64,000 bases of DNA from Tupaia tana (lineage: Eukaryota > Chordata > Mammalia > Scandentia > Tupaiidae): assembly GCA_026018925.1 (NCBI GenBank), contig JAKSZU010000029.1:10639378-10703377 (forward strand), written 5' to 3'. The notes beneath the pieces were generated by a model. The model was not told the origin of the DNA and ran no database searches. It saw nothing but the letters and a program-made list of their open reading frames with translations. The position numbers were made by a program, and so were the translations under genes. This document shows positions 1 through 64,000 of this stretch, one piece after another. Positions within the stretch are counted from its first letter, which is position 1; every line of letters starts with the position of its first letter.

Positions 1-289
1 AGGGAAGAAACATAAAACAAAAATAATTTATAATTTTTAATTAAACTCTTTACTATGGGACAATTGTTGATTAACAAGCACTTGTAATAAGTAATACAGA
101 GAGATCCATGTGTACTTTATTCAGTTTACTGAAAGATAACATCCTGTAAAACCTTAGAAAGATATCACAATCAAGATAATAACATTGATTGGAGTCAATA
201 TACACGTCAGTTCCATTAACACAAGAAAACACAAGGGTCCCTAGTACTGCCTTTTTAAAAAATTTTTTTAAATTTCTTATTTTAATATT
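1..289. other. AT-rich sequence, no feature seen
   Basis: No open frame, repeat or RNA signal stands out here. It directly precedes the monomer array. Confidence 0.4.
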
Positions 290-612
290 TTTTTGCTGTG
301 AATTAGGAACATTGAAGACCTTCTGCCCAAACTTCACCCTTCTGTCCCCCAAATCTAGCCAGGGTCCAGGACAAGCCAATCACCTGCCCTCTTTATCTCA
401 GTTCTGAGTGGCCCCACCCAGGGGTTAGAACCACTGAAAACCTTCTGCCCAGACTTTACCCTCCTGACTCCTAGATCTAGCCAGGAGCCAGAACAAGCCA
501 ATCACCAGCAATCTATTTCTGAGTTTTTAGTAGTACCATTCAAAGATTCAGACCACTAAAGTCCTTCTGCCCAAGTTTCACCCTCCTGTCCCCAAGATCT
601 AGCCAGGAGCCA
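290..612 (+). repeat. L1/HAL1 5'UTR monomer array, 122 bp period
   Basis: Three tandem units are visible. The marker TTCTGCCCA recurs near 321, 443 and 565, an exact 122 bp spacing. Each unit continues with a CTAGCCAGG..CCAG block and an AAGCCAATCACC block. The same unit type precedes L1-type ORF1 sequence at 28925-29345, which is why I read it as a monomeric L1/HAL1 promoter rather than a satellite. No ORF1 follows directly here, so the body of the element is missing. Confidence 0.75.
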
Positions 613-1339
613 TGTTTGAATACCCTATTTGTTCTCTCTGTCTCTCTCCATCTCTCTCTCTCCTTTTAATATCTTTTAACTTTTTAAACTTTAAAAAAAA
701 TTTTTTTCGGTTAAAACTTCTTAGATCTCTGTCACTCTTTTATCTTGCTAATTCATACTTTCCCCCCCACTCCCATAAGACAGGCCAGTCACCAGCTTTC
801 TATCTCTGAGTTCTAAGCAGCCCCACAATGTATGGATTTTATTTTTGGTTACACTTCTTTTTCCATTTTAAAATTATATTTATCTGGTTTTTCTCTTTTT
901 TTTTCCTTTTCCTTTCTCACTGTTCTGCTCAGCCACCACACACTGAGTTTCTATACAGGTCTAGATGCACATTAGCCAAATATCTGTATACTTTTAGGGT
1001 CATTTATATAATTGTATACTGGAAAAAAATCCAAGAGTAGTTTTTAAATTTTATTTCTATCATTTGTTGGTATATCACTACCTTAACTGTTCTTTATGAT
1101 TTATAGATTTTAACACATCAGTGATTTTAATAACTTACCACTGCATTTTATTCTCATCTTTAGGATTTTGGTTCTTATTTAATATTTGCATAGTTACTGG
1201 TTAAAACTGATTATTATCTATATGTTTACAAGTGGAGTCTACATGGAATGACAAATTTGAATAAATTGTTTGCCTTTACATGGACTTAAAGTTGAGGACT
1301 GAATCTCACCATTACCCTGGGCAATAACTGCAATATCTG
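613..1339. other. CT/T-rich sequence with a monomer remnant; no gene
   Basis: Short pyrimidine runs occupy 640-720 and 880-925. At about 778-828 a fragment with GGCCAGTCACCAGC and TCTGAGTTCTAAG matches the second half of the 122 bp monomer, so the array was probably longer and has been interrupted. The rest is unassigned. Confidence 0.5.
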
Positions 1340-1790
1340 GGAAAGGATGCAGTTTTCCTTCTGTGAGCTTGAGTCAAGAACTATGTCATTTTTGTGTCAA
1401 TTAAGTTATTTTTTCTCTTTTCTCCTTCCTCCCCCTATGACCCACTCATATACCCCTCCCACTATCTCTACTATCCACAGTTGCCCCCTCTGCCATTTTA
1501 CCTTCCAATCTTTCACTTTCTGCCATAGAGCTCAGACAATTGATGTATATTGGGCAGGAACAACCAAAGTCTGTCTTTCATAGACTGGCTTACTTTGCTT
1601 AGCATTAATTCTTCCATATTCATCCACTTTGTATCAAATGTCAGGGTCTCATAGAGTAATTTCTTTGTCTTGACTGATATGTACTGTATTTGTGTTGTAA
1701 AACTAACCATATTTTGTACCTTGTAAAGATGTATGGTGATTAAATATAAACAATAAATTAAAAAATAAATAAATAGATTGTAACTATAAA
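1340..1790. mobile_element. L1 3' end with 5' inversion
   Basis: Bases 1347-1665 are antisense L1 (3'UTR running into the end of ORF2; compare 13060-13230 and 53760-53920). Bases about 1672-1770 are sense L1 3' end (compare 4610-4705 and 31560-31630), followed by an A-rich tail. An inverted upstream piece joined to a sense 3' end is the usual product of twin priming during L1 insertion. No target duplication was resolved. Confidence 0.65.
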
Positions 1791-2143
1791 AAATAAAAAT
1801 ATTATAAACATTAAAATACTCATGTAAGTTCTGAATATAATAAAATACTCATAAATTTGAGTTATTTTAAATAGTTACTAGAGTGTTTTAAATAATAAAT
1901 TAAAATATTCAAGAAAAAAAAATCTGTCATTCTTAGTAGTACCAGGTTGGATACCTAAAGCCACAAGAAAAAGACCAGAATGTTCAGGAAAAAAATATAC
2001 TATATCCAACAATTGAGGTATGGTGGATGTGAAGCAAATGTTCTAAGAACTTCTTCCAAAGCTAAGGCAATTGTATATAGAAAGTGTTACACCACAATAA
2101 TGTTGTGTAAACCCAAAATTTTGCCCTTAAAAATTTCTAACTG
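1791..2143. other. A-rich unassigned sequence
   Basis: A-rich sequence following the L1 tail. Nothing coding or repeated is recognised. Confidence 0.4.
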
Positions 2144-2398
2144 AGGGAACCAGCAGTAGCGTAATAGCTATGTCATTGGACTCCCACATAGTCGACTGCA
2201 GTTCGCGTCCCGGACCCGGTGGCTTAAAACTCACGACGGGTGCGTGTGCATGCGTGCCTAAGATCCCAAGAGGAGAATGGAGGAGAAGGGATTGCGGCGT
2301 GACCATCCCCCCCAGGGGTGATTTCTTGCTTTCCCTCTCTCTGTCTCTCTCTGTCTGTCTGGCGAGCACACGTGCCCTATAGCGAAAACTTCTCCAAA
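2144..2398 (+). mobile_element. tRNA-derived SINE, near full length
   Basis: Same family as the reference copy at 12610-12874. It begins GGAACCAGCAGTAGCGTAAT, keeps the A-box-like stretch and the GTTCGCGTCC B-box variant, has the CT/GTCT-rich middle, and ends in GCCCTATAGCGAAAAC plus an A-rich tail. It has few CpG losses, so it is moderately young. Confidence 0.9.
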
Positions 2399-2594
2399 AC
2401 AAAAAAAGTAAAAAAAAAAATATTCTAACTGGAAAAACTGAGAAAAATACAAAATATAGCATAAGATCCAGTTCACCACCAAGAAAGAGCAGAAAAAAAA
2501 AAAGGCCAACCAGTCAGTGACCATAACTTAACACTTTAGGAAACTGCTGCCTTATCTACTATTTAACAGTAACTAGAACAACAAGCAGAGTTTG

Positions 2595-4705
2595 ATAGAA
2601 CTGAAAAAAATAATCTCATTATCATAGCCACAAAAAGTATTAGATACCTAGGAGTAAATCTAACCAAAGAAGTCAAAGACCTCTAAAAAAAAAAGCAATG
2701 AAAACCTAAAAAAAGAAATATAAAATGACAACAAAAATTGGAAGGACATCCCATGTGACTGGACTGGAAGAATTAATATATTTAAAATGGCAATTCTAGG
2801 GGTCAGCAGGTGGTGTAATGGTTATGTTGCTGGACTCCCACATAGTCAACTGTGGTTGAAGTCCTGGACCTGGTGGCTTAAAACTCACACCAGGCACATG
2901 TGCGTGTGCATCCCAAATCCAGAGACAATAATGGAGGAGACAGGATTGTGGAATGGCCATCCACCCCCAGGGGATGATTTCTTGCTTTTGTCTCTCTGGT
3001 GACTGCATGTGCCCTATAACAAAAGTCTCAAAAAAATGGCAATTCCACCCAAATTAATCTACATATTTAACGTAATCCCTATCAAATTACCAGAGACATT
3101 TTTCACAGACCTAAAGACAATCATAGAATTCATCTGGAATCATAAAAGACCCAATACTACAAAAGCAATCATGAGCAAGAAGAGTGAAATAGGAGGCATC
3201 TCACCCCCTGACTCCAAAATATATTATACAGCTGTGATAATCAAAATAGCATGGTATTGGCACAAAAACAGACTGGTGGACCAATGGAACAGAATAGAGA
3301 CTCCAGAAATAAACTCCAAAACATATAGTCAACTGATTTCTTACAAAGGCTATCAGTCAACCCAGTGGTAAAAGAAAAACCTCTTGAGCAAATGGTGCAG
3401 AAAAAACTGGGTATCCACTTGCTGAAAGATTAAACTGAATCCCCAACTTTCACCATTAATAAAAATCAATTCAAAATGGATCAAATATCTAAACTGAAGA
3501 CTGCAAACTATAAAATATCCTGGTGGAAAACACTAGGGAAACTCTGGGAGACATTGGGGTAGGCAAAGACTTCTCAAATAAGACCCCCAAAGCACAGACA
3601 ATAATCACAAATATACACAACTGGGATTACATCAGATTAAGAAATTTATCCCCAGCAAAAGACATAGTAATTAGTGTGAATTGACAACCCTCAGAATGAC
3701 AGAATATTTTTGTAAATTATGCCTCAGATAAGGGACTGATAACTACAATACACAGGGGACAAGCAACTTAACCCCCCCCCCAAAAAAAAAAAACACAATT
3801 AAAAGATGGGAAAATAAACTGAACAAACAACTCTCTAAGGAAGACATATGAACAGACAAAAAGCATATGAGGAAATGTTCAACATCCCTTATTATAAGGG
3901 AAATGAAAAATCAAAGCTACAATGAGATAACACCAAACCCCAGTCAGAATGGCAAAGACTAAAAAAAGAGAAAGATAAATGTGGGTGAGGCTGTGATGAA
4001 AGGGGAACTCTTTTACACTGCTGGTGGGAATGTAAATTGGTTCAGCCACTGCAGAGAACAACATGGAGGTTCCTCAAAGATCTACAAATAGACTACTGTT
4101 TGATCTAGCAATTCCACTCCTGGGTATCTACCCAAAGGATAGGAGAATGCTCAGTCAGCACAGCGCTTCCACATCAATGTTCTTTGTAGCATTATTCACA
4201 ATTCCTAAGACATGAACCAACCCAAATGTTCACAAACAGATGAATGGATTGAAAAATGTGGCCCACATACTATATGGAATACTACTCAGACAAAAAAATC
4301 AACAAGATCCTGGCATTTGATAGAAAGTGGACAAATATGTAAGATTTACTGCTGAGTGGAGCAAGCCAGGCTATGAAAGAGAGACACTGTGTCTCCACTT
4401 AACATATACTGACTACCTGCACTCTATGGTGGAAACTGAAACAGACTAGAGGATAAAGAAGCATGGAAAATGGTGTGGGATACTGAAAACAGAGTGTGAA
4501 GAGGGTGGGAGAAGGGGGAATGTATGAGTAATGAAATTAAGGAGAAAAATAGAGACAAGACATTTATAGGACACAGAAATGGATTATTATCTGTTGATGG
4601 TAATGTATCTAGTATCCTGAACTGGACTGGCATGAAGTGTGTATTCATGTCAGGTAAATTTACTTTACCAGCTTAGTAATGTATAAAATTGAATGTATAA
4701 AATAA
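2595..4705 (+). mobile_element. L1 3' portion (ORF2 C-terminus + 3'UTR), sense
   Basis: The sense ORF2 C-terminal third is recognisable from residues such as [20 protein letters not shown] (about 3240-3305) and the following KAYSQLI-like motif. The 3'UTR runs from about 4440 and ends near 4705 in AATAAATGAAAAG. The reading frame is broken many times; the longest open piece is 3033-3371. The 5' two thirds are absent. A SINE interrupts it at 2799-3032. Confidence 0.85.
2799..3032 (+). mobile_element. tRNA-derived SINE inside L1 ORF2, with TSD
   Basis: Diverged member with head GGGTCAGCAGGTGGTGTAAT. It is flanked by the target-site duplication AAAATGGCAATTC (2784-2796 and 3033-3045). The duplicated bases are L1 ORF2 sequence, so the SINE entered after the L1. 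Confidence 0.9.
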
Positions 4706-4780
4706 ATGAAAAGAAAAGGAAATGATAATAATCAAAACAATGAAAACAAATTTATCTGTAGAGAATTTTATACCCAGTGT

Positions 4781-5091
4781 TGTGGAGGGCACTGCATATG
4801 GAAGCCATCTTGAGCTAGCCGCCATCTTGAGCTATCCACCATCTTGGAAACCACTAGGTTTCACTTCCTCACTGAGCAAACCGGTTCTCAGAAATCATGT
4901 GACCAACTGTTTTCCACGTGGGGCAGTTGGGTTTCTAGGCAACGGGAGAGATCCACCCACACCAATGATTGGTTTATGCTGTTCTATCTCATTTGCATTT
5001 CGGGCAACCAATCAATGCCCACCAGCCTGTATATAACTCGACATTCTTCCTCAATAAACGGAAGACTTGATCAGCACCTCGTATTATCTCC

Positions 5092-5129
<38 letters not shown>

Positions 5130-5194
5130 TGTGTTTGTCCCATCTCTCACTCCCTCCCCCAGGTGAATGTTCAACTGTCCCGTGGGTCGGGACA
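4781..5194 (+). mobile_element. Solo LTR, ERV2/ERVK-like (414 bp)
   Basis: Begins TGTGGAGGGC and ends GGGTCGGGACA, with a 6 bp target duplication CAGTGT (4775-4780 and 5195-5200). A 6 bp duplication is typical of ERV2 (class II) elements. It contains AAGATGGC-type inverted motifs, a TATATAA box near 5032, an AATAAAC polyadenylation signal near 5053 and a (GT)n run at about 5094-5133. No internal retroviral sequence remains; it is a fossil left by LTR-LTR recombination. Its 3' end matches the LTR at 22408-23080. Confidence 0.85.
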
Positions 5195-5200
5195 CAGTGT

Positions 5201-5974
5201 AAGTATCTGTTAAACTGAAGGCAAAATAAAAACCTTTTTTTCCAAAAAAGAAAAAGAAAAAGAGATTCATAATCTTACAGACTAGATATTGACTGATTTC
5301 CATTACCTTTCCTATATCTGTTCAAATTTTGCAATTTCATTTAAAGAGCATACTGTGCTTTTATAATCAGAAATTAATAAAGCCTGGAATTTTTCATAAA
5401 ACAAAAAATAAACAGTAAGTAGAAAGTATTTTAATTTGCATCTGTATGCTGAAACCAGCATTTATTAATAAAACTGATAGTATTCATATAAATAATATAA
5501 AAATATCCAATATTGATAAAACTTGTTTTGCTTAGTGTAAGCTAAACCCTTTGATTTGTATTGTAAATGGTTAAATTTTGAACTCATGCAGTTTTTTTTT
5601 AACTCAAGTCATATTTTTAGAGTTCAAATTATCATTCACCATACTCCTATTGCTATCAATATTATAGAAAACATTATTGGATTTAAGTGACTAAATACAA
5701 CTTTTATATAGAGGATGTTTATATATTTATTAAAAACCTAGATCAAAGGTACATTTAATTTTGCATAATGTTTATTTTGGGCTTTTTGCATTATCTAATT
5801 TAAAAAATTTTTTTAACCTGTTTTGTATGCCATGTCAGATTTAATGCTATCTTAATAATTAATTCTGCTAGTAATGAGGGAACTATTTAACTATTTCTTA
5901 AACAGATTTGATTTTTTTTAAGAAACACTTAGCTATTTTCTAGTCAACTGAGCTTTTAATTATACTATTTTTTA
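5201..5974. other. AT-rich unassigned sequence
   Basis: No coding frame or recognised repeat. Short A-runs follow the LTR at 5225-5265. This looks like ordinary intergenic DNA. Confidence 0.4.
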
Positions 5975-6075
5975 AGGAGATTTTTTGCTATAGGACACAT
6001 ACACTCACCAGAGAGACAGAAGGATAGAAAATGAGAATTCACTCCCCAGGGGGGATGGCCATGCCACAATTATAC
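5975..6075 (-). mobile_element. tRNA-derived SINE, 3' half only
   Basis: Antisense 3' body: GGAGATTTTTTGCTATAGG, then the GAGAGACAGAAGG segment and GGGGGGATGGCCATGCC. The tRNA-like head is missing. Confidence 0.75.
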
Positions 6076-6114
6076 TAATATTAAAGACTTAAGGATTATG
6101 TTGACTATGTTTAT

Positions 6115-6320
6115 CATCTAGGTATCAAGCACAATTAAAAACATGAAAACAGTCAAAGAGAAAAAGAAGCAAAACATTTAAGGGACAGAAAAATGGAAAA
6201 CTATCTGTTGATAACATGTATGGTAATACCTTTAGGTAGACTAATATATAGTATATTCATACTGGGAAAATTTATTTTACAAGCTGTAATGATAGTAATT
6301 GAAGGTATAAAGAAAACAGG
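6115..6320 (+). mobile_element. L1 3'UTR fragment
   Basis: Sense L1 3' end, recognisable by AAACTATCTGTTGATAACAT and TATAGTATATTCATACTGGG, matching 4560-4690 and 31500-31630. 5' truncated, old. Confidence 0.65.
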
Positions 6321-6792
6321 TATAATTATCTAATATGGGTTATATGTAATGCCTAACTAATATGGGTTTTTATGTAAATATGAACATTATTAGCCCATGA
6401 TAGAAATATGAACATTAAGTTGGAAGTTTTAATTATAAAAAACTGTACCTTAACCTGTGATAGGTATATTCCTAAGAATATCTTTGTAAATTCTGAATGT
6501 CTCATTTGGTTTGCTGCAGTCAATGTATGCGATTTAAATCAACACAGGATCTTCAATCCTTCCAGAGTAATTAGGCTCTGCAAAAGAGGATATGAATGTG
6601 ATATTTATTTAAATAACTGTATTTATTGGTAGCTAGTGTTTTATCAGAAATTGGGTAAATCTAAAGCTTTCAGTCTTTGGAAAATAGTTTTGTAACCCTA
6701 AACCATTATTTGAAAGTAAAATTTAATAATGATAAAAAAAAATTATATATAGAGAAAATAGTGCCAGGCAAGGGAGGAATAAGAAAATAGGA
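6321..6792. other. Unassigned AT-rich sequence
   Basis: A 74-codon open frame at 6408-6632 shows no motif I recognise and has AT-biased composition; I do not call it a gene. Confidence 0.4.
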
Positions 6793-7015
6793 GGGACCAG
6801 CAGGTGGTGTAATGGTTGCATCACTGGAGTCCCACATAGTCAACTGCAGTTCAAGTCCCAGACCCGGTGGCCTAAAACCCATGCCAGGCACATGTACATG
6901 TGTGCCCAAAATCCCAAGGGGAGAATGGAGAAAAATGGATCACTTTCTGTCTTTCTGTCTTTTTGTGTGTCTCTGGCAAGTGCACATGCCCTGTAGCAAG
7001 AATCTCTCTCTAAAA
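6793..7015 (+). mobile_element. tRNA-derived SINE
   Basis: Head GGGACCAGCAGGTGGTGTAAT, B-box variant AGTTCAAGTCCC and the 3' motif GCCCTGTAGCAAGAA are all present; moderately diverged. Confidence 0.88.
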
Positions 7016-7049
7016 ACAGGATATATATTTTTTTAATTTTTTTTTTCAG

Positions 7050-7240
7050 AAAAATTTTTCTAGAAAGTTTTGCTTTAGGGTGTTTATACATACTGGAGAG
7101 ACAGAGAAACAAAAAGCAAGAAATCACCCCCCAGAGGTATGGCCATGCTACAATCCCTTTTCCTTCATTCTCTTATTTGGGATTTTGTGTACATGCACAC
7201 ATGCACCCAGTGTGAGTTTCAAGTTGCTGGGTCTGGGAGA
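7050..7240 (-). mobile_element. tRNA-derived SINE, head truncated
   Basis: Antisense copy: GTTTTGCTTTAGGGTG, CCCCCCAGAGGTATGGCC and TTCAAGTTGCTGGGTCTGGG are visible. The tRNA-like head is lost after about 7232. Confidence 0.75.
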
Positions 7241-7699
7241 AACCAAGGATGGCCATGTGCTTGTCTCAATATTTTAGAAATTTTATTAAGCTCCAGATTA
7301 AATCAATAAATAAGAAAGTAAAGTTTGTGTAGATTTTCCCTCAGTGCGATCTTAAAAGAATTTGTTTACTATTGTAATTCCAAAGTGAAAGTTTACCCAA
7401 AAATAAATAAATAAATAAAATAAAAGTTGCCAGGGAATATAGCTTAAATTCACTAGGTTCAAATGTGCCTCCTTATATGACTTAAAATTTGCTGAGTGAA
7501 ATTAAAGAAATCCTTGAAAGCCTAAAATAAATGTCCTCCCAATAAATGAAAAAAAAACTTAAATCACATTCAGCAAATCTGAAACTATACAGTGTATTTT
7601 ACTACTTCTAAAATCTTTATATATACCCATTAAAGTATAGAAGATGATGTCCCTGTATAAAGGGGATTATTTGTTGGCTTGTTTTATGTTTTACACTTT
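7241..7699. other. Unassigned AT-rich sequence
   Basis: Contains only a short (AAAT)n run near 7400. No gene or element is recognised. Confidence 0.4.
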
Positions 7700-7951
7700 T
7701 TTTTTTTTGATAGATTTTTGGTATAGGGTGTGTGCGCTCGCCAGACAGACAGAAAGCGAGATATCACGCCTCGGGGAGGTGGCCACACCGCAATCCCTTC
7801 TTCTCCATTCTTCTCTCGGGATCTTGGGCACACACACACACACACACACACACGAGCCTGACGTGTTTTAAGCCACCGGGTCCGGGATGCGCACCGCGGT
7901 TGACTACATGGGAGTCCAGCGACATAGCCATTATGCTAACTGCTGGTCCCT
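7700..7951 (-). mobile_element. tRNA-derived SINE with internal (CA)n
   Basis: Near full-length antisense copy from the T-run at 7700 to GCTAACTGCTGGTCCC at 7951. The CGCACGCACA block of the family has become an uninterrupted (CA)n of about 26 bp at 7828-7853, a microsatellite born inside the SINE. Confidence 0.9.
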
Positions 7952-8199
7952 GTTTTACCCTTGAATTATAGTCCTTTTATCTGCTTGAAAATGTTCAGTG
8001 CCACTTACATATATAACTCTTCCCATTGCTCTAAGTGAACTATTTCACCCTTTTCTAAACTTTGACATAATCACCAAAGTCATGGTGAATGAACATTGCC
8101 TGTATCACCTATTTTATATCTTATTTATGCTCAGAATTTCTTCAGTCCTCATAATCAAGCACAAAGTTGAATTTCTATTCAGTCATAAGATTCAGTATC

Positions 8200-10825
8200 T
8201 TGACCTTCCCAAGTTCCACCCACTTACACAGAAGAGAACCAGAGAGGCAGCTGCTGAAGAGAAGTGGGGCAGTTCCCTGTCAGTGTTCTATTACCCAGGT
8301 CTGTGCTTTTGGATCCTTGCCTGTCCTTCTGCCCCTCCATTGCCTTCGCAAGTTACCTTACCTGCATGGCAGAGAATAAGGCAAGCAGCTGCTGAAGAAG
8401 AGTGGGTGAGAAGTTCTCCATCAGTGTTTTGCAAACCATATCTGTGCTTTGGATTATTGTGTGTCCCATTGCTCCTCCATTGCCTTCCCAAGTCTCATTC
8501 ACTTGTGCAGCAGAAGCACAGGAAGCCACTTTCTTTCAGATTCCAGTGTGTAAGTGTGACTTACACTTCTTTCTCTAGTTACGTATTCTCAGCCAGTTCC
8601 AGGTACATCTCATAATGAGAAGTTGTTAGAGGATCCAAGGACCTGAACCTGACTAGATACACCCTACTCTGAATGAAATACACATTCCTCTACCAAGAAC
8701 ATATCTGCGAAGAAAAGATATTCTTTTCCCCTGACACCAATGAGACTATTCAAAAGGTAGGAAGAAGTGTACGCTTCATTACATGACTAAAAACAAGTGC
8801 AGAGACTCAAGAGATATGGGGAAAAAAAGAAAATAATTTGCCCACAAAGGAGTAAAACAATTTTCATCATCCACAGACAGTACAATAGAGCTTGCAGAAA
8901 TTTCAGAAAAATAGTTCAGAATATTCACAGTAACATGACATGAGATGCAAGTGAAAACTGACAATTTCAGGAAATAATGAAGTCCTTTCATGACTTGAAG
9001 GGGGATATACACCTCATAAAAAAGAATCAAGTAAACTTCTAAACATAAATACTGACTTGGAAGTAAAAAACTCCCTCAAAAATAATAATAGCATAATAGG
9101 TCATGCAGAAGATTGAATTTCTGATCTAGAAGACAAAATCTCTGACTTTGGCCAAACCACCAAAAGAATAACAAAAGTTACAAAAAAATGAGGATAACAT
9201 ATGGAAAATACTAGATACCATTGAAAGCCCAAATATCTAAGTAACTGGTATTCTAGCAGGTAAATAATCTACTAGGGGAATAGAAAATATTTTTCATGAA
9301 ATTCTTTCAGAAGCCTTTCCAAACCTAGGGTAACATAAAGACATTCAGACCCAAGAAATACAAAGGACCCCAAATAGAATAAGCCTAAGAAGATACTCTC
9401 CACAGCACATCATAGCCAGATTGATTAAAATCACAGAAAAAGGCAAGATTCTAAAAATAGCAAGAAAGAAATGTCAAGTCACATACAGAGGTTATCCCAC
9501 TATGCTAATTAAATCTATTGAAACAATGCAACTAGGGAAAAAATGGAAATATGTACTCAAAACACTAAAGGAAAAAATAATTTCAACCAAGAATACTGTA
9601 CCCAGAAATACTTCCCTTCTTGAGGGAAGAACAATGATAATGGGCACATGAGGTTTTATAACCTATGGTAAACAGTGAAAGTAGTCCTAAGAGAGAAGTT
9701 TAAAGCAATTAGTGCTCACACACACAAAGGTAGCAAATAGACAATCAGCAAAACATCTCAAGGGAGTAGGAAAACAACAACAAAACAACAAAAATAAAAT
9801 GCCTGGAGAAAAGAAATAATAAGGATTAGAGCATAAATAAATGGAGAATAAACAATCTATACAGAAAACAAATGAAACCAAAAGTTGGTTCCCTGAGAAG
9901 ATAAACAAAATCATCAAACCTTAGTCAGACTAAAAAGGAAAAACAGATAGAGAAACAAGATAAATGTAATCAGGAACAAAGTCAGCAATATTACAACACA
10001 CACAACGGAAGTAAAAAACATCATCAGAGAATACTATGAGCCACTATATGTCAACAAACAAGAAAACCTGGATAGAAGAACAAATTACTGGACACATAAA
10101 CCTACAAATATCGAATCAGGAAGACATAGAAAGCCTGAATAGACCCATAACAAACAATGAGATAGAATCACTAATGAATAAACCCCCAACAAAGAAAAGC
10201 TCAGGTCCTGATGGCTTCATTTCTGAATTCTATAAAACTTTTAAAGAAGAGCCAACACCCATCCTACTCAAGCTATTTGTAAAGATCAAAAAAAAAAAAA
10301 GAAATCCTCCCAAATTTATTTTATGTAACCTCCATCATCCTGATCCCCAAAACATACAAGGACATAAAGAAAAAGGAAAACTACAGGCCAATGTCTCTGA
10401 TGAATAAAACACATTAAAATGATTATATAGCATGATCAGATGGGCTTTATTCCAGGAATACAAGGATGGTTCAATATACACAAACCCATAAATGTAACAC
10501 ACCATATAAACAGAAAGGAGTATAAAAACTAAATGATCACATCAACTGATGCAGGAATAACAGTGGATAAAACACAATATCCCAGCATGATTAAGACTCT
10601 CAACAAAATTGGCATAGAAGGGATATTATCCAACACAATAAAAGCCATAAATAAAAAACCCATATCTAACATCATGCTCAATGAGGAAATATTGGATAAT
10701 TTTCCACTAAAAATTGGAACGAGACAAGGCTGCACACTTTTTCCACTCCTTTTCAATATATTACTGGAAGTTCTATTCAGTGCAATCACACAACACAATA
10801 AATTAAAAGCATCCATATGGAATTG
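8200..10825 (+). mobile_element. Old L1, sense: monomer 5'UTR, ORF1 and ORF2 5' remnants
   Basis: In order: a tandem 5'UTR (8204-8560), a short leader, ORF1 remnants (about 8760-9660; the 9421-9651 piece reads IARKKCQVTYRGYPTMLIKS, compare the L1 ORF1 C-terminal KHQVTYKGHPIRLTADLS), then ORF2. ORF2 pieces include [18 protein letters not shown] (10200-10250) and the RT core MLNEEILDNF..RQGCTLFPLLF (10670-10760). It is truncated at 10825, where the H3.3 pseudogene begins. Both frames carry many breaks; clearly dead. Confidence 0.85.
8204..8560 (+). repeat. L1 5'UTR monomers, about 141 bp period
   Basis: The block CCTTCCCAAGT followed by CAC(C)TT..CA(T)GCAG recurs near 8204, 8344 and 8485 (spacing 140-141 bp); each unit continues with AGGCAGCTGCTGAAGA-like sequence and a CTGTGCTTT block. 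This is not the same sequence as the 122 bp monomers at 290-612. It lies directly upstream of L1 ORF1, so it is a monomeric L1 promoter. Confidence 0.75.
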
Positions 10826-11745
<920 letters not shown>

Positions 11746-12609
11746 CGGAAGAGATGCTGGATATAGTTTCTATGCCTTTGAACTTGTGAAGGCTTGATTT
11801 GTGCTCAATCATATGTTCAGTCTTTGAAAAGGTTCCACGTGGGGGTGAGAAAAACATATTTTGTGGTCTTAGGGTGGAAAGTTCTATAGATATCTGTTAA
11901 GTGTAATTGATTTATAGTATCATTTAGGTCCTATATCTCTTTGCTTATTTTTTGCCTAGAACTGTCAACAGGAAATAATGGAGTGTTGCCATCCCCAACA
12001 ATTACAGTGTTGCCACCAATCTCTACTTTGAGCTCTAGCAGTCTTACCTTCATGTATTTAGGCGCTCCTGAGTTGCATGTATATGTCTTCTTGATGAATT
12101 AAACATTTTACTACTATTTAATGCCATTCTTTGTCTCTTCTTATAGCTTTTATCTAAAAGCCTATTTTTTCTCAATAAGTATCGAGACTCCAGCCTTTTT
12201 TGATTTCTATTTGCATGGAATGACATTTTCCAGCCATTCTCTTCTACTTTATTTATGTCTTTATCCATAAAGTGTGTTTCTTGTAGGGAAGAGATAGACG
12301 GTTTCTTTCTTTCTTTTTCTTTTCTTTTCTTTATCCATTCAGCCAGTCTGTGACTCTGTTTTTTTTTTTTATTATCACAGTAATCTTGTTTATATTACAT
12401 TGGATTACATATAACTTTACAGTGTATTATATTGCTTTTTCAAAAGGGAATGCCATGCATGTCAGTGAATACAGAGACAGTTATCTCCTCACTTCATCAT
12501 TCAATATCTTTTCAATGTTTTTCCCAATTATTATTATTATTCTAATTATTTTTTTAAACAGTCAATCACTATTTCTCATTTTGCTTGTAAAAAGACTTTA
12601 CCCATCATG

Positions 12610-12874
12610 GGACCAGCAGTTAGCGTAATGGCTATGTCGCTGGACTCCCACGTGGTCGACCGCGGTTCGAGTCCCGGACCCGGCGGCTTAAACTCACGCC
12701 GGGCGCGTGTGCGTGCGTGCCCAAGATCCCGAGAGGAGAATGGAGGAGAAGGGATTGCGGCGTGGCCATCCCCCCTGGGGGGTGATTTCCTGCTTTCTAT
12801 CTCTCTGTCTCTCTCTGTCTGTCTGGCGAGTGCGCGTGCCCTATAGCAAAAACCTCTCCAAAAAAAAAAAAAAA
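12610..12874 (+). mobile_element. Young tRNA-derived SINE, reference copy, 19 bp TSD
   Basis: Best-preserved copy in the window. The head has an A-box-like TAGCGTAATGG (about 12620-12630) and a B box GGTTCGAGTCC (about 12664-12674), the internal RNA polymerase III promoter of tRNA-derived SINEs. A CpG-rich body (CGCCGGGCGCGTGTGCGTGC), a pyrimidine block (TCTGTCTCTCTCTGTCTGTC) and the 3' end GCCCTATAGCAAAAACCTC plus poly-A follow. Target duplication AAAGACTTTACCCATCATG (ending at 12609 and 12890) lies in the L1 3'UTR. The many intact CpGs indicate a recent insertion. Confidence 0.97.
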
Positions 12875-15800
12875 GACTTTACCCATCATGAAATACTTCT
12901 CAGACCAAACCAGTTGATAATACTATACACATCATCAACATGTAATAAGCCATATCTGTGTCCCACTAATGTCATGCCTCTCTATTTGTTTTCTTGCTAT
13001 CTTGCTCTATCCTCTTCTCTTCACACCCCCCATTCCACACAGTATTATTCTCGTTAAGTACTTTCATTGCTTTTATGTCCTCCAATATTTTGCTCTCTAC
13101 CATAGAGTGCGGATAGTCGGTTTATATTAAGTGGATACATACAATATCTTTCTTTCATAGCCTGGCTTACTTCATTCAGCAATAGATGCTCCATATCTTA
13201 CCACTTTCTATCAAATGCCAGGGTCTTGTTATTTTCTATGGCTGAGTAGTATTTTGTAGAGTATATATACCACACTTTTCCAATCCATTCATCAGTTTGT
13301 GGACATTTATGTTGGTTCTATGTCTTGGCAATCGTGAATAATGCTGCAATAAACATTGATGTGCAAGCACTTTTCCGACTGAGCGTTCTCCTGTCCTTTG
13401 GGTAAATACCCAGAAGTGGGATTGCAGGATCAAATGATAGTTGTATTTGTAGATCCTTGAGGAACCTCCATATTGTTCTTCACAGTGGCTGAACCAGTTT
13501 ACATTCCCACCAACAGTGTAGGAGGGTTCCCTTTTCATCACATCCCCATCAACACTTATCACTTTTTATATTGTTAATCTTTGCCATTCTGACAGGGGTT
13601 AGGTGGTATCTCATTGTGGTTTTTATCTGCATCTCCCTTATGATGAAAGATGTTGAGCATTTCCTCATACGCTTTTTGGCTGTTCATATGTCTTCCTTAG
13701 AGAGATTTTCATTCAGCTCATTTTCTCACCTTTTAATTGGGTTAATCATTCTTTTTTGCATAAGACCCTTGAGTTCCCTGTGTATTCTGGTTATCAGTCC
13801 CTTGTCTGAGGCATATTTAGCAAAAATATTTTCCCATTCTGAGGGTTACTGTGTCCTTTGCTGTGTAGAAACTTCTTAGTGTCCCACCTGTATATTTTAG
13901 GGATTATTTCCTGTGCTTTGAGAATCTTATTTAAGAAGTCTTTGCCTACTCCAATGTCTCCCAGAGTTTCCCCAGCATTTTCCACCAGTAGTTTATTGTT
14001 TGAGGTCTTAGGTTCAGATCTTTGATCCATTTTGAGTTGATTGTTGTTAATGGTGAAAGATGGGGGTTCAGTTTCATCTTTCTGCAGGTGGATACCCAGT
14101 TTTTCCAGCACCATTTACTAAAGAGATTTTCCTTTTCCCAATGGATTGACTGATATCCTTTGTCAAAGATCAGTTCTCTGTAAGCTTTGGGGGTTATTTC
14201 TGGGGTCTCTATTCTATTTCATTGGTCCACAAGTCTGTTTTTGTGCCAATACCATGCTGTTTTGATGACCACAGCTTTATAGTATATCTTGTGATCAGGG
14301 AGTGATATCCCTCCTACTCCATTCTTCTTGCACAGGATTGCTTTACAACACGAGGTCTTTTATGATACCAGACAAATTCTATGATTGTCTTTTCTAGATC
14401 TGTGAAGAATATTTTCAGTATTCTCATTGGAATTGCGTTAAACATGTAGATTAATTTGGGTAGAATTGCCATTTTGATTATGTTAATTCTTCCAACCCAG
14501 GAGCATGGGATGTCGTTCCACTTTTTTTATGTCACTTTCAATACCTTTTTTAAGATTTTCATAGTTTTCTTTATAAAGGTCTTTGACTTTCTTAGTTAGG
14601 TTTATCCCTAGGTATCTTATACAACTTGTGGCTACGGTGAAAGGGATTCCTCTCTTCGCTCTACTTCGTTCAACTTGTTCATATATAGAAATGCTATAGA
14701 TTTTTGGATATTGATTTTGTAACCTGCCACTTTACTGTATTCACTTATTACTTCAAGAAGTTTTTTCCTGGAGGCCTTTGGGTCTTCTAAGTATACCATC
14801 ATGTCATCTGCAAATAAAGATATTTTCAACTCTTCTTTGCCTATTTGAATGCCTTTTATATTGTTCTCTTTTCTGATTGCATTAGCTAAGACTTCCAGTA
14901 CTATATTAAAGAGCAATGGAGAAAGTGGGCAGCCTTGCCTAGTACCTGTTTTTAGCAGAAAAGCTTTCAGCATTTCCCCGTTCAGTATAATGCTAGCTGT
15001 AGGCTTTTCATAGATGGCCTTTCTTGCATTCAAAAATGACCTTTCTATACCAATCTTACTGAGGGTCTTAATCATAGAAAGGACATTGTATTTTATCAAA
15101 TGGTTTCTCCGCATCAATTGAAATGATCATATGGTTTTTGTCTTTCTTTGTGTTAATGTGGTGTATTACATTTATGGTCTTGCATGTGTTGAACCTCCCT
15201 TGCATCCCTGGTATAAAGCTTACCTGGTCGTGATGAATAATCTTTGTTATATGTTCTTGGATACGATTTGCGAGTATCTTGTTGAGAATTTTTGCAACTA
15301 TATTCATCAATGATATTGGTCTGTAGTTTTCCTTTTTTGGCATGTCCTTATCTGATTTGGGGATGAGGATGATGGAGGCTTCATAAAATGAATTTGGAAG
15401 GCTTCCTTCCTTTTGAATCTTCAGAAATAATTTTAGTAGGATAGGGGTTAACTCTTCCTTAAATGTTTTGTAGAATTCAGACGTGAAGCCATCTGGACCT
15501 GGGCATTTCTTTGTTGGGAGCTTATTTATTATTGATTCAATCTCCTGGCTTGTTATGGGTCTATTGAGGTTCTGTATGTCCTCCTGATTCAATTTTGGTA
15601 GATTATATGCATCCAGGAATTTGTCCATCTCCTCCAAGTTATCTTGTTTGTTGGCATATAGTCGCTCATAGTATCCTCTTATTATATTTTGTATTTCTGC
15701 TATGTCTGTTGTAGTATTGCCTGTTTCATCACATATTTTATTAATCTGGTTTCTTTCTTTCTTTCTTCTTCTTGATCATTTTAGCCAATGGTGTGTCGAT

Positions 15801-16172
15801 TTTGTTAATCTTTTCAAAGTACCAGCTTTTGCTTTTATTTATTTTCTGTATGGTTCATTTATTTTCTATTTCATTTGTTTCTGCTTGAACCTTTATTATT
15901 TCTTTTCCCCTGACATTTTTGGGGTTTGTTTGTTCTTGTTGTTTTTCTTATCCCCTGAGGCATGATGATAAGTTATCTTTTTGCCATCTTTCCATCCTTT
16001 TCTTATGTTCACTAGTTGCTATGAATTTCCCTCTTATGACTGCTTTTGCTGTGTTCCATAGATTATGGACACTTGTGTACTCATTATCATTTGTTTCTTT
16101 TTTTTATCTTTTATTTTTCTTTCTCAGATCAATTAAATTCACATTTTACATAAAGTTCCCATTATGATGTAT

Positions 16173-16219
<47 letters not shown>

Positions 16220-16500
16220 TTCAACAGAGAACTCTACATTTTTTGGTGTTAAATGTTTCTTTCCTTTGCCTCTCACGCCCACTCTCCACCACCCACTCCC
16301 CGCCCCCCCTGCAGCCTTTGGCATCCACATTCATCCTTTCCACTATCATATCTTCAGATCTTTCTCCCTTTGCCAGAGTGCTGACTTTTTTTTTTATCAT
16401 TGCACATCTTTACAGTGTACAACATGGTTTTTCCAAGCATGAGTACAGTGCACATCAGTCAAGACAATATTACCATATACATTATCAACAGACAACTTTT

Positions 16501-16785
16501 CCTATAAAGTTGCACCTAGCTGTGGCTACATATCCTACTGCAGTCATTGAATAGATATATATTTTATTTCCTGAAACTTTTTTTTTTGTAATAACTCAAT
16601 TTACATTCCTTCCCTAAGCTTCATCACAGCATACAAAATGCAATGTCCCATCCAGTACACACTGCATAGTGACTCAATCATGCACATTACAAAAAAGTTT
16701 CCATTACTAGTTCCTAGAATTACTTCCACCCCTCTTTCTGACCCTCTGTCCCTTCCCACCCTCCTCTCACACCACCTCCAGTGTC
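16501..16785 (-). repeat. Shared HAL1 tail module
   Basis: Reads CCTATAAAGTTGCACCTAGC, then GTAATAACTCAATTTACATT, then a CCAGTACACACTGCATAGTG block and ACCCTCTGTCCCTTCCCACC. The composite element carries the same order at 55724-56031 with scattered mismatches, and the second HAL1 has the sense version from about 31190 (CCAGCTAGGTGCTACTTTAT). Confidence 0.8.
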
Positions 16786-17129
16786 TACAATTGTCCTTCA
16801 TTCCCTTCCCACCCACATTGCATTGATCACACAATTTCCTACATAATCTAACTACTTTCAATGGTGAGTTTACTCATTACTACTAAGAAAACCAGTTTTA
16901 ACTTAACTCAAAGAAGTGCCAAGGAACTTTGCTTAAAGCCAGGAAACAAGTTAGGATTCTGTTCAAATGGTAGGTGCATGAACCTTTCAGTCTCATGTAC
17001 TTTTATCTTCTATTCTGGTTCAATTTTCCTGATTAAATTCTAGGATATAATATTCAACTCCAGACTTGTCCCTATGATTAAGTTGGCCACTTTCATAGTT
17101 TTTGGACTCTTTTTTCCATGCGTCTGTGT

Positions 17130-18131
17130 TTAATTTTCTTGATACAGCACACTCTTGAGAACTTCTTGGAGATCTGGTCTGGTGCTAGTAAATTCTTTCA
17201 GGTTTTGTTTATCTGAGAATGTTCTTGTCTTTTCTTCCCACCTGAAAGATAATCTTGCCGGGTACAGTATTCTTGGCTGAAATTGCTTCTCTCGTAACAC
17301 TTTGAATATATTTTTCCATTCTCTCCTCGCTCGCATTGTTTCCGATGAGAGATCTGCTGTTAGCCTGATGGGATGGCCTTTGTAGGTAACTTGATGTTTT
17401 TCTCTTGCCAATCTTAGTATCTTGTCTTTGTCTGTGGTTTTGGTCAACCTGGCTATAATGTGTCTTGGAGAAGATCTTCTTGGGTTGATTCTATTTGGGG
17501 TCCTTTGTATTTCCTGGTACTGGATCTTCGAATGCCTCTCTAGGTTTGGAAAGTTTTCTTGCAGGATTGCATGGAATAGATTATCAATGCCCTTATGGGT
17601 CTCTTCACCTTCTGGAATGCCAATTATCCGGATGTTTGGACGTTTGATGGTATCCAGTACTTCTCGCATGTCATTCTCAAATTTTTGGGCCATTTTCTCA
17701 GTCTTTGTGGTGGATTTTTCTAAGCCAGCCATTTTCTCTTCTACATCTGAGATTCTATTTTCTGAATGATCTAGTCTGCTTTTAATACTTTCAAGGGAGA
17801 TTTTGACTTCTTGTATTATAGACTTCATCTCTAGCAGTTCCGTTTGAGTCTTTCATAAAGTGTGTAATTCCTCTTTTAGATCTTGCAAGAATTTCCTCAT
17901 CTCCTGGAACTCGGCAACTTCTTTCTCCTTTCTCTTTAGCAGTTCATTATCTCTCTTTTCTTCCATCTCTGTTAGCTTCGACATTATTAATGCTCTAAAT
18001 TCCTTATCAGACATTTCCATGACTTTCACCAAACTGCTTGTGGATGAAGGAGAGTTACTCTTTTCCCTTGGAGGAGAGGTATTTTCTCGTTTTCCCATAG
18101 TTCTCGTGATCCGGCGGTGATGTCTTGTCAT
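17130..18131 (-). pseudogene. HAL1 ORF1 (L1 ORF1p-like), one in-frame stop
   Basis: L1 ORF1p is an RNA-binding chaperone that forms trimers and coats retrotransposon RNA in the cytoplasm. The frame runs 333 codons from MTRHHRRITRTMGKREN to LQEVLKSVLYQEN. It has a basic N-terminus, a Lys/Glu-rich coiled coil (about residues 45-150, EMRKFLQDLKEE, ISLESIKSRLDHSENRIS), the RRM-like core (PNIRIIGIPEGEE) and the C-terminal domain (KHQVTYKGHPIRLTADLS). The only break I see is a TGA near residue 93 (17855-17853), probably CGA to TGA decay; the frame continues in phase after it. L1-a ORF1 is similar but not identical. A functional copy elsewhere is likely. Confidence 0.88.
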
Positions 18132-18393
18132 CTGATGGATGGTGTGTTTCTTTCAAATTCTTGAAGTTAAGCCTCAATGTTCAGGAGCAAGCAGACAGAG
18201 GTGTACTAGAATCTGTTTGCCGTTCTGTTGTGATTGCTGGTGCAAAAGATTCAGTAGATATTGAGTGGAGAGACAAGAAAAAGGAAAATGAAAAAGAGAG
18301 AGAAACAACAACAAAAATAGAAAAAAAAGACAAAAAAAATTACAATTACTGTTCTTTTTCTAAAAAAAAAAAAAAAATCACAAAATAGAAAAC

Positions 18394-18417
18394 CGCGTGG
18401 CGTGCTAGCGCGCCACG
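18394..18417. repeat. 24 bp GC palindrome in the HAL1 5'UTR
   Basis: The 24 bases from GCGTGGCG to CGCCACGC are self-complementary except for one mismatched pair (position 9 T, position 16 G), which would be a G-U wobble in RNA. It sits in A-rich sequence, so the CpG-rich hairpin stands out. L1-b has a decayed counterpart at about 61727-61752 (CACGTGG..GTGTGCCAC). Confidence 0.75.
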
Positions 18418-18659
18418 CAAAATATCTAGTTCCCAGGAGCCATGAGGAATCTTGTGAAGGAAGGGCTCAACTCTCCTGCCTGGTAGGAAGGAACAGAAGG
18501 GATTATTAACAAAACAAAAGGTGGAGCTGAGAGCCAGAGAAAATCTTTACCTTTAAAAAAATCGTAAAAAGGAAAAATTACCAAAAAAAATGAGGAGACA
18601 GGAGGAGAGACAGAGACCTCAGAGACACAGAGACAGAGACAGAAGGCCAGAGGGGCTCC

Positions 18660-18934
18660 CTACCACGTTAGCTTTCCTTGCTGGAGGCTAAATTATGAGT
18701 AGAAAATCTTCATTTCTCCTGTCCCCTGAAATATCTAGTTCCCAGGAGCCATGAGGAATCTTGTGAAGGAAGGGCTCAACTCTCCTGTCATGTTAGCTTT
18801 GCTTGCTGGAGGCTAAATTATGAGTAGAAAATCTTCATTTCTCCTGTCCCCTGAAATATCTAGTTCCCAGGAACCATGAGGAATCTTGTGAAGGAAGGGC
18901 TCAACTCTCCTGCCTGGGAGGAAGGAACAGAAGG
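18660..18934 (-). repeat. HAL1 5'UTR monomers, 125 bp period
   Basis: AAATATCTAGTTCCCAGG occurs at 18729 and 18854 (125 bp apart), and a further copy lies at 18419. The intervening TAGCTTT(C/G)CTTGCTGGAGG block is at about 18668 and 18790. Near-identical units indicate recent homogenisation. They lie at the 5' end of the HAL1, where tandem monomers act as promoters in mouse L1. Confidence 0.85.
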
Positions 18935-19865
18935 TCATTATCATTTGTTTCTATAAATTTTTTTTTAGCCTTGATTTCTTCAGTAGTGAAGAAGTCATTC
19001 AGAAGTAAATTGTTCAGTTTCCATATGTTCGTGTATTTTTGGGGTTGTTTCTTGAAATTAATTTTGAGTTTAATTCCATCATGGTCAGAGAAGATGTTGG
19101 ATACAGTTTCTATGCCTTTGAATCTGTAAAGACTTGATTTGTGTCCTAACATATGATCAATCTTTGAAAAGGTTCCATGCTGGGGTGAGAAAAATGTATA
19201 TGTTGTGAATGTAGGGTGGAAAGTTCTATAGATATCTGTCAAGCCCATTCGATTTATAGTATCATTTAAGTCCTGTATCTCTCTATTTATTTTCTGTCTA
19301 GAAGATCTGTCTAAAGTAGATAATGGGGTGTTGAGATCTCCAACAATTATAGTATTTCTCCCTATCTCTACTTTTAGCTCCAGCAGTCTTTCCTTCACGT
19401 ATTTAGGTGCACCTCAGTTCGGTGTGTAGATATTTATAAGCATTATGTCTTCTTGCTGGATTACCCCATTTACTATTATATAATGCCCTTCTTTGTCTCT
19501 TCTTACAGTCTTTGTCTTTAACTCTACTTTGTCTGAGACCCCTATTGCTACTCCAGCCCTTTTTTGATTTCCATTTGCATGGAATATCTTTTTCCAGCCC
19601 TTTACTTTTAGTCTATGTATGTCTTTATCCATACGGTGAGTTTCTTGTAGGCAAGAGATAGAGGGTTTCTGGTTTTTTTCTTTTTTTTTTTTTTTATCTT
19701 TTTTTTTTTTTTTTTTATCCATTCGGCCAATCTATGTCTCTTAATTGGAGAATTTAATCCATTGACATTCAATGTAATTATCGATATTTCTGTACCTGAT
19801 CCTATCATTAAGTAAGCCATTTTAATGGTTGCCTTATATTCTCGTGTAACTGTCTGTCTGATTTG

Positions 19866-20834
19866 TTAGTTTTCCTGGTATAGTACTCCCTTCAAAACCT
19901 CTTGAAGATCTGGTCTGAAGTTGGTAAATTCCTTCAAATTTTGTTTATCCGATAATGTTTTTATCTTTTTTTCCCATATGAAGGATAATTTTGTCAGGTA
20001 TAGTATTCTTGGTTGAAATTGTTTTTCACTCAACACTTTGACTATGCTTCCCCATTCTTTCCTTGCCTGCATTGCTTCTGCCGAGAGATCCGCTGTTAGC
20101 CTGATGGGGTGACCTTTGTAAGTAACTTGATGTTTTCCTCTTGCCAACTTTAATATCTTGTCTTTGTCTGTTGTTTTTGCCAGTCTGGCTATGATGTGCC
20201 TTAGAGAGGATCTTCTTATGTTGATTCTATTCGGGGTCCTATGTATTTCTTGGGTCTGGATGTTGGAATGCCTTTCTAGATTTGGGAAGTTTTCTTCCAG
20301 GATTTCATGGAATAAATTATCTAGGCCCTTATTATTTTCTTCCTCTTCTGGAATACCTATTATTCGGATGTTGGGGTGCTTGATGGTATCCAGTATTCCT
20401 TGTATATTATCCTCATTTTTCATGGTTGTTTTCTCAATCTTCTTGATGCTTTTTCCTAGGTCAGATGTTTTGTCTTCTGTGTTAGAGATTCAATCTTCTG
20501 CCTGCTCTAACCTACTTTTAGTACTTTCAAGGGAGGTTTTGATTTCCCGTATCACATTCTTAAACCCTAGAAGTTCTATCTGGTTCTTGTTTAAGGTATC
20601 CCTTTCTTCTTTCAAGTCATGAAAGGACTTCCTCATCTCCTGGAGCTCCTTGTCTTTTTTCTCTTCCATCTCAGTTAGTTTGGTCACTACAAATATTCTG
20701 AATTCCTTATCAGACATGTCCACGACGTCCATTGTATTGACTGTGGGTGATGTAGGCTTGATGTTTTCCCTTGAGGGAGAGGCCTTTTGTTGGTTGCTCA
20801 TATTTCTTGAGCCTCTGTGATTGTTCCTAGTCAT
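19866..20834 (-). pseudogene. L1-a ORF1, one in-frame stop
   Basis: About 322 codons: MTRNNHRGSRNMSNQQKAS at the N-terminus, a coiled coil with MRKSFHDLKEE (about residues 60-140), RRM-like PNIRIIGIPEEEENNKG and C-terminal KHQVTYKGHPIRLTADLS, ending LYQEN. One TGA (20492-20490) follows LEQAED, where L1-b has CGA (RLDQAEDRIS), i.e. a CpG transition. The frame continues in phase afterwards. It encodes the L1 RNA-binding protein when intact. Confidence 0.9.
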
Positions 20835-21326
20835 CAGGTAATCTATATGTTGCTTCCTAACTTATTTAAGGTATCTCTGAGTGTTAAAAGTTGTACAGGA
20901 TTAGAAAATTGATGATTTCTATTATGGTTGGCCTACCTGTTGCTCATAATTACCATTAACAGTTGCCACTAGTCCTGGATGGCCCAAAGTCCTCCCTGTT
21001 TCTAAGGAGTGGTGAGCCTCCAACTGACCTAATAAGCAACACCTCAAGAGTAAAGAAAAAAAAAAAAAAGGAAATCACCAAAATTTAGTGAGTCCAAAGG
21101 CTAGTGGGTAAGGGTCCGAGTATGAGTGACAGGACCGGGTTGGTTGGGCCTCCAGCCTCGGCTGCCTGGTGTCCGGAACTGCTGGCTGGCTTGATCCGGT
21201 TTGAGGGTAGGGTGGGGTGGGAGTTCATCTTAAAGTCCCATACAAGCAACCTGGGGTTCAAGGAGGAGGAAGGGTGGGGATGCGCGAAGGTCCAGAGGGG
21301 TCAGACCTGCAGCCTCAGGCCACCTC
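20835..21326 (-). promoter_or_regulatory. L1-a 5'UTR, non-monomeric promoter
   Basis: GC-richer sequence between the ORF1 start and the 5' target duplication. It is homologous to 61482-62030 of L1-b but lacks about 40 bp present there (around 61727-61765). Unlike the HAL1 copies it has no tandem units. Confidence 0.7.
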
Positions 21327-22177
21327 CCAGTCTGTGACTCTTGATCAGTGAATTTAACCCATTAACATTCAACATTATTATTGATATTTCTGACATGTTT
21401 CTATCATTAAGTGAAACATTTTCTTGGTTGTTTTTTGTTCTTTTATAGCTGTCCTTTTGACATTTTAGTTTTCTTGGTATAGTACTCCCATCAGAACTTG
21501 AAGAGCTGGTGTGATTTTGGTAAATTCTTTCAGGTTTTGTTTATCTGAGAATTATTTTATCTTTTTTTTTCCACATGAAGTATAATCTTGCTGGGTATAA
21601 TAATCTTGGCTGAAATTGTTTTTCATTTAACACTTTGAATATATTTCTCCATTCTTTCCTTGCCCACATTGCTTCCGATGAAAGGTTCAATGTTAGCCTG
21701 ATAGGGTAAACTTTGTAAGGAACTTGATGTTTCTCTCTTGCCAATTTTAGTATCTTGTCTCTGTCTGTGGTTTTAGCCAATCTAGCTATGATGTGTTTTG
21801 AAGAATATCTTCTTGTGTTCATCCTATTTGGGGTTGTTGGTATACCTTGTGTTGGATGTTTGAATGTTTTTCTAGTGCTGGAGAATTTTCTTCTTGGATT
21901 TCATGGAATAGATTATCAATGCCCTTATTATTTTCTTCACCTTCTAGGATACCAATTAATGAGATATTTGTCATTTAATGATATCTAGTATTTCTCATAT
22001 ATTGTCCTGTTTTCTTGGTTACATCCTCAGTCTTTTTTATTATATTTTTAGGTCAGAGATTTTGTGTTCCATATTCAAGATTTGATCTTCTACATGATTT
22101 AATCTATTTTTAATACTTTTAAGGGAGGTTTTAATTTCCTGTTTTGTACTCTTCGTCTCTAACAATTCCATTTTATT

Positions 22178-22365
22178 CTTTTTTACTTATTTTATATTAC
22201 ATTTAATCACATATATCTTTATAGTATATAAGATTGCCTTTTCCTGCATGATTACCATGCATATCAGTTAAGACAAGGACATTAATAACCACATCACATC
22301 AGTAAATAGTGTTTCATTTTTTCAGATTATTATTTTTTAACTTTCTTTAATATTTTGTCTATTTT
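22178..22365 (-). mobile_element. Short antisense L1-type 3' end inserted in the old L1
   Basis: Interrupts the ORF1 N-terminal region between TTTTATTC and TTTCAGATCATGAAAGGAC. It reads like the 3' ends at 46920-47040 and 51280-51740 (TTTAATCACATATATCTTTA, GATTACCATGCATATCAGTT). 5' truncated. Confidence 0.65.
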
Positions 22366-22407
22366 TTCTTTCAGATCATGAAAGGACTTCCTCATCTCCT
22401 GGAGCTC

Positions 22408-23080
22408 TGTGGGAGGCTGCGCACCAGCGAATCAGCCGAGGTTTCTCAGAGAGCATACAATTGCCATGATTGGTTCTCTTCATAAAACCTGACCTTGGAA
22501 ACCTTGCTCTGTTTGGCCACTAGAATCCCTCAGATTTGCATATCCGGCACCTCACGATTGGTCCAAAAGCAACCAGTCATAACCCACCGTTTACAACCAA
22601 TCACGGCCCACCGTTTACAACGAATCATAACTGACGTTTTACGATCCTTCATTCAACCAATCACGGCCCACCAGTGAGTATATAACCACCGATGCCTGGC
22701 CTACAATAGCCAGACGACCAGGAAGACAACGAAGACGACACAGAAGACCAGGAAGACGATGACCCTGGAGAGCCTGAAGAGCTGAAACACCGCACAGTCT
22801 CCAGACGACCCTGAAGACCCTGAAGAGTTGTAACACTACATGTCTACAGAAGACCCTGAAGAGTTGTGACACTGCGTTGTCTCCGTGCTGCTCACAACAG
22901 ACGACACGACCCTGAAGAGTTGTAACACTGCATCATCTCTGTGCTGTACCATGCTGCCCACAATAAACAGATGACACTGAAGACACTGTGTCGTCTCCGT
23001 GTTGTGACAATGCGCCGCTTCTCCCGGCTCTCATTCCTTCCCTCAGGAAACCTGTTCGACTGTCCCCCCGGGTCGGGACA
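22408..23080 (+). mobile_element. Solo LTR, ERV2/ERVK-like (673 bp), with internal repeats
   Basis: TG..CA termini (TGTGGGAGGC, GGTCGGGACA) and a 6 bp target duplication GAGCTC (22402-22407 and 23081-23086). It shares its 3' end with the LTR at 4781-5194. Unusual contents: an AACCAATCACGGCCCACCG block repeated at about 22577-22675, giving a cluster of CCAAT motifs upstream of TATATAA (22680), and, in the R/U5 part, a GACCCTGAAGAGTTGTAACAC-like unit repeated about 5-6 times (22770-22990). AATAAAC lies at about 22963. Solo, so already reduced by recombination. Confidence 0.88.
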
Positions 23081-23875
23081 GAGCTCATTGGCTTTTTTCT
23101 CTTGCATGTTATGTAGTTTTGTCACTATAAATATTATCAATTGTTTGACATTTCCATGAGTTCCATTGTGTTGTCTGTGGATGATGAGGAATTGATGTTT
23201 TCCCTTTGGGGATAGATATTTTCTTGGTTGCTCATATTTGTTGTGCCTCTGTTATGGTTTTAGTCATCTGGTGATTTAAACATTCATTCCTATATCCTTT
23301 GAGTTAATTCTGAGCATTCAAAGGCATAGGGAGTAGGTGATTAGTGATCTCTCTGGTTCTCTAAATCCCTGATGCTCACAAGTTGCCTGTACTGGACTTG
23401 GATGATTCAAATTCTCCCAGTTTCTAGAGATTATGTGTGCCTGGGGCTGAGCTACTAAACTTTAATTGTAGAAGACAGAAGGGATTATGTGGTGCATGTG
23501 TGCTGCATGCTTCAGAAAATGCTGTTGTCTTAGTATTCACAGGCGTGTGGAGGGGATGAGACACGGAGTCTCTAAACCTCAGTCTCCCTGGTGCTCTTGA
23601 GAGTTCAAGGTGAGTGAGGGATGAGCCAGAGGTCTCTGCTGCACAGCCTTTCATCCATGGAGGCTCTCAGTAAAGCAAGGCCCATTTTGGGAATGGGTTC
23701 CTGGAAGGAGCAGGGAGGGGCAGGCAAGGTACTTTCAAAGTCCCAAATAACACACCTGAGAGTTCAAAGGTGAGTGAGGGAGGGGATGAGCCAAGGGTCT
23801 CTGTGTCAGCTGTGGATGACTCCTGAAGGCAGTAGCCTTTGAAATGCAAGTAGAGAACTGAGATAAAATAATTTT

Positions 23876-24502
23876 TAAAAGAGGGAGAATTGAGATGTAA
23901 ATTCTACTGTAGCTGCTCTAAATGTAAGGCTTGAGAATAGATCAGACTCACTTGAGACTTTAAGGTACTTTACAGTATCTGGCTCTTCATCTTCAAGGAT
24001 GAACCATACTGAAGTATGAAAAATTATGCCAGTATTCTTTTCAGTTGCACATAGATTAGAGTGAATATTCACTTATGAAGAAAAAAAAAAGAGAATGTTC
24101 TTTTCTTCCTCTGGTTACTTTATTATCTTTATTTTTTTCCCCAATTTCTTAGCCTGTGTGTAGTTCACCTGTGTGACTCCTTCTTGTTGGAAATGTTTTT
24201 CCCTCCTCTTCAGTCTGACAGGGACACCTGCCCTTTGGCAATTAATCTGCATAACAATTCTTAACCTTTAATCATCCTGTATCTGTTATGTGCCTTTAAA
24301 ATATAAACTTTCTACCTTATTTAACCAAGAAATTGTACCATTCAAATATGTATTTAGAGTAACAATTAATGGCAAAATAGGATACCCTTAGCCTGCTAGA
24401 GCTCCCCTTCCCCCAAACTCCATAATAAAAGACTGTGCTTAAACCTCTCAGGGGACCAGAGCTTCAGACCTTTTATTCTTGAAATATAAGGTCTATTTAC
24501 AT
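23876..24502. other. Unassigned, LTR-like features in the second half
   Basis: From about 24155 the sequence looks LTR-like: TGTGTGTAGTTCACC.., an AATAAAAG signal near 24424 and an end ..TATTTACA at 24501, abutting the next element. I found no clear target duplication, so this may be an old partial LTR. No gene seen. Confidence 0.3.
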
Positions 24503-25002
24503 TGTAATGACCCAGAGTAAGGGGTAAGTCTTCAGACTTTGGTTATGATAATGAAACAACCTTGACCATAAATAAGGGTTATTTGACCTCTAAAATTGTC
24601 ACATAAAGGAAAGATATGATTTTCCTCTTAATATGTAAGATGTTCTATAGGATGGAAACTGCTGGCTGTAAGGTCAAAGACCCCAGGCTGAATGACTACA
24701 GAAACCTGAACAGAAATTTGATTATCTAAGGCCTCAACCATCAAGAATGCCCATAAGATGATCTTGCCCTCTTGAAACAATCACTGAACTGATAAAGCTT
24801 CTGGGACCTCTGTCCCTAATTTTGCCCTTAAAAATTCATGTGGGGAACATGCTTGGGGAGACTAGGTTTTTTCAGCATGAGCTGCCGTTGTCCTTGCTTT
24901 GTGCTTTGCAATAAAGCTAAACTTTCCTTCATCACACCATATGCCTATGGTTTGGTTTTATAAGTGCTATGGCAATTGAACCTGATTTGAGTTTGGTAAC
25001 AA
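24503..25002 (+). mobile_element. Probable solo LTR, ERV1-like, about 500 bp
   Basis: Begins TGTAATGACCC and ends near GTTTGGTAACA. A typical polyadenylation signal and downstream layout are present (GCAATAAAGC near 24910). A possible 5 bp duplication TACAT lies at 24498-24502 and 25003-25007, but then the 3' end carries an extra A, so the boundary is uncertain. Diverged fossil without an internal region. Confidence 0.55.
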
Positions 25003-27639
25003 TACATTAAGGGGTTTCTCCTCTGGACAAGTGGGAAAGAATGTCCAGTTTCAGTTCTTTGCAAGTAATGTGAAGATAGGCAATGATTGACAAGGCTGCA
25101 GAAGCCAGGGTGGTGCTAATCAAAACAACTTACTGTGCAAGGTTAAAACATAAAACATTCTCATTTTTGGAGGAAGGTAAGCATAAAGAACTTTCCAAAA
25201 AACTCTATTTTTTATTTTCCTGCATGTGTATGCACCTATGTTACATGGCATGTTGTATGTCTGTGTGATAAAAGACCTTAAGGAATTCCATTCAATTTAT
25301 AAAGAGAGCGTCCATGGAAATTAATTTAAGCTCATTTAACTTAAGTAAATAAGCCAGTTTCAAATATGGTAACAGAAAAATGTTTAATAAGTGAAGATCT
25401 TCAGTTTCTAACATATAGTTTGTTCAGGGCTTATTGATAAGACAGTACTATAATTGTATTAATATGGTTGGTTTAATAAAACAGCTGGTATTTATGTTAT
25501 ATGTTACATGGTGGATAGCTGGCCAACAGAAAAAATGGTTTAATGACTAGCCATTTCTAATATTTCGTTTCTCACAGACAATCAGGGTAAAATGGTTTTA
25601 AAAAAGAAGTTTTAAGTGCTGTTGAAGAAGACTGATTTTCCTAAAGTTTGATTTTCGGTTCTTTTATGGTTCAGTTACAGGACTAATGACTAAAAGTGTA
25701 AAAACTAAATCTTCTAAAGGAAATTTTATATGTGATCCATATGTTGATCCTTGGATTGTTTCATTGTTATCTCTGCATGTCATATCTGGATGCTGTCATG
25801 GCAAAATACATACTCTGCCATGTATTATGTTTTTAGTTTTGGTGCCAACAGACACTGAGGTAACCCATTTTTTCATCCCTAACATTTCTCTTTCATTTTC
25901 TGCTGACAATTAAGTATTTAAACTTTTGGCTATATTTGACAAGGTTTCTCCAAAATCAAATTCTAAATTATTTTATCTTAAAATAACTTTTGAATGCTTA
26001 CAGAGGGCCCCCGAAACATCCAAAAGAGAAATGTTAGAATCACTCAGACTTATTTTAATATGTTAAATGATAGGGGAAACATTGTCAAATTAAGAAACTT
26101 AAATTTTCTTCGCATTATGTTTGAACAATGTGTATGGACATGATATATGTATATGTGTTTATGTGTGTATTATTTTTACATGTAATGTGTGCCAGAATGA
26201 ATTGAAATTTTTAGAAATTTACAATGTAGTATGTATTGGTCATGTTGTAGGTTATTATGTTAAATTGGTTTATGTCACAGATATAGCCAAATTTCTTTTT
26301 CAGTTGTAAACTCCTGCCATATCTTAAACCATGGGTGGTTCAATTCTTATTGTCCATGGATAATTGCTTTGTTTGATGCCTTTCTAAAAGCTTTTGCAAA
26401 TGGCTATAATCCTACTGTTATGTCTTTTTATTTATTTATTTATTTATTTGTTTTTCATTTTCTCACAAACATTTACTTTACATATCAAAAAAATTTGCTT
26501 ATACTCCATAGATCTTGACAGTTAATAAACAACTTTGAAATTTTTAAAATACTGAATTTTAAAAATAATGTTCAAAATATTTCTTACTATTTTCTGTAAT
26601 TCTGTTTGTGACTCTGTAACAACAGAAACAGTATAGTTTTAAATATATTTGATAAAATATTTACATGTCAGCTGCTCAAATTGTTGAAAAGCAAATGCCC
26701 AACACACTAGACACAGAAATCTCAATTCAGCCCTGTCCATACCATCTGCTAGCAAAGATCACTCTCTGTTTCTTTCTTCAAAGTCTTTCTAAGATAATCC
26801 TCTGGTGTGGTTGCTCTTTTGCAATCTCTATTGATTACAATGCTGGGCTGGAAAAGTCCAGGTTATTTTATTTAATTTATTTTTTTATTTAAAAATTCTT
26901 TCATATATCTTCTCTAATCCTCTCATCAGGCAGTACTATGTGTTATGTCTTTATGAAAATTCACAAAGAGGATGGAAAAGAGGATGTATTCTTACCAACA
27001 CAGGTTATAGTTGAATCATTTAACTGAATAAAAATTTCCATTTTCTATGGAGAAACTAGTCAGTTTTCTCATCTGCTAAGTCAACCATTAAGCAGAACCA
27101 GAATTAACCCAAAGCAAGAAAATGGTTACAGAATTACATGCTAAGTAGCCAATATCAAAATTGTTAAACTATGTAGTACTTCCTGGCCTACTGTTAAAGA
27201 TCAAAAGTAAATTGGTAAGGTCTGTAATATAAATGAACTCTATAAGACTGATCTAAGTTAGATGACCTGTAATAATCAATATAATAAGCAATGCTATGCA
27301 TCTAAAGTAAAACGGTAAAATTTGTATAAAAGGATAGAAATCCAATGTTAAGCATAGACTCATGGAGAGCCTATGGATGGCCATCTAGTTCTCCTTATAG
27401 CTCATTATTTAAAACTTCTATGCTCCATGACTCACAAAATAGATGAAATGCTCCAGATTTTTAAAAAATAATCATTTATAGGGCAGTATAGTGTAGAAAC
27501 AATTCTAAAATTGTTAAATTATCTTATAGAGAATTTTTATTTGGTCAACTTAATATTGAAAAGACAGCAAAAACTTCAGATTGCTGTGTCTTCTACCAAA
27601 TGTTCAGCTTTGGATAAGATACAGATATGACTTAGCAAA
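25003..27639. other. 2.6 kb unassigned AT-rich block
   Basis: I see no gene, SINE or L1 in this block, which is rare in the window. There is a (TTTA)n run at about 26430-26450 and a TG-rich stretch near 26130-26180. Short open frames (61-75 codons) have no recognisable motif. It may be unique host DNA or elements too old to recognise by eye. Confidence 0.4.
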
Positions 27640-27961
27640 GAGGCTTTAGTCATGGACTGCCAAAGCTAGAAGGTACCCAGTTCCAATGGTGAACCCAGGA
27701 GGTGGGGAAACACTCACAAGGAGAGGCCTGCTGGAACCAGAACTAAGAACTCCAGGTGGATACTGGGGTTCAAGAAGGAGGACAGGGGAATGCAGCTGAT
27801 GCACCTTGAATTACAAATGCAAACTCAAGGAGTTGGGCATGACTCATGAGGAGAGATCTGCTGAAACCAGAACCAAGGTCTCCAGGTGAATAGGTCCAAG
27901 TAGCAGGCCGTGGGAGCACAGCCAACGTACTCTGAATTTCAAATCCTAGTGAAATATTCAT
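27640..27961. repeat. Two-unit repeat, about 138 bp period
   Basis: A block with AAGGAGAGGCCTGCTGGAAC and (A)GAACTCCAGGTGGATA near 27718 recurs as AGGAGAGATCTGCTGAAACC and GTCTCCAGGTGAATAG near 27857. Structure and length resemble the L1 monomers elsewhere in this window, but no ORF1 adjoins it. Confidence 0.5.
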
Positions 27962-28041
27962 GCCACCGGGTCTAGGACTTGAACTGCAGTCAGTCATGTG
28001 GCAATCCAGCTGCCTTAAACACTATGATACCTGATGGCCCC
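27962..28041 (-). mobile_element. SINE head remnant
   Basis: Antisense tRNA-like head only: GCCACCGGGTCTAGGACTTG, GCAGTCAGTCATGTGGCAAT and CTGATGGCCCC. Old. Confidence 0.65.
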
Positions 28042-28054
28042 ACCTATTCTTCTT

Positions 28055-28545
28055 AAGTATGTAAACATTCTCCATGATAGATTATGTTAAACCCTGAAGA
28101 AATTCTAAAAAATGTTCCAATAGTTTAAAATTTTACAAAGTATCTTCTCTGGTTACCAAGGAAAGAAACTTTAAATTAACAATATAAGACATTGAAAAAT
28201 TCAGTTATGTGGAAATTAAATATAGATTCATAAAAACCAAGTGGATTAGAAAAGAATATAATTAATTACAAAATAACTTGAAACAAAAGAAATGGAAACA
28301 CAAAACTGGGGAAATTGTGAGGAAACACTGCTTGGAGAGAAAGTTAAATCTTTAACAGGCATCCTCAGAAAACAAGAAGCATAGCAAGTCAGTAACCTGA
28401 CTTATACTTTAATGAACTACATAAATAACACCAAAATAAGACAAAAGCTAAAAGAATATAAAAATAAATTATGTCAATATAAATAAAATTTTACAATATG
28501 AAAACCATAGAGAGAATTAATGTAAACTAGTTGTTCTTTTATTTT
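28055..28545 (+). mobile_element. Ancient L1M-type ORF2 fragment
   Basis: Matches the layout I know from ancient mammalian L1M ORF2: ATGTGGAAATTAAATAT, then GAGGAAACACTGCTTGGAGA..AAGTTAAATC, then AAGCATAGCAAGTCAGTAAC..CTTTAATGAACTA. Heavily diverged. Confidence 0.55.
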
Positions 28546-28548
28546 AAT

Positions 28549-28776
28549 TTGCCGGGAGACACATGTGCTCACTGAAGAGACACAGAGACAGGAGGAAACA
28601 TCCCCTGAAGGGATGGCCATGCCTCAGTTCCTTTTCCTCCAGTCTCCTCTTGTAATTTAGGGCATGCATGCACAAGGGTATGGGTTGTTCTTCAAATTGC
28701 CATATCTGAGATACAAACCACCTAGTTGACCAAGTGGGATCTAGCTGCTTTAGTCATCATGCCACTGGCTTGCCCT
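28549..28776 (-). mobile_element. Old tRNA-derived SINE
   Basis: Diverged antisense copy: GCCGGGAGACACATGTGCTC, GGATGGCCATGCCTCAGTTC, and a head ending ATGCCACTGGCTTGCCC. Few CpGs remain. Confidence 0.65.
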
Positions 28777-28924
28777 AGTTGGTCTTTTAAAAGAATCAAA
28801 CTGACTAGATTATCCCAGGGGGAAAATGTAGATATGAATCAATAAATCAGATACGGAAGGAGAAAGAAATTATTGCTAACCTTCCAGTAATAAAATAAAA
28901 AGATTATAAGAGATGACTGGTGAT

Positions 28925-29345
28925 TTAAAATTGAAAATTTTGTCTTCTGCCCAGACTTCACCCTCCTGGCCCCAAGATCTAGTAGGAAAGGCCAATCACA
29001 AGCCATCTACATGTGGATTCTGAGTGACCCCTTTCAGAGACTAGGACAAATAAAGATTTTCTGCCAAGACTTCACCTGTCTGACCACAAGTTCTAGTAAG
29101 AAAGGTCAATATGTAGAAAAGGTCCATCAGAAGCCATCTACATTTGAGCTCTGAGTGGCCCCTTTCAAAGACTAGGACAACTGAAGATCTTCTGTCCAGA
29201 CTTCACCCTCCTGACCCTAAGATCTAGTTGGAAAGGCCAATCATAAGCCATCTACATGTGAGCTCTGAGTGGCCCCTTTCAGAGATTAGGACAACTGAAG
29301 ATTTTCTGCCCTGACTTTACCCTTCTGACCTTAAGATATAGTAGG
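28925..29345 (+). repeat. HAL1 5'UTR monomers, about 114-131 bp
   Basis: TTCTG(C/T)CCA(A)GACTT recurs near 28945, 29059, 29190 and 29304 (114, 131, 114 bp). The 131 bp unit has a 17 bp insertion near 29107. The unit is homologous to the 122 bp array at 290-612. Confidence 0.85.
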
Positions 29346-30418
29346 GTCAGAGTAATCCTCAATTGCCATGGAATCTGCTGCATAAAGGGAGAAAAATGGA
29401 ACTGCAAAGAGATTGCAGAAGATTTCCTGCATGCCTCTGAATGGTCAGATTTAACTCCAAAGATTAGAAAAAAAAAAAAAGTATAATCTATTAAATGACG
29501 AGAAACCACTACAGAAGCACAAGTAATATGAGAAGCCAAGAAAATATCTCTCCCCCAAAGGAAAAAATAACTCCTCATCCTCCACATACAATACAATGGA
29601 ACTCGTGAAAATATTAGATAAAGAATTTAGAATATTCATAGTGACAAAGCTAACAGGGATGTAAAAAAAGAGAAGCAGCAAACTCCAGAAGATTCAGGAG
29701 AAAAGATACAATGAGTTCCAGGAGGTGAGAAAGTTCTTGCATAATCTAAAAGAGGAAATGTACACCATGAAAGAGAATCAAATGGAATTGTCAGAGATGA
29801 AGGCTGTACTACAAGAAATCAAAACCTCCCTTGAAAGTATTAAAAGTAGATTAGATCATGCAGAAAATTGAATCTCAGATGTGGAAGACAGAATCTGTGT
29901 CCTAGAAAAAATTTACCAAAAAGACAGAAAATAACCCCTCCCCAAATGAGAATAACATGCAAGAAATATTTGATACCATTAAACACTCAAACATCCAGAT
30001 AATTGGTATCCCAAAGGCAAAGAAATTAATAAAGACATTGATAATCTAATACATGAAACCCTGTAAGAAAACTTCCCAAACCTAAAGAGACATTCAAATT
30101 TCCAGACCCAAGAAATACAAAGGACCACATATAGAATCAACCCATGAAGATATTCTCCAAGGCACATCATAGCCAGATTGACCAAAACCACAGGCAGAGA
30201 CAAGATAGTAAAATTGGCAAGAGAGAAATGTCAAGTTACTTTTAAAGAATATCCCATCAGGCTAATATCTGACCACTCATTGGAAACAATGTAAGCAAGG
30301 AAACAATAGGAAAATATATTCAAAATGTTAAGTGAAAATCCATTTCAACCAAGAGTACTGTGCCCTGCAAGATGACCCTTCATATGGGAATAAAAGATAA
30401 AAAAACTTTTTTAGATAG

Positions 30419-30660
30419 GGACCAGCAGTAGCGTAATGGCTATGTCGCTGGACTCCCATGTAGTCAGCCATGATTGGAGTCCCGGACGCGGTGGCTTAAA
30501 ACTCACACTGGGCGCGTGTGCATGTGTGCCCAAGATCCCGAGAGGAGAATGGAGAAGGGATTGTGGCGTGGCCATCCTCCCTGGCGGGTGATTTCTCGCT
30601 TTCTGTCTCTCTGTCTCTGTCTGTCTGGCAAACGCATGTGCCCAATAGCAAAAAAAAAAA
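30419..30660 (+). mobile_element. tRNA-derived SINE in the second HAL1
   Basis: GGGACCAGCAGTAGCGTAAT head, CCGAGAGGAGAATGG body and GCCCAATAGCAAAAA 3' end with poly-A. CpG-rich, relatively young. Confidence 0.92.
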
Positions 30661-31702
30661 AGAAAGAAAAAAAAAACTTTTCCAAAAAAACATTTTCAGA
30701 TAATAAAACCTGAAATAATCTACCAGCACCAGACCAGAGCTCCAAGAAGTTCTGAAGGGAATGCTATATCGGGAAAACTAAAGCCAGAAATTAGAGTACA
30801 AAAACCAACCAAAGGAATGGCCAACTTAATGAGAGGGACAAGTCTGAAAAGATCAATGATAATGTTGAATATTAACTTTCACAATTTAAACAGAAAGATT
30901 GGACCACAGGAACACTGAAAATTCAACAGAAAAGAGATTAATTACATAAGATTGAACTGGTGAGATAGAATTTTATTACATTTGACTAAAAAACATACTG
31001 ATTTTCTTACATGCTTTGTTTTCCAGATCTAAGAATTTTTGTCTTCTCTTGAACTGTTGATAGTTTTCTACCTACTGTTTGAACTGAATCCTAACCTTTT
31101 TCCTGGCTTTAAGCCTTAAGAAAACATTTTTTAAATTTTTGATCTATTAAAACTAAAGCTGTTTATCTTAAAATTAAAAATGCATAAAAATATACCTATT
31201 AATGACCATAGTAAGATATATAGACCCAGCTAGGTGCTACTTTATAGTAAGTTCATTTTACTCACTGAGGTTTTTGCCTAAAGTCAGACATGTGTTCATA
31301 TACATGTATATATCAGCTGCACTTGCTATTAAAAGTATTTAGATTAATTAAGATCTTTTGTGAATCAAAAAGTGTGAAAAAACAAAAGGCATACAAAGCA
31401 ACTATAGATACCAGAGACAGTGTGAGAGGAGAGTGGGAAATGGCAGAGGGTAAGAGGTAGGGAATCAAGGAGGGATAAAAAAGCAAAATATATAAGAAAC
31501 AAGAAGTGGAAAATTATTTGTTGATGATAACACATATAGCAGTATCCTTGATTAAGTCAATATACAGTGTATTCTGGATGAAAAAATCTCATTTTGTATA
31601 TTGTCATGATTTACAGTGAATGAATGTAAATAAATTTAAAATAAAATATAAATTTTAAAAAGTGGAAAAAAATCCAAAATTTTAAAAATACCAGCCAATC
31701 TT

Positions 31703-31975
31703 GGACCAGCAGTTAGTGTAATGGCTATGTCGCTGGACTCCCATCTAGTCGACTGTGGTTCAAGTCCCAGACCCAGTGGCTTAAACTCATGCTGGGTGCG
31801 TGTGTGTGCTTGCCCAGGATCCTGAGAGGAGAATGGAGAAGAAGGAATTGCGACCTGGTTATCTTCCCTGGGGGTTGATTTCTCTCTTTTTGTCTCTCTT
31901 TCTCTCTCTGTCTTTCTGGCGAGTGCACGCGCCCTATAGCAAAAAACTCTCAAAAAAAGAAAAAAAGAAAAAAAA
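31703..31975 (+). mobile_element. tRNA-derived SINE downstream of the V2R gene
   Basis: GGACCAGCAGTTAGTGTAAT head, GGTTCAAGTCC B box and CGCCCTATAGCAAAAAAC end with an A/AAAG tail. It lies 3' of the receptor gene, about 190 bp past the stop codon. Confidence 0.92.
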
Positions 31976-32164
31976 ATACCAGCTAATCTGAGATAGTATT
32001 TTGATTTAACTTTTATGGATAACTGAGTTTAGTTTTACAAATAGTTTTGTTGTTGTTGTTGCTATAAAAGTTGGTAGGTTTAAAAGGTAAAAAATTTGTA
32101 GTTACTTTATGATATTGAGTGCAAAATAAGGATGGTATTATGGTTCAAAACCCAAATATCTGTG

Positions 32165-33095
32165 CTATTGATATTTATATGTTGAAACCTCAGAATGCCT
32201 AATTCTCTTGTTCTTTAAACTCTTGAAAGAGTTCTTATCAGGTCTTATCAAAATAATGTAGCACTTGGGAGCAAAGATACAGCCTAAGAGCCCTGCACTA
32301 GAGGCTAAGATGGAGAAGACCTCCACCACCACCATGAACTTCCCCTTGGTGCTGTGGTAGACAGGGAGGAAGGTGACCCAGACACTGCAGAACACCAGCA
32401 TGCTGAATGTGAGGAACTTGGCTTCATTGAATGTGTCAGGCAGGATTCTGGCCAAAAAAGCTACAGTGAAGCTCCCAAGGGCCAAGATGCCCAGGTATCC
32501 CAGGACAGAGTAGAAGGCAATGACTGAGCCTTTATTACACACAATAATGAGGTTTCTAGGCTCAGAGTGTAAATCTATGTCAATGAAAGGGGGAGAGGTT
32601 CCCAACCAGATTGCACAGACAATCACTTGAATCAGAGAGCAAATGGGAATGACAGAGTTAGAAGCTCCTGATACCAACAACCATCTCACTGTTCCAGGCT
32701 TTGTGGCCTTGAATGCTAGAATAACGGTAATGGTTTTGGCCAAAACAGTGGAAACAGCAACAGTGAACACAAGTGCAAATGTAACTTGTCTGAGGATGCA
32801 GGTAGCTGTGCCAGGACGACCAATGAAGAGCAAAGAACAGAGAAAACACAGGAGAATGGAGGTGAGCAAAATGATGCTCAGTGCCCAATTATTGGCCTTG
32901 ACTATGGGAGTATCTTGGTGCTTCAGAAAGCACCCAAAACTGCAGCTGTCACCACAGAGAAGAACAGAGCCATGCTGGTCAGAGTAATCCCCAAAGAGTC
33001 CTCAAAGGCCAAGAATGTCACCATCTTGGGGAGGCAGTGATTCTTCTCATTGTTTGGATACTCCTGAGCTGGGCACTGGGTACACTGCTGTGCAT
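32165..33095 (-). CDS. V2R exon 6: seven-transmembrane domain, one frameshift
   Basis: The acceptor TTTTTCTCCAG precedes ATGCACAGCAG at 33095. It starts with the end of the Cys-rich linker ([20 protein letters not shown]), then TM1 (about 33000-32930). The frame is lost near 32926-32930, where GCTTTCTGAAGC replaces the expected GTG AAG, a one-base loss. From 32869 the other frame is open for 234 codons through TM2-TM7, including the family signatures [20 protein letters not shown] and [11 protein letters not shown] and the terminal [14 protein letters not shown]. The stop is at 32165. Loop Cys and TM lengths look normal. The single break could be a real mutation or an assembly error. Confidence 0.92.
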
Positions 33096-33355
33096 CTGGA
33101 GAAAAAGCAAAGATTCTGTATTTTAGTTTCACTAATCTTCTTTGTTTCTTATTAAAGGAAATGGTCAATTCTGCCATCATGAACACAGACTCCCTTTGAA
33201 TGTAATACTGGGACATACCAGATTAATCTTTTATATTTCTTTCCTACAAAGAATACGTTCAACTGCAATAATAAAAGCACACATTTCTACTGGACCTTGC
33301 ATATATGTTTGTTTTTAAGAATTTTTTTACTTAACTTTGTTTATTTATTTTTAAT

Positions 33356-33358
33356 TTG

Positions 33359-33442
<84 letters not shown>

Positions 33443-33532
33443 TGAAAAAGCAAGCCACCAGGTCTGGGACATGAACTGTGGTCAGCCATGTAGGAATCCA
33501 GTGCCCTTAACCCTTATGCCACCTGCCAACCC
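33356..33532 (-). mobile_element. Short SINE variant with expanded (GA)n/(GT)n
   Basis: Antisense: TTTGACC tail end, (GT)n about 28 bp, (GA)n about 50 bp, GAAAAAGCAAGCCACC, then the tRNA-like head (ATGAACTGTGGTCAGCCATG to ATGCCACCTGCCAACCCC). Shares this layout with 38950-39155 and 46221-46365. It lies in V2R intron 5. Confidence 0.75.
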
Positions 33533-33879
33533 CATGCATATATGGTTTTTGATTGACTCATCTTTGGTTGACTCAGTTTTGTCACCAAAAATGTGAATTC
33601 TTCCAAACTTTTTTTCTCTCCCATATTCACTGTGTCCATAATAAGCTATGTACTGTTGTGGCTTATAACATTTGCTTAGGATAAACAAGAATGAATGCTT
33701 TTTTCACTCATACTCATATGAAGACAAAGCTTAATCTAGTTCTCCTTGGATATCCAGCTGTCATTATTGTCCTAATTTTATCTGGCAATAAAAGTCTTTT
33801 CTCACTTCACAGTTTGAATCTTCTGTCATGAATATTTTATGTTTTTCCAGAAAACTGTTAAAAAAAAATAGTTTGATCA

Positions 33880-34140
33880 GGAACCAGCTGGTCGTGTGCT
33901 GGTTTAGGCATCTGGATGTCACATGGCTGACTACATGGTTTCAGTCCTCAAGCCAGCAGCTTGAAAAATATCTTGGGTGCATGTGCATGTATGCCCAACA
34001 CCTGAGAGAATAGAGGAGAAGAAATGACAACATTGCCTTTCCTCCTGGGACTTGTTTTCTCCCTCCCTCTCTTCCTCTTCCTCTCTCTCTCCAGCAACTG
34101 TATGCACCCTATAGCAAACAAAAGAAAAAAAGAAAAGAAA
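33880..34140 (+). mobile_element. Diverged tRNA-derived SINE
   Basis: GGAACCAGCTGGTCGTGTGC head, GGTTTCAGTCCTCAAGCCAG, a CTCTCTC block and ACCCTATAGCAAACAAAAG end. Old copy in V2R intron 5. Confidence 0.75.
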
Positions 34141-34718
34141 AATAAATAGTTCAGTTGAGCCTGTCCGTGGTGTGGAGATTAAGGGAACAGGATTTCCTAC
34201 AGTATTATATTATTTAAATGGGGATAGTTCTTGTATTGGCTAATTATATGAAATTAATATATTGCACATTGTTTACGACGTGGCATAAAAATAATAAAAA
34301 ATTTCAGAAACAACTTATATGTACTTGCTCTGAGGTTACCAACTGGTATGAAATAGTATTGTTTTCAAGCCTAAAGTATATAGGTAATGTTGATTATACA
34401 CTTTTAGTTCATGGTCAGAGTTTTCATGATTCACTGTGTTCATTATGATATCTTAGATTAAGACTATGACTTATTATTGGATGGTAAAAGAAAGTGTTCA
34501 TTCAAATCAGTGCCACTATTGAGTCTAACATGATAAGGACAGGGAGTCAAGAGCTTACACATAGCAATATGGAAACAAAATGAGTTAAATTAAGAGACAT
34601 TAAATAGTTGAGAATACTGCTGCAGTTCCCACTGACATCATGTGTATTTTCTTCTTTTTTAATTTTAATTGAAAAGTAGGAAGCAGAGAGATCACAGAGT
34701 AGTTAAATATGTTTCTAC

Positions 34719-34842
34719 TTGTCTGATTAGAATAGTGTCCATCTGGGCACAAATCACACATAAAGCAGCAGGCAGGCTGTCCTTCTTGTGGAATTTTCCA
34801 GAATCCAGGAGCACAGCTCTGGCTACACACAGATTGAGGAGT
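34719..34842 (-). CDS. V2R exon 5: cysteine-rich domain (124 bp)
   Basis: Reads TPQSVCSQSCAPGFWKIPQE then GQPACCFMCDLCPDGHYSNQ, the nine-Cys linker that couples the flytrap to the membrane domain in class C receptors. The acceptor is TTCCTCCTTAG at 34843 and the donor A|GTAGAA after 34719, phase 1, which fits the start of exon 6. No stops. Length equals the family norm. Confidence 0.95.
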
Positions 34843-34869
34843 CTAAGGAGGAAAAAGAATCATTAGTCA

Positions 34870-35390
34870 TAATTTTGCACATCATTAGCAGTTTTAGCAG
34901 GACATGTTTGACCTTCAGTAAAAGGTCATCACTATGTCTGCCCCCAATTTTACCATGTTGATAATACTTGTATTTCTAATTATGGGCTAGTATGGTTGGC
35001 TTTTTTATTCTTAAACTGGTTACCAATATTATCATTATATTTGGTTACTGTTATTGTAGACAATACTAACAGCTCCAGGATTTTTTTCTACTCATATCTC
35101 AGCATTTTATCAATAAATTTAAATGCAGGATTCTTTGTGGTAATAATCTGATAACTTCTGGCCAGAGCATATTTTTACAATGCACTCAAAATTGGTTGGG
35201 TAGAAAATTTTAAGTTCTACATAAAATACTATAATGCCAAGAGAAGTAGGCATCCTAACAAAAATAACAAACTTAAGGAAATAAATGACAAAGACAAACA
35301 ATAACTACATTATAAACCATGGTTTCAGTTAATACTTTTTTGAGCTTTTTAGTCCAGGTGATGAATTGTTTTAATTGTCTTAAACATATG
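34870..35390. other. V2R intron 4, unassigned part
   Basis: AT-rich intronic sequence; no element or gene recognised. Confidence 0.4.
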
Positions 35391-35622
35391 GGGACTGGCA
35401 GATGGCATAATGGTTAGGTTGCTGAATCCCCACATAGTTGACTGTGGTTCAAGTCCTATACCTGGCGGCTTAAACTCATGCCACGTGCATAGGTACCCAA
35501 AATTCTGAGAGAAGAATGGAGAAGGGATTGTAGCATTGCCAACACCCCTGGGTGGTGATTTCCCACTTTCTTTCTCTCTGTCTTTCTGGTAAGTGCACAT
35601 GGCCTATAGCAAAAATTTCTCA
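35391..35622 (+). mobile_element. tRNA-derived SINE in V2R intron 4
   Basis: GGGGACTGGCAGATGGCATA head, GGTTCAAGTCC B box and GCCTATAGCAAAAATTTC end. Moderately diverged. Confidence 0.88.
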
Positions 35623-35674
35623 AAAAATTTTTTAAACATATATTGGGTAAAAAGCATGATTCTATTTTGGAATT

Positions 35675-35915
35675 TTCCACAGGGTGTGTGTCCTCTCTAG
35701 AGAGAGAAAGAGAGAGAGGGAAAATGATAAAGCATCCCTCATGGGGTATGGTCATGCTGCAATCCATTATCCTCCAGTCTTGCCTCCTTTAGAATTTTGG
35801 ACAGGCATACACACATGCTCAGTGTTCTCAAGCCATCAGGTCCAGATTTGAACTATGTTGTGAGTTATCTAAAATCCAGGTTACTTAACCACTAAGCCAA
35901 GTGCTGGCCTCTAAA
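35675..35915 (-). mobile_element. Diverged antisense SINE
   Basis: CCACAGGGTGTGTGTCCTCT, GAGAGAGAAAGAGAGAGAGG, GGGTATGGTCATGC, and a head ending AAGCCAAGTGCTGGCC. Old. Confidence 0.75.
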
Positions 35916-35930
35916 CAAAAGCATTCTTGG

Positions 35931-36165
35931 GACCAGCAGTTAGCGTAATGGCTATGTCGCTGGACTCCCATGTAGTCGACTGCAGTTTGTGTCCCATACC
36001 CGGTGGCTTAAAACTCATGCTGGGCGCATGTGCATGCGTGTCCAAGATCCCAAGTGGAGAATAGAGGAGAAGGGATCCCCTGGGAGGTGATTTCTCACTT
36101 TTTGTCTATCTGTCTCTGTCTGGTGATTGCACGTGCCCTATGGCAAAAAAAACCTCTCCAAAAAA
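35931..36165 (+). mobile_element. tRNA-derived SINE with internal deletion
   Basis: GGGACCAGCAGTTAGCGTAAT head and CCCTATGGCAAAAAAAACC end are young-looking, but the GCGGCGTGGCCATC part of the body is deleted (around 36078). Confidence 0.9.
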
Positions 36166-36480
36166 TAAATCATTCTTCCTAAATAAATCACATGTCTAAC
36201 TGCTTTGAATTGTCCAACTGTGGAAAATTTAAATAAAATCATGGTCAATTGTTTTATGAACCCAAGGAGAACAAGAGTTGATTACAGAGTGGTATGCCAA
36301 ATAAATAAGGATAATGTAAATGAGATCTATAAGAGGTGAATGGCATCAGTACATAATTAACTTGTATTTACAGTATATCTAGTGAAAGTAAGTTATCTGA
36401 TTAGATATGGTTCAGGATTTCAGATTTCAGGATATATAAAACCCTGTGTTTAAATAAGTAAGTAAATAAATAAATACATA
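36166..36480. other. Intronic unassigned sequence
   Basis: AT-rich, ending in an (AAAT)n run. Nothing coding seen. Confidence 0.4.
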
Positions 36481-36481
36481 A

Positions 36482-36716
36482 GACCAGTAGGTGGCACTGT
36501 GGTTAAGATGCTGGACACCCACATGACTAAATGTAGTTTGAGCCCCGAACCTGGTGGCTTAAAAAAATCACACAAGGTGCATGTGTGTGTATGTGCCCAA
36601 AATCCTAGGAGGAGAAAAAAAGGAGACAGGATTGAAATGTGACCATCCCTCTGGCGAGTGAGTTCTCACTTTCCCTCTCTCTATCTCTCTCCAGTGAGTG
36701 CACACTCTCTATTACA
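36482..36716 (+). mobile_element. Diverged tRNA-derived SINE at the edge of a microsatellite field
   Basis: GACCAGTAGGTGGCACTGTG head, GAGCCCCGAACCTGGTGGC, CTCTCTCTATCTCTCTCC, and an end TCTATTACAAAT running straight into (TA)n. Confidence 0.8.
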
Positions 36717-37640
36717 AATATATATATATGATTTTATATTTATATATACATATATATTTATGTATTTATAAACACACACATATATACAAGCATATGTATA
36801 AATATAAACATTTTGTATATATAATATATGTATGTGTATTTTATATATGTATGTGTATATATACTTATATATTTATACACATATATACAATACATATGTG
36901 TACCTATATACATATTGTATATACATATATTGATATATGTATGTATATTTGACATATGTATGTATACATAAAAGTATATATACACCAAAATATGCAATAT
37001 GTGTATATATATGCAAGTAAATATACATACTTTATAAATACATATACATATTAAAAATACATGTAATATATGTATGTATACAAGTATATAATACAGATAC
37101 ATATTATACACATTATATACACAAAAATGTATATATAGGAGTGCATATATATAAACATACTTTATAATATATACATACTAAAAATATATATAATAATGTA
37201 TGTGTGTATAAATGTATATATATTATACATATTAGATGCACATAGTATGTATATGTATGTATATTTACATTATATATACTTATATACTTATATATTTATA
37301 CATTTATATATACATATATATGTATGTATACATATATATTTTAGTATGTATAAATATTGATAAAGTGTATATATACTTCTATATCTCATATTATACAAAC
37401 ATATTATATATATTTTAATATGTATGCATATTTATGAATTATGTATATATACTTCTATATGTATATATAATATGTACATATTTTATTCATATCATGTGTG
37501 TTTATGTATATATTTAACATACATAAAGATATTATATACATGTATATGTATATAATATATATAAATATATACACATAATATGGATAATATATGTACATAC
37601 TTTTATATATTAATACTTATATACACACACTTTTCTTTTT
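36717..37640. repeat. 0.9 kb (TA)n/(TATG)n microsatellite field
   Basis: Almost continuous alternating pyrimidine-purine sequence built of TATA, TATG and TACA units. It is bounded on the left by a SINE A-tail and on the right by another SINE. The open frames in it (YIYIYI..) are composition artefacts. Confidence 0.95.
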
Positions 37641-37649
37641 ATTTTTTTT

Positions 37650-37900
37650 TGGAGAGGTTTTTGCTATAGGGCACTTGTGCTAGCCAGGCAGACAGAGAGA
37701 CAGAGAGATAGAAAGTGAGAAATCACTCCCCAGGGGGAATGGCCACGCTGCAATCCCTTCTCCTCCATTCTCCTGTCGGGATCTTGGGCACGCACGCACA
37801 CGCACCCGGTGTGAGTTTAAGCCACTGGGTCCGGGACCTGAACTGCGGTCGACTACGTGGGAGTTCAGCGACATAGCCATTACACTAACTGCTGGTCCCA
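37650..37900 (-). mobile_element. Young antisense tRNA-derived SINE
   Basis: GGAGAGGTTTTTGCTATAGG at the left through CGGTCGACTACGTGGGAG to CTAACTGCTGGTCCC; CpG-rich. Confidence 0.93.
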
Positions 37901-37909
37901 ACACTTTTC

Positions 37910-38142
37910 TTTTTTAGAGAGCTTTTAGCTCTAGGGTCCATGTACTCTCCAGAGAGACAAAAAAGCAAGAAATCACCCCCTCAAGGGGAATGGCCATGCC
38001 TCAATCTCTTCTCCTTTATTCTCCTTTTGGGCTTTTAGGCACACACATGTGCCCAGCATGAGCTTCAAGCTGCCAGATTCGGGACTATTGACTATGTGGG
38101 GGGTCTAGTGACATAGCCATTATGCCATTTGCCGGTTCTGTC
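37910..38142 (-). mobile_element. Older antisense SINE in tandem with the previous one
   Basis: AGAGAGCTTTTAGCTCTAGG to ATGCCATTTGCCGGTTCTG. Only about 10 bp separate it from its younger neighbour. Confidence 0.82.
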
Positions 38143-38621
38143 ATACTCATTTTTATGTACTTCATAATGATGAGAAACTTCTTATATGATAGTGCTCTCA
38201 TAGATTATAATAGACTAGACTGTACAGCATAGGTGTGTAATAGCCTATACTACCTGAGTAATCACACTATGGTGTTCAAACAATGATGGAATTGATTAAC
38301 CATGCATTTCTCAGTACATTTTCTTCTTGAAAAGCAATGGGTAATTGTATATATACATAGGTACATATGTGCATGTGTATAGGTATATTCATTGACTTTT
38401 TAAAATATTACCTCCAGAACAGACCGAATATATATATACACACGTTAAAAAGGCAACAGATTATAGAAATCTAGCAGTAGTTATAATAAGCAAGAGTACA
38501 AAGCACAATGTCAAGTTGTGAAAGCAAGAATTTACTGCTGAGTTAATTGGAACATGTAATCTCATTTTAGGCTTCTATTGAGATACCTCTCTATTTAGCC
38601 AACTCTGCAATTATATCATAC
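38143..38621. other. V2R intron 4, unassigned part next to exon 4
   Basis: A block of AT-rich sequence with a short TA/TG run near 38350. No element recognised. Confidence 0.4.
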
Positions 38622-38846
38622 CTTTTTGAATGTAGTAGGCCATTTTATCATCTCATTATTGATAGCCATGCCTTGATTATCTGGACTCTGGGAGACAAAC
38701 TCTCCTATTTTAACCAGCATCCAACTGACATTAGAAATTTTCACAAGGTTCAGGATATCATACTGTGCCATATGTTTTTTATCATCAAACAACATGTAGT
38801 CCCCTTCGCTGTTTGTAAACTGATTTTTTCTCAGAAATGGGTGAAG
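38622..38846 (-). CDS. V2R exon 4: membrane-proximal flytrap segment
   Basis: 225 bp, phase 0 at both ends. Acceptor CTTCTCCTCCAG at 38847, donor AAG|GTATGA at 38621. The translation starts LHPFLRKNQFTNSEGD (the family start is LHPFLK..QF.N..GD) and continues AQYDILNL, KIGEFVSQSPDNQ and NNEMIKWPTTFKK. It is the exon that closes the ligand-binding domain. No stops. Confidence 0.93.
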
Positions 38847-38949
38847 CTGGAGGAGAAGCATAATGTGGAGATGAGGAGTATAATCAAAGTAGAAGAAAAA
38901 GTTTATACTTATCTTCTAATTCTTTTTCATACCTTGTTACCCTCTGTTT

Positions 38950-38992
38950 TTTAAAAAATTTTATTTATTCATTCATTTACTTTTAATTTGAC

Positions 38993-39052
<60 letters not shown>

Positions 39053-39155
39053 AAGTGAGAAAGCAAATAAGCAAGCCACCAGGTCCAGGAACTGAACCAT
39101 GATCACCCATGTGGGAGTGTCCAGCACTTTAACCATCATGCCACCTGTTGTCCCC
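38950..39155 (-). mobile_element. Short SINE variant with 54 bp (GA)n
   Basis: Antisense: A/T-rich tail, TTTGACTA, uninterrupted (GA)n at about 38994-39048, GGGAAAGTGAGAAAGC, then a head from CAAGCCACCAGGTCC to ATGCCACCTGTTGTCCCC. Confidence 0.78.
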
Positions 39156-39344
39156 CCTCTAGTTTTCTTTTTAGTAGACACCTAGCTTTGGGTAGTTCTC
39201 ATCCTAGAAACTCAAGTGAGACAAATACTACTTTTTCTATAAAAATTATGGGAGAATAAATGTATCATATGAGAGAAATTTTAGGATATTTACTAGAGGA
39301 TGACTTAGGCGTGAGTTCTGATTAAAATCCTGAAAAATAGTATT

Positions 39345-39536
39345 TATTGGAATTGAGCCCCTGACACAATGGCTTGAAAAATCATGCCAGGCATGTGTGC
39401 ATGCATGCCCAAAAATCCTGAGAGGAGATTGAAGAAGTAATTTCAGTGAGACCATCACCTAGGGGATGATTTCTCACTTTACTTCTCTCTCTGTCTCTGG
39501 AGAGTGCACTCACCCTATAGCAAAAACCTCTAAAAA
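39345..39536 (+). mobile_element. 5'-truncated SINE
   Basis: Starts in the head at TTGAGCCCCTGACACAATGG and keeps the body and the ACCCTATAGCAAAAACCTC end. Confidence 0.8.
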
Positions 39537-39544
39537 ATGGATAA

Positions 39545-39800
39545 ATGGGTACAACAGTTGGCATGGTGTTTAAGGCACTGGATCCCACATAGCTGACTGT
39601 GCAGTTCAAGTTCAAGACCTGGTGTCTTGAAAATCATGCTGGACACATGTGAGTGCATGTTTGAAATCTTGACAGTAGACTGAAGGAGAAGGGATTGCAG
39701 CATGACCATTCCTACCTGGGGGTGATTTCTCACTTTCTCTCTGTCTGTCTTTTTCCTTTTCTCTCTCTGGCAGGGGCATGTGCCCTATAGCAAAGGAAAA
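39545..39800 (+). mobile_element. Diverged tRNA-derived SINE
   Basis: GGGTACAACAGTTGGCATGG head, GTTCAAGTTCAAGACCTGG and GCCCTATAGCAAAGG end. Confidence 0.8.
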
Positions 39801-39904
39801 ACAAAAGGCCAATGAGCTTAACAAGCAACTTTCAAAAAGACATACAAATAGCCAAAAAGCTTATAAAAAAAAAAAGTTCAGCATCTTTTAAAGAGCAGAG
39901 TCCA

Positions 39905-40610
39905 ACTGAAATTCAAATAAGTATTTTTTTCAATTTTAATTATTTTTTAAAAAATTACATTTAATCACTTTATAGCTTTCCAATGTCCAACATCTAAATA
40001 CTTTCAATGGCAAGTTCAGCTGATATATAAATACTTGTGAACACAAGTCTGACTTTAGGCAGAAACTCTGTGGGTAGAATAAATATACTATATATATCTA
40101 TATATCAGCTGAATTTGCTATTTAAAATAGTTAAATTAATTAAGATATTTTGTGAATCAACAAAACGTGGGGGAAAAAAGAAATGGAAAGCAGTTGTAGA
40201 TACCAGAGACAGTGTGGGAGGAGGGTGGGAAATGGTAGAGGGTGAGAAATAGGGGGCACGCCGGGCGCGTGTGCGTGCGTGCCCAAGATCCCGAGAGGAG
40301 AATGGAGGAGAAGGGATTGCGGCGTGACCATCCGCCCTGGGGGGTGATTTCTCGCTTTCTGTCTCTATGTTTCTCTCTGTCTGTCTGGCGAGTGCACGCG
40401 CCCTATAGCAAAAAACCTCTCCAAAAAAAAGGAAATAGGGGGAAATATATATATATATATATAAAACAAGAAATGAAAACTTAGTTGATGATAACATGTA
40501 TAATTAACCCACTATACAGTGTATTCTGGATGGGAAATCACATTTTGTATGCTGTGATGATGTTCAATGTATGTAAAATAAATAAATTTTTAAAATAATA
40601 AATAAATACA
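39905..40610 (+). mobile_element. 5'-truncated HAL1-type tail
   Basis: Sense copy of the HAL1 tail and 3'UTR: TTGTGAACACAAGTCTGACT, ATATATCAGCTGAATTTGCT, TAGATACCAGAGACAGTGTG, CAGTGTATTCTGGATGG, AATAAATAAAT end. It matches 31250-31640 and, antisense, 55270-55700. A SINE at 40254-40430 splits it. It lies in V2R intron 3. Confidence 0.78.
40254..40430 (+). mobile_element. 5'-truncated young SINE with TSD
   Basis: Body and 3' end only (GGGGCACGCCGGGCGCGTG.. to AAAAACCTCTCC plus A-tail). Flanked by GAAATAGGGG (about 40246 and 40432), so it inserted as a truncated copy rather than losing its head later. Confidence 0.9.
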
Positions 40611-40704
40611 ATTAAATACTTTTTTTAAAAAAACTGAATTGGAAAACTATACTGTACTGTCAAGCAAAATACTAATAAATATGACAAGAAAATTTTAAAA
40701 AGAG

Positions 40705-40855
40705 ATGTCAAACATGTTTTCATATGCGTTTTGGCCTTTTGTATGTCTTCTTTGAAGAGTTGTCTGTTCAGGTCATGTTCCCATCTTGTAATTGGACTGA
40801 TTTTGTTTTGTTGGTAAGGGGCTTGTGTTCCCTGTATATTCTGGTTATCAACAGT
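40705..40855 (-). mobile_element. Short antisense L1 ORF2 fragment
   Basis: Matches 13655-13800 of L1-a (TCATATGCGTTTTGGCC, TTGTAATTGGACTGATT, CTGTATATTCTGGTTATCA). Confidence 0.75.
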
Positions 40856-41845
40856 GATATATATATAGTGATGACCCTAATTTGATTAATACACATTGCA
40901 TGCGTATTTTGGAAAAACCACATTTAATACCGTAAATGTTTGAGAATTAAATGTAAATTTAAAAATATAAAATCAAATATAAAGAAAAACATCTAAATAA
41001 AATAAAAATCAAATTTAAAGAACCTGAAAGTACATATAAAATATCATTGTTGTTAGTATGAATGACAATTCGATTGTACATAAAACTTCTAATATTATTT
41101 TTTACATTTCTTCATTTGTTGGGGTCTAGATGTTAAATATTTTTATTTATTCAACAAATATAATTATTATGTTTATCTCTTGGGCATAAGGAATGTTCTT
41201 AAATACATTTCATACATGGGTTCTAAATACAGATAAGATTAGTTGAAATTCTACATGTAGTTATTTACAAACTAAGTAGCACATACTGAGCTATATGCAC
41301 CAGGGGTATTCTCGTATATCAAAATAAAATCATCGCATTCATAACTGTTGCATATTCTCTAAGTACACCTATGTCTGAACACAATTCAGTTCCTAGAGTC
41401 ATTCAGGTATGTTATGTGGAATGCATTTCAATGTGGCCAAAAGCATTACACAAAAAGCTTGGAATACAGCATATCTATCACTAGAGTCTGATATGGTCAT
41501 TATGTCAACATTTTCTGACACTGGATACATTCCCAGGAAAAATAAATATGTTATCAAATTTTTCCTCCCCATGTTTTATCATTAGTCATTTTGAGATATT
41601 TTACCATATTTCATTCTATGTTACAAAATATTTCTTCTGGTACAAATTCTAATTGAACAGATTGAAACACAAGATCCCTATGATACAATTATCCAAAAAG
41701 ATATGACAATTACAGGTATATCTACACCCCCCCCCCCAACCATTGAAATAACTCCTTTCATGTTGCCTAAGCTTGTTGATCTTCAGATGAATACCTGGTC
41801 ACAATATTGTTTCTGTCTCAGTAAAATACCTCCAAATGCCATTTG
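40856..41845. other. V2R intron 3, unassigned 1 kb
   Basis: AT-rich intronic DNA with no recognised element; a C-run at 41728-41738. Confidence 0.4.
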
Positions 41846-41849
41846 GTAC

Positions 41850-42317
41850 TGTTAGGCCAAGTTAGCATAATCACCACCATGTTAGGGAATGCTGGGGCAA
41901 GTTAGCTTAATTGCAACCCTGTTAATTCTTCAAGGACGGAGCCCACTTTGTTAGGGCCTCAAGGACGGGAAGCAGGAGTCTGGGAACTCTCAGATAAGTA
42001 GAAAACGGGAGAGCCCAGCACCTCCGAGGCAAGGTCATCCAGACCCTTAGCTGAGAGCCCTTATCTAGACCTGAGCAGGTGGTGATAGCTGGACCCTCAC
42101 TTCTCATACCCCCTCCTTTGTATGTGTTACATTCTATGAAAAATCCTGAACTATAAAAGATCCCTTTATCTTAGGCTCGGGGTTCTTGTGAAGGCCCGCT
42201 GCTACGGGCAGGAACTTAGACCCCAGCTAGCTGGAAAAATAAAAACCTCTTTTGCAGTTGCATTGTCATAGTCTTTTCTGTGTCTCCATCGGTTGGACCG
42301 ATCTCTGGACCCTTACA
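41850..42317 (+). mobile_element. Solo LTR, ERV1-like (468 bp), beside V2R exon 3
   Basis: Begins TGTTAGGCCAAG and ends TGGACCCTTACA with a 4 bp target duplication GTAC (41846-41849 and 42318-42321), as expected for class I (gamma-type) elements. TATA-like CTATAAAAGATC lies near 42150 and AATAAAAACC near 42237. The AAGTTAGC(A/T)TAAT block is duplicated at 41858 and 41890. It is a fossil without an internal part. Its end is only 37 bp from the V2R exon 3 donor, on the opposite strand. Confidence 0.88.
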
Positions 42318-42354
42318 GTACTAGATACACTTTATATTTTTGGAGGACACTAAC

Positions 42355-43188
42355 CTGCCAGGGAAGAAGTATAACGTGGTCTGCATCTTCTGGTGATCTC
42401 ACTTCTATTTTCTCTAAAAGCATTTTATGGAGGACTTGAGCCACTGCATGCACAGCATTATAGATAAAATAGCTAAAATAAGATGTTGTCATCATGTCAA
42501 AATTTTCCCAAAACTTTAAGGAAGAATTTGGTGGGCAATCTCCAATTTTATCATATAGTGACCCAGCAAATGAGCAGTCAAAAATATCAATCCAAAATTT
42601 AGTGAAGTAAAAGTCCCCTGCATATTGGTAAGGCTTAAGTGTCTCAAGAAATTGTTTGAAGCCAGGAATTTTCTTCTTCTTGTTTGCAAATGAGAGGCTT
42701 CCATGAAAAGAGTGAAGCATTTTACTGAAATAAGAGAAAACTAACTTCCACTGTGCAGAATAGGGATTTCCAACTATCCACACTTTCCCTGAGATTAAGT
42801 AGAATCCTTCCACATAGTGCAAGGTCACAAAACTCCCTAGATCACCAAATAGTATGTATACATTTGCAGATGAAACTGCATTTGAATAATGAAACTGCAT
42901 TTGCATAACGAAATGTATATCAATTATACTATAAAGGCCTGTAGCAACAGGGAGGGTTTTTGTAAAGGCCACACAGATATCTTTCTTCAACCTCTCATTT
43001 TTTAGATCCTGAAGGAACCGCATTCCTTTCATGTCAGAAGATGTGAAGACTGCTACCCATGTCCAGCCAAAATGCAACAACAACCAGATGATTCCATAGA
43101 CCACAGGGCCGTCTTCGGGGGCCATCTGATAAAGTGATGGAAATTGTTCTTTATCACTTAGGATGGGGTCAAAAGGACCATATGTGAC
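42355..43188 (-). CDS. V2R exon 3: flytrap ligand-binding domain
   Basis: 834 bp (278 codons, phase 0 both ends), the family's usual large exon. The polypyrimidine acceptor TTATTTTCTTATTCAG precedes 43188; the donor is CAG|GTTAGT after 42355. It starts VTYGPFDPILSDKEQFPSLY and contains GWTWVAVF (lobe 2 core), a DSFHGSLSFANKK-type segment (SFHGSLSFANKKKKIPGFKQ), CPPNSSLKFWENFDMM and the end YNAVHAVAQVLHKMLLEKIE..LLPWQ. All are diagnostic of V2R. No stop or frameshift. It would bind the peptide ligand together with the missing exon 2. Confidence 0.95.
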
Positions 43189-43479
43189 CTGAATAAGAAA
43201 ATAAGAAAATTATTCTCTACTTGAGAGCACATGAAAAGAAATACTGGATGAAGAGGAAAAACTACTGTAAAAGATAACCAAGTTCTTTTATTCAGGGCCT
43301 AAAAAATCATGTTTTGCAGGCACATTGCTTTTAGGAACAAACAAGTGATGAGTCCTGATTAATAGTATTACAGGCATCCAAGAAAATGTGTAAGGGTAAT
43401 AGGAAAGTCCTTTTTTGCAGTGGAAACTAAAGAAAACACAAACATTATGAAGACAGTGCATCATCATGTGTGTTTTCTG

Positions 43480-46400
43480 CCAAATGATCAAAACGAGCAC
43501 AGAGGAACAAGAAATACGAGAAAACAAGCAAAGGGTTCTTCCCAAGAGGGCACAACAACTTCACATCATCCACAGACATCACAAAAGAACTTGCAGAAAT
43601 GTCAGAAGACTTCCGAATATTGATAGTAACAAAACTAAATGCGATGCAAGACAAAACAGCCATCTCTAAAATATGAGGAAGGTATTCCATGACTTCTAGG
43701 AGATAAATGCCATAAGAAACAATCAAACAGAACTTCTAGAGGTAAAAGCTGTAATGCAGGAAATCAAAACCTACCTTAAAAGTATTAATAATAGATGAGA
43801 CCATGAAGAATATAAAACCTCTAACCTACAAGACAAAAACTCTTACTTGGACAAAACTGCCAAAAAGAATTAAAAAAAAAAAATAGAGCACATAGGACAG
43901 GGCATTTGCAGGTTTCTCATGCAGATTCCATCTCCATCTGCAGCTCCTGCCCAATCAGAGAACCTGAGGCAGGGATGAATTTCAGTCCCAGCCCCAGCCC
44001 CAGTCTCCTCCTCTGAGCTAGAAGGTAGGAGTTTATTTTTTTCTCTCCTTTCTTTCACTAATTCTTTTCTTCTCTCCCACCACATAAGACAGGGCATTTG
44101 TAGGCTTCTCAAGCAGACTCCATCTCCATCTGCAGCCCACTGCCCAAGTCATGCACATGCTTTTTCTTTCATTTTCTGTTTCTTCCACCTACATTGTCAT
44201 TTTCTGCTCAACCTCCTCCCCAATGAAGTACTAGAGAAGTCTAGATTTATAGTTTTCAGACATCAAAACATTGTGAGGCTCAGAGAAATCCTGACCCCAG
44301 GATTTTTGCCACCAAAAGAAGACAAACTCCTTTTTGGAAACCTGAATGGAAAACTCCTTCTGTGGGGACCACATTGCTAATCACAGCAGAGGAGTGAATT
44401 GGCATAGAAGGAAGTCACAGCAAAAGGTAAACAAACAAGTTCACAGGTGAATAAATGTTCTCCAAAGAGTTATCTAAAAGTAAATCAACCACCAAATGAC
44501 TAAAAGTTGCAGAAGAGCCTAAGTATGAGAAAAGCAGAAAATACATCTCCATTATGAGAACACAGTAACTTGTCTCCACCTTTTGAAGAAAAAATACCAG
44601 AATAAGATACTGAAATGTCAGAGAAATAATTCAAAATATTCATGGTGACAAAACTATGAGATGGAAGAGAAAAAAAGACAGTGAATTCTGGGAAATGAGA
44701 AAGTCCTTTCGTGATTTGAAAGAAGTGAACACCATTAAAAAGAATCAAATGGAACTGTTAGAGATGAAGACCATAATATGGGAAATCAAAACATCTCTCA
44801 AAAGTATTAAAAGCCAATTAGACCATACAGAAAACCAAATCTCGATGTAGAAGACAAAATCTCTGGCCTAAAAAAAACTACCAAAAAAACTGAAAAAATA
44901 ACCCCAAAAAAGGAGAAATGTGAGATACTAGATACCATTAAGTGCCCAAGCATCAAAATAATTGGTATCCCAGAAGATAAAGAAAATAATAAGGGCATTG
45001 ATAATCTAGTCCATGAAATCTTGGAAGAAAACTTTCCAAACCTTGACAGACATTCAAAATACCAGACTCCAAAAATAAAAAGGTCCCCAAATAGAATCAA
45101 CCCAAGAAGATCATTTTCAAGGCACTTCATAGCCAGATTGGCCAAAATTACAGACAAAGACAATATACTAATCAGATAAATCAAACTCACAGTGAAACAG
45201 GAAATATTACAACAGACATAATAGAAACAAAATATCATTAGAGGATACTATGAGCAACTTTATGCCAACAAACAAGGAAATCTAGAGTAGATAGACAAAT
45301 TCCTGAACACATATAATCTACAAAGATTGACTCAGGAGGACATAGAAAGCCTGAATAGACTCATAACAAGCCATGAAATTGACTCGGTAATAAATAACCT
45401 TCTGAAAAGAACAGTCTAAGTCCTGATGGCTTCATCTCTTAATTCTACAAAACTCTTAGAGTAAATCCCCATTCTACTCAACTTAGTTTTAAAGAACTAA
45501 AAGGAAGGAACCCTCCCAAATTCATTTTATGAAGCCTCCATCATCCTTATTCCCAAAACAGAAAAGGCCATGACAAGGAAGGAAAACTACAGACCAATAT
45601 CTCTGATGAATATAGATGTAAAAATTATGAACAAAATACTAGCAAGTCATATCCAACAACATTGGATAACATAAATAAGATTATGCATTATGACAAGGTA
45701 GACTTTATGCCAGAGATATGTGTTCAACATATACAAAACCGTAAATGTAATATACCATATAAACAGAAAGAAATATAAAAACCATATGATCATATCAATT
45801 GGTGTAGAAAAAGTGTTTGATAAAATACAACATTCTTTCTTGACTAAGGCTCAGCAAAATAAGCATAGAAGGGTCATTCCTCAACACAATAAAAGATATC
45901 TATGAACAACTCTTAGTTAACATCATACTGAATGGGGAAAATCTGAGTTTTTCAACTAAAAACTGGTACAAGAGAAGGCTGCCAACTTTCTCCACTCCTT
46001 TTCAGTATAGTGCTGGAAGTTCTACCTAATGCAATAAAAAAAAGAGAATGAAATAGAACACATTAAAATAAAAAAAGAAGTGAAATTATCTCTACAAGCA
46101 GAAGACATGATTGTATACATAGAAGACCAAAGGGTATCCATGGAAAAACTTCTCGAAGTAATAAATGAATACAGTAAAGTGGCAGGATACAAAATCAACC
46201 TACAAAAATCTATACCTGGGTCTTGAGGTGGCATGGTGTTTAAGAGCCCTGGACTCCCACATGACCAACTGCAGTTCAAGTCCCAGACCTGGCAGCTTGC
46301 TTGCTCGCTCTCTCTCTATCTCTCTCTCTCTCTCCCTCTCTGGTCAAATAAAAATAAATGTAAATAAATAAAGATAAAAATAATTTTAAAAAATCACTAT

Positions 46401-46830
46401 TTTTATATAAAAATAAAAAGCAGACTGAGATAGAACTGCAGAAAGTAATCCCATTTATCATAGTCACAAAAAGTGTAAGATACCTAGTAATAAATCTAAC
46501 CAAAGAAGTCAAAGACCTTCACAAGGAAAACTATGAAAAGCTAAAAGGGGAAATCTAAAATGATACAAAAAGTGAAAAGATGTCTCATGTTCCTGGATCA
46601 GAAGAATTAATATAATCAAAATGTCAGTTCTACCTAAATTAATCTATATATTTAATGCAATCCCAATCAAATTACCAGAGATATTCTTCACAGATTTGGA
46701 AAAGACAATAATAGAATTTTTTGGAGTTACAAAAGACCCTATATTGCCAAAGAAATCCTGCACAAGAAGAATGGAGTAGGAGGTATCTCACTTCCTGACC
46801 TCAAATATATTACAAAGCTGTGATAATTCT
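43480..46830 (+). mobile_element. Old L1 (sense) with duplicated ORF1 start
   Basis: An ORF1 N-terminal piece lies at about 43490-43870. It is followed by 5'UTR-like DNA (43880-44450) in which GACAGGGCATTTG(C/T)AGG(T/C)TTCTC..CCATCTCCATCTGC occurs twice, about 200 bp apart, then a second ORF1 (44520-45180) and ORF2 (45190-46830; RPISLMNI-like near 45595, [17 protein letters not shown] at about 45790). Two ORF1 starts mean either two insertions or a rearrangement. All frames are broken. It occupies the intron 5' of V2R exon 3. Confidence 0.78.
46221..46365 (+). mobile_element. Short SINE variant in L1 ORF2
   Basis: GGTCTTGAGGTGGCATGGTG head, GTTCAAGTCCCAGACCTGGC B-box region, then no body but a (CT)n run (46300-46338) and GGTCAAATAAAAATAAATG. 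L1 ORF2 reading resumes after about 46385. Confidence 0.8.
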
Positions 46831-46884
46831 TTACTATTATTTATTTTAAACTTAATTGTCTGTTTTTTAAAATTAAATGTTTAT

Positions 46885-47280
46885 TTTCTTACATTTTATT
46901 TATTTATTTTACTAATTTATTTTTTATTTATATTTAATCACTGCACATCTTTACAGCATGCAACATGGTTTTTTCTAGCCCGAATATGGTGCATTCAAGT
47001 CAAAGACATTACCATATGCATTATCATCAACAGATAAATTTTCATTTTTGTGTCTATTAAATGTTTTGTTTAAATGAAGCAACCCAGACTATGAAAGACA
47101 GGCATTGTATATCCACAGTTAACATGTGCCCAATGATTGCACTCTACAGCAGAAAATGAAAGTTTGGGAGGTAATAGCAGGGAGGTCAATTGTAGATACT
47201 AGAGATAGTATAGAAGGAGGTGGGTAATAGGGTGTGGGAGAGAGGGGATCAGGGGAAATGAAATTTAAATTTTAAAATAT
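46885..47280. mobile_element. L1-type 3' ends in opposite orientations
   Basis: 46900-47065 is antisense (TTTAATCACTGCACATCTTT, CATGCAACATGG; compare 16395-16490). 47070-47280 is sense L1 3'UTR (GACTATGAAAGACAGGCATT, GTAGATACTAGAGATAG). Possibly another twin-priming product. Confidence 0.65.
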
Positions 47281-47864
47281 CTCTCTTGCTTTTCTGTTTT
47301 TAAGTTTATTTTTTAAATTTTAACAAATTATATGTTTTTCTCATTAGAATTATTGTTATTTGTTAATGTCTTAGATTTGAACATTAGTTTAAATATTTAC
47401 ATATTTTTCATGTGGTAATAATTCATAATAAACTAATTGTTTGATGCAGTCTATGCTTTATTGGCTTCCATTAATACTTAAATATCAATGCTGTTTTTCT
47501 GTATAATGTGGACTTTCATTTTATGCTTACTTCTTTAAAAGTTTATTTATTCACAAGACCAAGAGGTAGAAAATGAAAGAGAGAGAGAAGTTGATACCCA
47601 CACTAGGGTATTCAAAGTCCAATAAAACCCCAGCCTTAGCAGCTCAGATCACAGGCAAAGGAGCACACATCTGTCTGCACAAAGAAACCCCACAGTGCAA
47701 ACCCGATATCTGCCTGTATAAAAACAGGAATGCAGAGCATTGCATTATCACTGTATCACCATCTAGCATTACGTTAACTTTTTAAATAAATATTTATATA
47801 ATTTTTAACAGTTCCCCAAAGGTGCATGTCTGTGTGTCCATAAAATGTTTTTATGTATTTATAT
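47281..47864. other. Unassigned, with a 70-codon open frame of unknown meaning
   Basis: The frame at 47573-47785 (LIPTLGYSKSNKTPALAAQI, then KGAHICLHKETPQC) has a less AT-biased composition than its surroundings but no domain I recognise. I do not call it a gene. Confidence 0.3.
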
Positions 47865-48405
47865 TTATTTATTTATTTATTTAATCTCTTAACTTCCTCC
47901 TCTCCACCCCCACTCACCCACCCTTCTCCCACAGTGTCTCCAGTATACACAATTGCTCACCATCCTTTTATACCTTACAATCTTTCAATTTCTGTCAGTG
48001 TGAAGACATTTGGTATATATTAAGTGGGGGCATATAATGAGTCTTTTTCATAGTTTGGCTTACTTCCCTTAGCATTAAATCTTCAATATTCATCTACTTT
48101 CTATAAAATGTGATAGTCTCATTTTGGGGGGCTAAGTATTATAGTATTCTATAGTTTGTATGTACCACATTTTTAAAACCATTCATCTGTTCTTGGACAT
48201 ATGAGTTGATTCCACATTTTAGCCATTGTGAATAATGGTCCAATAAACATGAATCTGGAAGTGTTTTTCTGAGTGAGTGTATTCCTGTACTTTGGGTAGA
48301 TACTCAGGAGTGGAGTTGCTGGATTTTATGGTACTTCTATTTGTAGGTTTTTGAAGAATCTCCATATTGTTCTCCACAATAGTTGTACTAATTTACATGT
48401 CTCGT
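47865..48405 (-). mobile_element. Antisense L1 3' end
   Basis: 3'UTR and last part of ORF2 (CCATCCTTTTATACCTTACA, TATTAAGTGGGGGCATA, TGGGTAGATACTCAGGAGTG), ending abruptly at 48405. Diverged. Confidence 0.8.
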
Positions 48406-49705
<1,300 letters not shown>

Positions 49706-49707
49706 AC

Positions 49708-49955
49708 ATATTATCCGTCATGTCTCTAGTTGGCCTCATCACAAAAGACCGCCGAATTACGTTTTCTCCCTGGTTTACGCTGTAAAGTGGGAAAAACCCA
49801 CCCAGAACCAGGTCCCCATCTCTATAGACACTTGACTTTTCATACTGAAAACAACTCTTATATGTTACCTCACATTCTATGTGTAAATGCTGCAAAAGGA
49901 ACAAGAGAGAAATAAAAAATAAGGACATGTCAGAGTCTGCCCAACTGAGAGACAA
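49708..49955 (-). CDS. V2R exon 1: signal peptide and N-terminus
   Basis: Two candidate starts exist: 49955 and 49928. I prefer 49928 because MSLFFISLLFLLQHLHIECE is then a clean signal peptide. The mature part CFQYEKSSVYRDGDLVLGGF followed by FPLYSV matches the class C opening (C..Y..GD.VLGG.FPLY). The donor AT|GTAAGTAC (after 49708) is a perfect consensus; phase 2. Its assignment to the same gene as exon 3 rests on order, strand and spacing only. Confidence 0.85.
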
Positions 49956-50892
49956 CGCTCTACGTCTAGGCTGAGCTAAAGAGAAATTGATCTGGGATAT
50001 GTCTACAGGATCATGCTTATGCAGGTAGAATAGTCCTGTGAATAACAGATGGGATTTCCACTTTCACTGTAGGCCATCTATCTGTACAAAGTGTTTGCCA
50101 GAGGAGTTGTGTGTAAGACAATGGCACAGTGAGAAGAAAAACAGAAGCATTTACATGGAGTCACAGTGCTGAGATCTAACCCTTAGAGTCCCTATAATCA
50201 GAGCAGCTCTGGCTTTTCTATCTTTTCACTGCTTCACTCCAATCTCATCCAGGAGCTCTGGGGAACCTCCTGCCCTGCAGCCCTTCACCTGATGCCTTTC
50301 ATCCAGGTGAAAAAACATTTTGGAAAAAACATGTTTTTGATTTGCTTCTCCTCTGACCTCATAATCCAAGAAGTCTCTGGAGATCACCTTACGGACACTG
50401 CTATCCTGTGTCTCCAAGGGGTTGAAGATATTTGCTCCAGAAAACTGCTCTGAAGGTTTGGTGAGGTGAAGCCGACCTAGTGTTAGAATCAACAAAACAC
50501 CTACTGATGTAATTTCACATGATGCTTTAACAAGAAGGGAAAGACTGACATAGGTCATTGAGGACTCTATGCAACCTACAGAAGGCACTTTATTACTATG
50601 TTTAATGTCACTTCTGGATCTGCAGTCTCTTTAAGAAGATAAATGGGCTTCAATAAGTACAACAGAGTAGGCAACACTGCAGAGAAAATTAGAAAGTCAC
50701 ACCTTGCTTCCAGGTTTGTGTGCTGCACTCTGTCCATTGATAATTCTGGCACCAAATCTTTGTTATTACATGGTTCAACATTTAACAATTAAACAGTACT
50801 CTGCTATTGATCCAGCACTTATGTTGTCATATCTTTTTTCTTCTACCACTCTTCATGGAAAATGTTGCTGATAGAATTTTCATATTAGTTGG
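49956..50892. other. Region upstream of V2R exon 1, unassigned
   Basis: Would contain the promoter and 5'UTR. It is less AT-rich than the surroundings. A 120-codon minus-strand frame (50588-50226) has no recognised motif. No TATA or CpG island stands out. Confidence 0.35.
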
Positions 50893-51105
50893 GACCAGCA
50901 GATGGTGTAGTGGCTAGGTCTCTGGACTCCCACATGGCCAACTATAGACAGAGTCCCGGACCCAGTGGCTTCAAAATCACTCCAGGCGCATAGGATACTG
51001 GAGGAGAAGGAATTGCAGTGTGGCCATTCCCCCAGAGTGATTTGTCATCTTCCTCTCATTCTCTCTATCCAGCAAGCACACGTGCCTAAGGGAAAAACCT
51101 CTTAA
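50893..51105 (+). mobile_element. tRNA-derived SINE, internally deleted
   Basis: GGGACCAGCAGATGGTGTAG head, GAGTCCCGGACCC, GGAGGAGAAGGAATTGCAG and a diverged 3' end (GTGCCTAAGGGAAAAACC). Confidence 0.83.
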
Positions 51106-51199
51106 AATTTTTTTATATTAACTTATTTACTTAACTGTTTATTTGTTTGTTTACTGTGATAGGCATAACTTTTATATATTTCCAGTATACCAGATTTTA

Positions 51200-53008
51200 T
51201 GATAGATATAAAATTTATGTATGCATTACTTCACATACTTACGTTTTTTTCTTTCTGTTTATCCCTTTTTTATTTTCTTTTAGTATTATATTTTCTACAT
51301 TCAATCACTGTATATCATTACATCATATGAGTCTTTCTATCATGAACTGTTGGACTCACCGACAACGAACAGTTCCTGGGTTGGGGGATGAGGATTAAAG
51401 ATAGACAAGACAGGATAGAAATGTGAGGACTGACAGTCAATATTAGTCAGCACCGAATGTACTTTATTGCTAGTATTTATACACACTCCAGAGACTTCTG
51501 TGATGTAAGGTTTTAAGTCCTTACTGAATTTATCAGGTTGTTATAACAATACTTTGGAACATTCAGTTCAAAACTATCCCAAGACATTCTGCTCATAACA
51601 ATCTAGCCACTCAAGGCCATGTCTGGATAAAGACCCTGGTCTTATTCTGGTGGTCACATCCTGCACATTCCTCATGTCTCCACTTTGGCTCCCCACAATG
51701 AACACACTGTATATTAGTTCAATGAAAGATATTACTATACGCATTATCAACAACAAATAATTTCACATTTTTGTGGCCCTGAAATGTTGTTTTCTTCTTT
51801 TTACCCTTAATTTTCTCATCCTCACCATCCCCCATTTCCCACCCTCTTCCCACACTGTCTCTAGTATCTTCAGATGCTATCCATGTTTTTATACCTTCCA
51901 ATATTTCCGTTTCTGTCATACAGTGCAGACATTATGTATATATTGAGTGGGGATGTGCAATGTCTTTTTTCATAATCTAGCTTGCCTTGCTTAGCATTAA
52001 ATCTTCCATATTCATCCACCTTCTATTAAATGCTAAGTTCTCATTGTTTTTTTTATGGTTTAGTAGTATTACATAATACATATGTGCCACACCTTTTTAA
52101 CCCATTCATCTGTTCTTAAATATTTGAAGTGGTTCCTGTCTTATTAGTTGTGAATAATGACACAATAAACATGACTTTGGAAGTATTTCTCTGAGTAAGT
52201 ATATCCCTATCCTTTGGGTAGATATCCAGCAGTGGAATTGCTTTCTCATATGGTAGTTCTATTGGCAGATTTTCCTGGAACAGTTCAATATGGTTTCTGA
52301 ACCATATTGTTCTGCACAGTGGCAGTACTAATTTACATTCTCCCCAACAGTGCAAGAGTGTTTCCTTTTCACTGCAGCCTCAACAGCACTTGTCATTCTT
52401 TATTATTTTAATCTTACTCATTCTGATTTGGGTTAGGTGGTATCTCATTGAGATGTTGAACAGTTTTCATATGATTTTTAGCTATTCATATGTCTTCCTT
52501 GGAGATTTGTCTGTTCAGCTCATTTGTCCATCTTTTAATTGGATTGATTTTTTTTTCAGGCAAGCTGCTTGGGTTTCCTGCATATTCTGGTTATCAGTCT
52601 CTTATGCAAGGGAGAGTTTTCAAATATAGTCTCCCATTCCAAGCGTTGTCTCTTCACTCTAATTATTGTTTCTTTTGCTGTGCGGAAGATTTTTTTAAAC
52701 TGATAAAATCCCACTCATCTATTTTCAGGATGATTGCCGGTGCTTTGGGGGTCTTATTTAAGAAGTCTTTGACTACCCTAATGTCTCTAAGAACTTCCCC
52801 TGTGTTTTCCACCAGTAGTTTTATAGTTTGAGGTATTGTTTGAGGTCTTATATTTAGATCTTTGATCATATTGAGTTGATTTTTGTTAATGGTGATGTCC
52901 AGTTTCATTTTTCTGCAGGTGAATATCTGGTTTATCCAACACCATTGCTGAAGAGATATTCTTTTCCCCACTGAATTGTCTTGTACCCATTGTCAAAAAT
53001 CAGTTGAC
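51200..53008 (-). mobile_element. Old antisense L1, 3'UTR to ORF2
   Basis: 3'UTR at 51270-51960 (TCATCCACCTTCTATTAAAT follows), then ORF2 C-terminal parts (reverse of [18 protein letters not shown]-equivalent) up to 53008, where a SINE begins. Diverged. Probably the same element as 62288-64000, split by the younger L1-b, with some ORF2 lost between. Confidence 0.8.
51348..51697 (-). mobile_element. Solo LTR, ERV2/IAP-like (350 bp)
   Basis: On the minus strand it begins TGTGGGGAGCC and ends GTGAGTCCAACA. Target duplication ATGAAC (51342-51347 and 51698-51703), 6 bp. It has TATAAATAC near 51480 and AATAAAGTAC near 51465 on the minus strand. It sits in the old L1 3'UTR. Different family from 4781 and 22408; a fossil with no internal part. 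Confidence 0.87.
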
Positions 53009-53011
53009 TGG

Positions 53012-53150
53012 GGGACAGCAGGTGTCCTGTTGATTAAGGTGCTGGACTCCCACATGACCAACAGCAGTTCCAGTCCCAGACCTGATGACTTACTTTTCTT
53101 GCCTCTCTCTCTCATGAGCACACATGCTCTATAGCAAATTTTAAAAATAA
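53012..53150 (+). mobile_element. Short diverged SINE
   Basis: GGGGGACAGCAGGTGTCCTG head, GTTCCAGTCCCAGACC, then a shortened body and TGCTCTATAGCAAATTTT end. Confidence 0.75.
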
Positions 53151-55174
53151 TAATACATAAATTAAATAAATAATTCTTTTTTTGAGATAAATTTATATTT
53201 TTGACTTCTCTTGAAAACTCAAGTGATGTTAGAATACTGGACTTTTCAGTCTTCCCTACCTGTCCTGCCTTACTCATTTCCAATTCCAACTTGTACTTTG
53301 CTGACAATTTTTAAAATTTTTATTATCATCATAATCTTCTTTATATTACATTGGATTACATATAACTTTACAGTGTATTACATTGCTTTTTCACAAGGGA
53401 ATGCCATGCATGTCAGTCAATACAGAGACATTAATCTCCCCACTTCAGCATTCAATATCTTTTCTAGGTTTTTCCCAATCATATTATTATTATTCTCATT
53501 ATTTTTTTAAAACAGTCAATCACTATTTCTCATTTTGCTTGTAAAAAGACTTTACCCATCATGAAATACTTCTCAGACCAATCCAGTTGATAATACTATA
53601 CATGTCATCATCAACAGGTAATAAGCCATATCTGTTTCTCACTAACATCTTACCTCTCTATTGTTCTCTTGCTATCTTTCTCTATCCTCTTCTCCTCACC
53701 CCCTCCTATTCCACACTGTCCTATTCTCGTTAAATACCTTCACTGCTTTTATGTCCTCCAATTTTTCGCTCTCTACCATAGAGTGCGGATAGTCGGTATA
53801 TATTGAGTGGATACATACAATATCTTTCTTTCATAGCCTGGCTTACTTCACTCAGCAATAGATCCTCCATATCTGACCACTTTATATCAAATGCCAGGGT
53901 CTTGTTATTTTTTATGGCTGAGTAGTATTCCATAGAGTATATATACCACACTTTTCCAATCCATTCAACAGTTTGTGGACATTTAGGTTGGTCCCATGTC
54001 TTGGCAATTGTGAATAATGCTGCAATAAACATTGATGTGCAAGCACTTTTCCGACTGAGTGTTCTCCTGTCTTTTGGGTAAATACCCAGAAATGGGATTG
54101 CTGGATCAAATAGTAGTTCTATTTGTAGATCTTTGAGGAACCTCCATATTGTTCTCCACAGTGATTGAACTAGTTTACATTCCCACCAAGAGTGTAGGAG
54201 GGTTCCCTTTTCACCACACCCCCACCAACACTTATCATTTTTTATATTCTTCATCTTTGCCATTCTGACAGGGGTTAGGTGGTATCTCATTGTGGTTTTT
54301 ATCTGCATCTCCCTTATGATGAGGGATGTTGAGCATTTCCTCATATGTTTTCTGGCTGTTCATATGTCTCCCTTAGAGATATTCTTGTTCAGCTCATTTT
54401 TCCATCTTTTAATTGGGTTAATCATTTTTTTTTGCATAAGGCATTGAGTTCCCTGTGTATTCTGGTTATCAGTCCCTTGTCTGAGGCATATTTAACAAAA
54501 ATGTTTTCCCATTCTGAGAATTGTCGGTTCACACTTGTTACTGAATCCTTTGCTGTGCAGAAACTTCTTAGTCTAATATAGTCCCACTTGTCTATTTTAG
54601 GGATTATTGCCTGTGCTTTGGGAGTCTTATTTATGAAGTCTTTTCCTACTCCAATGTCTCCCAGTTTCCCCAGCATTTTCCACCAGTAGTTTTATTGTTT
54701 GAGGTCTTAGGTTTAGATCTTTGATCCATTTTGAGTTGATTGTTGTTAATGGTGAAAGATGGGGGTTCAGTTTCATCTTTCTGCAGGTGGATACCCAGTT
54801 TTTCCAGCACCATTTACTAAAGAGATTTTCCTTTTCCCAATGGATTGACTGATATCCTTTGTTAAAAATAAGTTGACTGTAAGCTTTGGGGGTTATTTCT
54901 GGGGTCTGTATTCTATTCCATTCTTCCACATGTCTGTTTTTATGCCAATACCAAGCTGTTTTGATGACCACAGCTTTATAGTTTATCTTCAGATCAGAGA
55001 GTGATATGTCTCCTACTCCATTCTTCTTGCACAGGATTGCTTTTGCATTATGAGGTTTTTGTGATTCCAGACAAATTCTATGATTATCTTTTCTAGATCT
55101 GTGAAGAATATTTCTGCTATTTTGATTGGAATTGCATTAAACATGTAGATTAATTTGGGTAGAATTACAATTTT

Positions 55175-55770
55175 TTTAAATATATTTTAATTTATTTTAT
55201 ACATTCAATTATTATACAGTTAGCTAGTAAAGTGAATTTTACAGCATGAAAGCATTTCACACAAGTCCACTTGGGGATACAATAACATTTTCAGCACAGA
55301 TAATAATCCATTTCTGTCTCATAAAATTTTTTTTTCTTGTAAAAAACTTTACTCAACATGAAATACTTCTCTAACCTGTCCAGTTGAGAATACCATACAC
55401 GTCATTATCAACAGGTAATAAACCATATCTGAATCCCACTAATGTTATGCCTATTCGTTCTCTTGCTATCCTTCTCCATACTCCTCTCTTCTCCTGTCCC
55501 ATTCCACATTGCCTCCCCCCCCATCCTTGATTCCCTATCTCCCACCCTCAGCCATCTCCCATTCTCCTTCCATGCTGTCTCTGGTATCTAAGTTTGCCCT
55601 CTATACTGTTTTTCCCCCACACCTTATTGAATCGCCACCAACTCTAAGCAATCCAAATGCCCTCATAGCAAACACAGGTGAATCACACATTTCCATGAAC
55701 ACAAGTCCAACTCTACGCATCCTATAAATTAGCACCTAACTGTAGCTACATGTCCCCCTATGGTCATTGA

Positions 55771-55811
<41 letters not shown>

Positions 55812-56031
55812 TTTCCCCCCCGAAATTTCTTTTCTTTTCTTTTTTTTTTTTGTAATTCGATTAACATTCCTTCCCTCAGCATCATCACATCATACAAAAT
55901 GCAATCTCACATCCAGTACATACTGCACAGTGATTCAATCATGCCCATTACAAAAAAAAAAAAATTTCCATTACTAGTTCCTAGAATCACTTCCACCCTG
56001 CTTTCTGACCCTCTGTCCCTTCCCACCCTCC
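55175..56031 (-). repeat. HAL1-derived 3' tail of the composite element
   Basis: 55724-56031 matches 16501-16785 of the HAL1 insertion. 55270-55720 matches the sense HAL1 tail at 39990-40250 and 31240-31440 (GTGTTCATGGAAATGTG-like, TAGATACCAGAGACAGCATG). 55340-55510 resembles the L1 3'UTR at 12880-13040. A (TA)n lies at 55774-55808. The junction with the captured segment is sharp: after CCTTCCCACCCTCC at about 56031 homology to the HAL1 stops. Confidence 0.82.
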
Positions 56032-56313
56032 TTAACAATAGGGAACATAGATTCTGTTCAGGGTTGGATTAAGAGTGGGTCTTGTACAGTTCCGCAAATG
56101 TAGGTGAGTCTCCATGTAATACCGTTGCAAGCGGTTTTGGTAAGCAGAGATGATTATCAGTTGATGCAGCACAGCATCTATCTTGTGACCACCGGGAATG
56201 GTGTTGTGGGGATCCATAGCGTGAGCCATCCTCGGGTATCTGGCTTCCTTAAGAATGGTGGAGTAGATCTTGTTTTTCCCTGAGGTAATGTAGGGCTGGT
56301 AACCATCATCTTC
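56032..56313 (-). CDS. Captured open reading frame of unknown origin
   Basis: 94 codons open from 56313 to a TAA at 56034-56032, which falls exactly on the junction with the HAL1 tail. It begins EDDGYQPYITSGKNKIYSTI, continues EARYPRMAHAMDPHNTIPGG and HKIDAVLHQLIIISAYQNRL, and ends LNRIYVPYC. Composition is that of an ordinary folded protein, not of repeats or L1. I do not recognise the family. It looks like the 3' coding end of a host transcript captured with its stop codon. Upstream (56320-56436) another frame is open, so an older frame continued there. It is probably not expressed as protein now. Confidence 0.6.
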   Translation of the reverse strand, partial: EDDGYQPYITSGKNKIYSTILKEARYPRMAHAMDPHNTIPGGHKIDAVLHQLIIISAYQNRLQRYYMETHLHLRNCTRPTLNPTLNRIYVPYC

Positions 56314-56439
56314 TCATTGTCCATAGGTTGAGAAAATCCTCCTATACAATACATTTCTCAAATTGGTTTAAGACAGCTAAAGTTTCCCTCTGTTGCTTAT
56401 AGTTGCAAGTTCTTGATCCTTGTCTTCGGCTTCAGCCTG

Positions 56440-57194
56440 CCGCCCGTGGTCGGCGGCCACGCTCAGGCACAGGGGCCACGTGCCAGCCCGGCGGCCGTGT
56501 GCAGGCACAGGCCCGGTGGCCACGCGCTGTCCCGGCGGCCACATGCTGGCTCGGGGGCCACGTGCAGGCCCGGCGGCTACACGCAGGCCCGGTGGCCACA
56601 CGCAGACCCAGGTCCGGTGACCACACACGGACCCGGCGGCCACGCGTAGGCCCGGGGGCCACGCTCAGGCTCGGCGGCCACGCTCAGGCCCGGCGGCCAT
56701 GTGCAGGCCCGACGGCCACGCTCAGACCCAGGGGCCTCGCACAGGCCCGGGGGCCACACGCATTTCTGGCGGCCACGTGCAGGCCCAGGGGCCACGTGCA
56801 GGCCCAGCGGCCACGTGTAGGTAACGGTCCAGCTGCCACACTCAGGCCCGGCGGCCATGCTCAGACCCGGGGGCCACGCGCAGGCCTGGTGGTCACGCCC
56901 AGACCCGGCGGCCACGCACCGGCACAGGCCCGGCGGCCATGCGCAGGCCCGGCGGCCACGCACAAGCCCGGGGGCCACACCCAGGACTGGCGGCCACGCC
57001 CAGGCCCCGTACCACAGGCAGGCCCAGCGGCCATGCCTAGGCGCAGGCCTGGCAGCCTCGCGCTGGCACAGGCCCGGCAGTCACACTCAGGCCCGGCAGC
57101 CACATGCAGGCACAGGCCCGGCGGCCACGCTCAGGCCCAGGGGCCAAGTGCAGGCCCGGCGGCCACACGTAGGCACAGGCCCGGCGGCCGCGCG
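56440..57194 (-). repeat. 19 bp GC-rich VNTR
   Basis: About 35-40 imperfect copies of a 19 bp unit (plus strand CACGCGCAGGCCCGGCGGC). Variants carry an extra GGCACAG-type insertion. Every unit has several CpGs, in a genome region otherwise poor in CpG. The long open frames here are artefacts of the stop-free repeat. Confidence 0.95.
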
Positions 57195-57271
57195 TCATCG
57201 CTGGAGAGGTGGCTGGGGCTGGGCATCATAGGCCATGGAACGCGAAGCGGCACCAGCCCAGCAGGGGCCGG
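57195..57271 (-). other. Unique spacer between the two VNTRs
   Basis: About 77 bp without repeat structure (CATCGCTGGAGAGGTGGCTG, GGCCATGGAACGCGAAGCGG, AGCAGGGGCCGG). It could be the remnant of an original promoter or leader. Confidence 0.7.
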
Positions 57272-58011
57272 CGCCCAGAGCCCCCATGCACGCGCGGTGC
57301 CCAGAGCACCCGGGCATGCGCGGCGCCCAGAGGCCCAGAGCCCCCGCGCACTCGCGGCGGCCAGGGGCCCAGAGGCCCAGAGCCCCCGTGCACGCGTGGC
57401 ACCCAGAGGCCCAGAGCCCCCGCGCACACGCGGCGCCCAGAGGCTCAGAGCCCCCGCGCACGTGCGGTGCCTAGAGGCCCAGAGCCCCCACGCACGCGCG
57501 GCACCCAGAGGCCCAGAGCCCCCACGCACATGCGGTGCCTAGAGGCCCAGAGCCCCCGTGCACGCGTGGCGCCCAGGGGTCCAGAGGCCCAGAGAGGCCC
57601 ATGTGGGGCACCCAGGGGCCCAGAGGCCCAGAGCCCGCGAGCACGCGCGGCGCCCAGAGCCCAGAGCCCCCCGCGCACACGCGGCGCCCAGAGGCCCAGA
57701 GGCCCAGAGCCCCCGTGCACGCGCGGCGCCCAGGGACCCAGAGGCCCTGAGCCCCCGCGCATGTGCGGCGCCCAGGGGTCCAGAGCCCCGCGCATGTGGG
57801 GCACCCAGGGGCCCAGAGGCCCAGAGCCCGCGAGCACGCGCGGCGCCCAGAGGCCCAGAGCCCCAACGCACACGCGGCACCCAGGGGCCCAGAGGCCCAG
57901 AGCCCCTGCGCACGCGTGGCGCCCAGAAGCCTGAGCCCCCATGCACACGCGGCGCCCAGGGGCCCAGAGGCCCAGAGCCCCCGGCCAGGGGCCCAGAGGC
58001 CCAGAGCCCCC
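57272..58011 (-). repeat. 34 bp GC-rich VNTR
   Basis: About 20 copies of a 34 bp unit (plus strand CCCAGAGGCCCAGAGCCCCC then GCGCACGCGCGGCG), some with an added GGGGCCCAGAGG. Three perfectly phased units are seen at 57403-57505. On the minus (element sense) strand each unit has three G-runs (GGGGG, GGG, GGG), so G-quadruplexes are possible. Confidence 0.95.
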
Positions 58012-60516
58012 GTAGAATTACAATTTTGATAATGTTAATTCTTTCAATCCAGGAGGATGGGATGTCCTTACACTTTTTTATGTCACTTTCGATATCTTTT
58101 TTAAGATTTTCATAGTTTTCTTTATAAAGGTCTTTGACTTTCTTAGTTAGGTTTATCCCTAGGTATCTTATACAACTTGTGGCTACAGTGAAAGGGATTC
58201 CTTTCTTCAGCTCTACTTTGTTCAACTTGTTCATATATAGAAATGCTATAAATTTTTGGATATTGATTTTGTAACCCACCGCTTTACTGTATTCACTTAT
58301 TACTTCAAGAAGTTTTTTTCATGAAGACCTTTGGGTCTTCTAAGTATACCATCATGTCATCTGAGAATAAAGATATTTTCAACTCTTCTTTGTCTATTCG
58401 AATGCCTTTTATATTGTTCACTTCTCTTATTGCATTAGCTAAGACTTCCAGTACTATATTAAAGAGTAGTGGAGAAAGTGGGCAGCCTTGCCTAGGACCC
58501 ATTTTTAGTGGAAAGGCTTGCAGCTTTTCCCCATTCAGGATAATGTTAGCTGTAGGTTTTTCATAGATGGCTTTTATTGTGTTAAGAAATGACCCTTCTA
58601 TACCAATCTTACTGATGGTCTTAATCATAAAAGGATGTTGTATTTTATCAACTACTTTCTCCATATCAATTGAAATGATCATATGGTTTTTATCTTTCTT
58701 TCTGTTAATGTGGTGTATTACATTTATGGTCTTGCATATTTTGAACCACGCTTGCATCCCTGTGATAAAGCCTACCTCGTCGTGGTGAATAATTTTTGTT
58801 ATATGTTGTTGGATATGATTTGCAAGTATCTTGTTGAGATTTTTTGCATCTATATTCATCAATGATATTGGTCTGTAGTTTTCCTTTTTTGGCATGTCCT
58901 TATCTGTTTTGGGGATGAGGATAATGGAGGCCTCATAAAATGAATTGAGAAGGTTTCCTTCCTTTTGACTCTTTAGAAATAATTTTAGAAGGATAGGGGT
59001 TAACTCTTCCTTAAAAGGTTTGTAGAATTCAGATGTGAAGCCATCTGGACCTGGGCTTTCCTTTTTTGGGAGGTTCTTTATTAGTGATTCAATCTCCAGG
59101 CTTGTTATGGGTCTATTCAGGTTCTGTATGTCCTCCTGATTCAATCTTGGTAGATTATATGCATCCAGGAATTTGTCCATCTCCTCCAGGTTATCTTGTT
59201 TGTTGGCATATAGTCGCTCATAGTATCCTCTAATGATATTTTGTATTTCTGCTATGTCTGTTGTAATATTGCCTGTTTCATTGCATATTTGATTAATCTG
59301 GTTTCTTTCTTTCTTCTTCTTGATCAGTCTAGCCAATGGTGTGTCGATCTTGTTAATCTTTTCAAAGAACTAGCTATTGCTTTCATTTATTTTCTGTATG
59401 GTTCATTTATTTACTATTTCATTTATTTCTGCTTGAATCTTTATTATTTCTTTTCGCCTGGCATTTTTGGGGTTTGTTTGTTGTGTTTTTCCAATTCCCT
59501 GAGGCATGATGACAGGTTATCTATTTGCCATCTTTCCATCCTTTTCTTATGCACACTAATTGCTATGAATTTCCGTCTTATGACTACCTTTGGCATTTCC
59601 CATAGATTATGGACACTTGTGTACTCATTATCATTTGTTTCCATAAATTTGATTTCAGACTTAATTTCTTCAGTAGTGAAAAAGTCATTCAGAAGTAGGT
59701 TGTTCAGTTTCCATGTGTTCGTGTATTTTTGGGGTTGTTTCTTGAAATTAATCTTGAGTTTAATTCCATCATGGTCAGAGAAGATGCTGGATACAGTTTC
59801 TATGCCTTTGAATCTGTAAAGGTTTGATTTGTGTCCTAACATATGATCAATCTTTGAAAAGGTTCCATGCCGGGGTGAGAAGAATGTATATGTTGTGGAT
59901 GTAGGGTGGAAAGTTCTATAGATATCTGTCAAGCCCATTCAATTTATAGTATCATTTCGGTCCTGTATCTTTCTATTTATTTTCTGTCTAGAAGATCTGT
60001 CTAAAGTAGATAATGGGGTGTTGAGATCTCCAACAATAATAGTATTTCTTCCTATTTCTCCTTTTAGCTCCAGCAGTCTTTCCTTTGCATATTCAAGTGC
60101 ACTTGAATTGGGTGCATAGATATTTATAAGAGTTATGTCTTCTTGCTGGATTACGCCATTTACTATTATATACTGCTCTTCTTTGTCTCTTCTTACAGTC
60201 TTTGTCTTGAAATCTATTTTGTCTGAGATCACTATCGCTACTTCATCCCTTTTTTGATTTCCATATGCATGGAGTATCTTTTTCCAGTCCTTTACTTTTA
60301 GTCTATGTATGTCTTTATCCATAAGGTGAGTTTCTTGTAGGCAACAGATAGAGTTTTTTTTATTTTTTTCCATTCAGCCAATCTTTGTCTCTTAATTGGA
60401 GAATTTAATCCATTTATATTCAATGTAATTATCGATATTTCCATATCTGATCCTATCATTAAGTGAGACATTTTCTTGGTTGCTTTATGTTCTCATATAA
60501 CTGTCTGTCTGACTTT

Positions 60517-61481
60517 TTAGTTTTCCTGGTATAGTACTCCCTTCAGAACCTCTTGAAAGCTGGTCTGAACTTGGTAAATTCCTTCAAATTTTGTTTACTT
60601 GAGAATGTTTTTATCATTTTTTCCCATATGAAAGATAATTTGCCAGGTATAGTATTTTTGGTTGAAATTGTTTTTCACTCAACACTTTGACTATGCTCCT
60701 CCATGCTTTCCTTGCCTGCATTGCTTCTGCTGAGAGATCCGATGTTAGCCTGATGGGGTGACCTTTGTAAGTAACTTGATGTTTTCCACTTGCCAACTTT
60801 AGTATCTTGCCTTTGTCTGTTGTTTTTGCCAGTCTGGCTATGATGTGCCTTGGAGAGGATCTTCTTGGGTTGATTCTTGTTGGGGTCTCTGTATTTCTTG
60901 GGTCTGGATATTTGAATGACTTTCTAGGCTTGGACAGTTTTCTTCCAGGATGTCATGGAATAAATTATCTAGGCCCTTATTATTTTCTTCCTCTTCTGGA
61001 ATACCAATTATCCAGATGTTGGTACGCTTGATGGTATCCAGTATTCCTGTATATTATCCTCATTTTTCATGGTTGTTTTCTCAGTCTTCTTGATGCTTTT
61101 TTCTAGGTCAGATGTTTTGTCTTCTACATTAGAGATTCGATCTTCTGCCTGGTCTAACCTACTTTTAATACTTTCAAGGGACATTTTGATTTCCTGTATC
61201 ACATTGTTCAATCCTAGAAGTTCCATCTGGTTCTTGTTTAAGGTATCCATTTCTTCTTTTAAGTCATGAAAGGACTTCCTCATCTCCTGGAGCTCCTTGT
61301 CTCTTTTCTCTTCCATCTCAGTTAGTTTGGTCACAACAAATATTCTGAATTCCTTATCAGACATGTCCACCACATCCATTGTGTTGACTGTGGGTGATGT
61401 AGGCTTGATGATTTCCCTTGAGGAAGAGGCCTTTTGTTGGTTGCTCATATTTCTTGAGCCTCTATGATTGTTCATAGTCAT
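60517..61481 (-). pseudogene. L1-b ORF1, frameshifted
   Basis: N-terminal half open (61481-61008): MTMNNHRGSRNMSNQQKASS, coiled coil with MRKSFHDLKEEMDTLNKNQM and RLDQAEDRISNVEDKTSDLE. A frameshift near 61045 (after MKNEDNIQ) diverts it. The C-terminal domain is legible downstream (KHQVTYKGHPIRLTSDLSAE at about 60780). The TAA is at 60519-60517. It was the L1 RNA-binding chaperone. Confidence 0.88.
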
Positions 61482-62030
61482 CAGGTAATCTATATGTTGC
61501 TTCCTATCTTATTAAAGGTATCTGAGTGCTAAAAGTTGTACAGGATTAGAAAATTGATGATTTCCCTTATGGTTGACCTACTTGTTGCTCACAATTACCA
61601 TTAAGAGTTGCCACTAGTCCTGGATGGCCCAAAGTCCTCCCTGTTTCTAAGGAGTGGTGAGCCTCAAACTGATCTAATAAACAACACCTAAAGAGCAAAG
61701 AATAACAAAACAACAAAAAAAAGAAATCACGTGGTGCCCGTTGTGTGCCACAGACTATTCAAATCACTAAAATTCAGAGAGCCCAAAAGCAAGTGGTAAA
61801 GGACCAGAGGATGCGTAACAGGTCCAGAGCAGTAGGGCCTGCAGCCTCAGGCTGCTTGGTATCCGGAACTTCTGTCCGGCTCTATCTGGTTTGCAGGTGG
61901 GGTGGGGTGCAAGTTCATCTTAAAGCCGCATGCAACCAACGGGGGTCCAAGGAGGAGTAGGGGTGAGGATTCGTGAAGGTCCAGGGCAGCGGTCGAGCAT
62001 GTAGCCTTAGGCCACCTGGTGTCCGCCCCC
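61482..62030 (-). promoter_or_regulatory. L1-b 5'UTR
   Basis: Homologous to 20835-21326 (shared TGGATGGCCCAAAGTCCTCC and CTAAGGAGTGGTGAGCCTC). It retains about 40 bp that L1-a lacks, including a CACGTGG motif (E-box core) near 61729. Not monomeric. Confidence 0.7.
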
Positions 62031-62045
62031 CCACTTTTTTTCCAA

Positions 62046-62283
62046 AGACTTTTGTGATAGGATGAATGCATTCACCAGAGTCACAGAGAAACAATAAGTG
62101 AGAAATTACTCCCCAGGAGGGATAATCATGCCAAATTGTTTCTCCTCCATTCTCCTCTCAGAATTTTAGGTGAATATGGACATGTTCCTGGCATGAGTTT
62201 GAAGCCACTGGGTCTGGAACTCAAACCATGATAGGCTAAACAGGAGTCCAATGATGTAACCATTATGCCATCTGCTGGTCCCT
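62046..62283 (-). mobile_element. Diverged antisense SINE
   Basis: AAGACTTTTGTGATAGGATG to ATGCCATCTGCTGGTCCC at the right. Few CpGs remain; old. Confidence 0.83.
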
Positions 62284-62287
62284 TTTA

Positions 62288-64000
62288 TTTTTCTTTCAGT
62301 TTTTTAGTTTTTCTTGTAGAGGTCTTTCACTTCTTTGGTTAGGTTTATACAAATTTTTTCATTATTATTGTACATGGAATGGCTTTTTTCAATTATCAGT
62401 CTTTTCATTGTTGGTGCATTAACAGTCTATTGTTTTTGTATGTTGGTTTTGTATACTATCACTTTACTGTACTCATTTTTCAGTTCCCAGGCTTTTTTTT
62501 TCTTTTTTTGTAAACTTTTGAGGTCTCCTATGCATATAATCATGTCATCTTCAAATAGAGATAATTTCACTTTTTTTCCTATTTGAATGCCTTTTATTTT
62601 ACTCTCTTGTCTGATTGCATTGTCTAGGACTACCAGTACCATGATAAAAAAGAAAAAAAGAATGTAGGAAGTGGACAGTCTTGTCTTGTTTCAGTTTTTA
62701 GTGGAACAACTTTCAGCTTTTCACCATTCTGAATAATATTACTTACAAATTTTTCATTTATGGCATTTACTGTGTTGAGAAATGTCCCTTTTATTTCTTT
62801 TCTTTTTTTTTTTTTTTTGAGAGGTTTTTGCTATAGGGCGCGTGCATTCGCCAGACAGACAGAGAGAGACAGAGAGATAGAAAGTGAGAAATCACCACCC
62901 AGGGGGGATGGCCATGCCACAATCCCTTCTCCTCCATTCTCCTCTCGGGATCTTGGGCACGCACGCACATGCACCTGGCATAAGTTTAAGCCACCGGGTC
63001 CGGGATGCGAACCGCGGTCAACTACGTGGGAGTCCAGCGACATAGCCATTATGCTAACTGCTGGTACCAAGAGAAATGTCCTTTTTATTTCAATTTTGCT
63101 GAGAATATTAATCATGAAAGGATATTTTATCTTATTGAATCCTTTTTCTTCATTTATTGATATGATCATTTGTTTTTTATCTTTCTGTTAATGTGTTGTA
63201 TTACATTTATTGTGTTACATATATTGAACCACCCTTGAGTTCCTAAGATAAAGCCTACCTGGTTGTGGTGTATATTCTTCTGAACATGTTGTTGGATGCA
63301 ATGTGCTGGTATCTTGAGAATTTTTGCATCTGATTTCAACATAGCTATTGGTTTGCAGTTTTTTGGTTTTGTTGCTATTGTTATGTCATTGTCTGTTTTG
63401 GAGATGAGGATAATGGAAGGTTCATAGACCAAATTTGGAAGAGTTTCTTTCTTTTGTATCTTAATAAATACTTAGAGGTGAATGGATTTCTCTTCTTTAA
63501 AAATTTTGTAGAAATCTGAAGTATAGCAATTGGAACTTGGGCTCTTCTTTGTTGTGAAACTATTTTTTACTGATTCAATCTCATAACCTTTTGTGGGTCT
63601 TTACAGGCTTTCAGTTTCTTCCTGGTTCAAACTTTGTAAATTATATGTGTCCTGAAGTTAGTCCATCTCATCTAAGTTTGCTTGTTTGTTGGTATACAGT
63701 TGCTTGTAGTATTCATTCATAATCTATTGTATTTATGTTATGTATATTATAATATTGCTGATTTATTTATATCAGTGTTTCCTCTAGTCTTGTTTAATCT
63801 AGTTAATGGTATATTGATCATTTATCTTCTCAAAGAACAAGCTATTGGTTTCACTTATTTTATGTATAATTCTTTTATTCTCTATTTCATTTTTTCTGCC
63901 CAAATATTTATTATTTAATTCTGGTATTTTTGAATTTTTCTTGTTGTTTTTGTTTTTCCAGAACCCTGAGATGTGTCATTACATTGTCTATTTAACACTA
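62288..64000 (-). mobile_element. Old antisense L1 ORF2, running off the window
   Basis: Reverse-strand ORF2 from the RT C-terminal side (62300-62760, compare 58090-58570) to the RT N-terminal and EN-RT linker side (63350-64000; reverse of [20 protein letters not shown] at 63290-63230). Many breaks. Interrupted by a young SINE at 62810-63067. Confidence 0.83.
62810..63067 (-). mobile_element. Young antisense SINE with TSD
   Basis: GAGAGGTTTTTGCTATAGGG to GCTAACTGCTGGTACC, CpG-rich. Duplication of GAGAAATGTCC(C)TTTTATTTC at about 62779 and 63071. The right copy matches the L1 frame, dating the SINE after the L1. Confidence 0.93.

Follow-up and report, generated by a model that had tools for sequence, protein, structure and literature searches.

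The insert that splits the L1 element designated L1-b raises the question whether it is a copy of a composite retrotransposon family of the SVA kind, or a chimera that arose by itself from a single RNA. For the window (the whole stretch of DNA that was analysed, 64 kb) the answer leans towards the latter: one chimeric RNA, started from a host promoter and running into a 5'-truncated HAL1, would have been retrocopied into L1-b by an L1-type reaction.

Insert borders and target site: The insert (2,837 bp, 55175-58011; sense strand minus) lies within the minus-strand L1-b and is bounded by the exact 16-bp duplication GTAGAATTACAATTTT (55159-55174 and 58012-58027). The longest exact match was 13 among 3,000 pairs of model 130-nt flanks and also 13 among 2,587 real pairs taken within L1-b; the exact 16-bp target duplications in L1-b, which the original prediction had placed around one unit of 2.84 kb, were thus found as an exact match beyond both chance controls. 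The target on the sense strand, ATTATC/AAAATTG, i.e. TC/AAAA, is close to the L1 endonuclease consensus TT/AAAA (PMC5322556, available text). The related element L1-a (92.5% identity to L1-b over 3,051 ungapped columns, insert excluded) carries the uninterrupted site at the same position as the insert-bearing site of L1-b. Three hallmarks of L1-type insertion are accordingly present, namely the 16-bp duplication, the TC/AAAA target and the A-rich end; a run of seven A is common to the insert end and the duplication. The coordinates of all parts are collected in Table 1.

Table 1. Positions in the window of the insert parts, the host element and the elements used for comparison.
Feature	Position	Strand	Remarks
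Target site duplication, copy adjoining the 3' (A-rich) end of the insert	55159..55174	.	exact 16-bp match to 58012-58027
A-rich 3' end	55175..55199	-	AATAAA starting 22 nt and ATTAAA 17 nt from the end
HAL1-type 3' UTR, 5'-truncated, 858 bp	55175..56032	-	55842-56032: 87.6% identity with the HAL1 inserted in L1-a; 55175-55514: alignment to the 3' UTR of L1-b
Unique segment, ~0.42 kb	56033..56450	-	45% GC; 93-codon open frame; BLAST against the remaining window (E ≤ 1e-3) without match
VNTR 1, 19-bp GC-rich units	56451..57194 (~57194)	-	tandem repeats and composition
Spacer between VNTR 1 and VNTR 2, ~100 bp	57195..57298	-	tandem repeats and composition
VNTR 2, 34-bp GC-rich units, 5' end of the insert	57299..58011 (array called to 58012)	-	tandem repeats and composition
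Target site duplication, copy adjoining the 5' end of the insert	58012..58027	.	sense target ATTATC/AAAATTG
Host element L1-b, split by the insert	53290..61508	-	limits approximate; low end set by eye
Paralogous uninterrupted target site in L1-a	14460..14475	-	2 of 16 bases differ
HAL1 insertion in L1-a, comparison element	16099..18934	-	own 18-bp target duplication TCATTATCATTTGTTTCT at 16081-16098 and 18935-18952

Other features of the window: Receptor exons with PF01094 and PF00003 were located at 42313-43209 (minus) and 32165-33001 (minus); the former matches vomeronasal type-2 receptors, the best named relatives being those of tree shrew (56%) and rabbit (53%). An abundant SINE of ~260 bp occurs at 12610-12869 and in many other places; it is tRNA-like by eye, ARAGORN found no tRNA, and the copy at 12610-12869, situated in the L1-a 3' UTR, has a 21-bp target duplication. 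The stretch ~11300-11650 (plus) resembles, on visual inspection, a histone H3 retrocopy.

GC-rich VNTRs: On the sense strand the insert consists of a 34-bp VNTR, a spacer of ~100 bp, a 19-bp VNTR, a unique segment of 0.42 kb and an 858-bp HAL1-type 3' UTR, in this order. That two different GC-rich VNTRs are present, as had been claimed, was borne out by the unit lengths (19 and 34 bp) and by the composition: GC 0.77 and 0.79, window 0.37; CpG observed/expected 0.69 over both VNTRs, window 0.25. A simple quadruplex pattern matched the sense strand of the insert only, at 8 places (6 in VNTR 2, 2 in the tail, 0 in VNTR 1). VNTR 2 contains a higher-order duplication, a 137-nt stretch (57597-57733 and 57790-57926) repeated 193 bp away at 90% identity, which indicates that the array was altered by segment duplication; at its outer side VNTR 2 touches the 5' duplication with nothing between. 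BLAST gave no second copy of the VNTRs or of the unique segment in the 64-kb window. Of 7,984 candidates scored against the 379-aa frame made up of the segment end, VNTR 1 and part of VNTR 2, 0 were relatives at E ≤ 0.001, and neither viral contigs nor prokaryote genome contigs contained an exact match to the 21-base unit of VNTR 2; the contig results say little on copy number, since both collections are viral and prokaryotic. Twin priming (L1 inversion) was set aside, the segment and both VNTRs being devoid of BLAST similarity to the L1 of the window on either strand.

Unique segment: The original prediction took this part for a captured coding segment, and the results do not sustain that claim. 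Its longest open frame (93 codons) is near chance: frames of at least 93 codons were obtained in 5.6% (sense strand, P about 0.06) and 11.2% (either strand, P 0.11) of 2,000 model sequences with the segment's own neighbour frequencies. No Pfam match was obtained at E ≤ 1 for 7 of the 53 stop-to-stop frames listed, nor at E ≤ 10 for 4 frames; 0 proteins of the collection shared three 5-residue words with the 93-aa frame; PDB (E ≤ 10) yielded nothing for the 93-aa and 59-aa frames, whose 2 and 11 pattern-matching stretches, respectively, in viral contigs gave 0 confirmed relatives. Rfam showed no match inside the segment. In local alignment with the remaining window the segment scored 47 at best, against a maximum of 43 in 20 shuffles (scored on one strand only); this slight excess was judged to be without meaning, and BLAST gave no match. 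The segment may be non-coding, or it may come from a gene absent from the collections searched.

Comparison HAL1 elements: The insertion in L1-a listed in Table 1 contains the ORF1 domains PF02994 and PF17490 and showed no similarity to the L1 reverse transcriptase, endonuclease and ORF2 C-terminal pieces tried; it was assigned on these grounds to HAL1, a truncated L1 that encodes ORF1 only (PMC5753468, PMC5322556; available text of both). At its 5' end (18.4-18.9 kb) it has 125-bp tandem monomers, 97-98% alike. A HAL1-like element at ~28943-31700 (plus) also begins with tandem monomers (114-131 bp), which do not match those at 18.4-18.9 kb; no target duplication was found for it (best 10 bp). 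Two copies with non-matching 5' monomers suggest that exchange of the 5' array may occur in HAL1 here. A 122-bp array at 302-612 belongs to the same monomer family as the HAL1-like element.

HAL1-type tail: Alignment of the tail 55842-56032 with 16578-16765 gave 87.6% identity, and that of 55463-56032 with the same HAL1 copy gave 79.4% over 486 ungapped columns; 53533-53718 matched at 81%, and five further stretches of the window matched as well, so that the announced homology to two other loci was found and exceeded. Against 8 references, picked because BLAST had pointed to them, the tail scored above all 100 shuffles in 7 cases; the stretch 46.6-47.2 kb did not. The best local alignments were those of 55463-56032 to the HAL1 copy at 16.5 kb and of 55175-55514 to the L1-b 3' UTR; the HAL1-like element at 31 kb aligned to 55283-55807, spanning the changeover between the two. 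From these alignments the tail is read as one continuous HAL1 3' UTR, the end of which would be common to L1. A tail of HAL1 type with an A-rich end had been predicted; the HAL1 3' UTR and the poly(A) signals agree with this, and the description needs correction for the last ~340 bp, which are common to HAL1 and L1 3' UTRs. A 53-base HAL1 tail pattern occurs at exactly two places in the window and had no match in viral contigs. Similarity to ORF1 was absent from 55175-58011 (tblastn, three ORF1 pieces). Folding of the tail RNA was better than in all 20 of its shuffled versions (z -3.4); this was put down to paired T/A runs and an AT repeat, and no reading was drawn from it.

Inner junction: The match with the HAL1 copy at 16.5 kb extends as far as 56032 and breaks off there abruptly; the sharp junction predicted at 56031 was thus located one base away, at 56032/56033. 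Neither a second duplication nor an A-run was detected at this point: within the last 40 nt of the segment no match to either the 5' flank or the tail start exceeds 5 nt, and no A-run exceeds 2. With no second duplication or A-tail at the join, the insert is most simply explained, by a wide margin, as the product of one retrotransposition event. A join by splicing was also weighed for 56032/56033; upstream of it the HAL1 sequence shows no acceptor-like tract (by simple count, 6 pyrimidines in 20 nt in the single HAL1 comparison copy).

Proposed origin: The chimeric RNA would most likely have started from a promoter or first exon of the host that bears a GC-rich (CpG-rich) VNTR; the transcript would have run, or been spliced, across the unique segment (0.42 kb) and on into a HAL1 truncated at its 5' side, with polyadenylation at the HAL1 3' end; L1 proteins would then have nicked the TC/AAAA target and reverse transcribed the RNA in trans. 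The CpG-rich VNTR at the 5' end would fit a CpG-island promoter or first exon, with transcription starting inside the VNTR, and the 5' part as a whole would be of host origin. This proposal draws on the 16-bp duplication, the TC/AAAA target, the uninterrupted L1-a site, the poly(A) signals, the sharp HAL1 end, the VNTR abutting the duplication, the absence of a second duplication or A-run from the inner junction and the human precedents of L1 chimeras with 5'-fused host transcripts inside one duplication (PMC13174262, available text). Several points stand against it. The searches of Pfam, PDB, the protein collection and Rfam, and that with the 379-aa frame, gave no host source for the 5' part; the CpG richness may follow simply from a GC-rich repeat; the comparison copy lacks an acceptor-like tract upstream of the HAL1 junction; and the tail is truncated, whereas the L1 parts of human mRNA chimeras are predominantly near full length (PMC13174262, available text). 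Copy number is probably one or very low; only one copy could be examined, and hence the insert may be a one-off.

The same layout admits a possible, if doubtful, reading as a member of a non-autonomous composite retrotransposon family, a functional counterpart of SVA and LAVA with GC-rich VNTRs at the 5' end, an L1-recognised HAL1 3' end and many copies moved in trans. The succession of VNTR, unique part, retroelement 3' end, A-rich end and target duplication resembles SVA/LAVA; the 34-bp unit of VNTR 2 lies within the published range of 30-50 bp (PMC4432496, available text), the G runs of quadruplex type stand on the sense strand, and the 137-nt duplication (90%) gives VNTR 2 a higher order. 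This reading has to contend with the single copy in the 64-kb window and with the head of the insert, where neither a CT-hexamer array nor an Alu/7SL-like region was found: no hexamer array was among the tandem repeats of the insert, and Rfam gave no 7SL/SRP match in 55100-58100 (Alu was checked only through the 7SL/SRP model); a 5'-truncated copy could lack such a head.

The join itself can be accounted for in two ways: a transcript that reads on into a 5'-truncated HAL1 of the genome would give it, and so would a template switch. Template switching, or RNA ligation, implies that reverse transcription of a HAL1 RNA jumped to (or that this RNA was ligated with) an unrelated VNTR-bearing RNA, with a bipartite one-off chimera as the product; such an origin is improbable here. 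It would agree with a sharp join inside the HAL1 3' UTR devoid of an acceptor signal, and L1 chimeras formed by these mechanisms are described, their L1 part being often truncated, as in this insert (PMC13174262, available text). The partners named in the same text are, however, abundant structured RNAs (U6, U3, 28S rRNA and others) and Alu, and a GC-rich partner of 2 kb would presumably be unusual. In the window all Rfam families stayed below their gathering scores; the matches up to E = 1 in 55100-58100 were 4, all to miRNA models (E 0.094 to 0.57), lying in the insert and far below gathering scores. Read-through is therefore modestly preferred over a switch, the partners named in that text being abundant structured RNAs and Alu, none of which was shown by Rfam here. 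A small-RNA partner (U6, 7SL, tRNA, 5S or similar) was discarded in view of the Rfam results; ARAGORN found no tRNA gene in the window.

The insert could also represent a further exchange of the 5' array in HAL1, i.e. a HAL1 derivative in which the 5' monomers were swapped for GC-rich repeats and ORF1 was lost; this is very unlikely. The differing 5' tandem arrays of HAL1 in the window (125 bp at 16.1-18.9 kb; 114-131 bp at ~28.9-31.7 kb) speak for such exchange, to which are opposed the absence of ORF1 similarity from the insert and the absence of BLAST similarity between the VNTRs or the segment and any other part of the window, among them the 5' regions of L1/HAL1; no copy with ORF1 plus GC-rich repeats was seen in the window. 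Two independent events, a truncated HAL1 first and the VNTRs with the segment later, would suit parts of different composition with a sharp border, and can be given hardly any credence in view of the VNTR that abuts the duplication exactly and of the last 40 nt of the segment (matches to the 5' flank or tail start of at most 5 nt, A-run of at most 2).

Meaning of the insert: Even if there is only this copy, the insert means that a HAL1 3' end carried ~2 kb of foreign, mostly GC-rich tandem-repeat sequence to a new site, and such a copy is a plausible first step towards a family. That a non-hominoid mammal independently evolved a multi-copy composite of the SVA kind, with two GC-rich VNTRs at the 5' end and a HAL1 3' UTR as the L1-recognised end, is unlikely; if true, evolution would have arrived repeatedly and convergently at a GC-rich, CpG-rich VNTR as a means of being carried by L1. 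Were the unit a family in another mammal, the GC-rich VNTR architecture would have arisen twice, and the question would then be which common property (G-rich sense strand, CpG-rich promoter or RNA structure) makes a good passenger of L1.

Comparison with VNTR composites: SVA, LAVA, PVA and FVA are described as hominoid-specific, a related SVA2 being listed also from macaque; a 5' CT-hexamer repeat and an Alu-like region are common to all four hominoid families, and their central VNTR is built of GC-rich units of 30-50 bp (PMC4432496, as far as its available text goes). The insert resembles these families in having a GC-rich VNTR with units of comparable length (34 bp in VNTR 2), a 3' end derived from a retroelement, an A-rich end and an L1-type duplication. 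Unlike them, it has two different VNTRs, which are 5'-terminal rather than central, and its 3' end is HAL1; the CT-hexamer and the Alu-like head were not found. The original prediction of an SVA-like element thus stands in part for the layout and fails for membership, given the missing CT-hexamer/Alu-like head, the 5'-terminal VNTRs and the HAL1 3' end. The literature titles and abstract openings listed, drawn largely from outside the subscription literature, contained no VNTR composite with a HAL1 tail and none of any kind outside primates.

Comparison with HAL1 and L1 chimeras: The insert is like HAL1 in its 3' UTR, poly(A) end and target duplication, and unlike it in the absence of ORF1 and in the different 5' part. 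For human, chimeras are catalogued in which host transcripts are fused to the 5' side of L1 and one duplication surrounds both; 17 of the cases involve an mRNA or lncRNA, and a co-opted host promoter drove two of these, which have one sequence in common. The L1 parts of U6/Alu chimeras tend to be truncated, and these chimeras are attributed by the authors to ligation or template switching; splice sites are present at the junction in some, not all, L1-host RNA chimeras (all PMC13174262, available text). As in L1 5' chimeras and 5' transductions, foreign sequence stands 5' of an L1-type 3' part, with one duplication, an endonuclease-like target and an A-rich end; unlike in L1 5' chimeras, the 3' part is a truncated HAL1, the 5' part is a GC-rich tandem repeat and the join has no splice signal. 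The known kind to which the insert comes nearest is the L1-mobilised chimera, and on present evidence the insert is a variant of such a chimera.
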